Part shown: piece after piece, positions 1-64,000 of the stretch
Layout: every line of letters begins with the position of its first letter
How positions within the stretch are numbered: position 1 is the first letter of the stretch
NCBI GenBank assembly: GCA_025937895.1
Contig: JAICQL010000013.1
Location: 1-64,000, forward strand
Length of the DNA stretch: 64,000 nt
From: Polyangiaceae bacterium
Lineage (GTDB): Bacteria; Myxococcota_A; Polyangia; Polyangiales; Polyangiaceae
Direction of reading: 5' to 3'
Translations under genes and position numbers: made by a program
The notes under the pieces: model-generated
Database searches by the model: none
Told to the model about the DNA's origin: nothing
Seen by the model: only the letters and a program-made list of their open reading frames with translations

Positions 1-966
1 CCCGACGACACTGGTGAGCCAGCGCATGGCGAAGCTGGGCACGACGGAGGGCGGCACGGCGGAGGGCGGCACGGCGGAGGGCGGCACGGCGGAGGGCGGC
101 ACGGCGGAGGGCGGCACGGCGGAGGGCGGCACGGCGGAGGGCGGCAGCAGCGGAGCCTCGCCAGACGATGCGACGGCGGAAGCTCCCACTGCGGGACTCA
201 GTGCGGAGAGCGCGGCTCCCCCCGTGGACGAGCCGGGCTGCGGCACCACTCGGCCCTGCTCGATCGCGCTCTTCAGCTCCAGAGTGGCGGGCGCGGGCGC
301 GGCGTCCAGGTGCTGGCGCAGCGCGCTCACGCACTCGCCAAACTGCTCCAGCGCGTCTGCCGCCCTGCCCTGCTCTGCCAGCACCTGCATCAGCAGCCGG
401 TGCGCGGGCTCCAGCGCCGGGTCACTCTCCAGGAGCTGGCGGAGCACGGCGATGCAGCCGGGGGCGTCGCCCCGCTCGCGCTGCCAGGCAGCCAGGCGTA
501 GCGCCACGTCCACGAAGCGCTGGCGCAGCCCCTCGCGGCGCGCGGCCAGCGTGTCGGAATAGGGGTCCTCCGGCAGCAGCGCACCCCGATACAGCTGCAC
601 GGCGCGCAGCAGGTGCTCGGGCTCGGGGTTGCGCGTGGCCTGCTCGAACTCGGCCACGTCGATCCAGACGCCCTCGGCGATGCGCGCCACCCCGCGCTCC
701 AGGGTCACCAGCTCGGCTCCGCAGGTGCGCCGCAGATCGTGCAGGGCGCGATGCAGATTGTTGGCGCCCGCGTCCAGATCTTTGTCCGGCCAGAAGCGAT
801 CGATCAGCTCCTCACGGTGCAGGGAGTGACCCGCTGCCAGGGCCACGGCGGTCAGCACCTCCACCGGCCGCCGCTTGCGCCAGGCGCTGCTGGGGATAGC
901 GCGTTCAGCTACTTCAACGGCGAACCTGCCGAGCAGATGGATGCGGGCAGAGTGCGCGGAAGTCAT
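1..966 (-). CDS. SARP/BTAD-family transcriptional regulator (3' end outside window)
   Basis: The start is ATG at 966. The frame stays open for 322 codons to the left edge, so the C-terminus is missing. Residues 1-95 look like an OmpR-type winged helix of the SARP kind (IHLLGRFAVEV, SSAWRKRRPVEVL, ELIDRFWPDKD, NNLHRALHDLRR). Residues 100-245 look like the helical BTAD domain (LYRGALLPEDPYSDTLAARR, LLESDPALEPAHRLLMQVLA). After a Pro/Ala/Ser linker the protein runs through PPSAV repeats encoded by a 15-bp array. SARP proteins bind direct repeats and activate transcription. What lies after the linker is unknown, so a larger LAL-like regulator is possible. It diverges from the sigma factor at 1194 across about 230 bp. 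Confidence 0.85.
   Translation of the reverse strand, partial: MTSAHSARIHLLGRFAVEVAERAIPSSAWRKRRPVEVLTAVALAAGHSLHREELIDRFWPDKDLDAGANNLHRALHDLRRTCGAELVTLERGVARIAEGVWIDVAEFEQATRNPEPEHLLRAVQLYRGALLPEDPYSDTLAARREGLRQRFVDVALRLAAWQRERGDAPGCIAVLRQLLESDPALEPAHRLLMQVLAEQGRAADALEQFGECVSALRQHLDAAPAPATLELKSAIEQGRVVPQPGSSTGGAALSALSPAVGASAVASSGEAPLLPPSAVPPSAVPPSAVPPSAVPPSAVPPSAVPPSVVPSFAMRWLTSVVG
46..146. repeat. 15-bp in-frame tandem repeat, about 6.7 units
   Basis: Six perfect copies of ggagggcggcacggc plus a partial copy. They lie inside the SARP gene and encode PPSAV on the minus strand, so gain or loss of a unit keeps the reading frame. Confidence 0.95.
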
Positions 967-1193
967 CGGAAACGCTGGAGACTAGAACATTTACCGACGG
1001 CTCGGGGCGCTCAGATGGGGCGCTTGGCAGGGCACGGCCCGCGGCCTCTGCGCGATCCATCAGGCGCCGTGCTGAAGGTCATCAAAATCAATCGTTTCCG
1101 CGCCGGGGGAAGCACGGCTAGACCTTGACACCTCGTAAGGGTGGAACGCCGGCAAGGCGGCCTGGCTGGCCCTGCTGGCGCCGGGAGGCGTCA

Positions 1194-2093
1194 TTGGACA
1201 GTCGAGGAACAGCTCTGCAAGCAGCAACATTGCGACCGCTTTCAGTCTACTGCAAGCGCCGCGGGGCGTACGAACGAGCGCGCGACGAATGGCCGGAGCT
1301 CCGCCTGAGCTTCGAGCAGTTCGAGCAACACCTGCTGGCGCTGGGCCATGCTGGCGATCAGCCGCGTGAAGCGGGCTCGCTGTACCTGTGTCTGGCCTGC
1401 GCCCTGGGCTTGCCCGCCGCACACGCGGCGCTGGAAGCGCTGTATTTCCCCTGGCTGCGCAAGGAGCTGTGCTGCATCGACCCGGATCTGGCGGACGAGA
1501 TGCTGCAACAGGTGCGCAGCCGCCTGCTGGTCGGGCCTGCGCCGAAAATCGGGCTGTATCGCGGCGAGGGCTCGCTCGCCAGCTGGCTGCGCGCAGTGGC
1601 GCTGAACGTCGCCCGTGATCAGCTGCGCGCCGACCGCGCCGCGCGCGCGCGGCGCACGGCGCTGGCCAGTGCCGTGCAGGAGCCAGGCACGGCCATGCGC
1701 CCCTGGCTGGAGGCGCCGGATGAGCTGGCTTTTCGTGCTCAGCGGGTACAGCTCTGCGAGCAGGCGCTGACCCGGGCCGTCGGCGCGCTGAGCGTTGCGG
1801 AGCGCAGCCTGCTCCACAATCACTTCGTGCTGAGCCTGAGCATCGACGTGCTCGGGCCGATGTACGGGGTGAACCGCGCCACGGCGGCGCGGCGCATCCA
1901 GCGCGCGCTGCGGGTGCTGCAGCGGCGCTTCTGGCGGGAGCTGGAGCTGGAGTTGGGCAGCCTGGAGCAGGGCGAGGCCAGCGAGTTGCTGCGCGCCACC
2001 GCGCGACAGCTCTATTGCAACGTGGAGGACTTGCTGCTCCACGAGCCGGGGGCGCACGGCTGCAGCCCGGGCATGTTCACTTCATCTCCTTGA
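1194..2093 (+). CDS. sigma-70-family / sigma-like regulator of myxobacterial type
   Basis: The open frame begins at TTG 1125. I prefer TTG 1194 because GGGAGG lies 5 nt upstream, giving 299 aa; TTG 1230 is another option. The core resembles short sigma factors: a region-2-like stretch (LYRGEGSLASWLRAVALNVARD) followed by a region-4-like helix-turn-helix (LSVAERSLLHNHFVLSLSIDVLGPMYGVNRATAARRIQRA, quoted here only by its ends LSVAERSLL and ATAARRIQRA). This type often accompanies Ser/Thr kinases in Sorangium relatives, but none is adjacent here. The 3' end overlaps the convergent LysR gene by 17 bp. The family assignment is fairly safe; promoter specificity cannot be read. Confidence 0.75.
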   Translation: MDSRGTALQAATLRPLSVYCKRRGAYERARDEWPELRLSFEQFEQHLLALGHAGDQPREAGSLYLCLACALGLPAAHAALEALYFPWLRKELCCIDPDLADEMLQQVRSRLLVGPAPKIGLYRGEGSLASWLRAVALNVARDQLRADRAARARRTALASAVQEPGTAMRPWLEAPDELAFRAQRVQLCEQALTRAVGALSVAERSLLHNHFVLSLSIDVLGPMYGVNRATAARRIQRALRVLQRRFWRELELELGSLEQGEASELLRATARQLYCNVEDLLLHEPGAHGCSPGMFTSSP

Positions 2094-2988
2094 ACCAGGA
2101 GATGACCTGCTGCACGCGGCGAATGGGCACGCTGTCCTTGATCTGAGCGATGTAGATGCCGTTGGTCAGCGGAGCCGCTTCACCCTGGTACTCGTGCAGG
2201 GCGCCTGACTCCAGGTGCGCTGCCACGCAGTGCCGCGGGAAGACGCCGCAGCCAAGGCCGCCCCGCACCATCGTCACCGCGCCCTCGATCGCGTTGATGC
2301 GGCCCGAGTGCACGAGCGAGTAGTAGTCGCGCGTCTCGTCCGGGAGATAGTGCCGGATCCAGGCGTTGTAGTAGACGTCGCAACCGGGATAATCGACGGT
2401 GTTGATGCGAAACAGATCTTCCGGCGCGAGCGAGCGCATCGCCTTCGGATCGGAGGAGGTGAGAATGTACTCCTCGTCGCAGAAGTGCTCGAACTGCAGC
2501 GAAGGGTGCTCGGGGCGCTGAGTGACGAAGCCGAAATGCACTTCGTTCCTCAAGATCAGCTCGACTACCTCCGGCGAGGACCTGATCTGGACGTGGAGGC
2601 GGATGTTCTTCTGGGCGCGGCGCCGCTCGAGCAGCAGGCTGAAGTGCGGCGACATCAGGCAGCTGGGGGGCATGGCATACGCCACCTCACCCGAAAGCCC
2701 CCGCTCCTCATTGCGAATGGACTCCACGAACTCGTTCCAGATGGAGTGTTGCTCGCGGATGTAGCGCAGCAGCGCGCCGCCCGCCTCGGTCAAGATGACG
2801 TGCCGGGCTACCCGCTTGAACAGCTGCACCTGCAGCTGCTCTTCCAGCCGGGCGATGTGCTGGCTGACGCCCGATTGCGTCATGTGGGCGCGCTTCGCTG
2901 CCTGGGTGAAGTTCAGCAGCTCCGCCGCTGCCACGAACGCCGGGAAGAGCTTGGGATCAATGGTGGTGAATACATCCGGCGCAGGCAC
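2077..2988 (-). CDS. LysR-family transcriptional regulator
   Basis: The start is GTG 2988 and the product is 303 aa, the usual LysR length. The N-terminal winged helix is clear (LLNFTQAAKRAHMTQSGVSQ, then HIARLEEQLQVQLFKR). A substrate-binding domain of periplasmic-binding fold follows from about residue 90. The gene starts 17 nt after the stop of the 813-aa protein gene on the same strand, so it is probably the last gene of that operon rather than the usual divergently placed LysR. The effector is unknown. The 3' end overlaps the sigma-factor gene. Confidence 0.93.
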   Translation of the reverse strand: MPAPDVFTTIDPKLFPAFVAAAELLNFTQAAKRAHMTQSGVSQHIARLEEQLQVQLFKRVARHVILTEAGGALLRYIREQHSIWNEFVESIRNEERGLSGEVAYAMPPSCLMSPHFSLLLERRRAQKNIRLHVQIRSSPEVVELILRNEVHFGFVTQRPEHPSLQFEHFCDEEYILTSSDPKAMRSLAPEDLFRINTVDYPGCDVYYNAWIRHYLPDETRDYYSLVHSGRINAIEGAVTMVRGGLGCGVFPRHCVAAHLESGALHEYQGEAAPLTNGIYIAQIKDSVPIRRVQQVISWFKEMK

Positions 2989-3005
2989 TCCGTCCCCTCA
3001 TGCGC

Positions 3006-5447
3006 TCAGGCAGGCTCCAGTCGAGGGAAAATCATATTCAGGGTGGTTCCGGGTTGCAATGGCACAGGCGGCTCGGGGTCGGGCGCCGGTTCTGGCGCCA
3101 GGGCGTGATCGGTGGAAACGGACTGGAAAACCAAGTCCATGCCGTCCTCCTGCCGAATGGGTGGAATGGGTGGAATGGGTGGAATGGCAGGGGGCTCGGA
3201 CAGTGCAGCACCTTCCGCCGCGCCAGCGAGGAGCGCCGCGCGCTCAAAGAGCGCCCAGCGAAAGAAGTAGTGGCCCTCCCGGACGAAGATGTAGCCGCGC
3301 AATGAGGCCGGCGCGTCTGCCCGGATGCCCTCGAGGACGGCTGGAAGCTCGCTCTCTCTGCCGGGCGCGATGCGGAAGACGCGCAGCTCGGTCGTGCCCG
3401 CCTGCCAGTCCGCGGGTAGGTCGAGCAGCGAGCAGGGCGCGCGCTCTTTCACCTGCTCTTGCCGCTCTGGCCGCCAGGGCGCCGCAAACGCCGAGGATGA
3501 CCCGGGGAACTGAAAGATGGAGCCGTGCATTGCCGCGTACCGGCCGCCGGTCGGGGTCTTCCTCGCGTCTTCGTATGCGCGCCGGGAGCGATAGAAGACC
3601 AGCGCCACCTCCGACGGCAGGTCCGCACCCAAATCGCCGGGCGGTGTTTCGCCGCGGGATGTTTCGCCCGGGCGTGCTTCGCCGGGGCGTGCTTCGCCCG
3701 GGCGTGCGTCACCCGGCAGCAGCTCAGCCGGCAGCAGCGTTGGCAAATACGCCACCAGCTGGAGCGGCGCCATCATGCGCACCGTGGCCGGCACGAACAC
3801 CCGCTGCAGCTCTTCCACGAATTGCTGCTGCGTGATGTCCGCGCGGCGGCGCCCCAGCCAGACGCGCACCGCAGTGAGCGGGCCCGTTGCTGGAGCCTCC
3901 TTGCCCAGCAAGCGCGCCAGGCGCAGCGTGGCCTCGTTGGAGGCGACGGCGCCAGACACCCCCGCCCCCGGCTGGTGCTCATAGGCGCAGCCGCCGGGCA
4001 AGCTCCAGGTCGTGCAGAAGCGGCAGCCGCCGGGCGCGCGCCCCAGCCGCTGCCCGTCGAACGACAGGTTTCCACGCTGGATCTCCTCGAACAGCGCGCC
4101 AGCGAGCATGCTCACCGGATCCATGAAGCGCGGCGCCAGGGCAGCGCGCGCGGGCTCGCTCAGCGGAGCGGAGGGCGAGCGGGGATCGAGCCTGAGCAGC
4201 ACCCCCGTGGTTTCACCGTCCGTGACCACCCAGCTCAGGTGAGGCGCCAGCCGCCGTGCGTCCTCCGCATGCTCCCGCTCGAAGTCGCGCCACGCGAACA
4301 GGGTCATGCGCACCCCTGGCTCGTAGTTGTCCGAGTAAGAGAAGTGGGGCGCGCACAAAATCCGCGCATGCAGCGAGACGCCCTCGTCCTCGAGATCGAG
4401 GTAGGTAGCGCGCGACGTCGTCTCGCTCAGCAACTGGAACGCGTCGCGGGCCTTCCACGCCGCCAGCCAGGGCAGCGCAGGCGCGTGATCCGCGAACATC
4501 GAGAGCGCAGAGTTGCCGACGAAGAGCAGTACGCTCGGCTGGCTCTGCAACACCTGGCGCAGCGCGAAGCGCCGGTCGCCTGCGCAGTTCTGGCTGATGC
4601 GCCGGGTAGGAATGTCGAAGCTCTTCCGCGACCATCCGGGGGAAGCGCAGGCGATCATGTCACCTTGCGAGACGTCTTCACCGATGCGCAAGCTGGGCTC
4701 GCTGCAGCCGAGCCGCGCCTCCAGCGCCCGCAGCACGGGCTCAAAACGCTGGTAGTACCCCACCGGCACGGCGTTGAGAGCCAGCCCCGCCTCCCCATCG
4801 GAGCCCTGCGCCGCGCTCGCGTCGAGAAAGCCCGCGAGCGGCTCACCCTGCTGAAATGGCGCGCCTCTCCGCGCCAGGACGACGGGCAGGCGATCGGCCG
4901 CCCACGCGAGCTCCAAGGAGGTAACCGCGCCGCCCTCCAGCTCCAGCTCGATCTGCAGCCAGCGATGCGAGTCACTGCGCACGACAGCCCGCGTCTTGCC
5001 CGCGGCAGGAGCGAGCAGACGCCCTTCGGGCAGCAGCGGCTGGGCCTGGGCCGACACCTCCTGCGTGACGCCTCGGTGGCGATAGTAGTAGGCGTAGTGC
5101 GCCTCAGTCGCGAAGCTGGGATAGGTGTAGCGCGCGGCTTCCGGGGTGGCGAAGAAGCCGCCCATGTTGGGGTTGATGCCCAGGGTCATGATCGGCGCCT
5201 TGCGACAGCCGTGCAACACCGCCGGCGGGATCTGGCCGGCGCCGCGCCCCTGCGCATCCAGCCATTTCTCTTCGCCGAGCGGCTGCCGCAGCTGCGGCAG
5301 GCGGCGCACCTCTGCCGGAAAGGGCGTGGCGAAGTCGAACGTCGGGAACGGCCCGTACGGCGGGATAGGTCCCCAGAACCAGCTGCACGCGCGGCAGCTG
5401 CGCGTCTCGCGCACCAGCGCCACCTCGGTTGCTTCGCTCGCCGTCAC
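3006..5447 (-). CDS. 813-aa protein with uracil-DNA-glycosylase-like signatures
   Basis: A longer open frame reaches 5585, but GTG 5447 overlaps the upstream stop as GTGA and is the likely start. I do not recognise the full-length family. Three spaced motifs recall the UDG superfamily: LGINPNMGGF (about 89-98), a PSVLLFVGNSAL stretch (304-315) and APHFSYS (366-372). A CxxC (C18, C21) and a C267-C288 pair resemble the four-cysteine layout of Fe-S UDGs. About 200 residues separate the first two motifs, which would be a large insertion. A second cysteine cluster (C475, C478, C487) lies further on. The C-terminal third has low-complexity linkers (RPGEA and PPI repeats). Glycosylase activity is an inference only. 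It is translationally coupled to the GDPD-like gene. Confidence 0.5.
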   Translation of the reverse strand: MTASEATEVALVRETRSCRACSWFWGPIPPYGPFPTFDFATPFPAEVRRLPQLRQPLGEEKWLDAQGRGAGQIPPAVLHGCRKAPIMTLGINPNMGGFFATPEAARYTYPSFATEAHYAYYYRHRGVTQEVSAQAQPLLPEGRLLAPAAGKTRAVVRSDSHRWLQIELELEGGAVTSLELAWAADRLPVVLARRGAPFQQGEPLAGFLDASAAQGSDGEAGLALNAVPVGYYQRFEPVLRALEARLGCSEPSLRIGEDVSQGDMIACASPGWSRKSFDIPTRRISQNCAGDRRFALRQVLQSQPSVLLFVGNSALSMFADHAPALPWLAAWKARDAFQLLSETTSRATYLDLEDEGVSLHARILCAPHFSYSDNYEPGVRMTLFAWRDFEREHAEDARRLAPHLSWVVTDGETTGVLLRLDPRSPSAPLSEPARAALAPRFMDPVSMLAGALFEEIQRGNLSFDGQRLGRAPGGCRFCTTWSLPGGCAYEHQPGAGVSGAVASNEATLRLARLLGKEAPATGPLTAVRVWLGRRRADITQQQFVEELQRVFVPATVRMMAPLQLVAYLPTLLPAELLPGDARPGEARPGEARPGETSRGETPPGDLGADLPSEVALVFYRSRRAYEDARKTPTGGRYAAMHGSIFQFPGSSSAFAAPWRPERQEQVKERAPCSLLDLPADWQAGTTELRVFRIAPGRESELPAVLEGIRADAPASLRGYIFVREGHYFFRWALFERAALLAGAAEGAALSEPPAIPPIPPIPPIRQEDGMDLVFQSVSTDHALAPEPAPDPEPPVPLQPGTTLNMIFPRLEPA
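3155..3190. repeat. 9-bp in-frame tandem repeat
   Basis: About four copies of gaatgggtg. They encode the IPPIPPI stretch near the C-terminus of the 813-aa protein on the minus strand. Confidence 0.9.
3646..3720. repeat. 15-bp in-frame imperfect tandem repeat
   Basis: Four to five diverged copies of gcttcgcccgggcgt. They encode an ARPGE-type linker in the 813-aa protein on the minus strand. Confidence 0.85.
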
Positions 5448-7003
5448 GGTTGCCTCAGCTCGAAGGAGTGAAACAGCACCTCGTTCGCCGGCAACTCCTG
5501 CAGGGCACCCTTGTGCCAGTGCTTGGCCGCGAGCCGTAGAAAGACCTCCCCGGGCATCGCCGCCACGCTGGCGGCGCCGCTGCACACCCAGTGGCCGCCG
5601 CTGGTCTCGTCGGCGTAGTAGCTGGCGAACGCGGCACCCGTACGCACCAGCCGCAGCGCGCCGCTGGCGCGCGCTTTGCCAGAGCCCACGTCGCGGGTGT
5701 ACTGATTGAACATGTTCGCCGAGGCGTGCGACCAGTCCGCCAGGATGCGGGTCAGGTTGCTGGAGTTGTTCCAGCCGAAGCGATAGCCGTCGTCCTCGTC
5801 GCGCTCGCTGCTGGCGTACGGAGCCGCACCGTGCACGTCAAACACCAGGTTGGGCTCGAGCGCCAGCGTGCTGCCGGTCTGCCAGGAGAGCCGCGGCGGA
5901 TCGATGGCGATCGCTGCCAGCTCAAAGGTGGTGCCCTGGGTCGGGTTGGAGACGGAGAACCCTGCCGTGGCGTCAAAGTCACCGCTGAAGGCCACCCGGG
6001 TGACGGCGCCGCCGCCCGAATACTCTCGCCCCTGGTGGATGTGGATGGCCAGCCCGCGCGGGCTGGCGCTCAGCTCGGTTTCGCCGTTGTTCCGCGAGTA
6101 GCCCGCTGCCCAGTGCTGGGTATCGAGGCGCTCTGCTTGCAGCGAGTCCTGAAACACCACGGCTCGCGGTCGCACCACCGCCAGCGCCGGAAACACGGCC
6201 CCGGTCACCACCGTGACAGGTTGGGCGCTCGGCTCCGTGCTCGAGCCAGCGAGTGCCCCTGCCAGCGAGCCCGCACCCGGGGTGCGCAGGCCTTGCAGCA
6301 GCTTCACCGGGAACGCCAGGCGCCCGGGCGGCGGCAGCAGCCAGCTCGATAGCCCGGCGGCGCTCGCCCTCTGGCACAGCTCCAGCGCCTCGTCTCCGCC
6401 CCCGCTGAGCGCGACCCCGCGCGCGAGCTTGCCCGCGATGGCCTGCGCCAGCGCAGCATTGCGCTCCGCCCCGTCGAGCCGGGCAACCCATTGTATGGTG
6501 CTGGGTATGGTGCTGGGTACGGTGTTGGTTGCGCCAGGCTGCTGCAACAGCTCGAGCGGCAGCTCCACCGCTACTCGCGCGGCCAGACCGAAGCGCTCGA
6601 GCACCTGCGCCACGCGCTCCCGCTGCGCAGGCGAGGCGGCGGCGTCGAGCCGCAGCAACAGCTGGGTCCGCCTGCCGAACGAGCGCAGCACGTCGTCGAG
6701 CAGCGGGTAGCGCAGCGCCGGGCGGTCGCGCGCGGGGGCCCAGGGCGAGGCCACGTCCGCGCTGATGACAGCCCCGCTTTCATCGGTGCTACCGGGCATG
6801 AACCGTCCGCCAGCGTCCACGTCCACGGGCGCTGCCGAGCCGAGCTGCGGAGCTGCGCAGTACAGCTTGCCATCGCTCTCGCGTACGTGGAGCGCCAGGC
6901 CATCCACGCCCGCGGCGAGCGCGGACCAGTAGGCCACCAGTGTATCCTGCGGCGCGCTCAGTGCGTCGCCGCCCAGTGCGAAGATCTTTACCAAGGCCGG
7001 CAC
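5444..7003 (-). CDS. degenerate GDPD-like barrel fused to a lectin-like beta-sandwich
   Basis: The start is GTG 7003 and the product is 519 aa with no signal peptide. The N-terminal half reads like a glycerophosphodiester phosphodiesterase barrel (PQDTLVAYWSALAAGVDGLA, then SDGKLYC; later LLLRLDA, QWVARLD and LPPPGRLAFPV). The expected HRG near the start is LGG, and the E-x-D metal site after GVD is replaced by LALH, so a classical GDPD reaction is unlikely. Residues about 300-519 look like a concanavalin-like or DUF1349-like sandwich (VVFQDSLQAERLDTQHW, FDATAGFSV, LRLVRTGAAFASYYADE). It is the first gene of the minus operon and couples by GTGA to the 813-aa gene. A ligand-sensing or carbohydrate-binding role is plausible. 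Confidence 0.6.
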   Translation of the reverse strand: MPALVKIFALGGDALSAPQDTLVAYWSALAAGVDGLALHVRESDGKLYCAAPQLGSAAPVDVDAGGRFMPGSTDESGAVISADVASPWAPARDRPALRYPLLDDVLRSFGRRTQLLLRLDAAASPAQRERVAQVLERFGLAARVAVELPLELLQQPGATNTVPSTIPSTIQWVARLDGAERNAALAQAIAGKLARGVALSGGGDEALELCQRASAAGLSSWLLPPPGRLAFPVKLLQGLRTPGAGSLAGALAGSSTEPSAQPVTVVTGAVFPALAVVRPRAVVFQDSLQAERLDTQHWAAGYSRNNGETELSASPRGLAIHIHQGREYSGGGAVTRVAFSGDFDATAGFSVSNPTQGTTFELAAIAIDPPRLSWQTGSTLALEPNLVFDVHGAAPYASSERDEDDGYRFGWNNSSNLTRILADWSHASANMFNQYTRDVGSGKARASGALRLVRTGAAFASYYADETSGGHWVCSGAASVAAMPGEVFLRLAAKHWHKGALQELPANEVLFHSFELRQP

Positions 7004-7185
7004 CTCTCCCCGCGCACCCCGAGCAGGGCGCGGCTCAACATTGGGCAGACGTTGGGGGGTACGCTTTGTCGCACGGCATTCGTACGGCTCACCTCTACGA
7101 GCAACCCTCTTGCAACGAACGGCCAGATCATGATGACCTGCAGAGTGAGGTGGTTCGGTGGGCCCCTTGCAAAAGGAGGACTGGC
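7004..7185. promoter_or_regulatory. divergent intergenic region of the MBL-caspase locus
   Basis: The 182 bp separate two outward-facing operons and must hold promoters for both. I see no convincing -35/-10 pair or long dyad. A strong ribosome site (AAAAGGAGGA, 7171-7180) precedes the plus-strand TTG start. Confidence 0.5.
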
Positions 7186-8250
7186 TTGCTCTCCCTGACC
7201 CTGCTCCCCGCTAATGAGGGTGACTGCTTGTGGCTGGAATATGGCGGCGCACGGAAGCGCCGCGTCCTGATCGACTGCGGCCGCAAGAGCACCTACCGCA
7301 CGCTGAGCAAACGCATCGACGAGCTGCCCGCTGATGAGCGCAGCTTCGAGCTGCTCGTGATCAGCCACATCGATCGCGATCACATCGAGGGCGCGCTCGA
7401 GCTGATGGCGGATGAGGAGCTGGACGTCAGCTTTCGCGACATCTGGTTCAATGGCTACAAACACCTCGAGCAAGCGACGGGCGAGTCCTTCGGCGTGGTG
7501 CAGGGAGAGGCGCTGACGGCGTATCTCTCACAGCCCGACGTGCCGTGGAACGAGTGGTTCGCTCGTGGTCCCGTGCTGTGGCAAGAGGGCGAGCCGCTGC
7601 CAGAGGTGACCCTGGCAGGTGGTCTGAAGCTGACGTTGCTCTCCCCCACCCTGCCGAAGCTGGCCAAGCTGGGTAGAGAATGGCTCGAGGTGTGTAAGAA
7701 AGAGGGTCTGGTGCCGGGGCACCCTCCCGAGCCGGAGCCCCCGGGAGAGGAGCGCTTCGGCCCTCCCGACGTGGAGCGGCTCGCCCGGGAAGAGTGGCCG
7801 ATCGACACGGCGGAGGCGAACGGTAGCAGCATCGCCTTCGTGGCGGAGTACGAGGGCAAGCGCGTGCTGTTTGCCGCCGACGCTCATCCCGACGTGCTGG
7901 AGCGGGCGCTCCGGCACCTGACAGGCGACGCCTCGGCCGTTCACTTCGATGCCGTGAAGGTCTCGCACCACGGCAGCGCACACAACACCACGCGCGAGTT
8001 GCTGGAGTTGATCGAGTGCGACACCTGGCTGTTCTCGACCAACGGCTCCTACTTCCATCATCCGTCCGACGTCGCGGTCGCCAAGATCATCAAACACGGC
8101 AACGCCGGCGGCAGGCGCAAGCGGCTGGTCTTCAACTATCGCTCGGATGAGTCGGAGGTCTGGAACACGGCCTCACTCAAGAAAAAGTGGGGCTACGCCA
8201 CCGTCTACCCGCCGGCGGCCACACCCGGCTTGCTCACTCTCCCACTCTAG
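7186..8250 (+). CDS. metallo-beta-lactamase-fold hydrolase (ComEC-like)
   Basis: The frame is open from 6940, but AAAAGGAGGA ends 5 nt before TTG 7186 and homology begins there, giving 354 aa. The metal motif SHIDRDH (H61, D63, D65, H66) is the H-x-D-x-D-H variant typical of ComEC-like MBL proteins. A later aspartate lies in FAADAHPD, and SHHGSAHN supplies further ligands. So the metal site looks intact. Known members hydrolyse nucleic acids, nucleotides or other esters; the substrate here cannot be read. There is no signal peptide, so it is cytoplasmic. The stop is 14 nt before the caspase gene, so the two are almost certainly co-expressed. Confidence 0.9.
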   Translation: MLSLTLLPANEGDCLWLEYGGARKRRVLIDCGRKSTYRTLSKRIDELPADERSFELLVISHIDRDHIEGALELMADEELDVSFRDIWFNGYKHLEQATGESFGVVQGEALTAYLSQPDVPWNEWFARGPVLWQEGEPLPEVTLAGGLKLTLLSPTLPKLAKLGREWLEVCKKEGLVPGHPPEPEPPGEERFGPPDVERLAREEWPIDTAEANGSSIAFVAEYEGKRVLFAADAHPDVLERALRHLTGDASAVHFDAVKVSHHGSAHNTTRELLELIECDTWLFSTNGSYFHHPSDVAVAKIIKHGNAGGRRKRLVFNYRSDESEVWNTASLKKKWGYATVYPPAATPGLLTLPL

Positions 8251-8264
8251 CAGCAGCACCCATC

Positions 8265-9407
8265 ATGGCCTTAGTCTTCGAGAGTGACGCGTACCGCTCG
8301 GACCCCGCTCGCCCGGGCACCCATGCCCTGGTGGTCGGCATCGGCGAATATCCCTATCTCCTGGGCGGCAGCCACGAGCGGCAGGAGGTCGTGGGCGAGC
8401 TCGCGCTGAAGCAGCTCACCTCGTCACCAGCTTCGGCGCGCGCCGTGTGTGACTGGCTGCTGGGCACGGGCACCTTCGCAGGGGTGGCCAATGCGGGCCT
8501 GCACAATCCAGCGGCGCCGCTGGCCACGGTGGACGTGCTGCTCAGCGCCGCCGATGATCACACGGACGTGCCCAGCGCGGAGCGCCTGGTGTCGGCGATT
8601 CTGGACTGGAAGGACCGCTGCGACACGAGCGAGGCCAACGTCGCCTTCCTGTATGTCTGCGGCCATGGCTTGCAGCTGACCGATCTGGTCCTGTTGGCCA
8701 GCGACTTCGGCGATCCTCACCATCGCGGCAACCTGTGGAAAGGCGCGCTGAGCCTGGACTCGATCCACCAGGGCATGGCCAAGTGTAAGGCGCGCCAGCA
8801 GTTCCTGTTTTTTGACTGCTGCCGTGCCTATCAGACTCAGCTACGAGTGCGGGTTGCCACGGGCGTCCAGGCCTTCGACGACCTGGTGGACGATCCGCGG
8901 CGCCACCACATCGCCGCGTACGCCACTCTGGAGGGCGAATACGCCTTTGGCGCCATCCATCAGCCTTCATACTTCACGGCCGCGCTGCTGGATGGGCTGA
9001 GCGGCTTCGGCTCGGAGCCGGGAAACGGGGGCTGGGAGGTCACGAACGGCTCGCTCTCGCGTGCGCTGCACAAACTCATGGAGTTCGACACCAAGACCAC
9101 GCCCAACCGCCAGATGGTGGAGGGCCGCTTGACGGGAGACGCTGTGCTCCACCGGCTGCGGGAGCGGCCCAAGGTGAAGCTCCGGGTGGAGTGCCAGCCC
9201 GCCCACCGTATGGGCGGCGCCACCTTCAGCATCACTTGCGCCGCCGAGTCCTACACGCATCGCGGGCAGGATGGGCCCTTCACGAGCCTCATCAGCCCGG
9301 GCGAGTGGGCGTTCGAGCTGCGACACGATGACGCCAACCTGAGCCCACAGCACGATCTCGTGTTGTGTGTTCCTCCCACGTTTCCCAAGTTGTTCCAGGT
9401 GGTGTGA
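8265..9407 (+). CDS. caspase-family (C14) cysteine protease
   Basis: The start is ATG 8265, giving 380 aa. The caspase fold is seen as HALVVGIGEYPYL (20-32), the catalytic histidine in YVCGHG (H134) and the catalytic cysteine in FFDCCRA (C186 by alignment with D-A-C-R motifs; C185 also present). Both catalytic residues are present, so it should be an active protease. Residues 300-380 form a C-terminal beta-rich extension (KVKLRVECQP, GATFSITC, PGEWAFEL). No death-fold or effector-associated adaptor is visible at the N-terminus, so activation probably depends on a partner, perhaps the next gene, which starts 2 nt after the stop. In known bacterial conflict systems such caspases kill or arrest infected cells. 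Confidence 0.9.
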   Translation: MALVFESDAYRSDPARPGTHALVVGIGEYPYLLGGSHERQEVVGELALKQLTSSPASARAVCDWLLGTGTFAGVANAGLHNPAAPLATVDVLLSAADDHTDVPSAERLVSAILDWKDRCDTSEANVAFLYVCGHGLQLTDLVLLASDFGDPHHRGNLWKGALSLDSIHQGMAKCKARQQFLFFDCCRAYQTQLRVRVATGVQAFDDLVDDPRRHHIAAYATLEGEYAFGAIHQPSYFTAALLDGLSGFGSEPGNGGWEVTNGSLSRALHKLMEFDTKTTPNRQMVEGRLTGDAVLHRLRERPKVKLRVECQPAHRMGGATFSITCAAESYTHRGQDGPFTSLISPGEWAFELRHDDANLSPQHDLVLCVPPTFPKLFQVV

Positions 9408-9409
9408 AC

Positions 9410-10639
9410 ATGGCGCGGATCAGCTTGAGCTTGTTCCTCCCGGTGTCCTCCGGTGAGCGCTTCGTGGCTACCTGGGACATATTGAGCGAGGAGCTGGAGG
9501 TGGTGGCGCGCGGCGCGTTTCTCTCGCGGCAAGAGGTCGACGTGTCGCTGTCTCCAGGCAGCTACTGGGCCCGAATCCTGCTGCCCAGCGGCGAGGTGAG
9601 CTCGCGCAAGTTCAAACTGGACCATGATGCGGCGCACCTCGATCTGCCCTTCATGCCGGCGCAACGGAGCCGTCACGAGTGGCTGAGCTGGGTCACGTTC
9701 AGTGAATCACTGGCCGGCATGGATGAGTCGGCAGCGAGGATCTTCGGTGATTTCTGGGCGCGCAGCTGGACGTTCGAGGGCAGCGGCTGGTTGCTGGACG
9801 AGCAGATCCAGCGGGCAGAGATCCGCCAGGATGAGTCGCTGATGCAGCTGGAGCTCGGACGAGGGCGGGGCCGCCTGTTGGCCTTGCAGCTCGGCGGCCG
9901 CGACATTGCCTCGCGCTTCGTCATCCTGCCCGAGGCGGCACGCATCTTGATCACGCCGGTGACCCTCCCGGGGCAGAGCTCGGCGCGCCCGCACGACATC
10001 GAGCTGCACGTCTCGCTGGAGAGCTCGGTCGCCGATCATCTGGCGCGCTTTCTGACGATGGGCGGGGCGAGTCAGCTCCGCGCGATCGATGTCAGCTTGC
10101 TGAGCGGTGAAGGCATGGCGCTGCTCGAGGGCAAGCTCCGTGACCCGCTGGGCGCGGCGGTCGGCGGCTACTTCCTGTTGCAGCACTCGCAGCCGCCCCC
10201 GCTGGACTGGCTGCAGCGCCTCTCACGGCTTTCGCCCTGGCTGGCAGACAGCGCCATCCTGTATGCGAGCGCGCTGCTGAGGTATCGCGGTCGCGCCGAG
10301 CTGAGCCAGGCGGGTGAGTACCTGCATGCCGCAGCGCAGCGCGGCTACCCGGTGTTGCAGCGCGGCATCGAGATGTTCCTGGATGCGCGGCGCGTGCTCG
10401 TGTCCAGCAAGGTCCCGCTCTCTGCCGAGGTTGAGGCCTACGCCCTGCTGTGCGCGGCCGCGCGGGCCCACGGCACCCGGCAGACGGCCTTCACCACGTT
10501 TTATGGCACGGCGCCGAACGCGCCCGGCGGCGTCCGCCCCGACGCTGATCCCAACGGGCTGCTGGAGCTGAACGCGCAGCCGCGCAGTTATGTGCCAGCC
10601 GCTCAGGCCGAGCGCAGCCTCAATCTCTCCCGTTCCTGA
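9410..10639 (+). CDS. caspase-associated beta-sandwich plus helical-repeat protein, function unknown
   Basis: ATG 9410 has AGGTGG 8 nt upstream. GTG 9404, overlapping the caspase stop, is the alternative. The product is 409 aa. Residues 1-85 look like a small beta-sandwich (ISLSLFLPVSSGERFVATWD, GSYWARILLPSGEV). The middle, roughly 90-230, is unrecognised. From about 240 there is a helical segment with a D-P-x-x-A-x-x-x-x-Y-x-L-L signature (LRDPLGAAVGGYFLLQ) followed by LSRLSPWLADSAILYASALL and TPR-like helices (AGEYLHAAAQRGYPVL). From memory, similar segments sit beside bacterial caspases, but I cannot name a domain. It is the third gene of the MBL-caspase operon and a candidate sensor, adaptor or substrate. 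Confidence 0.7.
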   Translation: MARISLSLFLPVSSGERFVATWDILSEELEVVARGAFLSRQEVDVSLSPGSYWARILLPSGEVSSRKFKLDHDAAHLDLPFMPAQRSRHEWLSWVTFSESLAGMDESAARIFGDFWARSWTFEGSGWLLDEQIQRAEIRQDESLMQLELGRGRGRLLALQLGGRDIASRFVILPEAARILITPVTLPGQSSARPHDIELHVSLESSVADHLARFLTMGGASQLRAIDVSLLSGEGMALLEGKLRDPLGAAVGGYFLLQHSQPPPLDWLQRLSRLSPWLADSAILYASALLRYRGRAELSQAGEYLHAAAQRGYPVLQRGIEMFLDARRVLVSSKVPLSAEVEAYALLCAAARAHGTRQTAFTTFYGTAPNAPGGVRPDADPNGLLELNAQPRSYVPAAQAERSLNLSRS

Positions 10640-10827
10640 GCCGCAGGCGCGCCGGCCGCCGATCGACAAATCATCGACAAATCATGAGGGCCGGGCATCA
10701 GGCGCGGGCGAAGGCGGCCGTTTGTCTCGCTTCTGGAGGCATTCCAGGCCCACAGCTCGGGTGACCCACTCACTGCCCGAGCTCCTCTTCCCAGCTCCGC
10801 CGCCCTGGACGCTCCCCGCTACGGAGA

Positions 10828-13512
10828 ATGGCCAGTCACCGCATCCTTGCCGTCGGCAACCCAGCGCTGCTCTCCCGGGAGTTGCTCGCCGCTGGCCATA
10901 CCGTCCAGCACTCGCCGATGAACCGCGGGCTCTGGACAGCTCTGGCCAGCGGGGCGTGGGACGCCTGCCTGTTCGAGGAAGAGCGCCTGTGTGCGGAGGT
11001 CTACGACCTGATCCAACACGCCCGTGAAACACAGCCGCACCTGGCGCTGCTGGTCGCCGCCGACGAGCAGACCACCGTGTTCGACGCCACCCTGGTCAGC
11101 GGCGCCGACGACTGGCTGAGGGCGAGCTGCGCGGACCGCCCCGCGGCTCGCGTGCTCGAGCAGGCGATCGAGTTCCGGCGCACCCGCGCCCGCCGCCGCA
11201 TCGCCGCGCCGCAGTGCCATGTGGTGGTGCTCGACTGGGATCAGCTGGAAGCTCCGGCAGCTCGGGCCGCCCTGGCGCGCCAGGGCTTTGCGGTGACCCG
11301 AGCTCTCGATGCCCGGGGCGCGCTGCGCGAGCTGCGCCTGGGCTCGGCCGACGTGCTGATCACTCCGCCATCCGTCTCCATCAACGGCACCGGCATCGTG
11401 GCGGCGGCGCTGCGCTATGATCCGCGACTGCGCGTGGTGGTGGCCAGCGACGTGGCGGATCTGGAGGGCACGGCTGCGGCCATGGGCCAGGGCGCGCACG
11501 ACTACTTGCTGCGCCCGGTGGGCAGCGAGCAGGCGCTGGGTGCCGTGACGGGTGCCTGGTCGGCGCACGCCAACACCTCGCCCAGCGGCGAGCGGCGCGC
11601 TCAGCTGCTGCAGGTGCTGCTGCTCGAGCCAGAGCGGCTGCAGGCGCAGCTGGTGGAGCAGCTGCTGGAGCAGGAAGGCCGCTTTTCCACCACGATCGTG
11701 CGCGACCTGGCCCAGGCCCGGCGCCGGCTGGCAGAGCGGCACTTCGACGCCATCCTGTACCGCCCCGTGGGCGGCCGCAGCGAGGCGATCCGCTTCCTGC
11801 ACGAGCTGAGCTGTGTGGAGCCACAGCCGGCCACCATCTTGCTGGCACCGGGGGCCAACCCCAGTTTCCACGAGCAGGCGCTGCGCATGGGCGCTCAGGA
11901 CATCGTCAGCCGCCAGCGCCTGGGCAACGAGGCGCTGGGGGCACGGGTGCGTAACGCCGTACACCGCAACCAGTACCGGCTGGCGCACGAGCGCTTCGTG
12001 CGTGATCTGCAGCTGCGCGAGGCGAGCCAGCAAGAGGTGGTGCGGCGCAGCGGCGATGCCATCCTGATCGTGGATGGCCAGGGCTCGGTGGTGTTCTGCA
12101 ACCCGGCTGCAGAGCGCATGTTCTCGCGCGCCGAGCGCCAGCTGCAGGGGCAGCATTTTCCCTTCGAGCCCAGCTCGCACGGCTCGCGCGAGATCCAGAT
12201 CCGCGACGGTGAGAGCCCGTGTGTGGCCGAGATGACGGAGGTGGCGATCGACTGGAACGGCGCGCCCGCGCGGCTGATCTCGCTGCGCGATACCACCGAG
12301 CGCCAGCAGGCCCAGGTGCTGCGCGATCGCCTGGCGCACAGCGAGCGCCTGGCGGCCATCGGCCAGCTCGCGGCGGGGGTCACCCACGAGATCAACAACC
12401 CTGCCACGTACGTGGTCGCCAACCTGACCACGATGCTCGACGTCTTGACGGCACTCGAGCTCGACCCCTCGGCGCGCGACGATACGCGGGCCAAGCTGCG
12501 CGAGCTGGGTGATATGGTGCGCGAGAACCTGGACGGGATGTCGCGCATCCGCTCCATCACCAATGATCTGCGGACCTTCTCGCGCATCGACAGCCAGGAG
12601 GTGTCGCTGGTCGACCTGAACGAGTGTGTGATGTCCGCGTGCAAGATCGCCTTCAGCGAGATCCGGCAGCGCGCCCACCTGATCCAGGCGCTGGGCGACG
12701 TGCCACCCATCGCGGGGTCACGCGGCAAGCTGGCGCAGGTGGTGACCAACTTGCTGGTCAACGCGGCGCAGGCCATCCCCGAGGGCAACGTGGAGCAGCA
12801 CCGCGTGACGGTGCGCACCGGGCTGGACGGCGATGAGCTCTGGCTGCAGGTGGAGGACACCGGTCGCGGCATCCCGGCGCCCATCCGCGCCAAGATCTTT
12901 GACCCGTTCTTCACGACCAAGGCGCGCGCGCAGGGCACGGGCCTCGGCCTGGCGCTGTGCGCCGACATCGTGCGGCAGCATCAGGGCAGCATCAGCGTGC
13001 GCTCGCAGCCCGACAGCGGGCACACCTGCTTCGAGGTGCGGCTGCCGCTCGACACGCAGCTGGAGCTCAGCCCGCCCACGCCCGCCGCCTCACAGGTCGT
13101 GCCCCGGCGGCGCAAGTCGCGCCGGCTGAGCGTGCTCTTGATCGACGACGAGCCGCTGGTGCTGCGCTCGCTGCGGCGCATGCTGGCGGAGCACCACGTG
13201 GACACGGCGCAGAGCGGCCAGGAGGCGCTGCAGCTGCTCGAGCGCAAGCGCACCTACGACCTGATCTTCTGTGATCTGATGATGCCCGAGATGGACGGCA
13301 CCGTCGTCCATGCCGAGCTGGAGCGGCGCATGCCGGAGCTGCTCGAGCGGCTGGTGTTCTGCAGCGGCGGGGCGTTCACCGCACGCACCAAGCAGTTCCT
13401 GGAGCAGACCCAGCGCCCGCTGGTGGAGAAGCCGCTCACCCGCGAGAGCTTCGAGCGCGTGGTGGCAGAGCAGCTGGGCGAGCGCCGGCTCAGGGTGGTG
13501 GGCGAGGGCTGA
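10828..13512 (+). CDS. hybrid histidine kinase with three degenerate receivers, PAS, kinase core and C-terminal receiver
   Basis: The product is 894 aa and soluble. Residues 4-100, 130-235 and 260-378 each look like a receiver fold, but the phospho-Asp is lost: E50 in WDACLFE, T179/P180 in SADVLITP, R312 in FDAILYR. A PAS domain covers about 403-490 (SGDAILIVDGQGSVVFCNPA). The HisKA histidine is H520 (GVTHEINNP). HATPase motifs follow (NLLVNAAQ, DTGRGI, GTGLGLAL). A C-terminal receiver at 766-890 keeps D816 (LIFCDLMMPEMDG) and the late lysine (VEKPLT). The dead receivers probably act as interaction or sensing modules. No output regulator is adjacent, so phosphate may pass to a distant protein. 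Confidence 0.92.
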   Translation: MASHRILAVGNPALLSRELLAAGHTVQHSPMNRGLWTALASGAWDACLFEEERLCAEVYDLIQHARETQPHLALLVAADEQTTVFDATLVSGADDWLRASCADRPAARVLEQAIEFRRTRARRRIAAPQCHVVVLDWDQLEAPAARAALARQGFAVTRALDARGALRELRLGSADVLITPPSVSINGTGIVAAALRYDPRLRVVVASDVADLEGTAAAMGQGAHDYLLRPVGSEQALGAVTGAWSAHANTSPSGERRAQLLQVLLLEPERLQAQLVEQLLEQEGRFSTTIVRDLAQARRRLAERHFDAILYRPVGGRSEAIRFLHELSCVEPQPATILLAPGANPSFHEQALRMGAQDIVSRQRLGNEALGARVRNAVHRNQYRLAHERFVRDLQLREASQQEVVRRSGDAILIVDGQGSVVFCNPAAERMFSRAERQLQGQHFPFEPSSHGSREIQIRDGESPCVAEMTEVAIDWNGAPARLISLRDTTERQQAQVLRDRLAHSERLAAIGQLAAGVTHEINNPATYVVANLTTMLDVLTALELDPSARDDTRAKLRELGDMVRENLDGMSRIRSITNDLRTFSRIDSQEVSLVDLNECVMSACKIAFSEIRQRAHLIQALGDVPPIAGSRGKLAQVVTNLLVNAAQAIPEGNVEQHRVTVRTGLDGDELWLQVEDTGRGIPAPIRAKIFDPFFTTKARAQGTGLGLALCADIVRQHQGSISVRSQPDSGHTCFEVRLPLDTQLELSPPTPAASQVVPRRRKSRRLSVLLIDDEPLVLRSLRRMLAEHHVDTAQSGQEALQLLERKRTYDLIFCDLMMPEMDGTVVHAELERRMPELLERLVFCSGGAFTARTKQFLEQTQRPLVEKPLTRESFERVVAEQLGERRLRVVGEG

Positions 13513-13569
13513 TGCTCTGCGAGCTGCACCGGGCGGCTGGTGAGGACCGGCTCTGCCCGGGGCTCTTGC

Positions 13570-14058
13570 TCAGCTCACCGTCACGCTCGGAGCGCGGGGC
13601 GTCACCGGCCCATCCTCCTCCTCGTCATCTTCGGGCTGATCGGCGGCGTTCCACTCGTAGAGGTACGGCGGCTCGCGCGTGAAATCGCTGTAGCGCAGCC
13701 AGCTGGGGCGCACCCGCGCGTGCGTGATGCCGGGCCAGGCCAGGCGCTCTCGACCGTCCGGATAGGGCACGAAGTAACACTCCCGAATCCGCTCCAGCTC
13801 CGCGCCTTCCGGAAAGTCGACGGTGCCCTGCAGCTGCACGGTGACGGCATCGTCCCAGCCGATCACCAGCGCGATGCGCGGATCGGCGCGCAGGTTCTCA
13901 TACTTGCGAGTGGACTCGAGCGTGTCGAAGATGATCTCCAGCTGATCGCTGACGGCGATGCCCACCACTGCCGCCTGCGGTGAGCCGTCTGCCGCCACCG
14001 AGGCCTGCACGGCCAGCTTGTACCTGCGCAAAAAGGCGATCAGCTCTGCTCGCGTCAT
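13570..14058 (-). CDS. pyridoxamine 5'-phosphate oxidase-like flavin split-barrel protein
   Basis: The product is 162 aa from ATG 14058. The pattern LRRYKLAVQASVAADGSPQA, LEIIFDTLESTRKYENLRAD, RIALVIGWDD and VTVQLQGTV is typical of small PNPOx-like FMN-binding proteins. The family includes many flavin- or F420-dependent reductases and oxidases, so the substrate is not predictable. The tail after about residue 140 is acidic (PEDDEEEDG). It converges with the hybrid kinase gene; the 57-nt gap holds only a weak hairpin. Confidence 0.85.
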   Translation of the reverse strand: MTRAELIAFLRRYKLAVQASVAADGSPQAAVVGIAVSDQLEIIFDTLESTRKYENLRADPRIALVIGWDDAVTVQLQGTVDFPEGAELERIRECYFVPYPDGRERLAWPGITHARVRPSWLRYSDFTREPPYLYEWNAADQPEDDEEEDGPVTPRAPSVTVS

Positions 14059-14109
14059 GCCGGGGCTTGTATCATGCCGTGCACGGCCGGGTCACCTGAT
14101 GGGCGCCGC

Positions 14110-14919
14110 TCAACGGCTAAACCGGACGTTGACATTGACCGCGGTGGCGGCGGGGTTGCCCTTGCGGTCGAGCGCCGGCGCGAAGCGCTGCTCCAGCATG
14201 CAGGTGCGGGCCGCGGCGCCGAAGCCCTGGCCGCGCGGGGACTCCGAGATGACGCTCACCTTGCTGGCGACGCCGTCCCGGCTGACCACGACGCGCACCA
14301 GCGCGCTGGCCACGTCGTCCCGCGCCTGCGCAGGAAAGAAGCCGCGGCACGGGTCGGCATTGCGCAGCCGCGGCGCCTGGCTCAGGTCACCCGCGGCGGT
14401 CAAGCCGTCGCTCTGCGCCGGGCCGCGCAGCGGCTCCTTCCCGGTGCCGCCGAGCTGCGCCCCAGCGAGGCCGTGAGTGCCGGTGCCGCCCACCGCCACT
14501 ACCCCGGAGGAGAACGTGGTGCTGGTCGGATCGCTGGTGAAGTCGAACGCCTCTGCGCTCGGCTCGGGCTCGGGCGCGCTGGGCGCGGCCGTCATCACCG
14601 CCGCTGCCCTGGCGGCGGGCGGCGGAGCCACCGCCCTGGCCACGGCCCGCACGGGGGCAGGCGCGGGCGGCGGGGGCTCGGGCTCCACCACCGGCGGCGG
14701 GGGCGGCGGCTCGCGCTCGGCAAACTCCACCTCGACGGCCCGCGGCGCGAGCGGCGCGGCCGGCACATGCTCGGGCGCCCACAGCCCGAAGCCGAGGTGA
14801 ACGGCGCCGGCCAGCAGCAGCGCGATGCCGATGCGGCCCCGGTGCGGCTCGGCGGACTGCCAGAGCTCATTGAGGTGACTGCTCACTGGGGTCTCGAGGA
14901 CGGAAGTGGTCATGACCAT
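14110..14919 (-). CDS. tonB: energy transducer TonB
   Basis: The product is 269 aa; starts ATG 14919 and ATG 14913 are both possible. There is one N-terminal membrane anchor (GIALLLAGAVHLGFGLWAP, 31-49), a Pro-rich periplasm-spanning region (EREPPPPPPVVEPEPPPPAP) and a C-terminal domain with the AxVRVVVSRDG pattern near 215 that ends in NVNVRFSR. TonB passes proton-motive force from ExbBD to outer-membrane receptors. The gene begins directly after the exbD stop (TGAATG), so it is the third gene of exbB-exbD-tonB. The probable client receptor is divergently encoded at 16470. Confidence 0.9.
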   Translation of the reverse strand: MVMTTSVLETPVSSHLNELWQSAEPHRGRIGIALLLAGAVHLGFGLWAPEHVPAAPLAPRAVEVEFAEREPPPPPPVVEPEPPPPAPAPVRAVARAVAPPPAARAAAVMTAAPSAPEPEPSAEAFDFTSDPTSTTFSSGVVAVGGTGTHGLAGAQLGGTGKEPLRGPAQSDGLTAAGDLSQAPRLRNADPCRGFFPAQARDDVASALVRVVVSRDGVASKVSVISESPRGQGFGAAARTCMLEQRFAPALDRKGNPAATAVNVNVRFSR

Positions 14920-15351
14920 TCACTCACCAAAGCGGGGCGAGGGCTCACCCGCGTCTGCGGCGAAGGCGATGCGCGTGATGCCCACCTGTCGCAAGCTATC
15001 GACCACCTGCATCACCGTGCCATGGGTAGAGGCCTTCTCGGCGCTGACCAGCACGCGCAGGTCAGAATCGCCAGCGAACGCTTGCCTGGCCTCGGACTGC
15101 AGCTGCGCGCGGTCTGCCACCGGCTTGCCGTTGGCGGTGACCCGGGCCTGCGCGTCGACGGCCACGGCAAACACCGTCTGCGTGGCGCCCGCAGTGGCTG
15201 CCTTGGGCAGATCGAGCGGCACGCTCTGGCCGGCAATCAGCTTGGCCGTGACCATGAAGATGATGAGCAGCACCAGGGTGATGTCGACCAGGGGGGTGAC
15301 GTTGATGCCGGTGATGGCGTCGTCGGAACCGGAGTTGGTAGTGGCGGCCAT
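14920..15351 (-). CDS. exbD: ExbD biopolymer transport protein
   Basis: The product is 143 aa. It has the classic N-terminal ITGINVTPLVDITLVLLIIF segment with the membrane aspartate (LVDI) needed for proton coupling, one transmembrane helix, and a periplasmic domain (VLVSAEKAST, QVVDSLRQVGITRIAFA). It sits 2 nt after the exbB stop and directly before tonB. Confidence 0.95.
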   Translation of the reverse strand: MAATTNSGSDDAITGINVTPLVDITLVLLIIFMVTAKLIAGQSVPLDLPKAATAGATQTVFAVAVDAQARVTANGKPVADRAQLQSEARQAFAGDSDLRVLVSAEKASTHGTVMQVVDSLRQVGITRIAFAADAGEPSPRFGE

Positions 15352-15353
15352 GT

Positions 15354-16103
15354 TCAGCTCTCCAGAGAAGCGGCGGCGGTGTTGCTGCGGGGTAAGCTGG
15401 ACAGCGAGAGGCGCACGGCGCGCTGCGAGTCCGGGCTGCCGGCGCGCCCGGAGCTGCCTTGCGCCAGCGGTCCCCCACCCTGCAGGTACGAGAGCAGGAT
15501 GTGCTCGAGCGCCTCGGCGTTGCTCAGCGTGGTGCGGATGCGGCGCTGGAAGTAGTTGAAGGCGGCGACGGCGGGGATGGCCACGGCCAGACCGATGGCG
15601 GTGGCCACCAGCGCCTCGGCGATCGCGCCCATGATGTCGGTGCTGGCAGAGCCGCCGAGGCCGGCGCGCTGCAGCGCATCGAAGGCTTGCACGATGCCGA
15701 TCACGGTGCCCAGCAGCCCGACGAAGGGCGCGTTGTTACCCAGCGTGCCCAGGAACGACAGGCGCCGCTCCAGCTTGAGCCGGCCGATGGCGGTGGCGCT
15801 GGCCATGGCCTCGCGCGCAGCCTCCACACCGCGCTCGGCGTGATGCAGGCCGGCAGCGATGATGGCCACCTCGATCGAACGCGAGCCCTCGGTCAGCTCC
15901 CGCGCGCCGTGCAGATCGCCCTTGCTCAGCCGCTCCTCCAGGCTGCGCGCAAAGCGCTCCACCTTGACCGAGCTGGTGGCATAGAACCAGAGGCGCTCGA
16001 GCATCACGGCCAGGCTGAGCACGATGAGCCCGATCATCAGGAACATGATGGGGGAAGCTCCGAGCTCGAGCAGAATCTCTTTCGAACGTTCAACGATGTT
16101 CAT
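15354..16103 (-). CDS. exbB: ExbB/TolQ/MotA-family proton channel protein
   Basis: The frame opens at 16349 but homology begins at ATG 16103, giving 249 aa. Three membrane segments fit the family: SPIMFLMIGLIVLSLAVMLE (about 17-36), NNAPFVGLLGTVIGIVQAF and ALVATAIGLAVAIPAVAAFN. ExbB forms the pentameric proton channel that powers TonB. It is the first gene of exbBD-tonB, and its promoter should lie in the 366-bp divergent region that carries the tandem dyads. Confidence 0.95.
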   Translation of the reverse strand: MNIVERSKEILLELGASPIMFLMIGLIVLSLAVMLERLWFYATSSVKVERFARSLEERLSKGDLHGARELTEGSRSIEVAIIAAGLHHAERGVEAAREAMASATAIGRLKLERRLSFLGTLGNNAPFVGLLGTVIGIVQAFDALQRAGLGGSASTDIMGAIAEALVATAIGLAVAIPAVAAFNYFQRRIRTTLSNAEALEHILLSYLQGGGPLAQGSSGRAGSPDSQRAVRLSLSSLPRSNTAAASLES

Positions 16104-16469
16104 CTCAGTCTCCAGTGGGTGGCTGCCCCGCCCCTCAAGCAGCCGCCGTGCCAGCCGCGCGCGCCGTGCCGGAGCTGAACGGTCCCCGCGCGCGCGGCGG
16201 CGCTGAGCGGCGCGCGCAGCGGCTTTTCTGCCTGGCGCTGCAGCCGGCTCGGCAGCTGTCCGGAAGGCGCTGGCGGCGCGCGCGGCCAACCTGGCCGCAC
16301 CGCGGACGAGTGTCCGGCGCTCGCGGACGGACGTCCGCCGTCCGCGCACGGCTCGCGGCGCCGCTTCTACGACGATCTGCCGTGGTTCCTGCCGCGCGCG
16401 GCGCTGGCGCGGCGCTTGCTCAGGGGGCGGCTAGCGGCGGACGCACCCGCCGCAGCAGTGAGACACACG
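16104..16469. promoter_or_regulatory. exbB / TonB-receptor divergent region with tandem dyads
   Basis: A 366-bp gene-free stretch between divergent operons. It contains two dyads with 6-bp arms and 4-nt spacers: GCGGAC-gagt-GTCCGG at 16302-16317 and a perfect GCGGAC-ggac-GTCCGC at 16323-16338. Their starts are 21 bp apart, so a dimeric regulator would bind the same DNA face. A further GTCCGCG follows. No gene or RNA was seen in the rest. Confidence 0.5.
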
Positions 16470-18941
16470 ATGAGACACACACGTTTGACCGCGCTCGCTT
16501 GCGGCGCGCTGCTCTGGCCCGGCGCCAGCCTGGCACAGAGCCCGAGCCCGGAGGCGCAGGACCAGAGCGCGGAAGCGCAGCGGCAGAGCGCAGAGGCGCC
16601 GGCGCAGACCGAGCAAGGCGCGGATACCGAGCGAAGCGCAGGCACAGAGCCAGGAGCCGCGACGGGCCCCACCCCACCGCGCTTGCTCCAGCCCGTCGAG
16701 CCCGTCTACCCCGAGTCGCAACGCCAGAGCGGCGCGAGCGCGCAGGTTGGTCTGATCCTCACGCTGGACGACGCCGGCAACGTCACGGACGCCAGCGTGG
16801 CGCAGTCCGGCGGCGCCGACTTCGATGCTGCGGCGCTGGAGGCCGCACGCCGCTTGCGCTTCGAGCCGGCGCGCATCGGCGAGCGGGCGATCGCCGCCAA
16901 GATCCCCTTCCGCTTCGATTTCCAGCTGGCTGCGCCGCCGCCTCCGCCGCCACCACCACCCCCTCCTCCACCGCCGCCCGTGCTGCCGCAGCCCGGCGCA
17001 GCCGAGGCCACCCTGGACGTGGATGTGGAGGGCCAGCGCCCGCCGCGCGAGCCCACTCGCCGCGAGCTCTCCGGTGAGGAGATCGTCAAGATGCCGGGGA
17101 CCAATGGCGATGCGCTGCGCTCCGTGCAGAACCTGCCCGGAGTGGCGCGCCCCCCGGGCCTGGACGGCGCGCTGATCGTGCGCGGCTCCTCCCCGCGCGA
17201 CTCCGAGGCGTTCATCGACGGCAGCTTCGTGCCGAACGTCTACCACTTCGGCGGCCTGTCCTCGGCGGTGCCCAGCGAAGCGCTGGATCACATCGACTTT
17301 TATCCCGGCAACTTCGGGCCGCAATACGGCCGCATCTCGGGTGGCGTGATCGACGTCGGAGTCAAGTCGCCGCAGAAGCATCACATCGGCGGTCTGTTGC
17401 AGTTCGACCTGATCGACGGACGCATCCTGGTGCAGGGCCCGATCAGCGACGATACGCGCTTTCTGCTGGGCGGGCGCAGATCGTGGCTGGATGCGTGGCT
17501 GGGCCCGGCGCTGGAGGGCGCCGGGGTGGAGGTGTCGACCGCGCCCGTCTACTACGACGCGCAGGCGCTGATCGAGCACGACATCACCCCCGACACCACC
17601 GTGCGGCTGTTCGCGTTCGGCTCCGATGATCGCCTGGAGCTGCTCCTGGCCAGCCCCGATGCGGCGGACCCGGCCAACGGCGGCGACCTGCTCTTGCACA
17701 CCGGCTTCTGGCGCATTCAGGCCATGGCCGACACGCGCTTCGGCAGCCGGGTGCGCTGGCGCAACATGCTGTCCGGCGGCCACAATATCGAGCAGTTCTC
17801 CACCGGCAACATCGACGTCAACACCAGCTTCGACACCATCGATCTGCGCTCGGATCTGCGCGCGCAGCTGCTGCCGGAGCTGACCCTGAACGGCGGCCTG
17901 GACGTGCAGACGGGCTGGTACGACGTGGCCTGGCGCATCCCGCCCATCGACATCGATGACGGCGACATCGGCGGCCCCGCCTTCGGCCGGCCCCTGACCG
18001 AGCTGGTGGCAGATGGCCCGTTCTTCCGCCCCGCCGCCTATCTGCAAGCCGAGCTGACCCCGCTGCCCGGGCTCAAGCTGCTGCCGAGCGTGCGTACCGA
18101 CTACACGCGCGACACCAGGAGCTGGACCATCGATCCGCGCCTGGGCGTGCGTTACGACCTGTATTCGGGCGGGCTGCGCACCACACTCAAGGGCGGCGTC
18201 GGCGTCTATCACAAGCCGCCGGAGCCGTACGAGACCATCCGCCCCTTTGGCAATCCGAACACCGAGAGCGAGCGGGCCCTGCAATACAGCCTGGGCTTCG
18301 AGCAGGAGCTGTCCCGTCCGATTGAGCTCTCGGTCGAGGGCTTCTACAAGGACCTGAGCGACCTGGTGGTGGCGTCGACCGCCGCCAACACCACCGAGAG
18401 CGGCATCGACTACGCCAACCAGGGCAAGGGCCGCGCATACGGCGCCGAGCTGCTGCTGCGCTACAAGCCCGAGGGGCGCTTCTTTGGCTGGGTGGCGTAC
18501 ACGCTCTCGCGCAGCGAGCGCAGGGACGTGCCCGGACAAGCTTACACGTTGTTCCAGTATGATCAGACCCACATCTTGACCGCGCTCGGCAGCTACAAGC
18601 TCGGCCGCGGCTGGCAGCTGGGCGCGCGTTTCCGCTATGTGACGGGCAGCCCCTACACCCCGTACATCGGCGGCGTGATGGACCACGACGCCGGCGTGTA
18701 CGCGCCGGTGGAGTCCGAGCCCGAATACAACGGCCGCCTGCCCGCCTTTCACCAGCTGGACGTGCGCGTCGACAAGACGTGGGATTTTGCCAGCTGGAAG
18801 CTCAGTGCGTACCTGGACGTGCAGAACGCATACAACCGAAACAACACCGAAGACGCCACGTACAACTATGACTACTCGCAGCGCAAACAGCTGCAAGGCC
18901 TGCCCATCCTGCCGGTGCTCGGCATCCGAGGTGAACTATGA
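16470..18941 (+). CDS. TonB-dependent receptor with an N-terminal TonB-type domain
   Basis: ATG 16470 gives 823 aa; an in-frame GTG 12 nt upstream repeats the same MRHT-like codons. A signal peptide ends near ASLAQ (22). Residues about 70-150 match a TonB C-terminal domain (VEPVYPESQRQSG, VGLILTLDDAGNVTDASV, FDAAALEAARRLRFEPA). After a run of about 15 prolines come the plug (GDALRSVQNLPGVARP, LIVRGSSPRDS, GRISGGVIDV) and a 22-strand-type barrel ending in LGIRGEL without a terminal aromatic residue. Such fusions might let the receptor influence its own energising. The ligand is unknown. The stop overlaps the lipoprotein start (ATGA). Confidence 0.9.
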   Translation: MRHTRLTALACGALLWPGASLAQSPSPEAQDQSAEAQRQSAEAPAQTEQGADTERSAGTEPGAATGPTPPRLLQPVEPVYPESQRQSGASAQVGLILTLDDAGNVTDASVAQSGGADFDAAALEAARRLRFEPARIGERAIAAKIPFRFDFQLAAPPPPPPPPPPPPPPPVLPQPGAAEATLDVDVEGQRPPREPTRRELSGEEIVKMPGTNGDALRSVQNLPGVARPPGLDGALIVRGSSPRDSEAFIDGSFVPNVYHFGGLSSAVPSEALDHIDFYPGNFGPQYGRISGGVIDVGVKSPQKHHIGGLLQFDLIDGRILVQGPISDDTRFLLGGRRSWLDAWLGPALEGAGVEVSTAPVYYDAQALIEHDITPDTTVRLFAFGSDDRLELLLASPDAADPANGGDLLLHTGFWRIQAMADTRFGSRVRWRNMLSGGHNIEQFSTGNIDVNTSFDTIDLRSDLRAQLLPELTLNGGLDVQTGWYDVAWRIPPIDIDDGDIGGPAFGRPLTELVADGPFFRPAAYLQAELTPLPGLKLLPSVRTDYTRDTRSWTIDPRLGVRYDLYSGGLRTTLKGGVGVYHKPPEPYETIRPFGNPNTESERALQYSLGFEQELSRPIELSVEGFYKDLSDLVVASTAANTTESGIDYANQGKGRAYGAELLLRYKPEGRFFGWVAYTLSRSERRDVPGQAYTLFQYDQTHILTALGSYKLGRGWQLGARFRYVTGSPYTPYIGGVMDHDAGVYAPVESEPEYNGRLPAFHQLDVRVDKTWDFASWKLSAYLDVQNAYNRNNTEDATYNYDYSQRKQLQGLPILPVLGIRGEL

Positions 18942-19882
18942 TCGCTCCCCGCTTCTCGTTCTGGAGGTCGCTGGTCGCTGGCTTGCTCGCCGCGCTCGCG
19001 CTGCCGGCGTGCGGCCCCGAGTTTGACCCCGGCACCCAGGTGAGCTCGCTGCGCGTGCTGGCGGTGCGCGCCGACACCCCCTTCGTGCACCCCGGCGACA
19101 CGGTGCGCCTGCAGGCGCTCAGCCATGATCCCGCGGAGCGAGCCATCAGCTGGGCCTGGGCGGCCTGCCCCAGCCCCAGCGGCTCACGGGTGGAAGACTG
19201 CCTGAATCAAGTGCGCGAGCTGGCTGGCGGCGCTGAGCTGCCGCTCCTGGGCATGGGCGAGGGCCTGGATACGATCGACGTACCGGTGCCTGCCGACGCG
19301 CTGGAGGGCATCCCGCTCGAGGCCCGGCAGCAGTCGCTGGCGGGCGTGCTCAGCGTGGCCTGCCCCGGTGACCTGGAGGTGCTGAACGTGGCCGAGCGCA
19401 TCCCCTTCCGCTGCACGGATCGCGACACGGGGGAGGTGCTGGGCCTGCACGACATGGTGGTCGGGATCAAGCGCTTGTTCCTGCGCGAGACCGAGCAGAA
19501 CCAGAACCCGGTGATCGAAGACGTGCTGTTCGACGGCGAGAGCTGGGCGATGGACGACGTGAAGGAGGTCGACGCCTGCGACACCGCCAAGTTCGCATAC
19601 GACGACTGCGAGGGTCTGGGGCACGACATCCAGACCCTGGTCAGCGCGGACAGCTTCGAGTCGGGCATTGACGAGTTCGGGCGTAACTTCGACGAGCAGC
19701 TGATCGTGCAACACTACAACACCGACGGCATCTTCGAGGACGAGGTCCGCATCGCGGACAAGGCCAAGACCAGCTGGGTGGCGCGCAGCAGCTCCTCGGG
19801 CTCCACAGTGACCCTGTGGTTCGTGGCACGCGACGATCGCGGTGGGGTCAGCTGGACCACGCGCCGGGTCAACGTGCGCTGA
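18938..19882 (+). CDS. lipoprotein co-encoded with the TonB receptor
   Basis: The product is 314 aa. The signal peptide ends in a lipobox (LALPACG, C25). The mature part begins FDPGTQVSSLRVLAVRADTP, a pattern I associate with Polyangia surface lipoproteins, followed by HPGDTVRLQAL, which suggests an Ig-like beta domain. It is translationally coupled to the receptor, so it may bind or deliver the same ligand at the outer membrane. There is no catalytic motif. Confidence 0.75.
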   Translation: MIAPRFSFWRSLVAGLLAALALPACGPEFDPGTQVSSLRVLAVRADTPFVHPGDTVRLQALSHDPAERAISWAWAACPSPSGSRVEDCLNQVRELAGGAELPLLGMGEGLDTIDVPVPADALEGIPLEARQQSLAGVLSVACPGDLEVLNVAERIPFRCTDRDTGEVLGLHDMVVGIKRLFLRETEQNQNPVIEDVLFDGESWAMDDVKEVDACDTAKFAYDDCEGLGHDIQTLVSADSFESGIDEFGRNFDEQLIVQHYNTDGIFEDEVRIADKAKTSWVARSSSSGSTVTLWFVARDDRGGVSWTTRRVNVR

Positions 19883-19886
19883 GTCA

Positions 19887-19924
19887 GGGGCGGCGCGCGG
19901 CTCTTCCCCTCCGCGCGCCGCCCC
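19887..19924 (+). terminator. strong GC hairpin after the receptor-lipoprotein operon
   Basis: A perfect 14-bp stem (ggggcggcgcgcgg at 19887-19900 paired with 19911-19924) has a 10-nt loop. It begins 5 nt after the lipoprotein stop. There is no T-run, so it would be a non-canonical or protein-assisted terminator, or a stabilising hairpin. Confidence 0.7.
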
Positions 19925-20013
19925 GTGGCACTAGCTAACGTCCCGGGCTAGCCGGACATGTGCTAGCCATCCAGGCGACACATGAGCGCTCCCAGAATAC
20001 CGCCCGATCCCCC

Positions 20014-20763
20014 ATGCGGCCCCTGCTCGCGCTCCTCTTGCTCGCGTGCTCCAGCTCCGCGCCGCCGCGCGACACCACCAGCGGGCAAGCCCTGAGCCCC
20101 AGACCCACGCTCGATCTGCGCGCCCTGGCGGCGAACCCCGCCGGCCACGAGTGGCTCGACTTTCGCCCCAACGTGAAGAAGCTCATTTTCGCGGGGAGCG
20201 CCGAAACCGAGCACGTGGCCATCCTCTGGTACACGGTGCCGGACGGCCGCGTCGGCTTGCATCGCCATACCAGGACCGAGTCGGTCTACGTGATCGACGG
20301 CAGGCAGAGCGACGGCAAGGGCACCTACGCAAAGGGCACCGTCTACTTCAACCCGCCGGGCAGTGGCCACGAGCTCAGCGATAGCTCGGGACTGTTCCTG
20401 CTGGCGTACGCGGCGCCGCCGGATTTCGCGAACACGTCCGCGCTCGTCGAATACACCCCGGTGCGGCTCGACACCACCGATCCGGCGCTGTGGAGCGCCG
20501 CGGCGCCGGCGGCCCTGGACTCGGGGGTGCGCACTCTCGACATCCCGCTAGATCGCAGCGGAGGCATGAGCGGCCGCTTGATCGAGCTCGGCGCGACGGA
20601 CCGCTACCAATTCGCCGGCACCTACCTGCTGGTGGTGGAGGGCACCTGCCAGCTGCCGGAGGGCGCGCTCGCGGAGCAATCCCTGGTGGTGGCCAGCGGC
20701 GTCAAGCCGGAGCTCTTTGAGCTGGCAGGCGGCCCCTGCCGCTTGCTGGGCGTGTCGTTCTAG
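20014..20763 (+). CDS. cupin-domain lipoprotein
   Basis: ATG 20014 gives 249 aa with a short lipoprotein signal (MRPLLALLLLACSS, C12). One cupin is clear: VGLHRHTRTESVYVIDG gives the G-x-H-x-H-x-E type metal site, and GTVYFNPPGSGHEL gives the second histidine. A second, degenerate cupin-like half (LLVVEGTCQLPEG, LVVASGVKPELFELA) follows. This layout resembles ChrR-type bicupins that bind Zn, but there is no anti-sigma zinc finger. The stop codon lies inside a repeat array shared with the convergent GST gene. Confidence 0.8.
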   Translation: MRPLLALLLLACSSSAPPRDTTSGQALSPRPTLDLRALAANPAGHEWLDFRPNVKKLIFAGSAETEHVAILWYTVPDGRVGLHRHTRTESVYVIDGRQSDGKGTYAKGTVYFNPPGSGHELSDSSGLFLLAYAAPPDFANTSALVEYTPVRLDTTDPALWSAAAPAALDSGVRTLDIPLDRSGGMSGRLIELGATDRYQFAGTYLLVVEGTCQLPEGALAEQSLVVASGVKPELFELAGGPCRLLGVSF

Positions 20764-20880
20764 CGCTGTGTCGTTCTAGCGCTGTGCCTCTTCTAGCGCT
20801 GCGCCTCTTCTTGGCGCTGCGCCTCTTCTTGGCGCTGCGCCTCTTCTTGGCGCTGCGCCTCTTCTTGGCGCTGCGCTGCG
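20751..20880. repeat. 18-bp tandem array spanning two convergent gene ends
   Basis: Diverged 15-18-bp units (gtgtcgttctagcgct, then gcgcctcttctagcgct) pass into four near-identical copies of gcgctgcgcctcttcttg. The cupin stop (20761-20763) and the GST stop (20793-20795 on the minus strand) both fall in units where the sequence reads ctag. Confidence 0.9.
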
Positions 20881-21533
20881 GCTGGCGATCCATCAAACAC
20901 GAAAGGGGTGGCGCGCGCGGAGGGGCGCTCGGTAAATCGCTCGCGAAACTGCTGCAAGCGCAGGTATGGCGCGAGCGGCAGCACCTGGCGGAACTCCAGG
21001 TGCTCCAGCAGGCAGAACAGCGACAGCTCCAGGTAGCTCAGGTCACGTTCAGGCAGCGCAGCCAGCGCCGGCTCCACGTTGTGCTCCAGCCAGCCCAGCA
21101 TGCCGTCGAGGCCGGTGCGCAGCTTGGCCGCGTACCCGCAGGCCTCACCCCCGGTGCCGGTGACCATGATCCACGAGACCTCGCTCGACATGGCCTGCAC
21201 GGTGAGCTCGAGCGCGTTGGCCGCGAGCGGCGCGGGGGTGGCCTCGGGCCAGACCATGCGCAGCGGGCGGGTGGCGTGGAGAGCCAGCGCCCGGCAGCTG
21301 CCGAGCGCGCCGAACACGGTGCCCTGGGCCGTGATCAGGCTGGGCAAGCGCAGGCCAGGGTGCCCGCCGTACGCGGCCGGGTCCGTGGCGAGCAAGCTGC
21401 CCACGACCTGCAGCTCGTACGGTGCGCCGCACTCCTGCGCGAACAGCCGCACCACCCGGGTGAAATGCGAGCTGGAGCGGCCGACGAGGCGCGGGCGCTC
21501 GACTGGGACGGGGTTGGAGGAGGATTCACGCAT
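20793..21533 (-). CDS. glutathione S-transferase-like protein with a QRQEEA repeat tail
   Basis: ATG 21533 has GGAG 6 nt upstream; TTG 21551 is also open. The product is 246 aa. The thioredoxin-like half has SHFTRVVRLFAQECGAPYEL and GLRLPSLI. The helical half has DLSYLELSLFCLLEHLEFR. Both are typical of GSTs, with a serine near the N-terminus as possible catalytic residue. The substrate is unknown. The last about 30 residues are EAQRQE-type repeats encoded by the 18-bp array and are not part of the fold. It lies 14 nt after the ankyrin gene stop on the same strand. Confidence 0.8.
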   Translation of the reverse strand: MRESSSNPVPVERPRLVGRSSSHFTRVVRLFAQECGAPYELQVVGSLLATDPAAYGGHPGLRLPSLITAQGTVFGALGSCRALALHATRPLRMVWPEATPAPLAANALELTVQAMSSEVSWIMVTGTGGEACGYAAKLRTGLDGMLGWLEHNVEPALAALPERDLSYLELSLFCLLEHLEFRQVLPLAPYLRLQQFRERFTERPSARATPFVFDGSPAAAQRQEEAQRQEEAQRQEEAQRQEEAQR

Positions 21534-21547
21534 GGCCAGCTCCGCTG

Positions 21548-22642
21548 TCAAGCCCCTGGCTTCTCACCGGCCGCGCGCCTCCGCAGCTCCTGAGCCAGGA
21601 GCGGCTCGACCTCGATGCCGTAGATGGTCAGGCCCTTGATGAAGGCGTCCTCGATGCGGGCGCCGGACAGGTTCACGTTGACCAGCTTGGCTCCCGACAG
21701 GTTGACGTTGGACAGCACCGTGTCCTTGAAATTGCAGTCGTGAAATAGCGCGGTATCGAACGAGCAGTCGCGAAACAGCGAGCGCGCAAAGCGACCGGCG
21801 CGCGTGGGCTGCGCGGCGATCAGCACACGGCCGTGCAGGCTCGGATCGCTGGCACCAGCGTCGAGCAACACGCGCGCCAGCTCCACGTCGGCGGCCAGCA
21901 CGGCCAGGTCCAGCGGGGTGCGGCCTGCGTCGTTCACCGAGTCCACCAGCTCGGGCTGCGCTGCGAGCAGGCGCCGCACGCTGGGCAAGTGCGAGAGCAC
22001 GCAGGCCTCGTGCAGGGTGCACTCCACCCCGTGCTCCAGGAGCAGGTGCCCCAGCTCGCGATGCGGCGGGCTCCAGGCATGTGCCAGCGCCACTTGCCAG
22101 GCAGTCTGACCGTTGCGACAGACCAGGCGCGGATCGGCCCCTGCCGCGAGGAGCAGCCGGGCCGCTTCCACCTGTCCGTTCCACACCGCCAGGAACAGCG
22201 CCGTGGAGCTCGCCGGGCCGCGAGCGTTGACGTCCGCCGACGGCAGCGCCTGGCGCAGCGCCGCCAGGCGCCCGAGCAAGGCGTGCACGAAGATGTCGTC
22301 CGGCACGCCGCGCGCGAGCAAGAGCTCGATCAGCGGCAGGGCGGGCGCTTGCTTGTGCGGGCCCGGGTGCGCCGCCAGGAGCAGGGGATCGCCTGCGCGC
22401 GGATCCGCGCCCGCATCCAGCAGCACCCGCGCCACCTCCAGCAGCGCCCGATCCGCGGCCTCGACCAGGGGCAAGCGGCCGCCGGAGCTGGGCTGTGCAG
22501 CCAGGCCGGGGTGGCGCTCACATAGCGAGCGCACCGCGGCCACGTCGGCGGCGCGCACGGCGAGCAGCAGGCGATCGGCTGGGCTGAGCGCCGGGTCCTG
22601 CGCAGAGCCGTCTACGGCGAGGGGCGGCGGAGTGTGGTCCAT
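21548..22642 (-). CDS. ankyrin-repeat protein with C-terminal pentapeptide repeats
   Basis: ATG 22642 gives 364 aa. Ankyrin-like units occur from about 20 to 280 (GGRLPLVEAADRALLEVARV, NGQVEAARLLLAAGADP, AGRTPLDLAVLAADVELARV). They are followed by pentapeptide repeats at about 290-345 (CSFDTALFHDCNF, LSNVNLSGAKLVNVNLSGA). Both parts are protein-interaction scaffolds, so no enzymatic role is implied. Lacking a signal peptide, it is likely cytoplasmic. It is co-transcribed with the GST-like gene. Confidence 0.85.
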   Translation of the reverse strand: MDHTPPPLAVDGSAQDPALSPADRLLLAVRAADVAAVRSLCERHPGLAAQPSSGGRLPLVEAADRALLEVARVLLDAGADPRAGDPLLLAAHPGPHKQAPALPLIELLLARGVPDDIFVHALLGRLAALRQALPSADVNARGPASSTALFLAVWNGQVEAARLLLAAGADPRLVCRNGQTAWQVALAHAWSPPHRELGHLLLEHGVECTLHEACVLSHLPSVRRLLAAQPELVDSVNDAGRTPLDLAVLAADVELARVLLDAGASDPSLHGRVLIAAQPTRAGRFARSLFRDCSFDTALFHDCNFKDTVLSNVNLSGAKLVNVNLSGARIEDAFIKGLTIYGIEVEPLLAQELRRRAAGEKPGA

Positions 22643-23016
22643 GGCCTGCCTTTGTACACGCAGTGCGCCGGGGGCGGCGAGAGACCCGCTGGCGAGAGCC
22701 GGCGGACGCGGCGTAACCGTTGCGCTCCAGCTCGTAACAGCGGCGCGGCCAGCGCGCAGAGAGCGCTGGGCCGGACAGGCCACGAGCCGTTCTCTCCGGG
22801 GGTGGAGCGCCGCCGCGGCAGGCCCGAACCTGCGCTGAATCAGGCCGATTTGCCGCGTGGCGAGTGTGCGGAGAGGCGCGCCGATGGGGGCGTTGCCCGG
22901 CAGCTCGCGGTCGCCCGCGCGCCGGGAACACTCCTTGCTGGGTACGCGCAGTGCCTACCTGGCCCCACGCGGGCGCAGCCGCCGCAAGGAATCGAGCTTT
23001 GAACGAGGAGCATGGC
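22643..23016. other. 374-bp divergent spacer upstream of aat and the ankyrin gene
   Basis: No gene or RNA seen. It should contain the two divergent promoters. An imperfect GC hairpin (CGGCCAGCGC pairing with GCGCTGGGCCG) lies near 22742-22770, and GAGGAG before GTG 23017 is the aat ribosome site. Confidence 0.5.
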
Positions 23017-24000
23017 GTGAAGAACGAGCAGCACGGCCCTTCCCTGACCAAGGAGCCTCAGCGCGGCGAGAGCGCCGTGGGCGAGGGTGTGAGCATACCG
23101 GCCGAACCACACCAGACAGGCACCCGCTCACGCCTGGCGGGACCACTGAGCTGGCAAGCGGCCAGCAACCTGCTGCACAAAAATGGCAGCAAGCTGCGCG
23201 AACTGCGCGACAAGGGTGCCGTGCGCGTGCAACGCGCGCTGGGGCGCGCCAGCACTCTGCTGCCGCCCACCCCGCTCGGCGCGATGTGTGGCGTGTTCGA
23301 TACGCTGCCGCTCTCGGCGGAGACGCTCTTGCTGGGCTACACGCAGGGCATCTACCCCATGGACTTCGACGGGCAGCTGCGCTGGCACTGTCCACCGGAG
23401 CGCTTCATCGTCTACCTGAAGGAGCTGCGCATCTCGGCCAACATGCGGCGCGAGCTCAAGCGCGCCAGCTACACCGTCACCTTCGATCAGGCGCCGCGCG
23501 AGGTGCTGCTGGCCTGCGCGGACCGCGAAGAGGGCACGTGGCTGAGCCCGCGACTGCAGGCCATCTACCTGCAGCTGTTCGAGATGGGCGCCATGCATAG
23601 CGTGGAGGCCTGGCAGGATGGCGCGCTGGTGGGTGGCAGCTTCGGCGTGAGCATCGGCCGGGTGTGGACCTCGGAGAGCATGTTCCACCGTGCACCGCAT
23701 GCGGGCAAGGTGCAGTTCGCGGCCGTGGCCCAGCACCTGATCGAGCGCGGCTTCGAGTGCGTGGACGGGCAGCAGTACTCCGAGCACTTCGCCCGCTTCG
23801 GTGCGCGCGACGTGCCCGTGGAGGAGTATCGCCAGGTGCTCGCACGCGGGCTGGCAGCGCCGGCTTCGTTCCACGCCCCCGGTGGGCGTGCCACCCGTGC
23901 CGATGACTCGGACGTGGAAGCCACCGGTCCCAAGTCGGATCGGGTGCGGCTCAAGCAAAGCCGCTCCGTGCCGCCCGGAGGCGCCAGCGGCGCCGCCTGA
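23017..24000 (+). CDS. aat: leucyl/phenylalanyl-tRNA--protein transferase
   Basis: GTG 23017 is preceded by GAGGAG at 6 nt spacing. The product is 327 aa against about 230 for typical Aat. The core begins near residue 85 (CGVFDTLPLSAETLLLGYTQ) and shows family motifs GIYPMDFDG, LRWHCPPERFIV and SVEAWQDGALVGG, then GVSIGRVWTSESMFHR. Aat adds Leu or Phe to proteins with N-terminal Lys or Arg, marking them for ClpAP through ClpS. The roughly 80-residue basic N-terminal extension and the 55-residue tail are unusual. If the extension is real it may reflect lineage-specific targeting; otherwise a downstream start is used. Confidence 0.92.
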   Translation: MKNEQHGPSLTKEPQRGESAVGEGVSIPAEPHQTGTRSRLAGPLSWQAASNLLHKNGSKLRELRDKGAVRVQRALGRASTLLPPTPLGAMCGVFDTLPLSAETLLLGYTQGIYPMDFDGQLRWHCPPERFIVYLKELRISANMRRELKRASYTVTFDQAPREVLLACADREEGTWLSPRLQAIYLQLFEMGAMHSVEAWQDGALVGGSFGVSIGRVWTSESMFHRAPHAGKVQFAAVAQHLIERGFECVDGQQYSEHFARFGARDVPVEEYRQVLARGLAAPASFHAPGGRATRADDSDVEATGPKSDRVRLKQSRSVPPGGASGAA

Positions 24001-24024
24001 GCGCGGCCCTGGCTCGAGAGCACC

Positions 24025-24957
24025 TTGGGCAGGCTCTTCGGCAGAGCTGGCGGAGAGCACGATCCGCTGTTGTGGTCGGGACTGGGCTGCTGCGCGCTCG
24101 GAGCGGCGCTGGTCTGGCTCGGGCTGCGCGCGCCGGTGCTGCAGGGCGAGCTGTCAAACCTGCTGATCGCGGGCATGGCGATCGTGGGCGGCGGAGGCGC
24201 CGCGGCGCTGCTTGCCTGGCGCTGGCGGCGGCGCTGGGTGTGGATCGACGAGACCAGCCTGGCGCGGCCCTGGGCTCCGGGTAGGCCCAGGCTCGCGGCG
24301 CGACTGCTGGCGACCCTGCGCGAGTCCTCCAGCTCGGAGCTGGTGGTGGGCAGCACGGATGGGGCACAGCTGCGCATCGACAGCGAGCTGCCGCAATTTC
24401 AGGAGCTGCTGGACGCGCTGTGCGACCGCATCGCCGACAACGGCTATCCCGTCACCGCTGCGGTCTGGGTGGATGGGCCACGCGCGGCCGCGGTGACGGC
24501 CAACGAGGTGACCGCGCGCTGGGCTGGCGCAGAGGATGAGATGCAGGTGAGCTGGGCCGAGGTGACGGAGGTCTGGATCACCCGCAACAGCAAGCAGCGG
24601 CTGGTGCCGGCGCTGCGCTGCCGGAACGGGCAGGGGCTGAAGTTTCCGCACCTGGGCAACATCAAGACGCTGGAGCTGTACCGCGCGCTGCGCCAGCACA
24701 TGCGGCACCGGCCGCTGCCCGAGTCGGCGCGGCAGGAGCGCCAGCGCCGCGAGCGCAAGCACACCGCTCACACGCGCGAGAGAGTGCTGCGGGTGGTGGC
24801 ACTCGCAGGCTTGCTGGGCGCGGCGCTGGGTGCACAGCAAAGCTGCCTGCCGGACTCGCGCCTGCAAGCCACGCCGCTGTCTCCCGCGCCCGTCACTACA
24901 CAATCCATCACTGCGCAACCCGCTACTTCGCAACCCGCCCCGGCAACGCTGCCCTGA
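24025..24957 (+). CDS. membrane protein with a PH-like domain, function unknown
   Basis: TTG 24025 gives 310 aa. Two adjacent N-terminal membrane helices (about 15-36 and 45-65) are followed by RWRRRWVWIDE and a domain from about 70 to 240 reminiscent of bacterial PH-like proteins (ELVVGSTDGAQLRIDSEL, then VSWAEVTEVWITRNSKQRL). A basic stretch and a third membrane helix (VVALAGLLGAALGA, about 265) precede a Pro/Thr-rich tail. It starts 24 nt after aat on the same strand and may share its transcript, but no functional link is evident. Confidence 0.6.
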   Translation: MGRLFGRAGGEHDPLLWSGLGCCALGAALVWLGLRAPVLQGELSNLLIAGMAIVGGGGAAALLAWRWRRRWVWIDETSLARPWAPGRPRLAARLLATLRESSSSELVVGSTDGAQLRIDSELPQFQELLDALCDRIADNGYPVTAAVWVDGPRAAAVTANEVTARWAGAEDEMQVSWAEVTEVWITRNSKQRLVPALRCRNGQGLKFPHLGNIKTLELYRALRQHMRHRPLPESARQERQRRERKHTAHTRERVLRVVALAGLLGAALGAQQSCLPDSRLQATPLSPAPVTTQSITAQPATSQPAPATLP

Positions 24958-25212
24958 GCAGGAGCAACCCGGCGGAAGCTCGCGCAGTCGCGCGCAAGAC
25001 AGCACGCTCACGCGCGACTGCACGCAGCCGCCACACCCACTTCTGCACACGATGTAGTGAAAACGCGCTCGGCTGCATCAGCGCTGCTGGCTCGCGAGAA
25101 CACCTGCGTGCTGCGGTAAAGGTGCGGGCCAGACAGCGACTTTGGGCCCAAAACCCGCCAAAAAAGCACTCCCGCTCCGCACAAACTCATGCGACGCTGC
25201 GGCGCGACGATC

Positions 25213-25668
25213 ATGAACAACAGGCTCTACGTAGGAAACCTCAGCTATTCCACCGGTGAAGCGCAGCTGCGCCAAGCCTTCGAACCATTTGGCGCGCTCA
25301 TCTCCGTCGCGGTCATCACCGATCGCATGACGGGCCAGCATCGCGGGTTTGGTTTTGTCGAATACGAAAGCGCGGAAGATGCCAAGCGCGCGGCGGAATC
25401 GCTCAACGGTCAGCAGGTGGACGGCCGCACGCTGAACGTCAACGTGGCGCGCGAGCGTTCTTCAGCACCGCGCTTCAGCGGTGGCGGCGGTGGCGGTGGC
25501 GGCGGCTACGGCGGCGGCTATGGTGGGGGCGGCTACGGCGGTGGCTACGGCGAGGAGAGCAGCGGGGAGCGCAGCGCCGGCGGCGGCGGCGGCGGCCGGC
25601 GTGGTGGTGGTAAGGGCGGCGGCGGCGGCGGCGAGCGCGGCAATCGTCGCGGCAGCGGTCGCTGGTAA
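25213..25668 (+). CDS. glycine-rich RRM RNA-binding protein
   Basis: ATG 25213 gives 151 aa; an upstream in-frame start exists at 25189. One RRM fills residues 1-85 with RNP2 (LYVGNL) and RNP1 (HRGFGFVEY). The C-terminus is Gly/Tyr/Arg-rich with RGG-like motifs. This is the layout of cyanobacterial and myxobacterial Rbp proteins, which bind RNA and are often cold-induced. The 255-bp upstream region should hold its promoter; no cold-shock box was recognised. Confidence 0.93.
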   Translation: MNNRLYVGNLSYSTGEAQLRQAFEPFGALISVAVITDRMTGQHRGFGFVEYESAEDAKRAAESLNGQQVDGRTLNVNVARERSSAPRFSGGGGGGGGGYGGGYGGGGYGGGYGEESSGERSAGGGGGGRRGGGKGGGGGGERGNRRGSGRW

Positions 25669-25772
25669 GGCTCTGCTGATGGCGCGCGGCGAGCGGAACC
25701 GCTAGCTGCGCGCAGCTGCATGTCAGTGCCGCGCGGCCCCGTTCACCGCGCGGCCCTTTGCTACGGGGCCCT

Positions 25773-25836
25773 GTTACCGCGCGGCTCCGTTACCGCGCGG
25801 CTCCGTTGCCGCGCGGCCCTGTTACCGCGCGGCTCG
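25773..25836. repeat. 16-bp intergenic tandem repeat
   Basis: Four copies of gttaccgcgcggctcc, the third and fourth slightly diverged, with a related unit at 25741. It lies between the RRM gene and the sdhB stop and is non-coding on the present gene map. Confidence 0.85.
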
Positions 25837-25851
25837 TATGTTGGGGCGAGC

Positions 25852-26642
25852 TCAGGTCTTCGGCTTCTCGCGCACGGGCGCCCGCTCTTTGCCCACCACC
25901 ATGGAGTGCAAGAAGTCGCGGTTCATCTGCGCGATGAAGCTTACCGGAATGCCCTTCGGGCACACCGACTCACACTCGTTGTGATTGGTGCAGTGCCCGA
26001 AGCCCTCCGCGTCCATCTGCGCCACCATGCGCTGCACGCGCCGGTCGCGCTCGGCCTGCCCCTGCGGCAGCATGCCCAGGTGCACGATCTTGGCGGCCGT
26101 GAACAAGCTGGCCGAGGCGTTCGGACAGGCGGCAACACAGGCTCCGCAGGCGATGCAGGCTGCCGCATCGAAGGCGGTGTCCGCGTCGCTCTTGGGCACC
26201 AAGGTCTGGTTGGCGTCGGGGGCTGCGCCAGCGCGCGCCGAGATGTAGCCCCCGGCCTGGATGATGCGGTCGAACGCGCTGCGATCGACCACCAGATCCT
26301 TGATCACGGGGAAGGCGTTGGCGCGCCAGGGCTCGATCACGATGCGGTCGCCATCCTTGAAGTGGCGCATGTGCAGCTGACAGGTCGTGGTCTCCGCCTG
26401 CGGCCCGTGGGCTACGCCGTTGATGACCATGCCGCACATGCCGCAGATGCCCTCGCGGCAGTCGTGATCGAACGCGATGGGCTCCTTGCCTGCCTGGATG
26501 AGGCCCTCGTTGACGACGTCCAGCATCTCCAGGAAGGACATGTGCTCGGTGATGTTGCGGCACACGAGGCGCTCGAAATGGCCGGCGTCTTGCGGACCCT
26601 TCTGCCGCCAGACCATCAGCTCGAGCTTCATCAGTCGATCGC

Positions 26643-26646
<4 letters not shown>
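25852..26646 (-). CDS. sdhB: succinate dehydrogenase / fumarate reductase iron-sulfur subunit
   Basis: ATG 26646 overlaps the sdhA stop (ATGA); 264 aa. The [2Fe-2S] ligands lie in CREGICGMC and the later TTTC. The [4Fe-4S] motif is [12 protein letters not shown]. The [3Fe-4S] region is [10 protein letters not shown]. The subunit carries electrons from the SdhA flavin to quinone at SdhC. It is the last gene of sdhCAB. Confidence 0.97.
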
Positions 26647-28570
<1,924 letters not shown>

Positions 28571-28571
<1 letters not shown>

Positions 28572-29236
28572 TACGAAATCACGCCTGCAAGGACGGCCAG
28601 GGGCATCGCCACGTTTCCAGCCACGATGGTGATCGCTATCAGCCGCGGCAGCGTCTGCCGCAGGCCGTTGTAGCGCGGATGATTCAGCCCCAGCGTCTGA
28701 AACAGGCTCCACGAGCCGTGGTACAGGTGCAGGCCCAGCAGCACCTGCGCCACCAGGTAGATCGCCGTCACCCAGGGCACGCGAAACCCGTTGATGAAGT
28801 TGGCGTACACGTCGTGCGGCTGGTGCGCATACGCGCCCATGGCCATGCCCGGCCAGGTGAAGTGCGCCAGGTGATAGACGATGAAACAGGCCAGGAGGGG
28901 CCCGCTCCACTTCATCGTGCGCGCCGCATACGTGGTGGCCGCGCTCTGCTTCAGCCGATAGCCCACGGGGCGCGCCACCGCCGCCTGGCGCACCAGATCG
29001 AGCGAGAGCACGATGTGCACGAGCACCGAGATCAGCAGCACGAGGCGCGCCACCCAGAGCAGCGGACCGAGCTTGCGCAGACTGGCGGCATACGCGTTGA
29101 GCGCCTCGGGCCCCAGGAAGACCTGCAGGTTGCCGAGCATGTGCACGAGCACGAAACCGAACAGCACGATCCCGGTGAGCGCTACGAGCACCTTCTTGCC
29201 GATGCTCGTGTCCCCCAAAGTCAGCGTTCGTTCCAT
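28571..29236 (-). CDS. sdhC: succinate dehydrogenase cytochrome b558-family subunit
   Basis: ATG 29236 follows GGAAGAAAG; GTG 29257 is also open. The product is 221 aa with five membrane helices. Histidines suited to two haems occur in [27 protein letters not shown] and [11 protein letters not shown] single di-haem anchor without SdhD is the type B arrangement. It lies 30 nt downstream of the TPR gene. Confidence 0.93.
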
Positions 29237-29266
29237 CTTTCTTCCGTTTACCTTCACTTGCGGCGC

Positions 29267-29770
29267 TCACTCGAGCGCGGGCTCATCCTCTGACTGCGCG
29301 GGCCGCAGCGACTCCAAGCCCTCTGCCCAGAGTGTGCGAAGACAGCTGTTGCGCCTCAGGATCGGTTCGTCGTTATCCTCGGGCCTCAGCGACTCGGCGC
29401 GTTCATAGAAGGAAATCGCCTCCATGAACAGATCATGTGCAAACGCCGCGCTCTTGCCCTTGGCCAGCTGCGCCCGGGCGTCCCGTTCCAGAACGAGACC
29501 GTGGAAGTAGAGCCGCTCGTATTCGCCGGGCAACTGAGCCACGCGCAGCCGCGCGCGCCGCACGCAGTCCGAGCGCCGCGCAAACTGATCGGTCAGCGCC
29601 ATGATCAGCGTCTTCAGCGCCTCGGGGTGCTGCGGCTGCACCTCCAGGATGTCGAGGCAAATGCTCTCCGCCTGCTCCGGCTCGTTTAACAACCGATACT
29701 GCCGCGCCTTGTCGAGGGCAGCGGGCACAGCCCCGGGGCGGATGGTGCGGAGGGAGAGCTTGGTGTCCAT
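29267..29770 (-). CDS. small TPR-like protein heading the sdh operon
   Basis: The product is 167 aa from ATG 29770. TPR-like helices are visible ([19 protein letters not shown] with [15 protein letters not shown], and [20 protein letters not shown]). The 30-nt gap to sdhC suggests co-transcription. TPR proteins hold protein complexes together; a role in SDH assembly is possible but only inferred from position. Confidence 0.75.
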
Positions 29771-30091
29771 GACTCGGGCGAGGGTTTACACTCTGAGTGG
29801 CGTCCTTGGCACAGCGAGAATGTTCCAGCGAGGCTCTGGACGACCTCGACGGACCCTCGATAAGTTGCGGGAAGGTTTCCGAGTGGCCGGGCGGTCTATG
29901 CCGCACTGTGCCGTTGACGCCATTTAGCAGCGGCAGCGTTTCCGCAAGCTCACCCTTGATTGCTGGGATCATGGCCGGGCCTGCGCGCCGGGTCCTCATC
30001 GGGAGCAAGCCCGAGCAAAGGTAAGACCGCTGCAGCAACGTGGAAAGCTGAGGCTTGTCAGGCACTCGGAACGCTGCCGAAGCTACCGCCC
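29771..30091. other. 321-bp divergent spacer
   Basis: It lies between the TPR-sdh operon and the hydrolase operon and should hold both promoters. A stretch around 29870-29945 superficially resembles a class II tRNA D-arm, but no anticodon stem or T-arm forms. Nothing else seen. Confidence 0.5.
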
Positions 30092-31057
30092 ATGCAAGAC
30101 GACAAGCTCCCCGCTACCCAGGCCCCCGCGGCGCCGCCGGCACGCCTGACCGCCAGTGACTTCCACCCGGAGGTCTTGAAGCTGTTCGATGCGTACGTGC
30201 ACGGCGCGCTCGATCGCCGCGGCTTCCTGGACCGTGCCGCCCGCTTTGCGATCGCTGGTACCACCGCCATCGGCTTGCTGGAGGCGCTGAGCCCCAAGTT
30301 CGCACAGGCGCAGCAAGTGCCCAAGGAGGATCCGCGGATCCAGACGGAGAACATCGAGGTGCCGTCGCCGCAGGGCAACGGCAAGGTGCGCGTGTACGCG
30401 GTCCGCCCCGCCAAGCCCAAGGGCAAGCCGGGCAACGTGCTGGTGGTGCACGAGAACCGCGGCCTGAACCCGCACATCGAGGACGTGACCCGCCGCTTTG
30501 CGCTGGAGGGCTTCAACGCCTACGCGCCGGACGCGCTGGCGCCGCTCGGCGGCTACCCCGGTGACGAGGACAAGGCGCGCGAGCTGTTCGGCAAGCTCGA
30601 TCAGACCAAGACGCGCGAGGACTTCCTGGCGGTGGCAGCCTTCCTGCGCAAGGAGCCGAAGGGCAACGGCAAGCTGGGGGTGGTGGGCTTCTGCTACGGC
30701 GGCGGCATCGCGCATTTCCTGTCCACGCGCCTGCCAGATCTGGACGCGGCCGTACCCTTCTACGGCATGTCGCCCGCGCCGGAGGATGCAGCCAAGGTGA
30801 AGGCGCCGCTACTGGTGCACCTGGCCTCGAGCGACGAGCGCATCAACAGCGCCTGGCCCGCGTACGAGGCGGCGCTGAAGGCTGCCAAGGTGAAGTTCGA
30901 GGTGTTCACGTATCCGAACACGCAGCACGGCTTTCACAACGACACCACGCCACGCTACGATCAGGCCGCCGCCAAGCAGGCCTGGCAGCGCACGCTGGCG
31001 CTGTTCGAGCGCACCCTGAGCGGGGCGCCCGCGAAGGAGCCCAAGGCCAAGGGCTGA
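30092..31057 (+). CDS. dienelactone hydrolase-family protein (YghX-like)
   Basis: ATG 30092 gives 321 aa. The alpha/beta-hydrolase triad is readable: C201 in GFCYGGG, D248 in LASSDERIN and H279 in NTQHGF. A glutamate in VVHENRG matches the family. Residues 38-75 (GALDRRGFLDRAARFAIAGT, ending FAQA) look like a Tat-type leader set unusually far from the N-terminus, as in the YghX group. The substrate is unknown; the family hydrolyses lactones and esters. It sits 6 nt before the LytS-like kinase gene. Confidence 0.88.
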   Translation: MQDDKLPATQAPAAPPARLTASDFHPEVLKLFDAYVHGALDRRGFLDRAARFAIAGTTAIGLLEALSPKFAQAQQVPKEDPRIQTENIEVPSPQGNGKVRVYAVRPAKPKGKPGNVLVVHENRGLNPHIEDVTRRFALEGFNAYAPDALAPLGGYPGDEDKARELFGKLDQTKTREDFLAVAAFLRKEPKGNGKLGVVGFCYGGGIAHFLSTRLPDLDAAVPFYGMSPAPEDAAKVKAPLLVHLASSDERINSAWPAYEAALKAAKVKFEVFTYPNTQHGFHNDTTPRYDQAAAKQAWQRTLALFERTLSGAPAKEPKAKG

Positions 31058-31063
31058 GCCAGC

Positions 31064-32209
31064 ATGGGGGCGGCGCGCTGGCTCCGGCTGCTGCTGGGCG
31101 TTCTCGCCTTCTGGCTCGTGCAGGGGCTGGCGGGCATCCACTCCTTCCACGAGCTGGGGGTGGGGCTGGCGCACGGCACCGCCATGTCGATGACCAGCGC
31201 GCTGCTCTGGGTGCCGCTGACCTGGTGGGCGCTCTTCTCGTCGGATCGTTTTCCGGTCGAGCCGGGGCGCCTGCGCAATCTGCTGGTGCACCTGGGCAGC
31301 AGCGCGGGGGTGTGTCTGTTTCGCGCGGCCGCGGTGCTGGTGCTGAACCCGTGGGTGCGCTGGGAGGCGCAGCTGCCGGGCTTCGCCGAGCTGATGGTCA
31401 CCAGCTTTCACAAGAACTTCTTCTTCTATGTGGTGCTGGTGGCAGCCGCGCACGCCTTCCACTACCAGCGCCGCTCGCGCGAGCGCGCGGAGCTGACCGC
31501 GCGCCTCGAGTCCGCGCTGGCGCAGGCGCGGCTGAGCGCGCTGCAGGCACAGCTGCAGCCGCACTTCCTGTTCAACGCGCTGCAGTCCATCGCGGAGCTG
31601 CTCCACCACGACGTGGAGCGCGCCGATCGCATGCTGGTCTCGCTCAGTCGCTTGCTGCGGCAGCTGCTCGAGACCGACAGCAAACACGAGGTGCCGCTGG
31701 AGAGCGAGCTGAGCTCGCTGCAGCCCTACGTGGAGCTGCAGCAGCTGCGCTTCGGCGAGCGGCTGCGAGTGGACATCGACGTACCGCCCGAAACGCTGGC
31801 AGTACGGGTGCCGTACCTGGTGCTGCAACCGCTGGTGGAGAACTCGATCCGCCACGGCCTGGCCCCGCGCGCGCAGCCCGGACGCATCCACATCCGCGCT
31901 CGCCGCTCGGCCACGTTGCTGGAGCTCGAGGTGACGGACGACGGCGCTGGCTTGCCGCCGGAGCCGCGCGAGGGCCTCGGGCTGCGCAACACGCGCGCGC
32001 GGCTCCAGCAGCTGTACGGCGACGCGCACCGCTTCACGTTGCAGGGCGGAGCGGGCGCAGGCTGTGTGGTCACATTGCACATTCCGATCGCCACGGCAGA
32101 GCCCAATGTTACGGCAGAGCCGCCGGCGGAGCCCAACGGCACGGCGCCGCGTGTGACGACGGAGCCCCGTGTCACAGCGGAGCCCGCTGTCCCGGCGGAG
32201 GGAGCATGA
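31064..32209 (+). CDS. LytS/AlgZ-type sensor histidine kinase
   Basis: The product is 381 aa. Four membrane helices occupy about 5-130. The His_kinase domain has H167 in QAQLQPHFLFNALQSI, and a HATPase_c-type domain follows (LQPLVENSIRHGL, DDGAGLP, GLGLRNTRARLQQLYG). The last about 40 residues are a low-complexity tail rich in TAEP. The stop overlaps the next start (ATGA), so kinase and LytTR regulator form a pair. The stimulus is unknown; such systems often respond to envelope or metabolic cues. Confidence 0.92.
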   Translation: MGAARWLRLLLGVLAFWLVQGLAGIHSFHELGVGLAHGTAMSMTSALLWVPLTWWALFSSDRFPVEPGRLRNLLVHLGSSAGVCLFRAAAVLVLNPWVRWEAQLPGFAELMVTSFHKNFFFYVVLVAAAHAFHYQRRSRERAELTARLESALAQARLSALQAQLQPHFLFNALQSIAELLHHDVERADRMLVSLSRLLRQLLETDSKHEVPLESELSSLQPYVELQQLRFGERLRVDIDVPPETLAVRVPYLVLQPLVENSIRHGLAPRAQPGRIHIRARRSATLLELEVTDDGAGLPPEPREGLGLRNTRARLQQLYGDAHRFTLQGGAGAGCVVTLHIPIATAEPNVTAEPPAEPNGTAPRVTTEPRVTAEPAVPAEGA

Positions 32210-32940
32210 GCCTGCGCGCGCTCCTGGCCGATGACGAGCCGCTGGCGCGCGCTCGCCTGCGCCGCCTGCTAAAGCAGCAGCGCGACATCGAGATCGTCGA
32301 GGAGTGTGCCAGCGGCGGCGCGGCCCTGGCGGCGCTGTGCCGGCGGCAGGTGGACGTGCTCTTCCTCGACATCGAGCTGCCCGAGCTGGGCGGCTTCGAG
32401 GTGCTGGAGCGCGCGGGCAGCGGCTGGCCCGCCACGGTGTTCGTGACGGCGTACGCCCAGCACGCGCTGCGCGCCTTCGATTTCAGTGCCGTCGACTACC
32501 TGGTGAAGCCCATCGACGGTGAGCGCCTGGCCCTGGCGGTGGAGCGGGTACGCCAGCGCGTGGCTGCGAGCGCCAGCGCGCCTGCGTACCCCGAGCGCAT
32601 CCCCGTGCGCAGCGGCGCGCGCGTCCGCCTCGTCCCCGTGCACACGATCGAGCTGCTGGAGGCACAGGGCAACTACGTGGCGCTCCACTGCTGCGCGCCA
32701 CAGGGCCAGCCTGCGGCGCCGCGCGAGGAGCTGCTGCGCGAGACCTTGAGCGGCCTCGAAGCCCGGCTCGATCCCGCCGTCTTCGTGCGCGTGCACCGGC
32801 GCTTCATCGTACGCCGCAGCAGCATCGTCGAGCTGGAGCCCAGCGCTGGCGGTGAGTTCGTGCTCACCCTGGCGAGCGGACGGCGGCTGCTCAGCGGTCG
32901 TACGTACCGGGCGCGCCTCGCGCAGCTCACCCGGCTATAG
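32206..32940 (+). CDS. LytTR-family response regulator
   Basis: ATG 32206; 244 aa. The receiver domain has acidic residues DDE (9-11), phospho-Asp D55 (LFLDIELP) and lysine in VKPIDG. The LytTR DNA-binding domain covers about 135-244 (IELLEAQGNYVALHC, FVRVHRRFIVRRSSI, LLSGRTYRARL). It is the output partner of the overlapping LytS-like kinase. Its stop codon and that of the convergent PD40 gene lie on the two strands of one palindrome, CTATAG. Confidence 0.95.
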   Translation: MSLRALLADDEPLARARLRRLLKQQRDIEIVEECASGGAALAALCRRQVDVLFLDIELPELGGFEVLERAGSGWPATVFVTAYAQHALRAFDFSAVDYLVKPIDGERLALAVERVRQRVAASASAPAYPERIPVRSGARVRLVPVHTIELLEAQGNYVALHCCAPQGQPAAPREELLRETLSGLEARLDPAVFVRVHRRFIVRRSSIVELEPSAGGEFVLTLASGRRLLSGRTYRARLAQLTRL

Positions 32941-34005
32941 TTCCTGGCTCAACCCCTCCAGCAATACGTCCGGGGCGCCGGGAAAGCCTGCCAGCCAGTC
33001 GCGCAGGCTCAGGCGGTAGATCTCTCCCGGCACCTCCACGGGGGTGACCTCGCGGCGAATGAAATACAGCTCGCCGCGCTCGAGGCGCGGGCTGGCGTGA
33101 TATTCGTCATGTACGCTGTTCACGCAGGGGCCCAGGTTGCGTGGCGGCAGGTAGCCGCCGCCCAGCTCCACGCTGCCATACAGATCGCCCGAGCCGTAGC
33201 CTCCGGGCGCATCGAGCCGGGTGAAGAGCAAGAGCTCGCCGTGCGCGGAGACCCAGGGGTTGAACTCCAGCCCCGGGCTGTTCAGCGTGGGGCCCAGGTT
33301 CTCCGGCTCGGCGGCGCCCTGCGAGCGGCGCGTGCGCCAGAGATCGAACGAGCCCATGCCATCGCCGCGATCGCTCGCAAAGTACACGTCCCCATTGCGG
33401 GTGACGGTCGGATACAGCTCGTCCGCCGGGCTGTTCACGCTCTCACCCAGGTTCTCGGGCGCGCCAAAGCCGTCACCCTCGATGGACACGACCCACAAGT
33501 CGACATCAGCGCGCTCCTGCCCCGCGACGGGACGGATGGACGAGAAGTACAGCAGCTTGCCATCACTCGACACGAACGGATCCAGATCGGGATACGTGCC
33601 CGAGAAAGGCGCCACCTCCGGCTCCGACCAGACCCCGCCTCGGCGCCGGCTCAGGTAGATGGTGGCCTGACGACTGAAGGGGAACAGGATCTCGCCGCGC
33701 GCGAAGAACGCGGTGTTGCCATCGGGAGTGAAGCTGAGCCGGTACTCCTGCAGCTCGGGCAGCGAGAACTTGCCGGGCTCGACGAGAGTCGGCTCCGGGC
33801 AGCGCGCGCGCTCCATGCCAGCACCGGACGGCTCCAGCCCGCCCTCATCCGAAGGCGCAGGTGATGCGCTCGGGTCGAGCGCCAGCAGCGCTTCACTCCG
33901 CGGCGCCGCCTCGGAGGTTTCATCGGGGGAGCCACAGCCGGCGAGCACGCCCGCCAGGGAAGAGGCCAGCACAATCGCTCTGCAACGGGGCATGGTGTTC
34001 GACAT
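32935..34005 (-). CDS. PD40-type beta-propeller lipoprotein
   Basis: The product is 356 aa from ATG 34005; a second ATG lies four codons later. The signal peptide ends in lipobox LAGCG (C24). PD40/WD40-like blades recur (LSFTPDGNTAFFARG, FVSSDGKLLYFSS, TVTRNGDVYFASDR, WVSAHGELLLFTR). The pattern 'PENLG..VNSP.DE' resembles OmpA-associated TolB-like propellers. It has no OmpA domain, so it probably acts as an outer-membrane-anchored binding protein. Confidence 0.88.
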   Translation of the reverse strand: MSNTMPRCRAIVLASSLAGVLAGCGSPDETSEAAPRSEALLALDPSASPAPSDEGGLEPSGAGMERARCPEPTLVEPGKFSLPELQEYRLSFTPDGNTAFFARGEILFPFSRQATIYLSRRRGGVWSEPEVAPFSGTYPDLDPFVSSDGKLLYFSSIRPVAGQERADVDLWVVSIEGDGFGAPENLGESVNSPADELYPTVTRNGDVYFASDRGDGMGSFDLWRTRRSQGAAEPENLGPTLNSPGLEFNPWVSAHGELLLFTRLDAPGGYGSGDLYGSVELGGGYLPPRNLGPCVNSVHDEYHASPRLERGELYFIRREVTPVEVPGEIYRLSLRDWLAGFPGAPDVLLEGLSQEL

Positions 34006-34136
34006 GCCCGCAGCCTATCGCCGCTCGAGCGCTGGCCACGCCGCGCGGTTCGGCCCGCGCTCGAGCCGGGACGAACGGTGCCTGCGCAGGGACGAACGGC
34101 GCCGGAGCAGTGGCTCCGGGACGAACGACACCCCGC

Positions 34137-36326
34137 TCAGCCCTCCCCCGAGCGCAAGCGCGAGGCGTCGAACAGCCCGCTGCGCCGCAGCTCGTCCAAG
34201 AGCTCGTGGGTGACTCGCTCGCTCTTCTGCGAGCGCGGAGCGGGAATGAGCGCAAAGAGCGTGGCCTTCACCGTGCTGGGCAGCACGTTGTCCAGGTACT
34301 CCAGCGCGGTGCCGCGCAGCTTCAGGTCGGGGCTATCCAGCGCCGCGCGCGCCAGGCGGAAGGCTTCGCGATCGTAGACCAGGCCGAGCAGGCGCAGCGC
34401 GTGCTCGATGCGGTCCGCGCTGGCCACGCCTTCGTTATCGCCCAGCTCGCGCACGGCGGCGCTCAGCGCCAGCTGCCGATCGATGGGCAGGTGCACGCCG
34501 TGGCTGGCGATGTCCTCCAGGCCGCGCACCACGTGCCGGCGCACGTCGAAGTCGGGGTCCTCCAGCGCCGCGCCGAGCGCCGCGGCGGACCACGCGCTCT
34601 GCGTCGTGGCGATCACGCGCACCAGCCGGCGGCGCACGCTGGGCGAGTGCCGGCTGGCGTCGTGCAAGGCGTCTGCAAGCTGGCCCACGACCATGGTGCC
34701 AAAGCCGCTCAGCACCTTCATCGCCTGCGCGCCGACGTCGTCGCGCCCGAGCAGCGGGATCACGAACGCGGTCAGCTCGGGATCAGGCGCGGAGAGCGCG
34801 CTGCGCAGGCGCTCGGGGTCACCCGACAGCAGATCGGCCACGGCAGCGCTCGAGCGCCGGCTGCGCTCGCCATCGGGCTGCACGGCGCTGCCCGCGGGCA
34901 ACGTGGAGCCGGGCAGTGGCGCGCCCACCCCCTGCGCGTGCGAGCGCAGCGCCTCGATCTCGCGCAGCAGCCGCTCGCGGTTCAGATCCGTGAGCGTCTG
35001 CGACAGTGTGAGGCGCGTGGTCTGGTCTTGCACGCCGGTCTCGTCCAGCACCAGCGCACCGGAGCGCAGGCTGGCGGCCAGCTCGGCGATGTAGCCGCGG
35101 CGCAGACGCTGGGTGAGCAGCAGGGTGGCGAACGCGGCCAGCGCGACCACCACGTTGGCGCCCAGGGTGGCGGCTGCTGGCCGGAGCAGGACCAGCGCCC
35201 AGGAGAGCAAGCTGCCCAGCGCGTCGCCCGCGCGGTTCACCAGCACATCGATGACGGCCTTGAGCGAGCGCTTGCGCTGCGCGGGAATGGGCGTGTACAG
35301 CGGCTCGTACGCGGAGCGATACAGCGAGTGCACGAGCGCGCCGTCCGCCCCGCGCAAGAGCCCCTGCGTCCACAGCCCCGGCAGACCCAGCGCCAGCAAG
35401 CCGGAGACGCTGAGCACCGCCGGCAGCACGCCGAGCCCCACGCCCAGCCCCGCGCGATCGAGCAGCCGCGGGGTGACGAAGACCTGCACGAAGAAGCTGA
35501 ACAGCGCCGTGGCGGTGTAAAACAGCGCGAAGAACTGCATCAGCGACTCGGGGGTCGTGTAGCTGCTCATGGCGTTGGACTTGAACGCGAAGTCGATCAC
35601 GCTGGAGGTGAGCGCCGTCAGCCCCACGAACAGCGCGATCTCGCGCAGGTAGCTGGAAGCAAACGGCGAGGTCACCTGCTCCTCGGGCTCGGGCGCGGCG
35701 GCCACGGTCTCCGGCGAGCGCATGCGCCGCAGGGTGAAGGCGCCCAGCACGTTCAAGACTGCCAGCTCCAGCAGGCTCTCCCGCGCGCCCGCCCAGCTCG
35801 CCAGCCGCTCCGCGGTGACACCGCCCAGAAAACCGCCCACGGTGCCGCCCAGCCCGATGCGCGCGATGGAACGGCGCAGCGCGTGCGGATCAAAGCGCTC
35901 GTTGACGACCGACCAGAAGCCGCTCGCGATCAGCCCCGTCACGGCGGACACGTGCAAGTAGAGCAGCATTGCCACCGTGCGGGGCGCAGCCGGGAACACG
36001 ACCCGCTCGACCACGAACAGCACCGCGTTGAGCAGCATCAGCGGCGGCAAGACCGAGGCCGGTCCGCGCCGCCGGAAGACTCGCGCCGTGAACAAGGCCA
36101 GCAGCGCCGACAGCCCTGCGCCCGCCACCATCGTCTTGGGCAGCTCGGCCGCGGGGAAATAAGCACAGAACAGCGCATCCCGGGCCGATTTGCCGGTAAC
36201 CGTCCAGGCGCTCAGCAGCGCCGCACCGAGGATGGCAGGTCCGACCGCACTCGCCGGTACACGGCTGACCGGCACGCGAGGAGTCGTTGCCACACTGAGC
36301 TCGAAAAGGGCCGGGGAGCATAACAC
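34137..36326 (-). CDS. ATP/ADP-translocase-like MFS protein with C-terminal HEAT repeats
   Basis: GTG 36326 gives 729 aa; GTG 36293 would leave more room for a promoter, since the divergent kinase starts only 47 nt away. The first about 430 residues hold about 12 membrane helices (GPAILGAALLSAWTVTGKSA, LPKTMVAGAGLSALLALF, IGLGGTVGGFLGG) in the pattern of NTT/Npt nucleotide transporters of intracellular bacteria. The rest is a soluble helical HEAT-like region (VIPLLGRDDVGAQAMKVLSG, LEDPDFDVRRHVVRGLEDIA). Relatives in free-living bacteria have unknown substrates, so nucleotide exchange should not be assumed. Confidence 0.78.
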   Translation of the reverse strand: MLCSPALFELSVATTPRVPVSRVPASAVGPAILGAALLSAWTVTGKSARDALFCAYFPAAELPKTMVAGAGLSALLALFTARVFRRRGPASVLPPLMLLNAVLFVVERVVFPAAPRTVAMLLYLHVSAVTGLIASGFWSVVNERFDPHALRRSIARIGLGGTVGGFLGGVTAERLASWAGARESLLELAVLNVLGAFTLRRMRSPETVAAAPEPEEQVTSPFASSYLREIALFVGLTALTSSVIDFAFKSNAMSSYTTPESLMQFFALFYTATALFSFFVQVFVTPRLLDRAGLGVGLGVLPAVLSVSGLLALGLPGLWTQGLLRGADGALVHSLYRSAYEPLYTPIPAQRKRSLKAVIDVLVNRAGDALGSLLSWALVLLRPAAATLGANVVVALAAFATLLLTQRLRRGYIAELAASLRSGALVLDETGVQDQTTRLTLSQTLTDLNRERLLREIEALRSHAQGVGAPLPGSTLPAGSAVQPDGERSRRSSAAVADLLSGDPERLRSALSAPDPELTAFVIPLLGRDDVGAQAMKVLSGFGTMVVGQLADALHDASRHSPSVRRRLVRVIATTQSAWSAAALGAALEDPDFDVRRHVVRGLEDIASHGVHLPIDRQLALSAAVRELGDNEGVASADRIEHALRLLGLVYDREAFRLARAALDSPDLKLRGTALEYLDNVLPSTVKATLFALIPAPRSQKSERVTHELLDELRRSGLFDASRLRSGEG

Positions 36327-36373
36327 ATACCCCGCCAGCTCGGGCGTGCTAGCCTCGGCCAGCCGAGACGCCG

Positions 36374-38161
36374 ATGTCCCTCCCGCCCTCTTCTTCGGAC
36401 ACGACCCCGGATGCGGCTGCCGGCCGGATGGCAGGCGAATATCGGCTAGGCCGCAAGCTGGGTGAAGGTGGCTTCGGTGCAGTGTACGAAGCGGAACACC
36501 CGGTGCTGCGCCGGCGCGCGGCGGTGAAGGTGCTGCACCAGGTGGCGGGCGTGGACTCGGACGCGGTGCAGCGCTTTGTCTCCGAGGCGCAGGCGGCCAG
36601 CCAGATCCGCAGCCGGCACATCGTGGACATCTTCTCGTTCGGCAGGCTGCCGAGCGGGCGCCACTTCTACGTGATGGATCTGCTGGATGGGCATCCTCTG
36701 GATCGCTACCTCCGGCACGTCAAGCGCTGTGACGTGGTGACCGCGCTGCAGCTGCTGCGCCCGATCGCCGAGGCGCTGGACGCGGCGCATGCCGCTGGCG
36801 TGGTGCACCGCGATCTCAAGCCGCAGAACATCTTCCTGTCCTGGGAGGCGGGCGGTGAGACGGTGCCCAAGCTGCTCGACTTCGGCATGGCCAAGCTGCT
36901 CGGCGAGTCGAACGTGCGCACCGTGAGCGGGGTGCCGATCGGCACGCCCCTGTACATGTCGCCCGAGCAAGCGCGGGGGGAGAGGGTGGATGGCCGCTCC
37001 GACGTGTATGAGCTGGGGGTGGTGTGCCACGAGATGCTGTCGGGAGTGGTGCCCTTCACGGGCGAGTCACCGCTGGCCGTGCTGATGGCTCACCTCACCC
37101 TGCCGCCGCCGCGGCTCTCGCAGGTGTGTCCGGAGCTGCCGGCGGAGCTGGATGAGCCGCTCCTGCACATGCTGGCAAAGGAGGCGGATGGCCGCCCGCC
37201 GAGCGCCATGGATGCCATTGCCGAGCTGGCGCGCGCCGCGGAGCTCGCGGGCTACGTGGTACCCGCCGGCATGCCCCACCTGCCGCGCCCGCAGCTGACG
37301 GTGGTGGCGTACCCGGGCGGGCAGCTGCACGACACGGATGCGGCGCTGGGCAGCAGTGGCCTGGGTGACGACGGGGTGGCCGCGAGCTTGCCGGCTGGCT
37401 CACGAGGCAGCGGGCAGCTGGCTCGCACCGATCGCGCGCCTGCATTGCGCCGGCGCAACTGGTCATTCCTGGCGCTGACGCTCGCGCTGGCCGGGGGCGT
37501 GCTGTATCTCGGCTCGAGCGCGCTGCGCGCCGGCAGCCAGCTCGCGCCCGCCACGCCTGCGCCACTGGCCAGCAGCACCAGCGGCGTAGCCGCCCTGCCT
37601 ACCAGCGGCGTAGCCGCCCTGCCCACCAGCCCCGCACCGTCAGCCGCCAGCACGCCGGCTTCTGCAAGCGCTCCAGCCGCAGCCGCTCCTGCGCCAGCGG
37701 CCGCCCCCACTCCAGCAACAGCTCCAGCCTCGGCAATGGCTGCAGCTCCAGCCGCGCCCGCTGCTGCCGCTTCTGCTCCAGCTGCTGCCACCGCACCCGC
37801 CGCCACCGCCGCCCTCGTCAGCGCTCCCCCCTCGTCCCTGGCAACCTCCGAGCCCCCAGGTCCTGCCTCCACGAAACCGGCAAGGCCCCCCGCGCCCGCA
37901 GAAGCCCCGCGCCAGGTGAAGGTGACCGTGCGCGGTGCGCCAGCGGGCGCGCGCGTCTGGCTCGGCACCACCGCGCTGGGCGAAGCGCCGGGCCCGGTGA
38001 CGGTGCCCTTCGGGCAAGCCCCACTGGAGCTGCGGGTGACGGCGCCGGGGCACTCCCCTCGCACCCTGCAGCTCACGCCGCAGCACGACCAGAGCGTCGA
38101 GGTGAGCTTGAAGAAGCGAGCGCCGCACAAGGACTCGAGCGATCTGGAGAGCCCGTTCTGA
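36374..38161 (+). CDS. transmembrane Ser/Thr protein kinase with PEGA domain
   Basis: The product is 595 aa. The kinase domain (23-290) is complete: glycine loop LGEGGFGAVY, K52, HRDLKPQN with D147, DFG at 169-171, and GTPLYMSPEQ. One membrane helix lies near 357-377 (FLALTLALAGGVLYLG). It is followed by a 130-residue Ala/Pro-rich spacer and a PEGA domain at about 515-580 (VTVRGAPAGARVWLG, ELRVTAPGHSPRTLQL) outside the inner membrane. It starts a four-gene operon: its stop shares one base with the next start (TGATG). It probably senses the envelope and signals inward. Confidence 0.95.
   Translation: MSLPPSSSDTTPDAAAGRMAGEYRLGRKLGEGGFGAVYEAEHPVLRRRAAVKVLHQVAGVDSDAVQRFVSEAQAASQIRSRHIVDIFSFGRLPSGRHFYVMDLLDGHPLDRYLRHVKRCDVVTALQLLRPIAEALDAAHAAGVVHRDLKPQNIFLSWEAGGETVPKLLDFGMAKLLGESNVRTVSGVPIGTPLYMSPEQARGERVDGRSDVYELGVVCHEMLSGVVPFTGESPLAVLMAHLTLPPPRLSQVCPELPAELDEPLLHMLAKEADGRPPSAMDAIAELARAAELAGYVVPAGMPHLPRPQLTVVAYPGGQLHDTDAALGSSGLGDDGVAASLPAGSRGSGQLARTDRAPALRRRNWSFLALTLALAGGVLYLGSSALRAGSQLAPATPAPLASSTSGVAALPTSGVAALPTSPAPSAASTPASASAPAAAAPAPAAAPTPATAPASAMAAAPAAPAAAASAPAAATAPAATAALVSAPPSSLATSEPPGPASTKPARPPAPAEAPRQVKVTVRGAPAGARVWLGTTALGEAPGPVTVPFGQAPLELRVTAPGHSPRTLQLTPQHDQSVEVSLKKRAPHKDSSDLESPF
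37578..37625. repeat. 24-bp in-frame duplication
   Basis: Two near-identical 24-bp copies encode TSGVAALP twice in the kinase's periplasmic spacer. Confidence 0.85.
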
Positions 38162-40830
38162 TGAGCGGCGCCGGAGCGGCCCGAGCGCTGCCGTTCGCGT
38201 ATTCCCTGCTCGCCTGCACCTCGCTGCTCGCACGCACCTCGCTGCTCGCACGCACCTCGCTGCTCGCACGCACCTCGCTGCTCGCACGCACCTCGCTGCT
38301 CGCAGGCAGCTTACTGTCCTCCTGCGCTTCGCTGCCGCAGCTCGAGACCGGCGAGTGCGGCAACCGTGTGGTGGAGGAGCTGGAGGACTGCGATGGCTTT
38401 CCTGCCGAAACGGGCGCCGAGTGTCGCGCGCCCGGCACCATCGGCGAGTGCCGCTTCGACTGCACGCGCGGCACCGATGGCGCCCGCCCCGCGTGCCCCA
38501 CCGGCTGGGGCTGCGATACGGGCGGCATTTGCCGGCGCGCCACCGGTGAGTGGGAGAGCCTGCGCGAGCTCGAGGTGGGCAGCGCCAACCAGCTGCTGAG
38601 CGGTGACTTCGATGGGGACGGCCGCGCAGATCTGGTGAGCCTGGAGCCGCCCGAGGGCGCCGGCATCACCCGGCTCAAGTTCCACTACTTCGACCCGGGC
38701 GCGCAGCTGAGCGAGACGCGCCTCTTTCCGCTGCGCATGCTGGCTCCCGTCGTGGGCAATCTCACCGACGACGCGCTGAGTGACGTGTTGTTCAGCGATC
38801 CGCGGGTGGGACTGCTGCGCGGGCGAGCGGATCGCAGCTGGCTGCCCGACGCCTTCAGCTCGTACCGCATCGCCGATACCGGCATGCGCGTGCACGGGGT
38901 GTCGCCGGGGCTGGTGGAGCGCACCAGCGGCTTCGTGGTGTTCGCGAGCCCGGAGGGGCAACACGGCATGTACATCGCCGATGCCAACATCGCCGGCATG
39001 CCGCGCCTGCTCGCGCCCCTGCCGGGGCCGGTCGAGACGTTTGCAGGACAGCCCGCTGCGGGGCGCCTGCTGGAGGATCGTGTGGCGCACCCCTGCACTC
39101 AGGTGGTGCTGGGGCTGCAGGGGGAGAGCCGCTTCTTGCTGTTCGACGCCTGCACCACGCGCGCCGGGGTGGACGGCCCGGCGTGGCGCGCGCAAGCCGA
39201 GGTGCTGGAGATCGCGCTGGTGCCGCCCTTACCGGTGGACAGCGGGCCGCTGCTCTGCGACCTGAACGGCGATCTGCACCTGGACGTGCTGATCGGCGCC
39301 GGCGGCAGCGCCTACGTCTCCTACGGCGACGGGCAGAGCCTCGCGCCAGCAGTGCCCTATCAACCGGCGATCGCCAACGCGTCGATGCCCTTGCCCAGCG
39401 TGCCGATGCCGCTGGCGGTGGGCGACGTGACCGGCGACGGAGCCCCGGATTTCCTGATGCCCGAGTCGCTCTACCTGTCGCGGCCAGCAGCCAGCGGCAC
39501 CGGCTTCGACTACGGCGCCTACGCGCAACACTCGCTCGGCTACTGGGATCGCGCGCTGGCGGCCGATCTGAACGGCAACGGCAAGCTGGACTTCGTGGCG
39601 GCGTCCAGCGAGCACCCGGGCATCGACTTCTTCAATGGCACGGGCACCACGGACATGACCCAGTTCAGCGTGCCCACGAACCGCCCCGTCCAGCACCTGG
39701 TCAGCGGAGACTTTGACGGCGATCTGTTGCTGGATCTGGCGCTGAGCCAGGCCAGCAACCCTGCGGGTGCAGCGGATTCCGTGCTGATGGCCTACGGCTC
39801 GCCCTCGGGGGCCCCGCAGCCGCCGGTGCCCGTGGCGCGGGTGAGCGGCATCGAGCAGCTGAGCAGCGTGCGCGAGGGCGCGCTCGATCACCTGATGGTC
39901 AGCTCGGGGCGCCGCAACGACGCTGGTTACAGTGGTGCGCTGGCCATCTTGGCCTCCAACGGGGATCGCGTGCCGCTCGCCTCCTTCGATCTGACCACGT
40001 TCGCCGAGGATAGCTCGACCGATGGCTCCGCAGCGGTGCGCCTGGCCGCCGGCGGCCTGCTCGCGCCCGGCAACAAAGACGTGCTGGCCCTGGCCTATGC
40101 GCTCGACGGCGGCGGCCTGCTCGATCCCGGCAGGGGCTTGCAGGCGTGGCTGCTGCCGTCGCTGGCCAGCGACGGCACTCCGGCGCGCCTGGCCGTCCAG
40201 TTCGAAGCCGAGATGACTCCGGTGCCGCCGATCAGTATCAACGTTGCGCCGCTCAGCCTCGCCACCCTCGCTGCAGATATGGACGGTGACGGACGCGAGG
40301 AGTTGCTGGTGGCCGCCCCGCTCGTCGACGGCGCGGGTTGCTCGCTGGCGGCCTTCACGGTGGAGCCCACCGAGCTGGTCAGCCGCGGCAGCTGGGCCCT
40401 GGACGAGGCGTGCGCCCGGCTGGAGCTGAGCTCGCTCGACCTGGACGCGGATGGCGCGCTCGACGTGCTGCTGCGCACCGGCCCCAACCCGGACGGCAGC
40501 GGCAAGCTCTCGATCCTGTGGAACGACGGTAGCGGCGGCCTCGTGCCCGAGCGCCGCACCGTGCTCACGGACGCGGCGCCCCTGGGCCAGGCGGTGCTGC
40601 GCGCCAGCGGGGCGCAGCCGCTGACCGTGGCCGTGGTCAACTCCGAGGGCTTGTGGCTGGTGCCTGCCACCCAGCAGGCGCGCGAGTTCGAGCCGCCGCA
40701 GCTCTTCGTCCAGCGCACTGACTGCACCGGGGTGGTCGCGGCGGACTTCAACGGCGACGCCGTGCTGGATCTGGCGTACGCCGCAGGTGGCAACGTCAAC
40801 CTGCTCCGCGCCGTGCTGGAGGCGCAATGA
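38161..40830 (+). CDS. FG-GAP/VCBS-type repeat lipoprotein with an expanded signal peptide
   Basis: The product is 889 aa. FG-GAP-like calcium motifs recur (SGDFDGDGRADLVS, CDLNGDLHLDVLIG, GDVTGDGAPDFLMP, ADLNGNGKLDFVA, ADMDGDGREELLVA, LDLDADGALDVLLR, ADFNGDAVLDLAYA), suggesting a seven-bladed integrin-like propeller. A Cys-rich segment (CGNRVVEELEDCDG, CPTGWGCDTGGIC) precedes it. The N-terminus has two possible lipoboxes, SLLAC (C19) and LLSSC (C55), separated by five TSLLAR-type repeats. It is expected on the cell surface and overlaps the kinase upstream and the PEGA gene downstream. Confidence 0.9.
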   Translation: MSGAGAARALPFAYSLLACTSLLARTSLLARTSLLARTSLLARTSLLAGSLLSSCASLPQLETGECGNRVVEELEDCDGFPAETGAECRAPGTIGECRFDCTRGTDGARPACPTGWGCDTGGICRRATGEWESLRELEVGSANQLLSGDFDGDGRADLVSLEPPEGAGITRLKFHYFDPGAQLSETRLFPLRMLAPVVGNLTDDALSDVLFSDPRVGLLRGRADRSWLPDAFSSYRIADTGMRVHGVSPGLVERTSGFVVFASPEGQHGMYIADANIAGMPRLLAPLPGPVETFAGQPAAGRLLEDRVAHPCTQVVLGLQGESRFLLFDACTTRAGVDGPAWRAQAEVLEIALVPPLPVDSGPLLCDLNGDLHLDVLIGAGGSAYVSYGDGQSLAPAVPYQPAIANASMPLPSVPMPLAVGDVTGDGAPDFLMPESLYLSRPAASGTGFDYGAYAQHSLGYWDRALAADLNGNGKLDFVAASSEHPGIDFFNGTGTTDMTQFSVPTNRPVQHLVSGDFDGDLLLDLALSQASNPAGAADSVLMAYGSPSGAPQPPVPVARVSGIEQLSSVREGALDHLMVSSGRRNDAGYSGALAILASNGDRVPLASFDLTTFAEDSSTDGSAAVRLAAGGLLAPGNKDVLALAYALDGGGLLDPGRGLQAWLLPSLASDGTPARLAVQFEAEMTPVPPISINVAPLSLATLAADMDGDGREELLVAAPLVDGAGCSLAAFTVEPTELVSRGSWALDEACARLELSSLDLDADGALDVLLRTGPNPDGSGKLSILWNDGSGGLVPERRTVLTDAAPLGQAVLRASGAQPLTVAVVNSEGLWLVPATQQAREFEPPQLFVQRTDCTGVVAADFNGDAVLDLAYAAGGNVNLLRAVLEAQ
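38218..38307. repeat. 18-bp in-frame tandem repeat inside a signal peptide
   Basis: Five copies of acctcgctgctcgcacgc, the last ending ggc. They encode TSLLAR four times and TSLLAG once, between two candidate lipoboxes. Confidence 0.95.
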
Positions 40831-42170
40831 ACCCTCGCTGGTCGTGGTTGCGCCGGGTCTTGCTGGTGCTGCTGTGCGCGCTGGCGCGGCCCGCCGCCGC
40901 GCAGCAAACGAGCACGGCTGAAACAACCAGCGCTGTCCCGGCCAGCTCCGCGAGCGCTGCCAGCTCCAGCTCTGCCAGCCCGGCACCAAGAGATGCGCGC
41001 GCCATCGCCGCAGTCAAGGAGTGGTTCGCGGCAGCGCAGGCGGCGTACGAGGCCGGGGACTACCTGGCTGCGATCCAGGCGCTGGAGGCCGCCAACGAGC
41101 TCTCGCCCAGCCCCGCGCTGGCGTTCTCCATCGCGCAGACGGAGCGCGAGCAGTTCCTGGTCGATGGCCGCCCGGAGCGCATCTTGCGCGCGGTGGCGCT
41201 CTACCGCCGCTATCTGGATGAGGACCCCAAGGGCAAGCGCCGGAAAGAGGCGCTCGACGCCCTGGCGCAGCTCGAGCCGCAGCTGGCCAAGCTGCAGAGC
41301 ACGGGCGCGGGCGCCGCGGCGGCACCTGGCGTGCAGCAGAGCACGCGCATCCTGGTGCTGTGTGAGCTGCCGGAGGCGCGCATCTCGGTGGACGGCGCAG
41401 AGCCAGCGCCTTCGCCGCTGATCCGCGAGGTGGCCCCGGGCAACCACGAGGTCGTGGTGCGAGCGCCGGGCCACCATGACAGCGTGCGCCAGGTGGTGGC
41501 GGTGCTCGGCGAGCTGGTGCCCATCACCGTCAGCCTCGCCGAGCTGCCCGCTCGCGTGCGCCTGTCGGCGCCGCACGACGCGGAGGTCTACGTCGATGGC
41601 GTGCTGGTGAGTCAGGGCGCGAAAGATCTGGAGCTGGAGCTGCCCAGCGGGCAGCACCGCATCAGCGTCGCGGAGAAGGGCCACCGCCTGGCGACCCAGA
41701 CCCTGGAGCTCGGGCGGGGCGAGACCCGCACCGCACACTTCGAGCTCGAGCGCACCCGCCAGCGGCTGGCCTCACACGGCATGCTCGTGGCGGGCGCCGC
41801 GGCGCTCGCTGCCGGCGGCGCCTTCACGTTCCTGGCGGTGCGCTCGGAGAGTCAGGCCAAGAGCTTCCTCGAGCGGCAGGAGCGCGCCGCCGCCAGCCCG
41901 GCAGAGCTGGTGCGCTACAACGCCGACGTCGCCTCGCGCAACCAGTTCCGCTGGATGGCCGTCGGCGCCTTCACCAGCTCGCTCGGCTTGCTGGTGACCG
42001 GGCTCATCTTGCACGAGCTCGACATGCCCGGGCCCGACGAGCTGTATCGCTTCCTGCCGCCGCGCGAGGGCGCGCCCAGCGCGGAAGCCGATCAGACCAA
42101 AACCAGCCTGAGCCTGGCAGCCATGATCGCGCCAGACCAATACGGCGCCAGCTTGCGAGGCGAGTTCTGA
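40827..42170 (+). CDS. exported TPR-like and PEGA-domain protein
   Basis: The start overlaps the upstream stop (ATGA); 447 aa. A signal peptide ends at about 25 (LARPAAAQQ). Residues 60-160 look TPR-like (EWFAAAQAAYEAGDYLAAIQ, ALYRRYLDEDPKGKRRKEAL). Two PEGA-type units follow (about 180-235, EARISVDGAEP, HEVVVRAPGHHD; and about 240-300, AEVYVDGVLVSQG, HRISVAEKGHR). Two membrane helices lie near 313-332 and 372-395. This is a common Polyangia architecture encoded beside kinases. It likely works with the kinase and surface proteins of this operon; the biochemical role is unknown. Confidence 0.85.
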   Translation: MNPRWSWLRRVLLVLLCALARPAAAQQTSTAETTSAVPASSASAASSSSASPAPRDARAIAAVKEWFAAAQAAYEAGDYLAAIQALEAANELSPSPALAFSIAQTEREQFLVDGRPERILRAVALYRRYLDEDPKGKRRKEALDALAQLEPQLAKLQSTGAGAAAAPGVQQSTRILVLCELPEARISVDGAEPAPSPLIREVAPGNHEVVVRAPGHHDSVRQVVAVLGELVPITVSLAELPARVRLSAPHDAEVYVDGVLVSQGAKDLELELPSGQHRISVAEKGHRLATQTLELGRGETRTAHFELERTRQRLASHGMLVAGAAALAAGGAFTFLAVRSESQAKSFLERQERAAASPAELVRYNADVASRNQFRWMAVGAFTSSLGLLVTGLILHELDMPGPDELYRFLPPREGAPSAEADQTKTSLSLAAMIAPDQYGASLRGEF

Positions 42171-42191
42171 GCCCCGCGCACCGGAAGAACC

Positions 42192-43043
42192 ATGAAGCCA
42201 CACAACGATAGACAGCTCTGGTGCGCCACGTTGGCAGCGCTGCTCGGCGCAGCGACGGCGAGAGCACAGTCGCCCGAGCCAGTAGCGCCCTCGCCTGCGC
42301 CGGCCCCACCTGCCCCCGCACCACCCGTTCCCGCCCCGGCCGAGCCCGCACCGCCGCCACCCTCGCCAGAGCCGAGCGCCTCCCCACTCGAGCCCCCGGG
42401 TGCCCCGCCGCAGCCCGAGCCCCCCGCGCCTCCGCCCACTGACTCCAGGCCGGGCGCGCTCGAGGCCCCGCCCGAGGTCACCCCCAGCACCACTCCAGCG
42501 GTGAGCGTGGTCGGCGTCGCGCCCGTGCTGCCCCCCCGCCCCGTACGAGCCGAGCGCCGGCTGGCGCTGCTCGGCGAGCTGAGCTGGAACGGCCTCGCCG
42601 GCTTTGGCCCCAACCTGATCTTTCACGTCGACCCACACCTCTCCATCGATCTGGGCGCCGGCCTCGCCTTCGTCGGCTGGAAGCTGGGGCTGCGCACCCG
42701 CTACAACTTCCTCACCTCCGAGACCACGCCCTTCATCGGCGCCGGCATCCTCGGCGCCACCGGCTTCGACGCTCCCTCGCAGGACATCGCCGCCGACGAC
42801 GACAACCGCGAGCTCAACATCAAGGCCAAGCCCTCCGCCTTCGTGCAGCTCACCGCAGGCCTCGACTACACCGACTCCGACGGCTTCACCTTTCTCGGCT
42901 CCATCGGCTACGCCATCCTCGTCTCGCGCGACAACGTCGAGATCGTCACCGGCGAGCCCACCGCCGAAGAGCGACGCGCCTTCGACGTGCTCTTCCGCAG
43001 CGGGCTCGTGCTCTCGGTCGGGCTCGGCTACGCCTTCCGCTGA
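42192..43043 (+). CDS. outer-membrane beta-barrel protein with Pro-rich N-terminus
   Basis: The product is 283 aa. A signal peptide ends near ATARAQ (26). An 85-residue Pro/Ala/Glu-rich region may cross the peptidoglycan. The C-terminal 160 residues alternate polar and non-polar residues in strands (LALLGELSWNGLAGFGPNLI, GLRTRYNFLTSETTPFIGAG) and end in GLGYAFR, an OmpA/autotransporter-like barrel ending. It is the fourth gene of the kinase operon, 21 nt after the PEGA gene. Confidence 0.8.
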   Translation: MKPHNDRQLWCATLAALLGAATARAQSPEPVAPSPAPAPPAPAPPVPAPAEPAPPPPSPEPSASPLEPPGAPPQPEPPAPPPTDSRPGALEAPPEVTPSTTPAVSVVGVAPVLPPRPVRAERRLALLGELSWNGLAGFGPNLIFHVDPHLSIDLGAGLAFVGWKLGLRTRYNFLTSETTPFIGAGILGATGFDAPSQDIAADDDNRELNIKAKPSAFVQLTAGLDYTDSDGFTFLGSIGYAILVSRDNVEIVTGEPTAEERRAFDVLFRSGLVLSVGLGYAFR

Positions 43044-43223
43044 GCAGGCTACTCGCGGCCACCCCACGCCGGCGCGCTCCTGCCCGCGCCCGGGCGCAGT
43101 CAGGCCGGCAACGTGAGGGGGGCTCGGCGCCATCCGGACGCTCTGCGACGCTAGAATGTGCCCCCTCAGCGGGCTGCTCCCAGATGTCCGTGATCCAGAA
43201 ATAGTCTAGCGATTGGCCGCCGC

Positions 43224-44633
43224 TCAGTCGGGCAAAGTCAGGCGGTAGACGGCGGTGCCGCTGCCACACGTGCCGTGGCCGGTGAGCACGCGAGCGTTGG
43301 CAGCCAGGGCATGCGGCTCGTGTAGCTCCCACCCGCTGAGGTTTACCCTCGCAGCTTGCAGCTCCGCACGCAGGTTGCGAGCACCGCGCTCTGCGGTCCA
43401 GGTGAACAGCGCCGGATCGCCGTCGTAGGCCATCCCAACCACCAGCGCGCCGTTCTGCGAGAGCAACAGCGTACGGCTGCCAGTGCCGGGAGTCAGCTCG
43501 ACCCGACCGGTAGCTTCCGTCCAGCGAAACGCCGAGATGTCGGAGCGGCAACCCAGCAGGTCGGGTCCACACTGCAAATCACGGCTCAGAATGCTGCCGG
43601 CGAGCACGGTGCCATCCGCGCTGATGCCCAGCGGATCGCCCCGGCCATTCTGGGTGGTGGCGATGTCCGTCAGGTTGCCCGCCATCCAGCGCACGATGCG
43701 CGCCTCCGAGCCGTCACCGGGCAGTTCGGTGGCCAGCGCGGCGCCGTTACTAGTCGGGCTCAGCACGGCGTAGCGGGCCACCTGCGGGAGATCCGCGGGT
43801 GCGATCAGCAGGCCCTCCTCCGGCGTCCAGCGGAAGACATCGTGCCCCGGGGTAAAGGCGCCCGTATCGTGCACACCCAGGATCAGCTCCGAGTCGGTGG
43901 TGCCGATCACCCGGATGTTACGGGGCTCGTCAAAGGGCAGCTCGCTCAGCACCTCGAGCCCGCCGGTGCGTGTCCAGCGCGCCAGCTGTGTGGTGCCCTC
44001 GCTGCTCCGGGTGAGGCCCACCACGCTGCCGTTGGCGCTTAGGGTCAGGTTCCGTGGCTCCGGGCGCAGCCCCGTGCCGACAGAGCTGCCGTCGCTGATG
44101 CGGTACACGATCGCCTCGGCACCAAACGTTTCGCGAGGACTGATGACCAGCGTGTCGCCATCGCGGCTGAGCAGGCTGACGCTGCCGTCGCTCACGGGCA
44201 AAGCGACTCGCCCTGTGGCCTCTGTCCAGAAATAGGGCTGGCAGGCGTGACTCTCGTTGCACCAGTCGAAGGTCACGACCTTGCCGTCTTCGCTGACCTC
44301 GAGCAGCCCCGAGTAGCTATTGCCGCAGCCCAGCGGCAACAGAAGCGGCGAGCTGGCGCACGAGCACGGGCTGGCATCGTCGGGCGGCAAAGCCACCACT
44401 TCGCCAGCATCCACGGTGTAGTCACCCGGGCCGGCGTCGCCGCCATTGCCCTGCGGCGGCTGCTGGTTCGAGTCACCATGGCTCCCCGCCGTTCCGTCCG
44501 TGAGCGGCGGCTCCAGCACTGCCAGCCGCCCGTTGCAGGCAAGCGCCAGCAGGGCAGCGATGCAGAGCGTACCCGCTCCCGTTGAAGCGTAGGCCGCGGA
44601 CTCCAGGTGATGGACTGAACGACGATTCGACAT
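43224..44633 (-). CDS. HAF-repeat beta-propeller lipoprotein
   Basis: The product is 469 aa from ATG 44633. A long signal region ends in lipobox LLALACN (C33). The repeated phrase FRWTEATGRV or YFWTEATGRV, together with 'G.S.DG....G' blocks (DGKVVTFDW, ANGSVVGLTRSS, SADGTVLAGSI, QNGALVVGMAYD), marks the HAF extracellular repeat family. The lipobox is followed by a Gly/Asp-rich linker. Probable cell-surface binding protein; ligand unknown. It converges with the OMP gene. Confidence 0.85.
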   Translation of the reverse strand: MSNRRSVHHLESAAYASTGAGTLCIAALLALACNGRLAVLEPPLTDGTAGSHGDSNQQPPQGNGGDAGPGDYTVDAGEVVALPPDDASPCSCASSPLLLPLGCGNSYSGLLEVSEDGKVVTFDWCNESHACQPYFWTEATGRVALPVSDGSVSLLSRDGDTLVISPRETFGAEAIVYRISDGSSVGTGLRPEPRNLTLSANGSVVGLTRSSEGTTQLARWTRTGGLEVLSELPFDEPRNIRVIGTTDSELILGVHDTGAFTPGHDVFRWTPEEGLLIAPADLPQVARYAVLSPTSNGAALATELPGDGSEARIVRWMAGNLTDIATTQNGRGDPLGISADGTVLAGSILSRDLQCGPDLLGCRSDISAFRWTEATGRVELTPGTGSRTLLLSQNGALVVGMAYDGDPALFTWTAERGARNLRAELQAARVNLSGWELHEPHALAANARVLTGHGTCGSGTAVYRLTLPD

Positions 44634-44699
44634 TGGCTCGATGAGCTCCTTCCGCCTGCGCCATGTCCGGCACCCTGCGGATTGATCAGCGCGGATCGG

Positions 44700-45527
44700 T
44701 CAGCGCGGCTGCGCGTCGAGATTCAGTCCACCCAGGCGCCGCGCGCGCTCGGCGAGCGGGCTGTCGGGGTGTTCCTCCGTGAAGCGGCGCGCCTGCTCTG
44801 CGGCTTCCGCGCCGCGGCCCTGTGCGGCCAGCGCCTCGATGCGCAGCAGCGCGGCTTCGTCGCTCAGATCCGTGCCGCCCAGCGTGCCGTAGCGGTCGAG
44901 CACGGCGAGCGCCTGCATGCTCTCTCCAGAGCGCAGCAGCGCGCGGGCTTGCTTGAGCAGCTCGAGCTGCTCCGCCAGGGGCGGCCGTCTGCTCGCGCCA
45001 GCCTCTCCGGCGGGCTGTGCTGGCGGTGGCGCGGCGCGCTTCGGCGTGGCGCTGGGTGCGCGCGCAGCGGCGGGCGCCGCTGGCGCGGGGGCTTCCGTGC
45101 CGGGCACGTTCGGTACTGTGGCGGGGCTCGCGGGGCGCTCCTCCGTGCGTTGCGGCGCGGCTTCCGGCGTGCGCTCGGCAATGGCCGGCGCAGCGCGCCC
45201 GGCGGCCACGGACGGCGAGCGCGCCTCTGCCGAGATGCGCACTTCCGTCTCCGGCTCCAGCGTCCGCTTCCCCAAAAACAAAAGCACCGCCGCGGCGGCG
45301 CTCAGCAGCCCGGCAGTCGCCAGCCACGAGGTCCGAGCCCTGGCCCCAGCACGTGTTGCACCGCGTGCACCACTGGCCGGCGGCGCATGGCTGGCCGCCG
45401 CATCGCCCATGCCCGCGTCGCCCGCGCCCAGTGCGCGCACCCGCTGCCGCAGCGGCGGCCCCGGCCGCTCCGCGCGCGCCGCCTGGAACAGCCGCTGCGC
45501 CAGCTCGTCGAGCCGTTCATCGCTCAT
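44700..45527 (-). CDS. membrane-anchored partner of the ECF sigma factor, with TPR-like C-terminus
   Basis: The product is 275 aa. The start overlaps the sigma-factor stop (ATGA). Residues 1-60 are cytoplasmic (DERLDELAQRLFQAARAERP), one membrane helix covers about 67-86 (WLATAGLLSAAAAVLLFLG), and a long Ala/Pro-rich stretch leads to TPR-like helices (LKQARALLRSGESMQALAVL, RIEALAAQGRGAEAAEQARR). The position and topology fit an anti-sigma factor, but no zinc-binding H-x-x-x-C-x-x-C motif is present, so that role is inferred. Confidence 0.7.
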   Translation of the reverse strand: MSDERLDELAQRLFQAARAERPGPPLRQRVRALGAGDAGMGDAAASHAPPASGARGATRAGARARTSWLATAGLLSAAAAVLLFLGKRTLEPETEVRISAEARSPSVAAGRAAPAIAERTPEAAPQRTEERPASPATVPNVPGTEAPAPAAPAAARAPSATPKRAAPPPAQPAGEAGASRRPPLAEQLELLKQARALLRSGESMQALAVLDRYGTLGGTDLSDEAALLRIEALAAQGRGAEAAEQARRFTEEHPDSPLAERARRLGGLNLDAQPR

Positions 45528-46135
45528 GGCTCGCCTCGCTGGAAGGGGTTGCGGTGTTGCTGGGCCTCGAGCAGCTGGCGAAAGGCCTCGCGCGCGCGGC
45601 GCAGGCGCGAGGCGGCGGTGCCCGGCGGCAGCTGCTCCAGCTCGGCGATGGCCGCCACCGTGAGCTGCTCGATCTCCGCCAGCACCAGCACCCGGCGCAG
45701 CTCATCGGGCAGCTGTTGCAGCAGCTCATCGAGAAAGGCACGCGCGCGCCGGCGCTCGAGCAGCTCATCGGGCAGCTCGCGCTCATCGTGCACGACGGGC
45801 AGCTCCTCCTCGGGGCTCTCGCGCCGGCGGCGCAGCCCGCGCCGCAGGTTGGCGGCGATGCGCAGCGCGGTGCCGTACAGAAAGCTGCGCTCCTTGCCCG
45901 CGGCCAGCTCCGGCAAGCGGCGCGACGCGACCAGAAACACCTGCTGCGCGGCGTCGTCTGCATCGGGCTGAGACAGCCCCACGCGGCGCAGCACGCGCCA
46001 CACGAAGTCGACTTCCGTCTGGACCAGGTCATCGAAGCGCTGTGGGTCGGGGGGGTCTGATGGGAGCAAAGCCCGGGCAGAGCCAGGGGCAGGCTCGGAC
46101 GGGTGGGGGTCCGGGTACCCAGACGCCGAGCTCAT
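45524..46135 (-). CDS. ECF-type RNA polymerase sigma factor
   Basis: The frame opens at 46354; ATG 46135 is preferred and gives 203 aa. Region 2 covers about 40-105 (VDFVWRVLRRVGLSQPDADD, AAQQVFLVASRRLPE, FLYGTALRIAANLRR). Region 4 covers about 140-195 (LQQLPDELRRVLVLAEIEQL, PPGTAASRLRRAREAFR). It probably directs RNA polymerase to an envelope-stress or similar regulon together with the overlapping membrane partner. It lies 32 nt after the exported-protein gene in a five-gene operon. Confidence 0.93.
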   Translation of the reverse strand: MSSASGYPDPHPSEPAPGSARALLPSDPPDPQRFDDLVQTEVDFVWRVLRRVGLSQPDADDAAQQVFLVASRRLPELAAGKERSFLYGTALRIAANLRRGLRRRRESPEEELPVVHDERELPDELLERRRARAFLDELLQQLPDELRRVLVLAEIEQLTVAAIAELEQLPPGTAASRLRRAREAFRQLLEAQQHRNPFQRGEP

Positions 46136-46167
46136 GTCCGCGCCATGTCCGGAGCCACGAAGATTGA

Positions 46168-47181
46168 TCACGGCGCCCAGCGGGCTCCGACGCTCAGCTC
46201 CCCCCCGACGGCACTGACCCGGAACAGATCGTCCCCTTCCGGCGCACCGAAGACGTAGCGGGTGAAGGGCACGACCAGCCCCAGCTGCAGCTCCGGCTGC
46301 AAGCTGGCGCTCAGCGCCCAGCGGCTGCGCAACAGCCCCCGTGCGCTCGCCCACAGACCGCGATCGTCATTGCCTCGCGCGCCGTCGCTGCTCGCCTGCA
46401 ACAGGCCGAGGTCAGCACCGGCGCACGGCTCGAGCGACAGCGCGCCGAGCTGCCAGCGCCAGGCACAGGCGTCCAGCTCCGCCGCCAGCAACAGCACGCG
46501 CACGTTGGTGGAGCGCGCCTCGCTCTCGGCGTACGCGCCGTGCACGCCAAGTCGGGCGGCGCTGGGCCAGCCGCGCGGCACGAGCTCAGCAAACAGCGCG
46601 GCACCGGGCGTCAGCTGAGGGCCCAGCCCGAGACCCAGCCGGCCCTGTGCGCCGAGCGCGAGCTTCGCCCGCAGCGCGCGCTCGGCTGCGGGCTCCGCTG
46701 GGCGATCGGCGGGAGGTTCGCGTGCCGCTTCCGGCGCAGGCAAGGCGGCCGCGCTCACGCCCGTGGCACTCGTTGCGCTGCCCGCCGCAGCGGGCTCCAG
46801 CGCCAGCTCCAGGCTCAACGCCAGCGCCTCGGCCACGTCGGCGCAGGCGGGCGACTCGACCTCGCGGATCGCCACGGTGCCGCGCTCGGTCTGACGCTCC
46901 AGGCGGCCCGCGCTGACCTCGGAGCGCGCCGCCAGCGTGACCACGAAGTCCACGCGATCCCCCACCCCCGCCAGCGCAGCAGTGCGCCCCAGCTGCCCCA
47001 GCCGGGCGAGGAAGCTCGCGCCGTCGGGGCAGCCCTCCGAGCTGCGATACCAGACGCTCACCGCCGCTGCAGGCGGGTGCGCGGTTGCTGCCGGCGCGGG
47101 GGGTGCCACCGCCGGCGCGGGTTGAGCGCGCACCGGTGCCGCCAGCGCGCAACAGAGCGCGATGAAGGCACCGGGTCGCAA
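46168..47181 (-). CDS. exported protein of the sigma-factor operon, possible outer-membrane barrel
   Basis: TTG 47181 has CGGAG 6 nt upstream; 337 aa. The signal peptide ends at about 19 (APVRAQ). Residues 40-135 contain a two-Cys region (YRSSEGCPDGASFLARLG, ESPACADVAEALALSLELAL) that I associate with a Polyangia domain often found with ECF sigma factors. The C-terminal half has barrel-like alternation (LRAKLALGAQGRLGLGLGPQ, ELSVGARWAP). It lies 12 nt after the ParA gene. Function unknown. Confidence 0.7.
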   Translation of the reverse strand: MRPGAFIALCCALAAPVRAQPAPAVAPPAPAATAHPPAAAVSVWYRSSEGCPDGASFLARLGQLGRTAALAGVGDRVDFVVTLAARSEVSAGRLERQTERGTVAIREVESPACADVAEALALSLELALEPAAAGSATSATGVSAAALPAPEAAREPPADRPAEPAAERALRAKLALGAQGRLGLGLGPQLTPGAALFAELVPRGWPSAARLGVHGAYAESEARSTNVRVLLLAAELDACAWRWQLGALSLEPCAGADLGLLQASSDGARGNDDRGLWASARGLLRSRWALSASLQPELQLGLVVPFTRYVFGAPEGDDLFRVSAVGGELSVGARWAP

Positions 47182-47193
47182 GCTTGCGCTCCG

Positions 47194-48762
47194 CTAGAGC
47201 AACAGCTGGCGCGGCTTGCGCTCGGCCACGGTCAGCCCCAGCCGACCGCTGACCTCGCTCGCCAGCGTGTCAAAGAGCCAGCTGACCGCCGGCGGATTCA
47301 GCTCGTCCAGCAGCCGCAGCGGCAAGCCCTCCTGGGTTGCCTCGAGGAAGGCCTCGCTGCGCGGGATGGTGGTGTCGAGCAGCCAGCCCCTGGGCAGGTG
47401 CGTGCAGGCGTCCTGCAGCACCTGCACCGACGCACGGTGCCGCGTCTGCAGCATGTTCAGCACCACGCCCACCACCTCTGGCCGCTCGCCGCTCGGCATC
47501 AGCTGCAGCGCGCGCTCCAGGGTACCGAAGGAGCGGCTGGCGATGAGCTCGGCCTGCAGCACGCCCAGGATGTGGGTGCAGCCATTGAGCAGCTGGTGGG
47601 TGCTGCCGAACATGCCGGCAGGGCTGTCGACGATGACGATCTCGGCCTCCTCCGACAGCTTGTGCAACAGCTTGCGCCAGCCCTGGCTGTGATCGCCGAG
47701 CAGCGCGGCGGTGTCGGGCGGCTGCTCGCCGAGCGCCGGCAAGATGCGGAAGTGCGGCACCACGGTGCGCAGCAGCGCCGACTCGTGACCGACCTTGTCC
47801 GTCAGCACGTCGATGACGCCGTGAGCGGCGCGCTCGCGCGCACCGATCGCAGACAGCACGTCGCCGTTGATGTCGCCGTCGACCAGGATCACGGAGCGCT
47901 CCTGGCGAGCCAGGCTGAGCGCCAGGTTGAGGGCCACCGTGGTCTTGCCGGAGCCGCCCTTGGGGCTCACCACCGCCAGCACCACGCGCTCGTTGCCGCC
48001 GCCACCACGCTCGCGCGTGGTGGAGCCGTCAGAGCCGCTGCTCACGCCGCTGCCCGGCAGCGAGATGCGGCGCAGGCTGCCGCCACCACCGCCGGAGCCC
48101 TGGCGCGCCACGACCTCGTTCGCGGGCTGCGGGCGCGCGGCAGGCGTGGGCTCGGTGATGGCGCCGCCGCGCTGGCTCGTCTCCGTGCTGGAGCCGCGCT
48201 GCGAGCCGGGGCCGCTGATCACGGTGCCGCCAGGCTGGCTGGCGCCAGCGCTGGAGGTGGTGGAGTTGGTCGAGCGGCGCGACGGTGGCGGCGCGGGTGC
48301 ACGCGCGCCGGGCGCCGAAGCCGGCGACAGCTCCGTGCTCGAGGCACGCTGGCGCTCGGGCTCGTTCTTGACGGCGGTGGGCTTGGACATGACGCCGGAA
48401 GCCGTCTTCTGCGGGCCGTTCTTGGAGCGGGACAGCGCCTCCAGCACCAGGTTCCCGAGGGGGCCGATGGGCTCGGGCAGCTCGTTCGGCGTCTGCATGC
48501 GGAAGACGTGGAAGAACTTGCGCGACTCGGTGTTCACCTGCTGAAACAGCTGGAAGAAGGCGTCACGCCCGCGCATGCTGCCGGCGCTGGCGCTGACCAC
48601 CTTGCCCGCTTTGATGTACAGCACGCCCAGCGTGCTCTGATCAGCCTTGCGCAGCTCCACGCCCGTGTACTGGCGACCGATCCCGACGACCTGGAGCACC
48701 TCGACGAGATCGATGCCCTCCAGCTCGCCCTCCATTACGGCGATTCTCTCGGCGGCACTCAT
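47194..48762 (-). CDS. PATAN/DUF4388 domain fused to a ParA/MinD-type ATPase
   Basis: The product is 522 aa. An N-terminal PATAN-like domain at about 8-95 (MEGELEGIDLVEVLQVVGIG, VLYIKAGKVVSASAG) leads to a 150-residue Ser/Thr-rich linker. The ATPase has a deviant Walker A (SPKGGSGKTTVALNLAL), VDGDINGDVLSAIG and VIVDSPAGMFGS. Such ATPases position cell machinery or regulate gliding and signalling in myxobacteria. The start overlaps the globin stop (ATGA), which ties it to a haem protein, an unusual pairing. Confidence 0.9.
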   Translation of the reverse strand: MSAAERIAVMEGELEGIDLVEVLQVVGIGRQYTGVELRKADQSTLGVLYIKAGKVVSASAGSMRGRDAFFQLFQQVNTESRKFFHVFRMQTPNELPEPIGPLGNLVLEALSRSKNGPQKTASGVMSKPTAVKNEPERQRASSTELSPASAPGARAPAPPPSRRSTNSTTSSAGASQPGGTVISGPGSQRGSSTETSQRGGAITEPTPAARPQPANEVVARQGSGGGGGSLRRISLPGSGVSSGSDGSTTRERGGGGNERVVLAVVSPKGGSGKTTVALNLALSLARQERSVILVDGDINGDVLSAIGARERAAHGVIDVLTDKVGHESALLRTVVPHFRILPALGEQPPDTAALLGDHSQGWRKLLHKLSEEAEIVIVDSPAGMFGSTHQLLNGCTHILGVLQAELIASRSFGTLERALQLMPSGERPEVVGVVLNMLQTRHRASVQVLQDACTHLPRGWLLDTTIPRSEAFLEATQEGLPLRLLDELNPPAVSWLFDTLASEVSGRLGLTVAERKPRQLLL

Positions 48763-49346
48763 CGTGCGGCTCCTTTGCTGATGGGGTCCGGGGACGCGTT
48801 GACCGCGGCCTTCACTTCACTCATGCCGAGCGTGTTCATGCGGTGATCGATGGCGGCTTGCCCAGCGCCCAGCGCAGGGTCCAGCGAGCGATCCGGCTCG
48901 GCTGCCTTGACGCTCAAGATCATGGTGGTCGACACGGCCTTGTATACGGCCGTCCAGGCGGCGCGCACGGGCGGTGAGAACGCCTCGCCCAGGCCGTAGT
49001 CCAGGGTCCAGAGCAGCGCCTCGCCGACGGAGCCGTACGCCTCCTTCGGTACTCGATACAGCGAGTCGTGACGGCGACCCAGCGCCAGCAACACCAGCAG
49101 CAGATCCTCTGCCTCCGCTACGTCGTCTTTCCAGGCGGTCTCCGGGAAATCGAGCGCCTTGACGATGAAGGCCAGCATGCGCACCAGCTTGCTCTTCTGA
49201 CCCGCCAGGTTGTCGGGGAAGAGGGGCCTGTACTCGGGCTTGAGCTCGAACAGCCGCTTGTAAAAGAGATCGGCTGCCGTTTCGGCGATAGGGATGACCA
49301 GCTTCCAGCTGCGGCGAATATGGTCCTTGTCTTCTTCCGTGATCAT
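48759..49346 (-). CDS. single-domain globin
   Basis: The product is 195 aa. The fold follows flavohaemoglobin-type globins: F43 near the CD corner (YRPLFP), proximal histidine H93 in LGRRHDSLYRVPKEAYGSVG, then LLWTLDYGLGEAFSPPVRAA and WTAVYKAVS. No FAD/NAD reductase domain follows; the last 45 residues are unstructured. It may bind O2 or NO as a sensor or scavenger. It is the first gene of a five-gene minus-strand operon reaching 44700. Confidence 0.9.
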   Translation of the reverse strand: MITEEDKDHIRRSWKLVIPIAETAADLFYKRLFELKPEYRPLFPDNLAGQKSKLVRMLAFIVKALDFPETAWKDDVAEAEDLLLVLLALGRRHDSLYRVPKEAYGSVGEALLWTLDYGLGEAFSPPVRAAWTAVYKAVSTTMILSVKAAEPDRSLDPALGAGQAAIDHRMNTLGMSEVKAAVNASPDPISKGAAR

Positions 49347-49884
49347 GCTCTGCCCGTGTCTCCAGGAGCCGGCTCTGGCCGGCCTGGCAAAAAGGACGAC
49401 AGGCGCCCGACCTCGATAACCCCTCCGCCGCGATTCTGGAGGGCAAAGGGCATTTTTTACGCTGTGTGCGGCGCGCCAGCACCCGTGAGGGTGGCTTCAG
49501 CGCAGTCCGCAGCGAAAAATTGTGGACGCTTCCGGGGCGACGCCGCCGGCGCTCGACCGTCACGTTTGTGAACAATCCGCTCACCACACATCACCGAACA
49601 CTCGCTCACTGTAGGACACGCGAGCTTCCGCTCGGTTCTCATGTTCTCGTTTCTGCTCGCACGGAGATCGTTTGCACGCGCTTGCGGGCGAGCGCGTGCA
49701 CGCTTGTCTCTGCAAGCTTCACGCGGGCCCATGGCCCTGCAGCCGCTGGTTTACTCGGCTGGCTCAGCTGACTAGTGTTGCACCATCATCGCCGGCTCGT
49801 GCCTCGAGAGCTCTGCTCGCGCGGCGCCGGTGCTCAAAACAAGCAGCCGCAAGTCGCGCGGCGTGCTCACGGAGGAGGTTTGCC
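49347..49884. promoter_or_regulatory. 538-bp divergent spacer with a perfect dyad
   Basis: No gene seen. It separates the globin operon from the di-haem peroxidase-like gene. It contains a perfect inverted repeat with 10-bp arms (TGCACGCGCT at 49673-49682, AGCGCGTGCA at 49691-49700) and an 8-nt loop. GGAGGAGGTT before 49885 is the ribosome site of the plus-strand gene. Nothing recognisable as an FNR or NsrR box. Confidence 0.5.
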
Positions 49885-51291
49885 ATGGTGGGATCTGCAA
49901 AGTCTTCAGCGCGGGGCGGTCTGCTGATCGCTCTTGCTCTCGCGATTTTCAGCTGCGACGGCTCGCTGCCTGCCACGGGCGAAAACCGGCGCGACGCACC
50001 GCTCGGCGCGGCAGACGCCCCGGCCTCGCAGCAAGCCGCGCTCTCCGGCGATCGCGGCCGTCCGGCGCTCTCACCCGGGGAGCGCGAGCTGTTGGTGCAG
50101 CACCGTGAAGGGCGCGACATCTTTCGCTACGAGACCTTCGGAGACGAGGCCTTCTGGGGTGGGCGCCTGGGCTTGCACCGCGCCATTGCCGGCGCCGCCA
50201 ACGGCGGTGAAGGTGCCGGGGTGAGCCCGGCCACGGCGCTCGCGCTGGGCTTGCGGCTGGACGTGGAGGCGCTGCCGCGCTCGCTGCAGCGAGACCTGCA
50301 GCGCGGGCGCGTGGATCTGGATGACCCTGCCACCACCCTCGCGCTGTTGCAGCTGAACGCGGTGATCGGGCTCAGCGGACGATTCGATGACGCGGGTCAG
50401 CTCAGCACCGTCGGCATCCAGTGCGCCCTGTGCCACTCGACCGTGGACGATAGCTTCGCGCCGGGCATCGGCCGCCGCCGCGACGGCTGGCCCAACCGCG
50501 AGCTGGACGTGGGCACCATCGTCGCCGTCGCCCCGGATCTCTCGGTGTTCACGGACCTGCTCGGCGCCTCCGATGCAGACGTGCGGGCGGTGCTGCGCAG
50601 CTGGGGGCCGGGCAAGTTCGACGCCTTCATGCACCTCGACGGCAAGACAGCGCGCCCCGATGGTGGGCCCGCAGCGGTGCTGATCCCACCACTCTTTGGG
50701 CTGCGCGGTGTGGGCTTGATGACGTGGAACGGCTTCAGCGGCCTGGACGCCTGGGTGCCGCTGGTGATCAACCTGGAGATGTTCGGGCAGGGCATCTTCT
50801 CCGACCGCCGGCTGGCGAATGCGGAGCAATATCCCATCGCCGCGGCCAGCGGCTTCGCCCGCGTGCGCAGCACGCCCGATCTGGTCACCCCGCTGCTCGC
50901 TCCGCTGCTCACGTATGTGACCTCGCTCGAGCCGCCGCCGCCCCCGGCGGGCAGCTTCGAGGCGGAGGCCGCCGCGCGCGGCGAGGTGCTGTTCAACGGC
51001 AAGGCGCGCTGCACCAACTGCCACGTGCCGCCCCTGTACACGCTGCCTGGCTTCAACAGCGTGCCCGCAAGCGTGATCGGCATCGATGCCTTCCAGGCGG
51101 AGCGCTCTCCGAACCTGGGCTACCGCCCGCCGCCGCTGCGGGGTGTATTCACCCGCCAGCCCGGCGGCTTCTTTCATGACGGCCGCTTTGCGACGATCAA
51201 CGACGTAGTCGCCCACTTCGACGCGCAGTTTGACCTACAGCTGACGACCGAAGAGGCGCACGCTCTGGCGGAATTCGTGAAATCGCTGTGA
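49885..51291 (+). CDS. di-haem cytochrome c peroxidase-like lipoprotein
   Basis: ATG 49885 follows GGAGGAGGTT; 468 aa. The signal peptide ends in lipobox AIFSC (C24). Two haem c motifs are visible, CALCH (180-184) and CTNCH (376-380). The C-terminal pattern (LFNGKARCTNCHVPPLY, PPPLRGVFTRQPGGFFHDGR, VVAHFD, ALAEFVKSL) matches the MauG/CcpA superfamily. It may reduce peroxide or oxidise proteins outside the inner membrane. It is divergent from the globin operon, so a shared redox theme is possible. Confidence 0.9.
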   Translation: MVGSAKSSARGGLLIALALAIFSCDGSLPATGENRRDAPLGAADAPASQQAALSGDRGRPALSPGERELLVQHREGRDIFRYETFGDEAFWGGRLGLHRAIAGAANGGEGAGVSPATALALGLRLDVEALPRSLQRDLQRGRVDLDDPATTLALLQLNAVIGLSGRFDDAGQLSTVGIQCALCHSTVDDSFAPGIGRRRDGWPNRELDVGTIVAVAPDLSVFTDLLGASDADVRAVLRSWGPGKFDAFMHLDGKTARPDGGPAAVLIPPLFGLRGVGLMTWNGFSGLDAWVPLVINLEMFGQGIFSDRRLANAEQYPIAAASGFARVRSTPDLVTPLLAPLLTYVTSLEPPPPPAGSFEAEAAARGEVLFNGKARCTNCHVPPLYTLPGFNSVPASVIGIDAFQAERSPNLGYRPPPLRGVFTRQPGGFFHDGRFATINDVVAHFDAQFDLQLTTEEAHALAEFVKSL

Positions 51292-51402
51292 TCGGAGCCG
51301 GGGTTGCCGCACCGAGCTCGCCATAACAGCCGTTAACGGGCGACCCCTGCCCGGCCTGTACCGGCACAAAAGTCCACAGAGTACCGAGTTTGTTTGGAAC
51401 GT

Positions 51403-51408
51403 TATAAA
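51403..51408 (+). promoter_or_regulatory. possible -10 element
   Basis: TATAAA in an AT-rich patch (51389-51415) that stands out in this GC-rich DNA, 52 nt before ATG 51461. No good -35 box is seen at the right distance. Confidence 0.3.
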
Positions 51409-51460
51409 TAAATCGCTGCACGGGGCTTGTAGCGGCGCTGACCAGCGCCGTTTCCTCCTC

Positions 51461-53626
51461 ATGCATTTTGCGAGCGTGCAGGGCTCGCCGAATGCGGGGA
51501 ACCAGCCTTCCGTGACACGCACCTCCGAACGAACCCGCCCGTCCGTGGGCGAGCGCAGCCAGCTTCAACTCACGAGGCGCGCCGATACCGCCGCCGCGCC
51601 CGCGTCCGATGACGACGAGCTGGCCGCGTGGGGTGAAGGAGAGGCAGAGGCAGGCGCCGCATCACCGGTACAGACACCGCTGGTCGAGAGCTTCGATCTC
51701 GGAGCGGACCGCGACGAGCTACGGGGCACGGGCGGTGCGCGCGTGCTGGATGACGAGCAGCAAGCCGCGGTGGTGCGCCGCCTGCTGCTCGGCGAGCTCT
51801 CCGCCGAGGAAGCCTGCGCAGTGCACCGGGTCACGCGCGAGCAGCTGACTCAGTGGGTGCGCCGGCATCGCCGCGCGGTGCGCCGCGCCATCGAGGAGCA
51901 GATTGGCAGCGCGCTCAGCGCGCAGGGGCTGGACAAGGAAGACTTCGTGCTCTCCGGCAACCTGGAGAGCATGTCCCTCTCCGACCTGCTGGAGACCATC
52001 CAGCTCGGCCGCAAGAACGCCCACGTGCGCCTGGAGAGCGGCAGCGAGGTGGGCGAGTTGTGGTTCGCCGACGGCGACGTGATCGACGCGCGCACCGGCA
52101 ACCTGGTGGGCACCCCCGCGGTCTACCACCTGCTGGAGCTCAAAGAGGGCAAGCTGCAGGCGGAGTTCTGCAGCACGGAGCGCGAGCGCACCATCCTGGC
52201 CTCCACCGAGACCTTGCTGATCGAGAGCGCGCGGCGCGCGGATGAGCGCAAGCGGCTGCGTGATCAGCTGGGGGATCTGCAGCGCGTGTTCGTGGCCTCC
52301 GTGGGCGCGGGGCAGGCCGCCTCGCTCGAGCCGCGGCGGCGCGAGCTCCTGCAAGCCTTCGACGGCACCCGCACGGTGCAGAGCGTGCTCGCGAGCAGCG
52401 AGTGGCCCGAGTTCGAGACGCTGACCGTGATCTCGGAGCTGCTCGCGCAGAAGCAGCTGGTGCCGGTGACCACGCCGCGAGTCAGCGAGCAGCCGGCGCC
52501 CGCGGTGAGCCGGGTCGCGCAGACGGGCTACGCCTCGCTGTTTCCGTCCAATGCCGGACCGGCCACGCTGCCCAGCGCCTCGCAGCCCGAAGCGGCAAGC
52601 GCGCCGCCCTCGTCACAGGCCGTCTCCTCGCAAGCCGCACCCTCACAGGCGCTCTCCGCGCGCGGCGGCGCCTCCATCACCCTGCCCCCGATCGTGCCCT
52701 CGGTGGCGCTGCTGCAGTCCATGCCCGCGTTCGCGCGGCGTAGCGCACCGTTCGTGCTCGGTGCGGGTGCGCTCGTGCTGGCGTTTGCCGTCGGGCTGTG
52801 GAGCGCACGCTCGCCCGCGCCCGCGCGGGCGCCACAGCTCGAGCCCGCGGCGCGTGGCACCGAAGCCACTCTGACCGAGGCGCTGTGCGGCCCCGGCATG
52901 GAGCTGTTCACGCCAGGCGGCTCCGGCGCCGAGCGGCCCTTCTGCCTGGCTCAGCGTAGCGTGACCACGGCCGAATATCAGGAGTGCGTCGACGGCAAGC
53001 ACTGCGAGCCGACCCTGGCCGACGCCGTCCCCGGCCCCGGTGAGACAGAGGCGGCGAAAGCACGCTGCAACGCCGGACAGCCCGGCCGCGAGCAGCTGCC
53101 GATCAACTGCGTCACCCAGCGCCAGGCCGAGCAATATTGTGAGTGGCGCGGCCAGCGCTTGCCCTTACCGGGCGAGTGGGAGCTAGCGTGGCAAGCGAGC
53201 CGCAGCACGCCCGGTGCCAAGGTCAGCTTCACCGCCGCGGGGCTCGACAGCCCGCTCGGCGAGCTCTCCGAGTGGACCAGGGAGCGCGGCAGCGGCGCAG
53301 CCCCGCACGGCGAAGCAGCACTCGGCGAAGCCGCACCCAGCGGCGAAGCGGCGCCCGCCGCAGCACCCAGCGAAGCGACGGCCGAGGGTCAACCGAGTGC
53401 AGCCGAAGCCGCCCCCCCGGTCGACAACGCGGCGGACAGCCCACCCGACACCGTCGAGGCCATCGTGCACGAGCCCGCAGCAGCCCAGCCCTTTGCCGTG
53501 CTGCGCGCCCCTGCCCCCGCCGCCGCGGCGCCCGACGCGCGGCCCAAGCGGCTGTACACCAGCGCCAGCGCCCAGGGCCGCGGCATCGGTTTCCGCTGCG
53601 CCGTGAGCCTGGAGCCCACCCGTTGA
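51461..53626 (+). CDS. HTH + PATAN/DUF4388 + membrane helix + SUMF1-like protein
   Basis: The product is 721 aa. A helix-turn-helix resembling transposase or recombinase HTHs covers about 98-148 (LLGELSAEEACAVHRVTREQ, LTQWVRRHRRAV). A PATAN/DUF4388 domain lies at about 160-240 (LSGNLESMSLSDLLETIQLG, GELWFADGDVIDARTG, LLELKEGKLQAEF). One membrane helix lies near 427-447. A formylglycine-generating-enzyme-like fold fills the end (MELFTPGGS, FCLAQRSVTTAEYQECVDG, INCVTQRQAEQYCEWRGQRL, GIGFRCAV) but is interrupted by a 100-residue Ala/Glu/Pro insert. It is likely a binding module rather than an enzyme. Confidence 0.85.
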   Translation: MHFASVQGSPNAGNQPSVTRTSERTRPSVGERSQLQLTRRADTAAAPASDDDELAAWGEGEAEAGAASPVQTPLVESFDLGADRDELRGTGGARVLDDEQQAAVVRRLLLGELSAEEACAVHRVTREQLTQWVRRHRRAVRRAIEEQIGSALSAQGLDKEDFVLSGNLESMSLSDLLETIQLGRKNAHVRLESGSEVGELWFADGDVIDARTGNLVGTPAVYHLLELKEGKLQAEFCSTERERTILASTETLLIESARRADERKRLRDQLGDLQRVFVASVGAGQAASLEPRRRELLQAFDGTRTVQSVLASSEWPEFETLTVISELLAQKQLVPVTTPRVSEQPAPAVSRVAQTGYASLFPSNAGPATLPSASQPEAASAPPSSQAVSSQAAPSQALSARGGASITLPPIVPSVALLQSMPAFARRSAPFVLGAGALVLAFAVGLWSARSPAPARAPQLEPAARGTEATLTEALCGPGMELFTPGGSGAERPFCLAQRSVTTAEYQECVDGKHCEPTLADAVPGPGETEAAKARCNAGQPGREQLPINCVTQRQAEQYCEWRGQRLPLPGEWELAWQASRSTPGAKVSFTAAGLDSPLGELSEWTRERGSGAAPHGEAALGEAAPSGEAAPAAAPSEATAEGQPSAAEAAPPVDNAADSPPDTVEAIVHEPAAAQPFAVLRAPAPAAAAPDARPKRLYTSASAQGRGIGFRCAVSLEPTR

Positions 53627-53682
53627 GCCCACGCCCCCAGCGCAGCTGACCCGAAGGGTCCGCTGCGCTATCGTCGCGACGT

Positions 53683-54192
53683 TTGTCCACACCACCTCCG
53701 CTACCGATCCTGCAGCGAGCGCTGTGCGCCCTGCTGCTGACCAGCGCGACCTGGGGCTGCGTCGAAGATAGAGGCAACGGCGCCGAGCGCCCCGCCGACA
53801 CTCCCCGCTCCGGGCCCAGCAAGCCCTCTGCTGCGGCAGCCTCCGCGTGCTCCGAGGCAGAGCTGAAACAAGACGCACAGCGCGTGCTGCGCGGCAAGGC
53901 GACGTATTACCACGACAGCCTCACGGGCAACCGCACCGCCAACGGCGAACGTTATGACCCCCAGCGCTGGACCGCCGCCCACCGCACCCTGCCCTTCGGC
54001 ACCCGCGTGCGCATCACCCGCACCGACGTGAAAGACTCCCCCGTCCTGTGCGCCGTGATCAATGATCGCGGCCCCTACAGCCACCGCGGCTACATCATCG
54101 ACCTCTCGCGCCGCGGCGCCGAGCACCTGGAGATGGTGAAAAAAGGCGTAGTCCCAGTGCGAGTCGAGGTGCTCTCGCTCGGCAAGCGCTAG
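53683..54192 (+). CDS. rlpA: RlpA-like lipoprotein (double-psi beta-barrel)
   Basis: TTG 53683 gives 169 aa. A short signal ends in a possible lipobox (TWGCV). The DPBB domain is clear: RGKATYYHDSLTGNRTANGE, AAHRTLPFGTRVRITR, VINDRGPYSHRGYIIDLS. RlpA proteins bind or cleave denuded peptidoglycan at the septum. There is no SPOR domain, so it may not localise like E. coli RlpA. A broken inverted copy of its 3' end lies 430 bp downstream. Confidence 0.9.
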   Translation: MSTPPPLPILQRALCALLLTSATWGCVEDRGNGAERPADTPRSGPSKPSAAAASACSEAELKQDAQRVLRGKATYYHDSLTGNRTANGERYDPQRWTAAHRTLPFGTRVRITRTDVKDSPVLCAVINDRGPYSHRGYIIDLSRRGAEHLEMVKKGVVPVRVEVLSLGKR

Positions 54193-54291
54193 CCTGCGAC
54201 GAGCCGGCCCTCATGCAGTCTGGAAGTATGCGCTTCACGGAACCGTGTAGCGGAAGGGCATCACGTTCCGGTGCGTGACAAAGGCATCTGA

Positions 54292-54480
54292 GTGAGTCCG
54301 GCGTGTCGCCGCCTGGCGGGCGAGTGGCGAGACGTCGAAACAATTTGCAAGAAGCGAGGATACTCGCCAAGCAGCCTGCTGTGGTGGTCGAGCGAACTCA
54401 ATCGACGGCGTGGACTGCGGCCACGCGGTAACCCGCTCGCGCTGACTCGCATCATACGCAGAGCAGAGTCAGCATCGAGC
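54292..54480 (+). pseudogene. possible IS66 TnpA (OrfA) remnant
   Basis: In one open frame the reading is EWRDVETICKKRGYSPSSLL, WWSSELNRRR and then LALTRIIRRAES. This resembles the N-terminal helix-turn-helix and following 'P-L-x-R-V-V-R-R' of myxobacterial IS66 accessory proteins. The frame continues into unrelated sequence and no TnpB follows. Confidence 0.4.
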
Positions 54481-54620
54481 CGGCTGAGCACGGCTTCGCT
54501 CGCCACTCGAGCTGTCGGCCAGGCTCGCCGGTATCCGTTGGATGATGGAGGTCTGGTGCTGTCTCGAAGACGTTGGCATTGGGTACGATTCAGCTGGGAT
54601 CTGCGCCGAGAGGGCTCTTG

Positions 54621-54742
54621 GCGCTTGCCGAGGAGGGGAACTTCGACTCGCACGGTACAACGCCCTTTTCCGTCATCTCCAGGTGTTCGGCGTCGGGACG
54701 CGCGAGGTTGATGATGTGGCTGCGGTGGCTGTAAGGGCCGTT
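54621..54742 (-). pseudogene. frameshifted inverted copy of the rlpA 3' end
   Basis: The minus strand reads NGPYSHRSHIINLARPDAEH and LEMTEKGVVP, closely matching the end of the intact RlpA (DRGPYSHRGYIIDLSRRGAE, HLEMVKKGVVP). A one-base deletion after GVVP shifts the frame, and the remaining VRVE..LLGKR is found in the neighbouring frame. The similarity stops upstream of the GPYSHR region, so only about 120 bp survive. Confidence 0.85.
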
Positions 54743-54979
54743 TCCGCTCCAGAGAAGCCGATCGGGTCCGGAATTGTGGTCGGGCTCTGGTCGCTGCTGC
54801 ATTCCAGCCCGTACGCGACGAGGTCTGGGCCAGTTTCGCCCGGCGTCCAAGATCACAGAACGCTGACGCGCAGTCGCGGTCCGGGCTGCAAGTTGCTGCC
54901 TCTGGTGTGCGTGCCGCATCCGCACCAGAGATGGCAGACGCGCTGCAAATGAGAGCGAAGAGGCAAGCTCGGATTCACT

Positions 54980-55320
54980 TCAGGGCGTGAGCATCCCTGG
55001 TAACGCCAGGGTTTGCAGCACGTACTTCTGGATCACCAGGTGTTCGCCAACGTGCTCGACGCGATGGAGCACCTTGCTTTTGCCCACCACGCGGAAGTCC
55101 TCGAGCGAGTAGCCCGCGGGCAGTGCCTCGGCCTGCACCTCTCGTACCTCCACCACGGTCGGGATGTCCTTGCGCTGTCGCCGCCGATTTTGACTCTCCG
55201 GCTCACTCGCGCGCCAGGCCTTTCGCCGCTTCTCCTTCGCCCGATCCTCGGGCTGCTCGGGCATCGGATCGCCCTCGACCGTGCGCTTGTTACCGCGCCT
55301 CGTAGCTGAATCCAGAAGCG
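54980..55320 (-). pseudogene. possible IS66 transposase (TnpC) N-terminal remnant
   Basis: The frame reads RRQRKDIPTVVEVREVQAEA, LPAGYSLEDFRVVGKSKVLH and RVEHVGEHLVIQKYVLQTLA, then stops. This recalls the zinc-finger-like N-terminal region of IS66 transposases up to the 'H-V-x-x-H-L-V-x-x-x-Y-x-x-x-T-L-A' segment. The catalytic DDE domain is absent. Confidence 0.45.
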
Positions 55321-55636
55321 CGTGCGCGTGACCTACTGAGCGAGGGCCCCTGCACGCGCGCGGCTGGCTTCAAGACTTTATCGGGTGGCACAATGACGAG
55401 CAGCAGCACCCCAGGCTCGCGCTCTTCATCCCCGCGGATGTCTTCGGTCGAGTCGGCCCTTGCTCTCCGCTCTGGGACGAGTAACTGTCGCAGCTACTCT
55501 ATGCGAGAGCACAATCGAGCGGCTTCATCCTCGTGGAAGCGCCCGGATCGACGTCGTGCGGGCCCATCCATGCCGGCACTGGACGCGCAACCCGGTCGAG
55601 TAATGTCGACCGCACTAACGCATCGATGGTGAGGAC

Positions 55637-56455
55637 GTGGCACACGATTACCACGGCAACCGCGAGCGCTACTTCGAGCATCAGTATCGTGTGACCGCGG
55701 AATACGTCATTCCCTTCATCCTACAATCAGGCCCGCTGCCCACCCATCCCCGTGTGCTGGAGATTGGCTGCGGAGAGGCCGGCGTCCTGAAGGCCTTCCT
55801 GGAATTGGGCGCCACTACGGTCGGAGTGGATCTCAGTGCGGCGCGTCTCGCGCGAGGAGCAACGCTGCTGTCGGATGCTGTGAAGTCCGGGCAGGCAACG
55901 TTGCTGAACATGGACGCGCATGAGCTTGACGCGAAGCCCGAGTTTGCCGGCTACTTCGATCTCATCGTGCTGAAGGATGTCATCGAGCACGTCGATGACC
56001 GGCCGAGCCTGTTCGCGCTGATGGCCCGACTGCTGCGTCCGGACGGCCGCGTCTTCTTTTCATTCCCTCCCTGGCAGATGCCCTTCGGCGGACACCAGCA
56101 AGTCTGCAAGAGCTGGCTCCTGTCTCGAACGCCCTACTTTCACCTGCTGCCCACCTCCCTGTATCGGTCCGTGCTGTCCGCCTTTTCAGAGAAGCCAACG
56201 AGAGTCGAGAGCTTGCTCGCAACGAAACGCACGGGACTTGGCAGCCTCGAATTCGAGGCACTCTTGCAGAGCTCCGGCTACCGAATCTTGAACGAGCGCC
56301 TGTATTTGCTAAACCCCATGTACTCCTATCGCTTTGGTGTGAGGCCATTGGAGCAAGCGCACTGGGTTGCTGACAGAAAAATTCTTCGCGACTTCGTGAC
56401 GACTTGCGTCTACTGCACGGCGCAGCCGCGCGCGACGCCCGCGCCATCGAGTTGA
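55637..56455 (+). CDS. class I SAM-dependent methyltransferase
   Basis: GTG 55637 gives 272 aa. Motif I is RVLEIGCGEAGVLKAFLELG, the acidic loop is TVGVDLSAARL, and motif post-II/III is DLIVLKDVIEHVDDRPSLFA and LLRPDGRVFFSFPPW. This is the type 11/12 methyltransferase fold, often acting on small molecules, quinones or sugars. The target cannot be told. Composition is lower in GC than the genes around the island, and it stands alone next to IS remnants, which suggests acquisition by transfer. Confidence 0.9.
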   Translation: MAHDYHGNRERYFEHQYRVTAEYVIPFILQSGPLPTHPRVLEIGCGEAGVLKAFLELGATTVGVDLSAARLARGATLLSDAVKSGQATLLNMDAHELDAKPEFAGYFDLIVLKDVIEHVDDRPSLFALMARLLRPDGRVFFSFPPWQMPFGGHQQVCKSWLLSRTPYFHLLPTSLYRSVLSAFSEKPTRVESLLATKRTGLGSLEFEALLQSSGYRILNERLYLLNPMYSYRFGVRPLEQAHWVADRKILRDFVTTCVYCTAQPRATPAPSS

Positions 56456-56498
56456 CGCGGCCCCTCGGCGGCAGCTTTTGCTCACGGGATTCCGTTGC

Positions 56499-57020
56499 TC
56501 ACTGGATTCTCAAGCAGGTCGCCTGAGCAATGAGCACGGCATCCGGGTTGGATCCGGAGTTTCGACCGGTGCAAGAACACGCCGAGTTTACACCGGCCGA
56601 CGCGTTGTTTCGCGAACGCACCTGTCGGAGATCCATACTCGTGCTGTTCGTGGCGTCAGTGCCTGCGGTGCTCCTGCCATAGCAGCTGCAATCGACCAGC
56701 AAGTCGGCTCCATTTGTGCACGAAGAAGTTGCTGAAACGATGTCGTTGATCGCGTTCGGAACAATTGCCTCGGGCGCAAGGTACACGTTCGACTTGCGCA
56801 GCGGACCTGTCTGTCCGGCTTCGAGCGCGTTGATGCGGCCGATGGCTTCGACGAGAGCATCGCGAAGCTGGTCGATGTCACTCGCACGCAGCAGCTCGCC
56901 GGCGGCAAAGTTGGTGGTTGGCGGGTTCGTCGCCTGTTGCGCGACGACCAGCGCGGGAACTATGACGGCGGCGCCGATTCCAACGTACTGAGCGATGCGC
57001 CGTGTGAGTCTCGAGTCCAT
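56499..57020 (-). CDS. secreted small protein of unknown function
   Basis: ATG 57020 follows a good ribosome site (GAGAGGAGAGGA); 173 aa. A signal peptide ends near VVAQQA (about 30). The segment AGELLRASDIDQLRDALVEA, IGRINALEA looks like a short coiled coil, as in phage-tail or adhesin-like stalks. The C-terminal half has six cysteines (SSCTNGADLLVDCSCYG, NSACSCTG, ATCLRI). I do not recognise a family. Confidence 0.65.
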   Translation of the reverse strand: MDSRLTRRIAQYVGIGAAVIVPALVVAQQATNPPTTNFAAGELLRASDIDQLRDALVEAIGRINALEAGQTGPLRKSNVYLAPEAIVPNAINDIVSATSSCTNGADLLVDCSCYGRSTAGTDATNSTSMDLRQVRSRNNASAGVNSACSCTGRNSGSNPDAVLIAQATCLRIQ

Positions 57021-57079
57021 GAATTTTATCCTCTCCTCTCGTTGCCTAGACTGATAATCAAGTTGCAGCGCGATGCTGG

Positions 57080-57667
57080 TCACTGCGCCAGAACACACTG
57101 GTCGTAGCGGGACCCCTGCGTTGCGCCGCTGGCCACCAGCCGGCAGGGGTCGCGGCAAATCCCGCTCACGCATAGCCCTGAGGTGCACTGGCTACCGGTC
57201 GTACACACGCTGCCGGCCCCAACGCGCGGATCGGCGCAGTTGCCAGCGCCGTCGCAGCGGCCTTGCACGCCATTGATGACTTCACACGCCAGGCCCTGGG
57301 GCGCAAACGTCGGGCGACACTCCTGAGCTCTGTCGCGGCAGGAGCCAAAGCCGGAGCACAGGTTGACCGCGATGTCGGATGGGTAGGTGACGCAGACGGT
57401 GTTGCTCGTGGGGCAGTCGATGGCGGGGCAGCGCGGGTCGTCGCCGGGGCTCGCAGTGCAGGTCCCCAGCCCCGAGCACGCCTGGCAGACGCCGTTGCAG
57501 GCGCTCTCGCAGCAGCGGCCAGCGACGCAGCTGTTGCTGCTGCAGTCCGTGGCGAGCGAACAAGCTGCGCCATTGGGACGCGGCGCCGCCACGCAGCTGA
57601 TGGGAAGCCTTCTCGGGTGCCGTGCCATCGGTTCCTGGTGCGGGTGGTTGCTAGCTGCGTTTGCCAA
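57080..57667 (-). CDS. Cys-rich extracellular-type protein, probably 5'-truncated
   Basis: TTG 57667 gives 195 aa with about 24 cysteines. The spacing (NGAACSLATDCSSNSCVAGR, CCESACNGVCQACSG, SQCTSGLCVSGICRDPC) matches the repeated Cys-rich segments of large secreted Polyangia proteins. No signal peptide is found, and the AGGAGG lies directly against the TTG, too close for a normal start. It may be the surviving 3' end of a longer gene. The stop is 59 nt before the start of the neighbouring secreted-protein gene. Confidence 0.55.
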   Translation of the reverse strand: MANAASNHPHQEPMARHPRRLPISCVAAPRPNGAACSLATDCSSNSCVAGRCCESACNGVCQACSGLGTCTASPGDDPRCPAIDCPTSNTVCVTYPSDIAVNLCSGFGSCRDRAQECRPTFAPQGLACEVINGVQGRCDGAGNCADPRVGAGSVCTTGSQCTSGLCVSGICRDPCRLVASGATQGSRYDQCVLAQ

Positions 57668-57799
57668 ACCTCCTTCCTTCGGAAGTGCGCCGCCGCGAAG
57701 GCCCTCGGCCTGACGAACTTGGAATGTGCCGCTCGAACGGGTCCCCTGCCGCTCACGGTGCGGAGCAATCTCGCGACGCTGGGTCGATAACCGTTGCCT

Positions 57800-57821
57800 A
57801 ATATAATCTCGTGGTTATATT
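57800..57821. promoter_or_regulatory. probable ArsR-type operator
   Basis: A perfect inverted repeat: AATATAA (57800-57806), an 8-nt spacer, TTATATT (57815-57821). It is AT-rich in a GC-rich genome and ends 6 nt before the SRPBCC start. ArsR proteins typically bind such dyads at their own promoter. Confidence 0.7.
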
Positions 57822-57827
57822 CACCGG

Positions 57828-58502
57828 ATGTCGAACGAAAAGTTGGGTCGCTCTCCCCTGGACGTGGCGCAGGTGCTCGGTCTGGTCAGCCGCCAGCTGA
57901 TCGAGCGGGAGCGCGAGCACATCGTCGTGGCCAGCCGCAGCTACGATAGCGGGGTGGAGGACGTGTGGGATGCGCTGACCAACCCGGAGCGCATTCCGCG
58001 CTGGTTCTTGCCCATCTCGGGCGAGCTGCGGGTGGGCGGCCGCTATCAGCTGCAGGGCAACGCAGGCGGTGAGATCCAGCGCTGTGCTCCGCCCAGGGAG
58101 CTGCGCATCAGCTGGGAGTTTGCTGGCGACGTGAGCCATGTCGAGGTGGAGCTGCAGGCGCTGGGCCCGGAGCAAACACGCCTGGAGCTCCGGCACCGCA
58201 TCTCCGCCGCGCCCAGCGAGCACTGGGACAAGTTCGGGCCCGGCGCGACCGGCGCCGGCTGGGATCTAACGTTGTTCGGTCTGGGGCTGCACCTCGCCAG
58301 CGGTGAGGACAATGATGCCGGCGAGTTCATGGCCTGGCTTGCGTCGGCAGAGGGCAAGTCCTTCTGCCGCACGAGCGCTGCCGCCTGGGGCCAGGCCCAC
58401 ATCGCTGCCGGCACCGCCCCGGAGGTGGCGCTGGCCACCGCCGCGCGCAATGCCGCCGCGTACACCGGCGAGGCGCCGCCCGAAGCGGCGCCGAAGGGCT
58501 GA
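57828..58502 (+). CDS. SRPBCC / AHSA1-family protein
   Basis: The product is 224 aa. After about 35 residues the START-like fold begins (IVVASRSYDSGVEDVWDALT, NPERIPRWFLPISGELRVGG, YQLQGNAGGEI, LRISWEF, HVEVELQAL, LELRHRI, GAGWDLTLFGLGLHLA). AHSA1-like proteins bind hydrophobic ligands and are commonly paired with ArsR regulators. The stop shares one base with the ArsR start (TGATG), and a perfect AT dyad lies just upstream. Confidence 0.9.
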   Translation: MSNEKLGRSPLDVAQVLGLVSRQLIEREREHIVVASRSYDSGVEDVWDALTNPERIPRWFLPISGELRVGGRYQLQGNAGGEIQRCAPPRELRISWEFAGDVSHVEVELQALGPEQTRLELRHRISAAPSEHWDKFGPGATGAGWDLTLFGLGLHLASGEDNDAGEFMAWLASAEGKSFCRTSAAAWGQAHIAAGTAPEVALATAARNAAAYTGEAPPEAAPKG

Positions 58503-58834
58503 TGCACGCGCTCGATCTGCTGGGAGATCCGGTGCGCCGCCGCATCCTGGAGCTGCTCTCCGAGGGTGAGCGCAGCTCCGGCTCGATCGTGGAGGTGATC
58601 CAGCAGGAGTTTGCGATCTCGCAGCCCGCCGTGTCGCAGCAGCTGCGCGTGCTGCGCGACAATGGCTTCGCCACGGTGCGCAGCGACGGCACACGGCGGC
58701 TGTATTCGCTGCAGCCCGCCCCGCTGAAACAAGTGGACGCCTGGCTGGAGCGCTTCCGCGGCTTCTGGCAGCACCGCCTCGACGCTCTGGCCACGGAGAT
58801 TGCGCGCGGCAAGCGCGCCCGCAAGCCGCGCTGA
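58502..58834 (+). CDS. ArsR-family transcriptional regulator
   Basis: The product is 110 aa. The winged helix is typical (LDLLGDPVRRRILELLSEGE, ISQPAVSQQLRVLRDNGFAT, VRSDGTRRLYSL). No cysteine metal site is present, so it belongs to the non-metal group often paired with SRPBCC proteins. It probably represses its own operon at the dyad at 57800-57821. SRPBCC first, regulator second is the reverse of the common order. Confidence 0.95.
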   Translation: MHALDLLGDPVRRRILELLSEGERSSGSIVEVIQQEFAISQPAVSQQLRVLRDNGFATVRSDGTRRLYSLQPAPLKQVDAWLERFRGFWQHRLDALATEIARGKRARKPR

Positions 58835-58895
58835 GGCATACGGCGCCTTGCACGGCCCGCACGGCCGTGATTCAACCGAAGTGAAAGGAGCGGCC

Positions 58896-59894
58896 ATGCA
58901 CCCCAGGCTCGCCTTCATCTTCGGTCTCTGCTGCTGGCTCAGCACCGGCAGTGCTGCTGCGCAGCCGCCGCCCGCTTTCCCCACTCGCCCGCTGACGGCC
59001 ATCGTGCCCTTTCCCGCAGGCGGGCCCACCGACGTCATCATGCGCCTGCTGGCAGAGCCCATGTCCCGGACACTCGGGCAGCGCGTGATCGTGGAGAACG
59101 TGGCGGGCGCTGGCGGCACGCTGGGCAGCACGCGCGCCGCCAAGGCCGCGCCGGACGGTCACACCCTGGTGGTCGGCAACATGGGCACCCACGCCTCCGC
59201 TCCCGCGCTGTACCCCAACCTCAAGTATGACCCCGCACGCGACTTTGCGCCCATCGGCATGGCTGCCGGCACCGCGATCGTGATCGAGACGCGCAAGGGC
59301 TTTCCCGCCAGGAGCTTGCAGGAGTTCGTGGCGTATCTCAAAGCCAACGATGCCAAGCTGAACGAGGCGCACGCCGGGGTCGGCTCCATCTCGTACGTCA
59401 CCTGCCTGCTGCTGCACACCCAGCTCGGGGTCAAGCCCACGCGCGTCGCGTACCGTGGCACCGCCGCAGCGCTGAACGATCTCATCGCCGGCACCGTCGA
59501 CTACATGTGCGATCAGATCTTGAACGGCATCGGCCAGGTGAAGGCCGGTAAGATCCAGGGCCTCGCCATCACCAGCTCGCAGCGGTCCCCCGCCCTGCCC
59601 GACGTGCCCACCACGAAAGAAGCGGGCCTGCCCGCGTTCGAGGTGAGCGCCTGGAACGCGCTGTTCGCGCCCAGGGGTACGCCAGCGCCGATCGTCGCGA
59701 AGCTGAACGAGGCGCTGTCCCGCGCGCTCGATGATGCCCACACTCGCCAGCGCCTGCTCGATCTAGGCTGCAACATTCCCGAGCCCGCCGCGCGCACCCC
59801 CGAGTGGCTGCAGAGCTTCGTCAGCGCAGAGCTCCAGCGCTGGACCCCGCTGCTGAAGGCCGACGCCGCCAGCGCCGCCGCTGCCCGACCCTGA
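58896..59894 (+). CDS. Bug/TctC-family tripartite tricarboxylate-type binding protein
   Basis: ATG 58896 follows AAAGGAG; 332 aa. A signal peptide ends near SAAAQ (23). The Bug motif is complete (IVPFPAGGPTDVIMRLLAEP, VIVENVAGAGGTLGSTRAAK, GHTLVVGNMGTHA, VAYRGTAAALNDLIAG, PEFEV-like LPAFEVSAWNALFAP). Such proteins bind carboxylates in the periplasm for TctAB. No TctA or TctB is encoded nearby, so it is an orphan, as many Bug proteins are. Confidence 0.93.
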   Translation: MHPRLAFIFGLCCWLSTGSAAAQPPPAFPTRPLTAIVPFPAGGPTDVIMRLLAEPMSRTLGQRVIVENVAGAGGTLGSTRAAKAAPDGHTLVVGNMGTHASAPALYPNLKYDPARDFAPIGMAAGTAIVIETRKGFPARSLQEFVAYLKANDAKLNEAHAGVGSISYVTCLLLHTQLGVKPTRVAYRGTAAALNDLIAGTVDYMCDQILNGIGQVKAGKIQGLAITSSQRSPALPDVPTTKEAGLPAFEVSAWNALFAPRGTPAPIVAKLNEALSRALDDAHTRQRLLDLGCNIPEPAARTPEWLQSFVSAELQRWTPLLKADAASAAAARP

Positions 59895-60197
59895 GCACAC
59901 GGCTGCGACGGGCATCGCTCACGCCCGCCCGTTCATGCGGGCTTGCCCCATTCTCGAACAGTCAGGGAACACCCACGCTCCGGCGCAATGCACCGTCGGT
60001 TCAACGCGAGGCTCCGCATTCCAGACAAGCTAGAGAGATCAAATCAAGCTGCCTGAGCCCTCGCGCAGTCCTTGCCGAGTTCCGACATTTCGACGCCGCC
60101 CCACGTTTCAGCCCCTTTGCTGGCAGGTGTGGGACCCGTACACTACCAGGAACCGTTTCCACACCGAGGACCGTGCGGGTCCTCAGGAGCTGTCGTC
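59895..60197. other. 303-bp spacer before the GH8 gene
   Basis: No gene, RNA or clear hairpin seen. It holds the GH8 promoter; AGGAG at 60185-60189 is the ribosome site for TTG 60198. Confidence 0.4.
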
Positions 60198-61904
60198 TTG
60201 GAGCATTCTTCGTTCCGTACCCTGTCCTTGGCCACGTGCGCCTGCTCGGCGCTCCTGGCTCTCTTCCTCGGCGCGTGCGGCGAAGGCGCCGATAACGAGG
60301 GCAACCCTCCGCTACCCTTCGGCGGCGCGGCAGCCCCCAGCACGCAGCAGCCGAGCAACACCCCCGGCACCACGCCGGAGGGCAACCCCGATAGCCCGGG
60401 TGAGCTGGGTAGCAGCGGTGGCCCCGATGGCACCCTCAACCCCGAGGCGCCACCGGGTGATTTGCCGCTGACCCCAGGCCAAGGCGATGGCGATGGCACC
60501 GGCAGCCCCTCACAGCCTGGTACGCAAAATGGCCAGGACCCCGGCACGCAGCCTGGTACGGAGCCTGGTACGGAGCCTGGTACGGAGCCCGGCACCACCG
60601 ATCCGGGCACCACGCCGCCGCCCGGCATGGATCCTGGCACGCAGCCTCCGCCGGCGGCGCCGCCCGAGTTTCCGCCTGCGGCGCTGGAGCGCCCAACCCG
60701 CGGCACCCGCAACCTGTTCACGGATCTGCTGGGCAAGCCGGAGGATCAGGTGAACGGCAAGCTCGTGCAGGCCGTCAACCGCTTCTTCGGCATCGGCACG
60801 AACGAGCCGAGCACCCCCGTCGCTGACAGCGGCTACCGCGTCTACTACGAGCTGCCGCAAGACCGCAGCATGGCCTTCATCTGGACCAGCGACACCAACG
60901 ACATCCGCAGCGAGGGCATGTCGTACGGCATGATGATCGCACTGCAGATGGACCTGCAGGCGGAGTTCGATCGCCTGTGGCGCTTCGCGCGCACGTTCAT
61001 GCAGTTCCCCGCCAACAGCAACGTCACCAGCTGGCGCTACAACTTCCGCTGGCAGGGCAGCGTCAACACCGCCAATGCCAACAACTGGCAGGTGAACTTC
61101 GGGGCCAACACCGGCCCCGCGCCGGACGGTGACGAGTACTTCGCGGCCGCGCTGTACCTGGCCGATCGCCGCTGGGGCAGCGGCAGCACCGGCATCAATT
61201 ACCAGCAGGACGCCGACAACATCGCCAACGCGATGATCAACAACCCGTCCGCCAACGGCAACACGCCGCTGTTCAACGCCGGCAACAACCTGGTCGTCTT
61301 CTTCCCCTCGGGCAACTCCGCGCAGTTCTCGGATCCGAGCTACGTGCTGCCCGCCTTCTACGAGCTGTTCGCCATCGACGGCTCGCCGCAGAACGCCGCG
61401 CGCTGGAACGCCATCGCCGACGCCGGGCGCAACTTCCTGGTCGCCTCCGCCCACCCCAACACCGGGTTGCACCCCGATTACGCCAACTTCAACGGCAGCC
61501 CCAACACCGGCGGCTCCGATCACGACGACTTCAAGTACGACGCCTGGCGCGTGATCATGAACATGGCCGTCGACTACGACTGGTTCGACACTCGCGACCA
61601 GCGCTGGACCACCCAGGCCAACAAGTACCACGCCTTCTTCACCAACTATCTCAACGGCAATAACGTCAGCGCCGCGCTGTTCAACGTCGACGGCAGCAAC
61701 CCCAACGGCGGCAGCTCCACCGCGCTCACCCTCACCCTGGCCTCCGGGGTCACCGCCTCCAGCGCCGCCAACCGGCTCGACTTCCTGCAAGCCGCGTGGG
61801 ACCTCGATCAGCAAGCCGGGCTGTACCGCTACTACCAGGAGTGCGTGTACATCCTGGCGCTGCTCAGCGCCTCCGGCGTGTACGGCTACGAGTGGGCGCC
61901 CTGA
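60198..61904 (+). CDS. glycoside hydrolase family 8 lipoprotein (exo-oligoxylanase-like)
   Basis: TTG 60198 with AGGAG 8 nt upstream gives 568 aa. Lipobox LFLGACG (C27) is followed by a 130-residue Gly/Pro/Thr linker with PGTE repeats. The GH8 domain resembles reducing-end xylose-releasing exo-oligoxylanases: SEGMSYGMMIALQMD (general acid Glu), PAPDGDEYFAAALYLADRRW, SYVLPAFYELFA and HDDFKYDAWRVIMNMAVDYD (catalytic base region). It likely trims xylo-oligosaccharides at the cell surface. Confidence 0.92.
   Translation: MEHSSFRTLSLATCACSALLALFLGACGEGADNEGNPPLPFGGAAAPSTQQPSNTPGTTPEGNPDSPGELGSSGGPDGTLNPEAPPGDLPLTPGQGDGDGTGSPSQPGTQNGQDPGTQPGTEPGTEPGTEPGTTDPGTTPPPGMDPGTQPPPAAPPEFPPAALERPTRGTRNLFTDLLGKPEDQVNGKLVQAVNRFFGIGTNEPSTPVADSGYRVYYELPQDRSMAFIWTSDTNDIRSEGMSYGMMIALQMDLQAEFDRLWRFARTFMQFPANSNVTSWRYNFRWQGSVNTANANNWQVNFGANTGPAPDGDEYFAAALYLADRRWGSGSTGINYQQDADNIANAMINNPSANGNTPLFNAGNNLVVFFPSGNSAQFSDPSYVLPAFYELFAIDGSPQNAARWNAIADAGRNFLVASAHPNTGLHPDYANFNGSPNTGGSDHDDFKYDAWRVIMNMAVDYDWFDTRDQRWTTQANKYHAFFTNYLNGNNVSAALFNVDGSNPNGGSSTALTLTLASGVTASSAANRLDFLQAAWDLDQQAGLYRYYQECVYILALLSASGVYGYEWAP
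60552..60587. repeat. 12-bp in-frame tandem repeat
   Basis: Three copies of cctggtacggag encode PGTE repeats in the GH8 linker. Confidence 0.9.
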
Positions 61905-61966
61905 GCGCGTCACTCGGCGGTTGAGCAGGGGGGCTCGCCGCTACAGCCCCCCGCCCGTCAGCAGAA

Positions 61967-62000
61967 TGTGCCCGCTCAGCGCCCCCGCTGAGCGGGCACA
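61967..62000. terminator. perfect bidirectional hairpin between convergent genes
   Basis: A 15-bp perfect stem (tgtgcccgctcagcg paired with its complement at 61986-62000) has a cccc loop. It lies between the GH8 stop and the rhomboid stop and is followed by GCGCATTTTG. It could terminate both transcripts. Confidence 0.75.
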
Positions 62001-62059
62001 GCGCATTTTGCTCGACACGAGTGCGCTGAGCCTGAATTGAGGCACGGCACGCGCCGCGC

Positions 62060-63469
62060 TCACCTTGGCCGCCGCTCGCGCCGCAGCGAGCCAGCGATGC
62101 GCTCCTCCACCCCGGGCCACAGCTCGCTCCAGGCGCGGGTGCGCCACACCTCGATGAGCAGCGGCGTGCCACCGACGAACGAGAAGTAGCGCACCAGGCT
62201 GGACTGCTCGCCGCCATATTCATCCCGCAGCACTCTGCGCTCGCCCAGCCACTCCAGGCTGAGCGAGCGGCGCGGCATACTCTCGGGCGCCTTCTGCTGC
62301 TCCACCTCGCCGCGCAGATCCGACAGCATGCGCTCCACCTCCGACGACTCCAGGTACTCGGGCGCCAGCGCCGCGCCCTGGCCTGCGCTATCCGGCGCCG
62401 CGCCGCGGGTGCTGAGCTCCAGCAAGCTCACGTCCACCATCACCGGCGAGCGATGCATCGCGCCGAAGCGAAAGTCGCTGGGCCCCTCTGGCTCCGGCTG
62501 GGCTTCTGCAGCAACCGGGCCCGGCAGCTCCAGGCTCAGGCCGCTGCTGCCCAGCGCCACGCGCTGCCAGACGGGCGGCTCGCGAAATTGCCAGGGCCGC
62601 CCCGCAAGCAACGCCTGAGTCAGCGCCACGACCACGACCGCCGCCGCTGCCAGGGCCGCCCAGCCCAGCCTGCGGCGGCGCCGCGCGCGGGCGAGCGGCG
62701 GCTCGCGCCGGGCATAGTCCGGATAAAACGTGGTCGCGCCCAGCACGAAGCCCACGGCGCCGCCACCCAGGTGCGCCGCCATGTCGATCCCCGGCAGGAA
62801 GCTGGTGCCCAGGTTGATCAGCAGCGCCGATCCGCCGGCAGTGAGCGGCACGCCCTGCGCCCGCAAGAAGTGGCGCGCCGGGATGCGCATGCCAAAGGCT
62901 GCGCCCATCAGACCCCAGATGGCGCCCGAGGCGCCCACGCTGAACACCTCCGGCCGCAGCAGCGCCGTCGATAGCGAGGCGCCCAGCCCCGAGCCGACAT
63001 AGAGCAGGAAAAACGCACCGCTGCCCAGCACGCCCTCCAGCCCGGAGAGCGCGCGCAGCGCCACCATGTTCAATAGCAGGTGCACCCCGCCCAGGTGCAG
63101 AAACCAGCACGACAGCAGGCGATAGAGCTGCCCGCTCTGCACCGCCCGCCCATCGTTGCTGCCCATGTACCAGAGCAGCGCGTCAGAGCCCTCACCCCAG
63201 TAGCGATTGAGCCCCCAGACCAGCACGCAGGCGACCACCAGCGCCATCGAGACCGGAGTGTTACGTGCGGCCTCGAGCAGCTGCGTGTGCAGCAGCGGGG
63301 GCTGCGCTGCCGCGGCCGGCCGCGGCGAGCCGTGCTCAGGCCCGCTCACGATAGCGCCGCCACACTCCTGCCGCGCGCTGCTGCTGCAACGGCATACCGA
63401 CTGGCCTGCGAGCTGTGCGGCGGTTTCACTTGCCCGCGAAGCATGCAGGTTTTGCTGGGTTTCGTCCAT
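62060..63469 (-). CDS. rhomboid-family intramembrane serine protease with soluble C-terminal domain
   Basis: ATG 63469 gives 469 aa; GTG 63348 is an alternative. Six membrane helices span about 72-290. Catalytic serine lies in GASGAIWG and catalytic histidine in AAHLGGGAVGF. The extra-membrane WR-like loop reads LYRLLSCWFLHLGGVHLLLN. Another helix (WAALAAAAVVVVALTQALL) leads to a 180-residue soluble domain (SSGLSLELPG, DFRFGAMHRSPVMVDVSLLE). Rhomboids cut transmembrane substrates. The substrate is unknown; the neighbouring kinase is divergent. Confidence 0.92.
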   Translation of the reverse strand: MDETQQNLHASRASETAAQLAGQSVCRCSSSARQECGGAIVSGPEHGSPRPAAAAQPPLLHTQLLEAARNTPVSMALVVACVLVWGLNRYWGEGSDALLWYMGSNDGRAVQSGQLYRLLSCWFLHLGGVHLLLNMVALRALSGLEGVLGSGAFFLLYVGSGLGASLSTALLRPEVFSVGASGAIWGLMGAAFGMRIPARHFLRAQGVPLTAGGSALLINLGTSFLPGIDMAAHLGGGAVGFVLGATTFYPDYARREPPLARARRRRRLGWAALAAAAVVVVALTQALLAGRPWQFREPPVWQRVALGSSGLSLELPGPVAAEAQPEPEGPSDFRFGAMHRSPVMVDVSLLELSTRGAAPDSAGQGAALAPEYLESSEVERMLSDLRGEVEQQKAPESMPRRSLSLEWLGERRVLRDEYGGEQSSLVRYFSFVGGTPLLIEVWRTRAWSELWPGVEERIAGSLRRERRPR

Positions 63470-63549
63470 CGCCGGCCCAGCAACTGGTCAGGCCCCGAGC
63501 CGCGGAAGGCATCGCCACGGACCGGGACGCCGCGTATATCCTCCCAGCC

Positions 63550-64000
63550 ATGCCGCTCGCGATCTTTCCCGGCTGCCTGGACGAAGACACCGTCATGGCG
63601 TTTGTCGCGGGGTCGTTGAGCGCCGAGACCCTGGCGCAGGTCGAGCAACATCTGGCCAGCTGCCGCGACTGCAGCTGGCTGGTGACCGCGGCCGTGCTGG
63701 TGCGAGAAGAGGACCTGCCGCGCCAGCCGCGCAGCGCCCGCACCAGCTTGCCCCCCCCCGCCGAGCCGCTCAGCCCCGAGCGCTTCGAGGCGCTGGAGCT
63801 GATCGCCGAGGGTGCCATGGGCGCAGTGTATCGCGGGGTGGATCACGCCACCGGCGGCACCGTGGCCATCAAACGCCTGCGGCGCGCGGTGGTGGCAGAG
63901 CGGCCGGAGGTGGTGGCCCGCTTCGTGCGCGAGAGCGAGATCCTGCGCCGGCTCGATCACCCGAACATCGTGCGCATCATCGCGAGCTTCGATCTCGGTG
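63550..64000 (+). CDS. Ser/Thr protein kinase with N-terminal zinc-finger motif (3' end outside window)
   Basis: ATG 63550; 150 codons remain before the edge. Residues 30-45 carry an anti-sigma-type H-x-x-x-C-x-x-C motif (EQHLASCRDCSWLV: H34, C38, C41). The kinase domain starts near 79 with a glycine loop AEGAMGAVY in which the first glycine is alanine, and K108 in VAIKRL. The C-terminal part is missing. This zinc finger plus kinase order is common in Polyangia and suggests control by redox or zinc. Confidence 0.9.
   Translation, partial: MPLAIFPGCLDEDTVMAFVAGSLSAETLAQVEQHLASCRDCSWLVTAAVLVREEDLPRQPRSARTSLPPPAEPLSPERFEALELIAEGAMGAVYRGVDHATGGTVAIKRLRRAVVAERPEVVARFVRESEILRRLDHPNIVRIIASFDLG

Follow-up and report, generated by a model that had tools for sequence, protein, structure and literature searches.

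The locus and its UDG-like gene

The window, by which we mean the whole 64,000-nucleotide stretch of Polyangiaceae DNA that was analysed, carries near its start a minus-strand gene for a protein of 813 amino acids that is probably related, by predicted structure, to the uracil-DNA glycosylases (UDGs). The location of this open reading frame (3006-5447), reported in a preliminary description, was borne out when the coordinates were checked, and the positions given there for a GINP motif (residue 90), VGNSA (310), H-x-S (368), a CxxC and a C-x20-C pair are likewise correct. The GTG start at 5447 shares four bases (GTGA) with the stop codon of the gene lying upstream (5444-7003), which encodes a GDPD-like protein; this overlap supports the assigned start and implies that the two genes are probably co-translated. 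The features of the locus are collected in Table 1.

Table 1. Features of the UDG-like gene and its partner (window coordinates; residue numbers refer to the UDG-like protein)
Feature	Position	Strand	Remarks
UDG-fold-like protein, 813 aa	3006..5447	-	GTG start, stop included
C-terminal "WRGF" domain, residues about 527-813	3009..3869	-	homologous to a separate gene in relatives
C475-x2-C478-x8-C487, possible second metal site with C81	3987..4025	-	17/17
Motif B equivalent, P367-H368-F-S370	4338..4349	-	P and H 17/17; S 16/17
VGNSA (310-314), strand-loop-helix; sequence varies in the family	4506..4520	-	
C288, fourth cysteine in Fe-S order	4584..4586	-	17/17
GED-x5-M-I-A-C267-x-S-x2-W, equivalent of the UDG NxVKC strand; third cysteine in Fe-S order	4632..4682	-	
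Inserted barrel-sandwich-hybrid-like domain, residues about 136-212	4812..5042	-	structural matches
Motif A, G90-I-N-P-N94 (compare GINPG of Mug/TDG)	5166..5180	-	17/17; definitions from PMC10359453
GCRKAP (80-85); C81 candidate ligand of a second site	5193..5210	-	17/17
C18-x2-C21, first two cysteines in family-4 Fe-S order	5385..5396	-	17/17
GDPD-like protein, probably co-translated partner (GTGA overlap)	5444..7003	-	homologous to GDPD-family genes of L012, L014, L015, L026 and L076

Searches of the window protein against Pfam, NCBIfam, PADLOC, PHROGs and PDB sequences returned no match bearing on function, and no PADLOC model fits either this protein or its GDPD-like neighbour. The C-terminal part of the protein contains in-frame repeats at 3009-3869 (GEARPGEARPG and, closer to the C-terminus, PPIPPIPPI), of which the GEARPGEARPG linker gives rise to false database matches; a Mesorhizobium plasmid match and nearly all matches in other myxobacteria fall on or around this low-complexity linker and were dropped. 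A further tandem repeat (PPSAVPPSAV), at 1-130 of the window, belongs to the C-terminus of a BTAD-type regulator that is cut by the window edge.

Relatives of the UDG-like protein are rare and widely scattered

Sixteen relatives, sharing approximately 30-35% identity with the window protein, were found in the Bacteroidota, Acidobacteriota, Pseudomonadota and Myxococcota. When plasmids were searched by tblastn, a relative was recovered in Burkholderia pyrrocinia, covered over 81% and annotated "GTPase", along with a partial match in Azospirillum argentinense, annotated "amidohydrolase family protein". A profile built from these plasmid relatives located 13 more loci in species genomes, which belong to Hyphomicrobiales, Acidobacteriota, several Bacteroidota, Limnohabitans and one deltaproteobacterium, and an additional relative (L076) is present in a Bacteroidota genome. 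Even when the genomes used as centres are counted, the family occurs in only three of the 395 Bacteroidota genomes, two of the 396 from Acidobacteriota and a single one of the 395 from the Limnohabitans order; no copy was found among 58 genomes related to that of the window, nor in the IMG/VR viral contigs. This rarity, taken together with the spread across phyla and the two plasmid copies, indicates horizontal movement. Phylogenetic analysis divides the family into two subfamilies with strong support, in a tree that is unrooted and has long branches.

The genome from which the window derives encodes a separate, ordinary family-4 UDG, so the gene described here is not its housekeeping repair enzyme. 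A second, partial match to the Pfam UDG family (PF03167) lies elsewhere in the same genome (G000:C283:2202-2471, L059/L078; 28.7 bits).

Conserved motifs and cysteine residues

An alignment of the window protein with its 16 relatives, drawn from at least four phyla, contains numerous residues that are invariant in all 17 sequences: E8, C18, C21, G80-C81-R82-K83-A84-P85, G90-I91-N92-P93-N94, Y121, R123, R125, E257-D258, M264, A266-C267, W272, C288, Q298, Q301, P304, R362, P367-H368, C475, C478 and C487. As these persist across 17 homologs, the motifs are not a product of chance. The GINP sequence of the preliminary description is thus GINPN throughout, and the cysteines of its CxxC and C-x20-C (C267-x20-C288) pairs are retained in every sequence, although the spacing between C18 and C21 is wider (about C-x15-C) in L026, L012 and L076. 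Of the H-x-S motif, the histidine is universal and the serine (S370) is kept in 16 of 17. The VGNSA sequence does not hold up as a signature, since relatives have VVSES, VFSRT and similar residues at this place, although the strand-loop-helix is there.

The invariant residues include eight cysteines, which can be divided into two sets. C18, C21, C267 and C288 stand in the order of the Fe-S ligands of family-4 UDGs, which suggests, as far as residue order is a guide, that an Fe-S cluster may stabilise the protein in a family-4-like manner. The second set comprises C81 and the cluster of cysteines towards the C-terminus that had also been remarked on previously (C475, C478 and C487, again invariant), and these four residues could form a second metal site.

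Predicted fold

Structure prediction and fold comparison had been proposed as a check of the sequence signatures, and the predicted structures align with UDGs. The AlphaFold2 models rest on 14 sequences and their motif loops are of low confidence. The model of residues 1-500 of the window protein is weak (pLDDT 60.9), and its sole long match among the 50 listed is the family-4 UDG of Sulfolobus tokodaii (4zbx; VIA Z 7.9, rmsd 3.2, 153 of 192 residues). The same domain of a Saprospiraceae relative (L021) gave a better model (pLDDT 75.9, pTM 0.77), which aligns end to end with family-4 UDGs, namely the S. tokodaii structures 4zbx (VIA Z 8.9, rmsd 3.3, 170/192 residues) and 4zby (Z 8.7, 176/194) and the Thermus thermophilus enzyme 1ui0 (Z 8.0, 177/192), and then with human TDG (3uo7; Z 8.0, 152/173). 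The models cover 80-95% of the UDG chain, and 12 of the 13 listed matches to the L021 model with at least 140 aligned residues belong to the UDG superfamily, although Z scores of 8-9 are only moderate values. Most other listed matches span 60-75 residues and pair the inserted domain (see below) with RNA polymerase subunits and cytochrome f. A further match of the L021 model is to residues 34-205 of 9qhs_A (Z 7.5, 144 residues), an N-terminal portion of the DNA polymerase of phage phiLo.

Foldseek searches with both models gave no match that was significant by E-value, and sequence-only evidence for membership of the superfamily is weak. PF03167 matches one relative (L015) from the MVAC strand to strand 3, with an E-value of 0.0025 and 18.3 bits against a curated cut-off of 24.3; it does not match the window protein, and no family member reaches the cut-off, which we read as marking the reach of detection and not as defining the superfamily. 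No relative was found in the PDB with the family profile. A profile search against family 4 had also been put forward as a check: when the family was compared by hhalign with 30 family-4 UDGs, C267 and C288 came into register with the family-4 cysteines, but the comparison as a whole was not significant, 48 of 200 column shuffles scoring as high. The motif order is that of the superfamily, with a GxxP-type motif A loop after strand 1 and a motif B histidine loop after strand 4, and on the strength of the models it is likely that the first 500 or so residues adopt the UDG fold.

The core carries two additional domains. The preliminary description had interpreted the spacing of about 200 residues between its first two motifs as an insertion, and a separable domain is indeed predicted in this gap: some 75 of the residues, lying between motif A and the MVAC strand, are modelled as a barrel-sandwich-like unit that matches RNA polymerase beta and the small domain of cytochrome f over 62-75 residues (Z 7-8.4). 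This domain is missing from the Azospirillum (L012) and deltaproteobacterial (L026) relatives, and is therefore either a true insertion or has been lost in those two. In relatives, the C-terminal "WRGF" domain corresponds to a stand-alone protein encoded 3' of the gene, often as two tandem copies, and in L014 and L015 it is fused behind an amidohydrolase. The Azospirillum gene (L012:9800-12616) encodes a single protein in which the UDG-like domain is itself fused to an amidohydrolase.

Comparison with known glycosylases

The family-4 UDGs (4zbx/4zby, 1ui0; TIGR00758) share the predicted core fold over nearly its full length and have the same order of elements (CxxC, motif A, C, C, motif B), the order of their four Fe-S cysteines being matched by C18, C21, C267 and C288 in 17/17. 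However, motif A of family 4 is GE(A/G)PG (PMC10359453), in contrast to GINPN in all 17 sequences here, motif B is HPS rather than PHFS, and TIGR00758 gave no match to the family. Unlike family 4, the present proteins also possess the insert of about 75 residues and a second set of four cysteines, and the window protein has the C-terminal domain. Both the GEQPG motif and the KRRIH loop of UdgX (PMC10359453) are absent from the window protein. Motif A with its asparagine (GINP) is common to the Mug/TDG enzymes, and TDG is the next best fold match, but motif B of that group is MPSSSAR (PMC10359453) as opposed to PHFSY. The Fe-S-type cysteines, insert and C-terminal domain seen here are found in neither Mug/TDG nor SMUG1. 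SMUG1 employs an Asn and His catalytic pair, a combination that resembles Asn92 and His368. Since the predicted fold and motif order are those of the superfamily whereas the defining motifs of family 4, of UdgX and of Mug/TDG are each unmatched, we assign these proteins, on predicted structure, to a distinct and so far unnamed family within the known UDG superfamily. This agrees with the earlier suggestion of an insertion-bearing UDG-fold family with Fe-S-type cysteines.

Gene neighbourhood

In the subfamily to which the window belongs (the window, L012, L014, L015, L026 and L076), the UDG-like gene is clustered with a GDPD-like gene at all six loci. The homologs in L012, L026 and L076 score as GDPD; the window representative has no Pfam match and, by eye, seems to have lost the usual catalytic motifs, so that it may be a pseudoenzyme. 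Proteases are encoded close by at five of the six loci. The window and L076 have a caspase, L014 has a thermolysin-like HEFGH protein of which L015 carries a homolog, and L012 has subtilases. Those of the window, L014 and L015 are each paired with an MBL nuclease-like protein, for which the best PADLOC model is LmuA. The window pair belongs to a plus-strand row (7060-10639) that is divergent from the GDPD/UDG-like pair. Its MBL protein scores 238 bits with LmuA and 230 bits with the NCBIfam model Avs1a, its caspase shows GHG and DCC motifs, and the row is completed by a third, unknown gene; the caspase that had been noted as a neighbour is genuine (8265-9407; Peptidase_C14, 7.7e-9). L015 also encodes a UNG-type UDG (PF03167, 2.9e-7) with homologs in L014 and L012, these genes (L015:4241-5341, L014:5907-6833 and L012:2618-3715) placing two UDG-fold proteins in one cluster. 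No relative of this UNG-type neighbour, or of the PNP-like domain described below, was found in the window's own genome, in searches run without a positive control.

In the other subfamily the UDG-like domain is fused to, or adjoins, a PNP-like nucleosidase domain, and in many members DNase II, a metallophosphoesterase and a ferritin-like protein are encoded in the same gene row. Tyrosinase is a neighbour here too, and across the family as a whole a ferritin-like PF12902 protein and a GMC oxidoreductase also occur nearby. The Burkholderia cassette (L011:18709-22162) adjoins RebB R-body genes, to which BLAST matches occur in none of the other loci. Such neighbours (ferritin-like, tyrosinase, R-body) do not resemble classic phage defence.

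Possible function

From conservation, predicted fold, gene neighbourhood and rarity, we infer catalysis, a cluster type, a substrate and a role in defence along the following lines. The first 500 residues would constitute a divergent UDG-superfamily domain working as a base-excising glycosylase, in which Asn92 of motif A would position the attacking water and His368 support departure of the base; the invariance of both residues is what would be expected for a monofunctional glycosylase of the SMUG1/TDG type. C18, C21, C267 and C288 would bind an Fe-S cluster as in family 4, C81 with C475, C478 and C487 may hold a second metal site, and the barrel-sandwich and "WRGF" domains would be additions, probably for binding of a partner or substrate. 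The protein would be made together with the GDPD-like protein and belong to a rare cassette that has moved horizontally and that also encodes nucleases, a nucleosidase, phosphodiesterases and a protease. The neighbourhood suggests an attack on DNA, and the most likely task would be the removal from foreign DNA of bases that are unusual or modified, leaving abasic sites that block it or expose it to partner nucleases, as with Brig1 and Brig3.

We consider base excision by the UDG-like domain plausible, with the balance somewhat in its favour, and a role in defence or conflict is our leading guess, albeit one that falls a little short of an even chance. The combined reading, of a base-excising enzyme of a rare mobile cassette that attacks foreign DNA, is evenly poised. 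A more elaborate version, in which a protein with an insert and two sites for metal or Fe-S clusters serves a mobile immune or conflict cassette as the effector that attacks DNA, its base excision being linked to a nuclease activated by a protease, is doubtful.

The main rival to defence is scavenging or small-molecule metabolism, whereby a UDG-fold enzyme acts on small molecules or free nucleotides, for example in a natural-product pathway or in a proposed scavenging order of DNase II, phosphodiesterase, nucleosidase and amidohydrolase. The PNP-like domain fused to or beside the UDG-like domain, the direct fusion to an amidohydrolase in Azospirillum, and the nearby ferritin-like PF12902, GMC oxidoreductase and tyrosinase genes are all consistent with such a role, but pairs of proteases and MBL nucleases recur beside the GDPD-type subfamily, and extreme rarity with spread across phyla is unusual for a metabolic pathway; we regard this alternative as rather unlikely. 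It is less probable still that the protein is a non-catalytic or DNA- or protein-binding UDG fold, with structural Fe-S or Zn sites, that senses damaged or modified DNA and signals to the neighbouring protease and nuclease. Its large added domains, the adjoining caspase, thermolysin-like or subtilisin-like proteases and the apparently degenerate GDPD-like partner in the window would fit a sensor, whereas the invariance of the motif A asparagine and motif B histidine in 17/17 sequences from four phyla argues for catalysis. Finally, the protein might be an unrelated Rossmann-like metalloprotein whose motifs are coincidental, as neither profile comparison nor Foldseek gave a significant link to UDGs; against this, the long structural matches are almost all to UDGs and extend over most of their length, the orders of the cysteines and of the motifs both agree with UDGs, and L015 has a Pfam UDG match, which together make this explanation very improbable.

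Possible relationship to immune systems and significance

For the preferred reading, a base-excising enzyme directed at foreign DNA, precedents exist. Brig1 and Brig3 are anti-phage glycosylases of the UDG superfamily that make abasic sites in phage DNA (PMC11078745, PMC13160076). Like the present family they lie outside the repair families; the best Dali match of Brig1 (Z 9.2; PMC11078745) is the same S. tokodaii UDG as that of the L021 model. Immune systems in which an MBL nuclease is gated by a protease, the canu caspase-nuclease system among them, are described in PMC12799240. The MBL and caspase pair of the window resembles a canu-type locus, and the MBL and thermolysin-like pairs of L014 and L015 resemble the gated modules. 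The passages of PMC12799240 on these systems mention no UDG-like component, and a pathway shared with the UDG-like protein would be suggested by gene neighbourhood.

The public records of the Burkholderia and Azospirillum relatives label them "GTPase" or "amidohydrolase". DNA glycosylases have long been regarded as repair enzymes, but with Brig1 and Brig3 proteins of the UDG fold proved able to serve as weapons against the DNA of phages (PMC11078745, PMC13160076). A deep, unannotated branch that combines family-4-like cysteines and a TDG-like motif A with a neighbourhood of nucleases, phosphodiesterases and proteases would widen this theme, and raises the questions of whether the protein removes bases from modified DNA and whether the neighbouring protease or nuclease depends on it.

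Follow-up and report, generated by a model that had tools for sequence, protein, structure and literature searches.

An in-frame 18-bp tandem array in the predicted signal peptide of an FG-GAP repeat lipoprotein from a Polyangiaceae bacterium

The gene trio and the 18-bp array

The window analyzed here, a 64,000-nucleotide stretch of a Polyangiaceae contig, carries on its forward strand three overlapping genes, which encode a serine/threonine kinase with a C-terminal PEGA domain (36374..38161), an 889-residue FG-GAP repeat lipoprotein with an expanded signal peptide (38161..40830), and a PEGA-domain protein (40827..42170) whose gene overlaps that of the lipoprotein by 4 bp. The lipoprotein was assigned by Pfam and by a 15-sequence alignment. 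Its matches to FG-GAP_3 (E 5.2e-34, 117.1 bits against a cut-off of 26.9) and FG-GAP (E 7.4e-20, 70.8 bits against 22.1) exceed the curated Pfam cut-offs and place it among the FG-GAP repeat proteins. When the alignment profile was compared with solved structures, an esterase, integrin alpha chains, and lectins were matched, as would be expected of FG-GAP proteins. A kinase match was present at 28, and a match to the PEGA-domain protein at 29, of the 30 loci compared (L179-L208, own locus included), and thus the kinase/lipoprotein/PEGA trio (36374-42170) is conserved across the family.

The kinase TGA overlaps the lipoprotein ATG in the junction TTCTGATG. A junction of exactly this type also occurs at L003, L007, and L014, and a related 4-base overlap at L002 and L011, which amounts to overlap junctions in 5 of the 18 homologues listed. 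A reading of the sequence from 38161 as far as the codon of residue 55 met no further ATG, GTG, or TTG in frame. Because of these two observations the start at 38161 is considered sound. A misannotated start, in which the repeat would be an untranslated leader, could draw on the homologues, whose starts lie about 14-35 residues ahead of the cysteine equivalent to C55, but the lack of any alternative in-frame start and the overlap with the kinase stop leave this reading scarcely credible. The original prediction had named, as a sign of misannotation, orthologues that lack the repeat but start at a conserved methionine just before LLSSC. The repeat is indeed missing from homologues, in which the cysteine is retained, but no start codon lies just before LLSSC here, and hence the start is not misannotated.

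The tandem array occupies 38206..38308 of the forward strand and was scored by TRF as 5.7 copies of an 18-bp period with 96% matches and a score of 185. In translation it corresponds to SLLAC, four TSLLAR units, and one TSLLAG unit, such that the N-terminus of the open reading frame from 38161 reads MSGAGAARALPFAYSLLAC (to residue 19), TSLLAR four times, TSLLAG, and SLLSSC (to residue 55), followed by ASLPQ. The expectations of an 18-bp repeat that expands the signal peptide between two lipobox-like cysteines, of five TSLLAR/TSLLAG units between C19 (SLLAC) and C55 (LLSSC), and of an arginine every six residues were all borne out by TRF and translation. The four TSLLAR units are alike at 18 of 18 bases, silent positions included, which suggests recent growth; the first and last units of the 103-bp array differ from the rest.

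The array is real and beyond chance. Among 20 second-order Markov versions of the window, 19 contained no array and the remaining one a single array (best score 51), as opposed to 12 arrays of at least three copies in the real window. With 5.7 near-identical tandem units of 18 bp (96% matches), it falls within the definition of a minisatellite, whose units are about 7 bp or more. By its unit length it does not have the form of a phase-variable locus, in which units that are not a multiple of three, or a placement in the promoter, turn expression on and off, as the 18-bp unit stays within the coding frame. Two other candidate identities were rejected. A mobile or dispersed repeat was dismissed because a search of the 8.57 Mb draft genome for the 32-base double-unit pattern, at a tolerance of 3 mismatches, returned no second site. 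A structured RNA element finds no support, because the fold of 38110-38340 was weaker than all 200 of 200 shuffles (z +2.63).

Homologous signal peptides and the two lipobox cysteines

A first genome search found a match in 30 of 59 genomes, own genome included, and a search of the family found one at E 1e-30 or better in 59 of 108 genomes. N-termini were read at 74 loci, own locus included, of which 70 came from the family search, with its weaker or fragmentary places set aside, and 4 from other families. The repeat was present at none of the 73 homologous loci. Their signal peptides are ordinary, about 14-35 residues in length, and end at the cysteine equivalent to C55; the regular expression used to locate this cysteine took an upstream one in some rows (among them L003, L184, L185, L244, L247, L251, L255, and L268), and these were corrected by eye. 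The cysteine at C55 is shared by all 15 sequences of the alignment. The homologue from the same genus shares 38% identity and lacks the array, and a contig search for close relatives returned only distant matches, the best by E-value being 28% identical. FG-GAP lipoproteins encoded in such trios elsewhere in the family and order have the same gene order and share with this protein the CxxL...CGNG..E..CD N-terminus and FG-GAP-like repeats, but, unlike it, none of the 73 has an expanded signal peptide. Since the homologues lack the repeat, the in-frame enlargement of the hydrophobic core is specific to this lineage, and since their signal peptides end at the equivalent of C55, this residue is taken as the ancestral lipidation cysteine.

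Two cysteines are candidates for processing, as the original prediction proposed: C55 in LLSSC (codon 38323..38325, forward strand), which aligns with the lipobox cysteine conserved among the homologues, and the lineage-specific C19 in SLLAC (codon 38215..38217, forward strand), the first in the protein to lie in a loose lipobox. A strict lipobox pattern fits C55 only, and a looser, PROSITE-like pattern fits both. The features of a lipoprotein signal, namely a conserved lipobox cysteine after a basic n-region and an uncharged hydrophobic region, are found by way of C55. In a lipobox scoring matrix built from 54 homologue signal peptides, C19 scored -1.0 and C55 -2.8, and every other scored cysteine of the protein -7.9 or lower. 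Both values lie within the leave-one-out range of the homologues (-8.2 to 14.2), but both are low, C55 exceeding 6 and C19 exceeding 7 of 53 homologue signal peptides. The mean hydropathy of the 12 residues before the cysteine is 0.68 for C55 and 1.10 for C19, against a homologue minimum of 1.23. These low lipobox scores, together with a core hydropathy below that of every homologue used, make reduced or failed export possible. In all likelihood the protein has remained an FG-GAP lipoprotein exported by the Sec pathway.

On present evidence we lean slightly toward C55 as the residue chiefly modified, on account of its conservation and its strict lipobox; processing at C19, or a mixture of the two, would account for the remainder. 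Use of C19 is the less probable but still appreciable alternative, and in the mature lipoprotein the repeat would then form a new N-terminal tether, 36 residues long and Leu/Arg-rich, that joins the conserved domain to the lipid. Processing at C19 is favored by the first uncharged hydrophobic stretch being residues 9-24, by the loose lipobox fit of C19, by a matrix score slightly better than that of C55, and by other loose lipoboxes with leucine at -2 among the homologues (LLDC, LLQC). Yet C19 does not fit the strict lipobox and lacks conservation, while C55 is invariant, and of the two lipoboxes of E. coli YcjN it is the downstream one whose cysteine is lipidated (PMC11543891). Processing at C19 and a neutral origin of the array can hold together.

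Tandem arrays across the genome

Arrays were surveyed in 1.388 Mb of the same genome, in 101 pieces consisting of the first 20 kb of contigs 1-101, except for contig 71, the contig of the window, plus the window itself. The sample represents 16% of a draft assembly of 8.57 Mb in 425 contigs, with an estimated contamination of 7.66%, and arrays were counted if they had at least 3 copies, a period of at least 6, and a score of at least 50. There were 165 arrays (119 per Mb), compared with 9 in 0.236 Mb (38 per Mb) of a genome of the same genus, G001 (Poisson P 3e-5). Periods divisible by three were found in 92 of 98 arrays within called genes versus 33 of 67 outside them (Fisher P 6e-11), where gene calling by GC3 was approximate and some of the outside arrays may sit in missed genes. 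Outside called genes the commonest periods were 15, 14, 13, and 16 bp. Such a frame bias would be expected were arrays of about 15 bp to arise throughout the genome, with chiefly the frame-keeping ones surviving in genes.

Other arrays in the window include an 18-bp array of 5.5 copies at 20779-20876, which lies over the 3' end of the minus-strand open reading frame 20793-21551 and gives its product a C-terminal QEEAQR repeat; a 15-bp array of 7.8 copies at 38-155, with GTAEG units near the start of the open reading frame 14-562; and a 16-bp array of 6.6 copies at 25729-25835, also scored as 48-bp units, whose period is not divisible by three.

The survey also bears on the integrity of the assembly. 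That the array is an artefact of assembly might be suspected in a draft of 425 contigs, but an array of just 103 bp whose first and last units are distinct, the many array sequences and periods across the sampled contigs, and a strong in-gene frame bias that an assembler would not make render this very improbable.

At least three other signal peptides in the sample carry unrelated in-frame arrays: AALTC units ahead of the VLGC lipobox of an LTD-domain lipoprotein (L048 779-849), VALGA units in the lipoprotein-like signal peptide of a GH9 glycoside hydrolase (L094 18206-18259), and LLASV units in the signal peptide of a matrixin-like protein (L046 18220-18265). Less clear cases (L049, L079, and L102) were kept out of the count. 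Homologues of the L048 and L094 proteins are too far removed, or too unlike at the N-terminus, for a clean second comparison, and the few with a visible signal (e.g. L210, L212, and L224) have no array. The four signal peptides with arrays, window included, compare with 2.1 expected from even scattering over coding sequence (P(>=4) = 0.16), and a preference of arrays for signal peptides is therefore not proven. In a short open reading frame of the same genome, L049 3836-3959 is a 15-bp array of 8.3 copies with GSALL/GSALV units.

The original prediction further proposed that the number of units could act as a switch for export or sorting, and the data do not support this. An adaptive dial or switch of this kind has in its favor that the length of an in-frame leucine repeat alters secretion of human CNDP1 (PMC6271292), so that length can matter in principle, and that the four identical middle units are likely to be unstable. 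Against it, the repeat occurs at 0 of 73 homologous loci, 18-bp steps cannot turn the frame off, a lipoprotein results from either cysteine, many unrelated arrays lie elsewhere in the genome, also outside called genes, and signal peptides are not significantly enriched in arrays. We regard such a dial as quite unlikely. Also improbable is a scheme in which the two cysteines would compete for lipidation and the number of units would decide how much of the protein is made in a short form (C55) relative to one with a Leu/Arg tether (C19); in a genome so rich in minisatellites, several lipoproteins could then vary heritably, and in parallel, in how they are anchored to the surface.

Origin of the expansion and known systems

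The array probably represents lineage-specific, non-adaptive, and tolerated in-frame growth of a minisatellite in a lipoprotein signal peptide, as one part of a genome-wide tendency. We infer that replication slippage or unequal recombination multiplied an 18-bp unit inside the leucine-rich core, whereby the signal peptide would have lengthened from an ancestral size of about 25 residues or less to 54. The genome as a whole appears prone to grow tandem arrays of about 13-21 bp, of which this would be one. Tolerance would follow from the retained reading frame and from a usable lipobox being left in place: the unit keeps the frame, and the ancestral C55 lipobox, perhaps with the second C19 lipobox that the expansion may have created, would still allow export and lipidation. 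An effect of length on export would leave the same sequence as neutrality, and neutrality is not proven.

The presence of four extra arginines within one signal peptide, in an otherwise intact gene of a conserved operon, suggests that lipoprotein signal peptides may tolerate such insertions. The genome-wide pattern, with a modal period near 15 bp and arrays in frame inside genes, offers a natural test bed for the remodelling of protein ends by minisatellites. If C19 and C55 do compete in vivo, the protein would be a natural case of lipidation-site choice.

A search of open-access literature with limited terms turned up no paper recognisably on minisatellites in the signal peptides of bacterial lipoproteins or in bacteria of this group. 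The nearest known systems resemble this one in different respects. For two lipoboxes in a single signal peptide, the counterpart is E. coli YcjN, in which the motifs lie just six residues apart, no repeat is mentioned, and, unlike here, lipidation has been shown, at the downstream cysteine. In the opa genes of Neisseria, too, the part that encodes the signal peptide of a surface protein contains a tandem repeat, but its pentanucleotide units shift the frame and so bring about on/off phase variation, which 18-bp units cannot. In-frame leucine (CTG) repeat polymorphisms occur in the signal peptides of human CNDP1, where they change secretion, and of primate PCSK9 (PMC2034530). These are parallels in kind, each being a frame-preserving tandem repeat in a signal peptide that alters the length of the hydrophobic core, but they involve 3-bp units, eukaryotic ER signals, and documented population variation, in contrast to an 18-bp unit with arginine in a bacterial lipoprotein. 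The present array thus differs from CNDP1, PCSK9, and opa in the size of its unit, in the arginine that most units carry, and in its lipoprotein setting.
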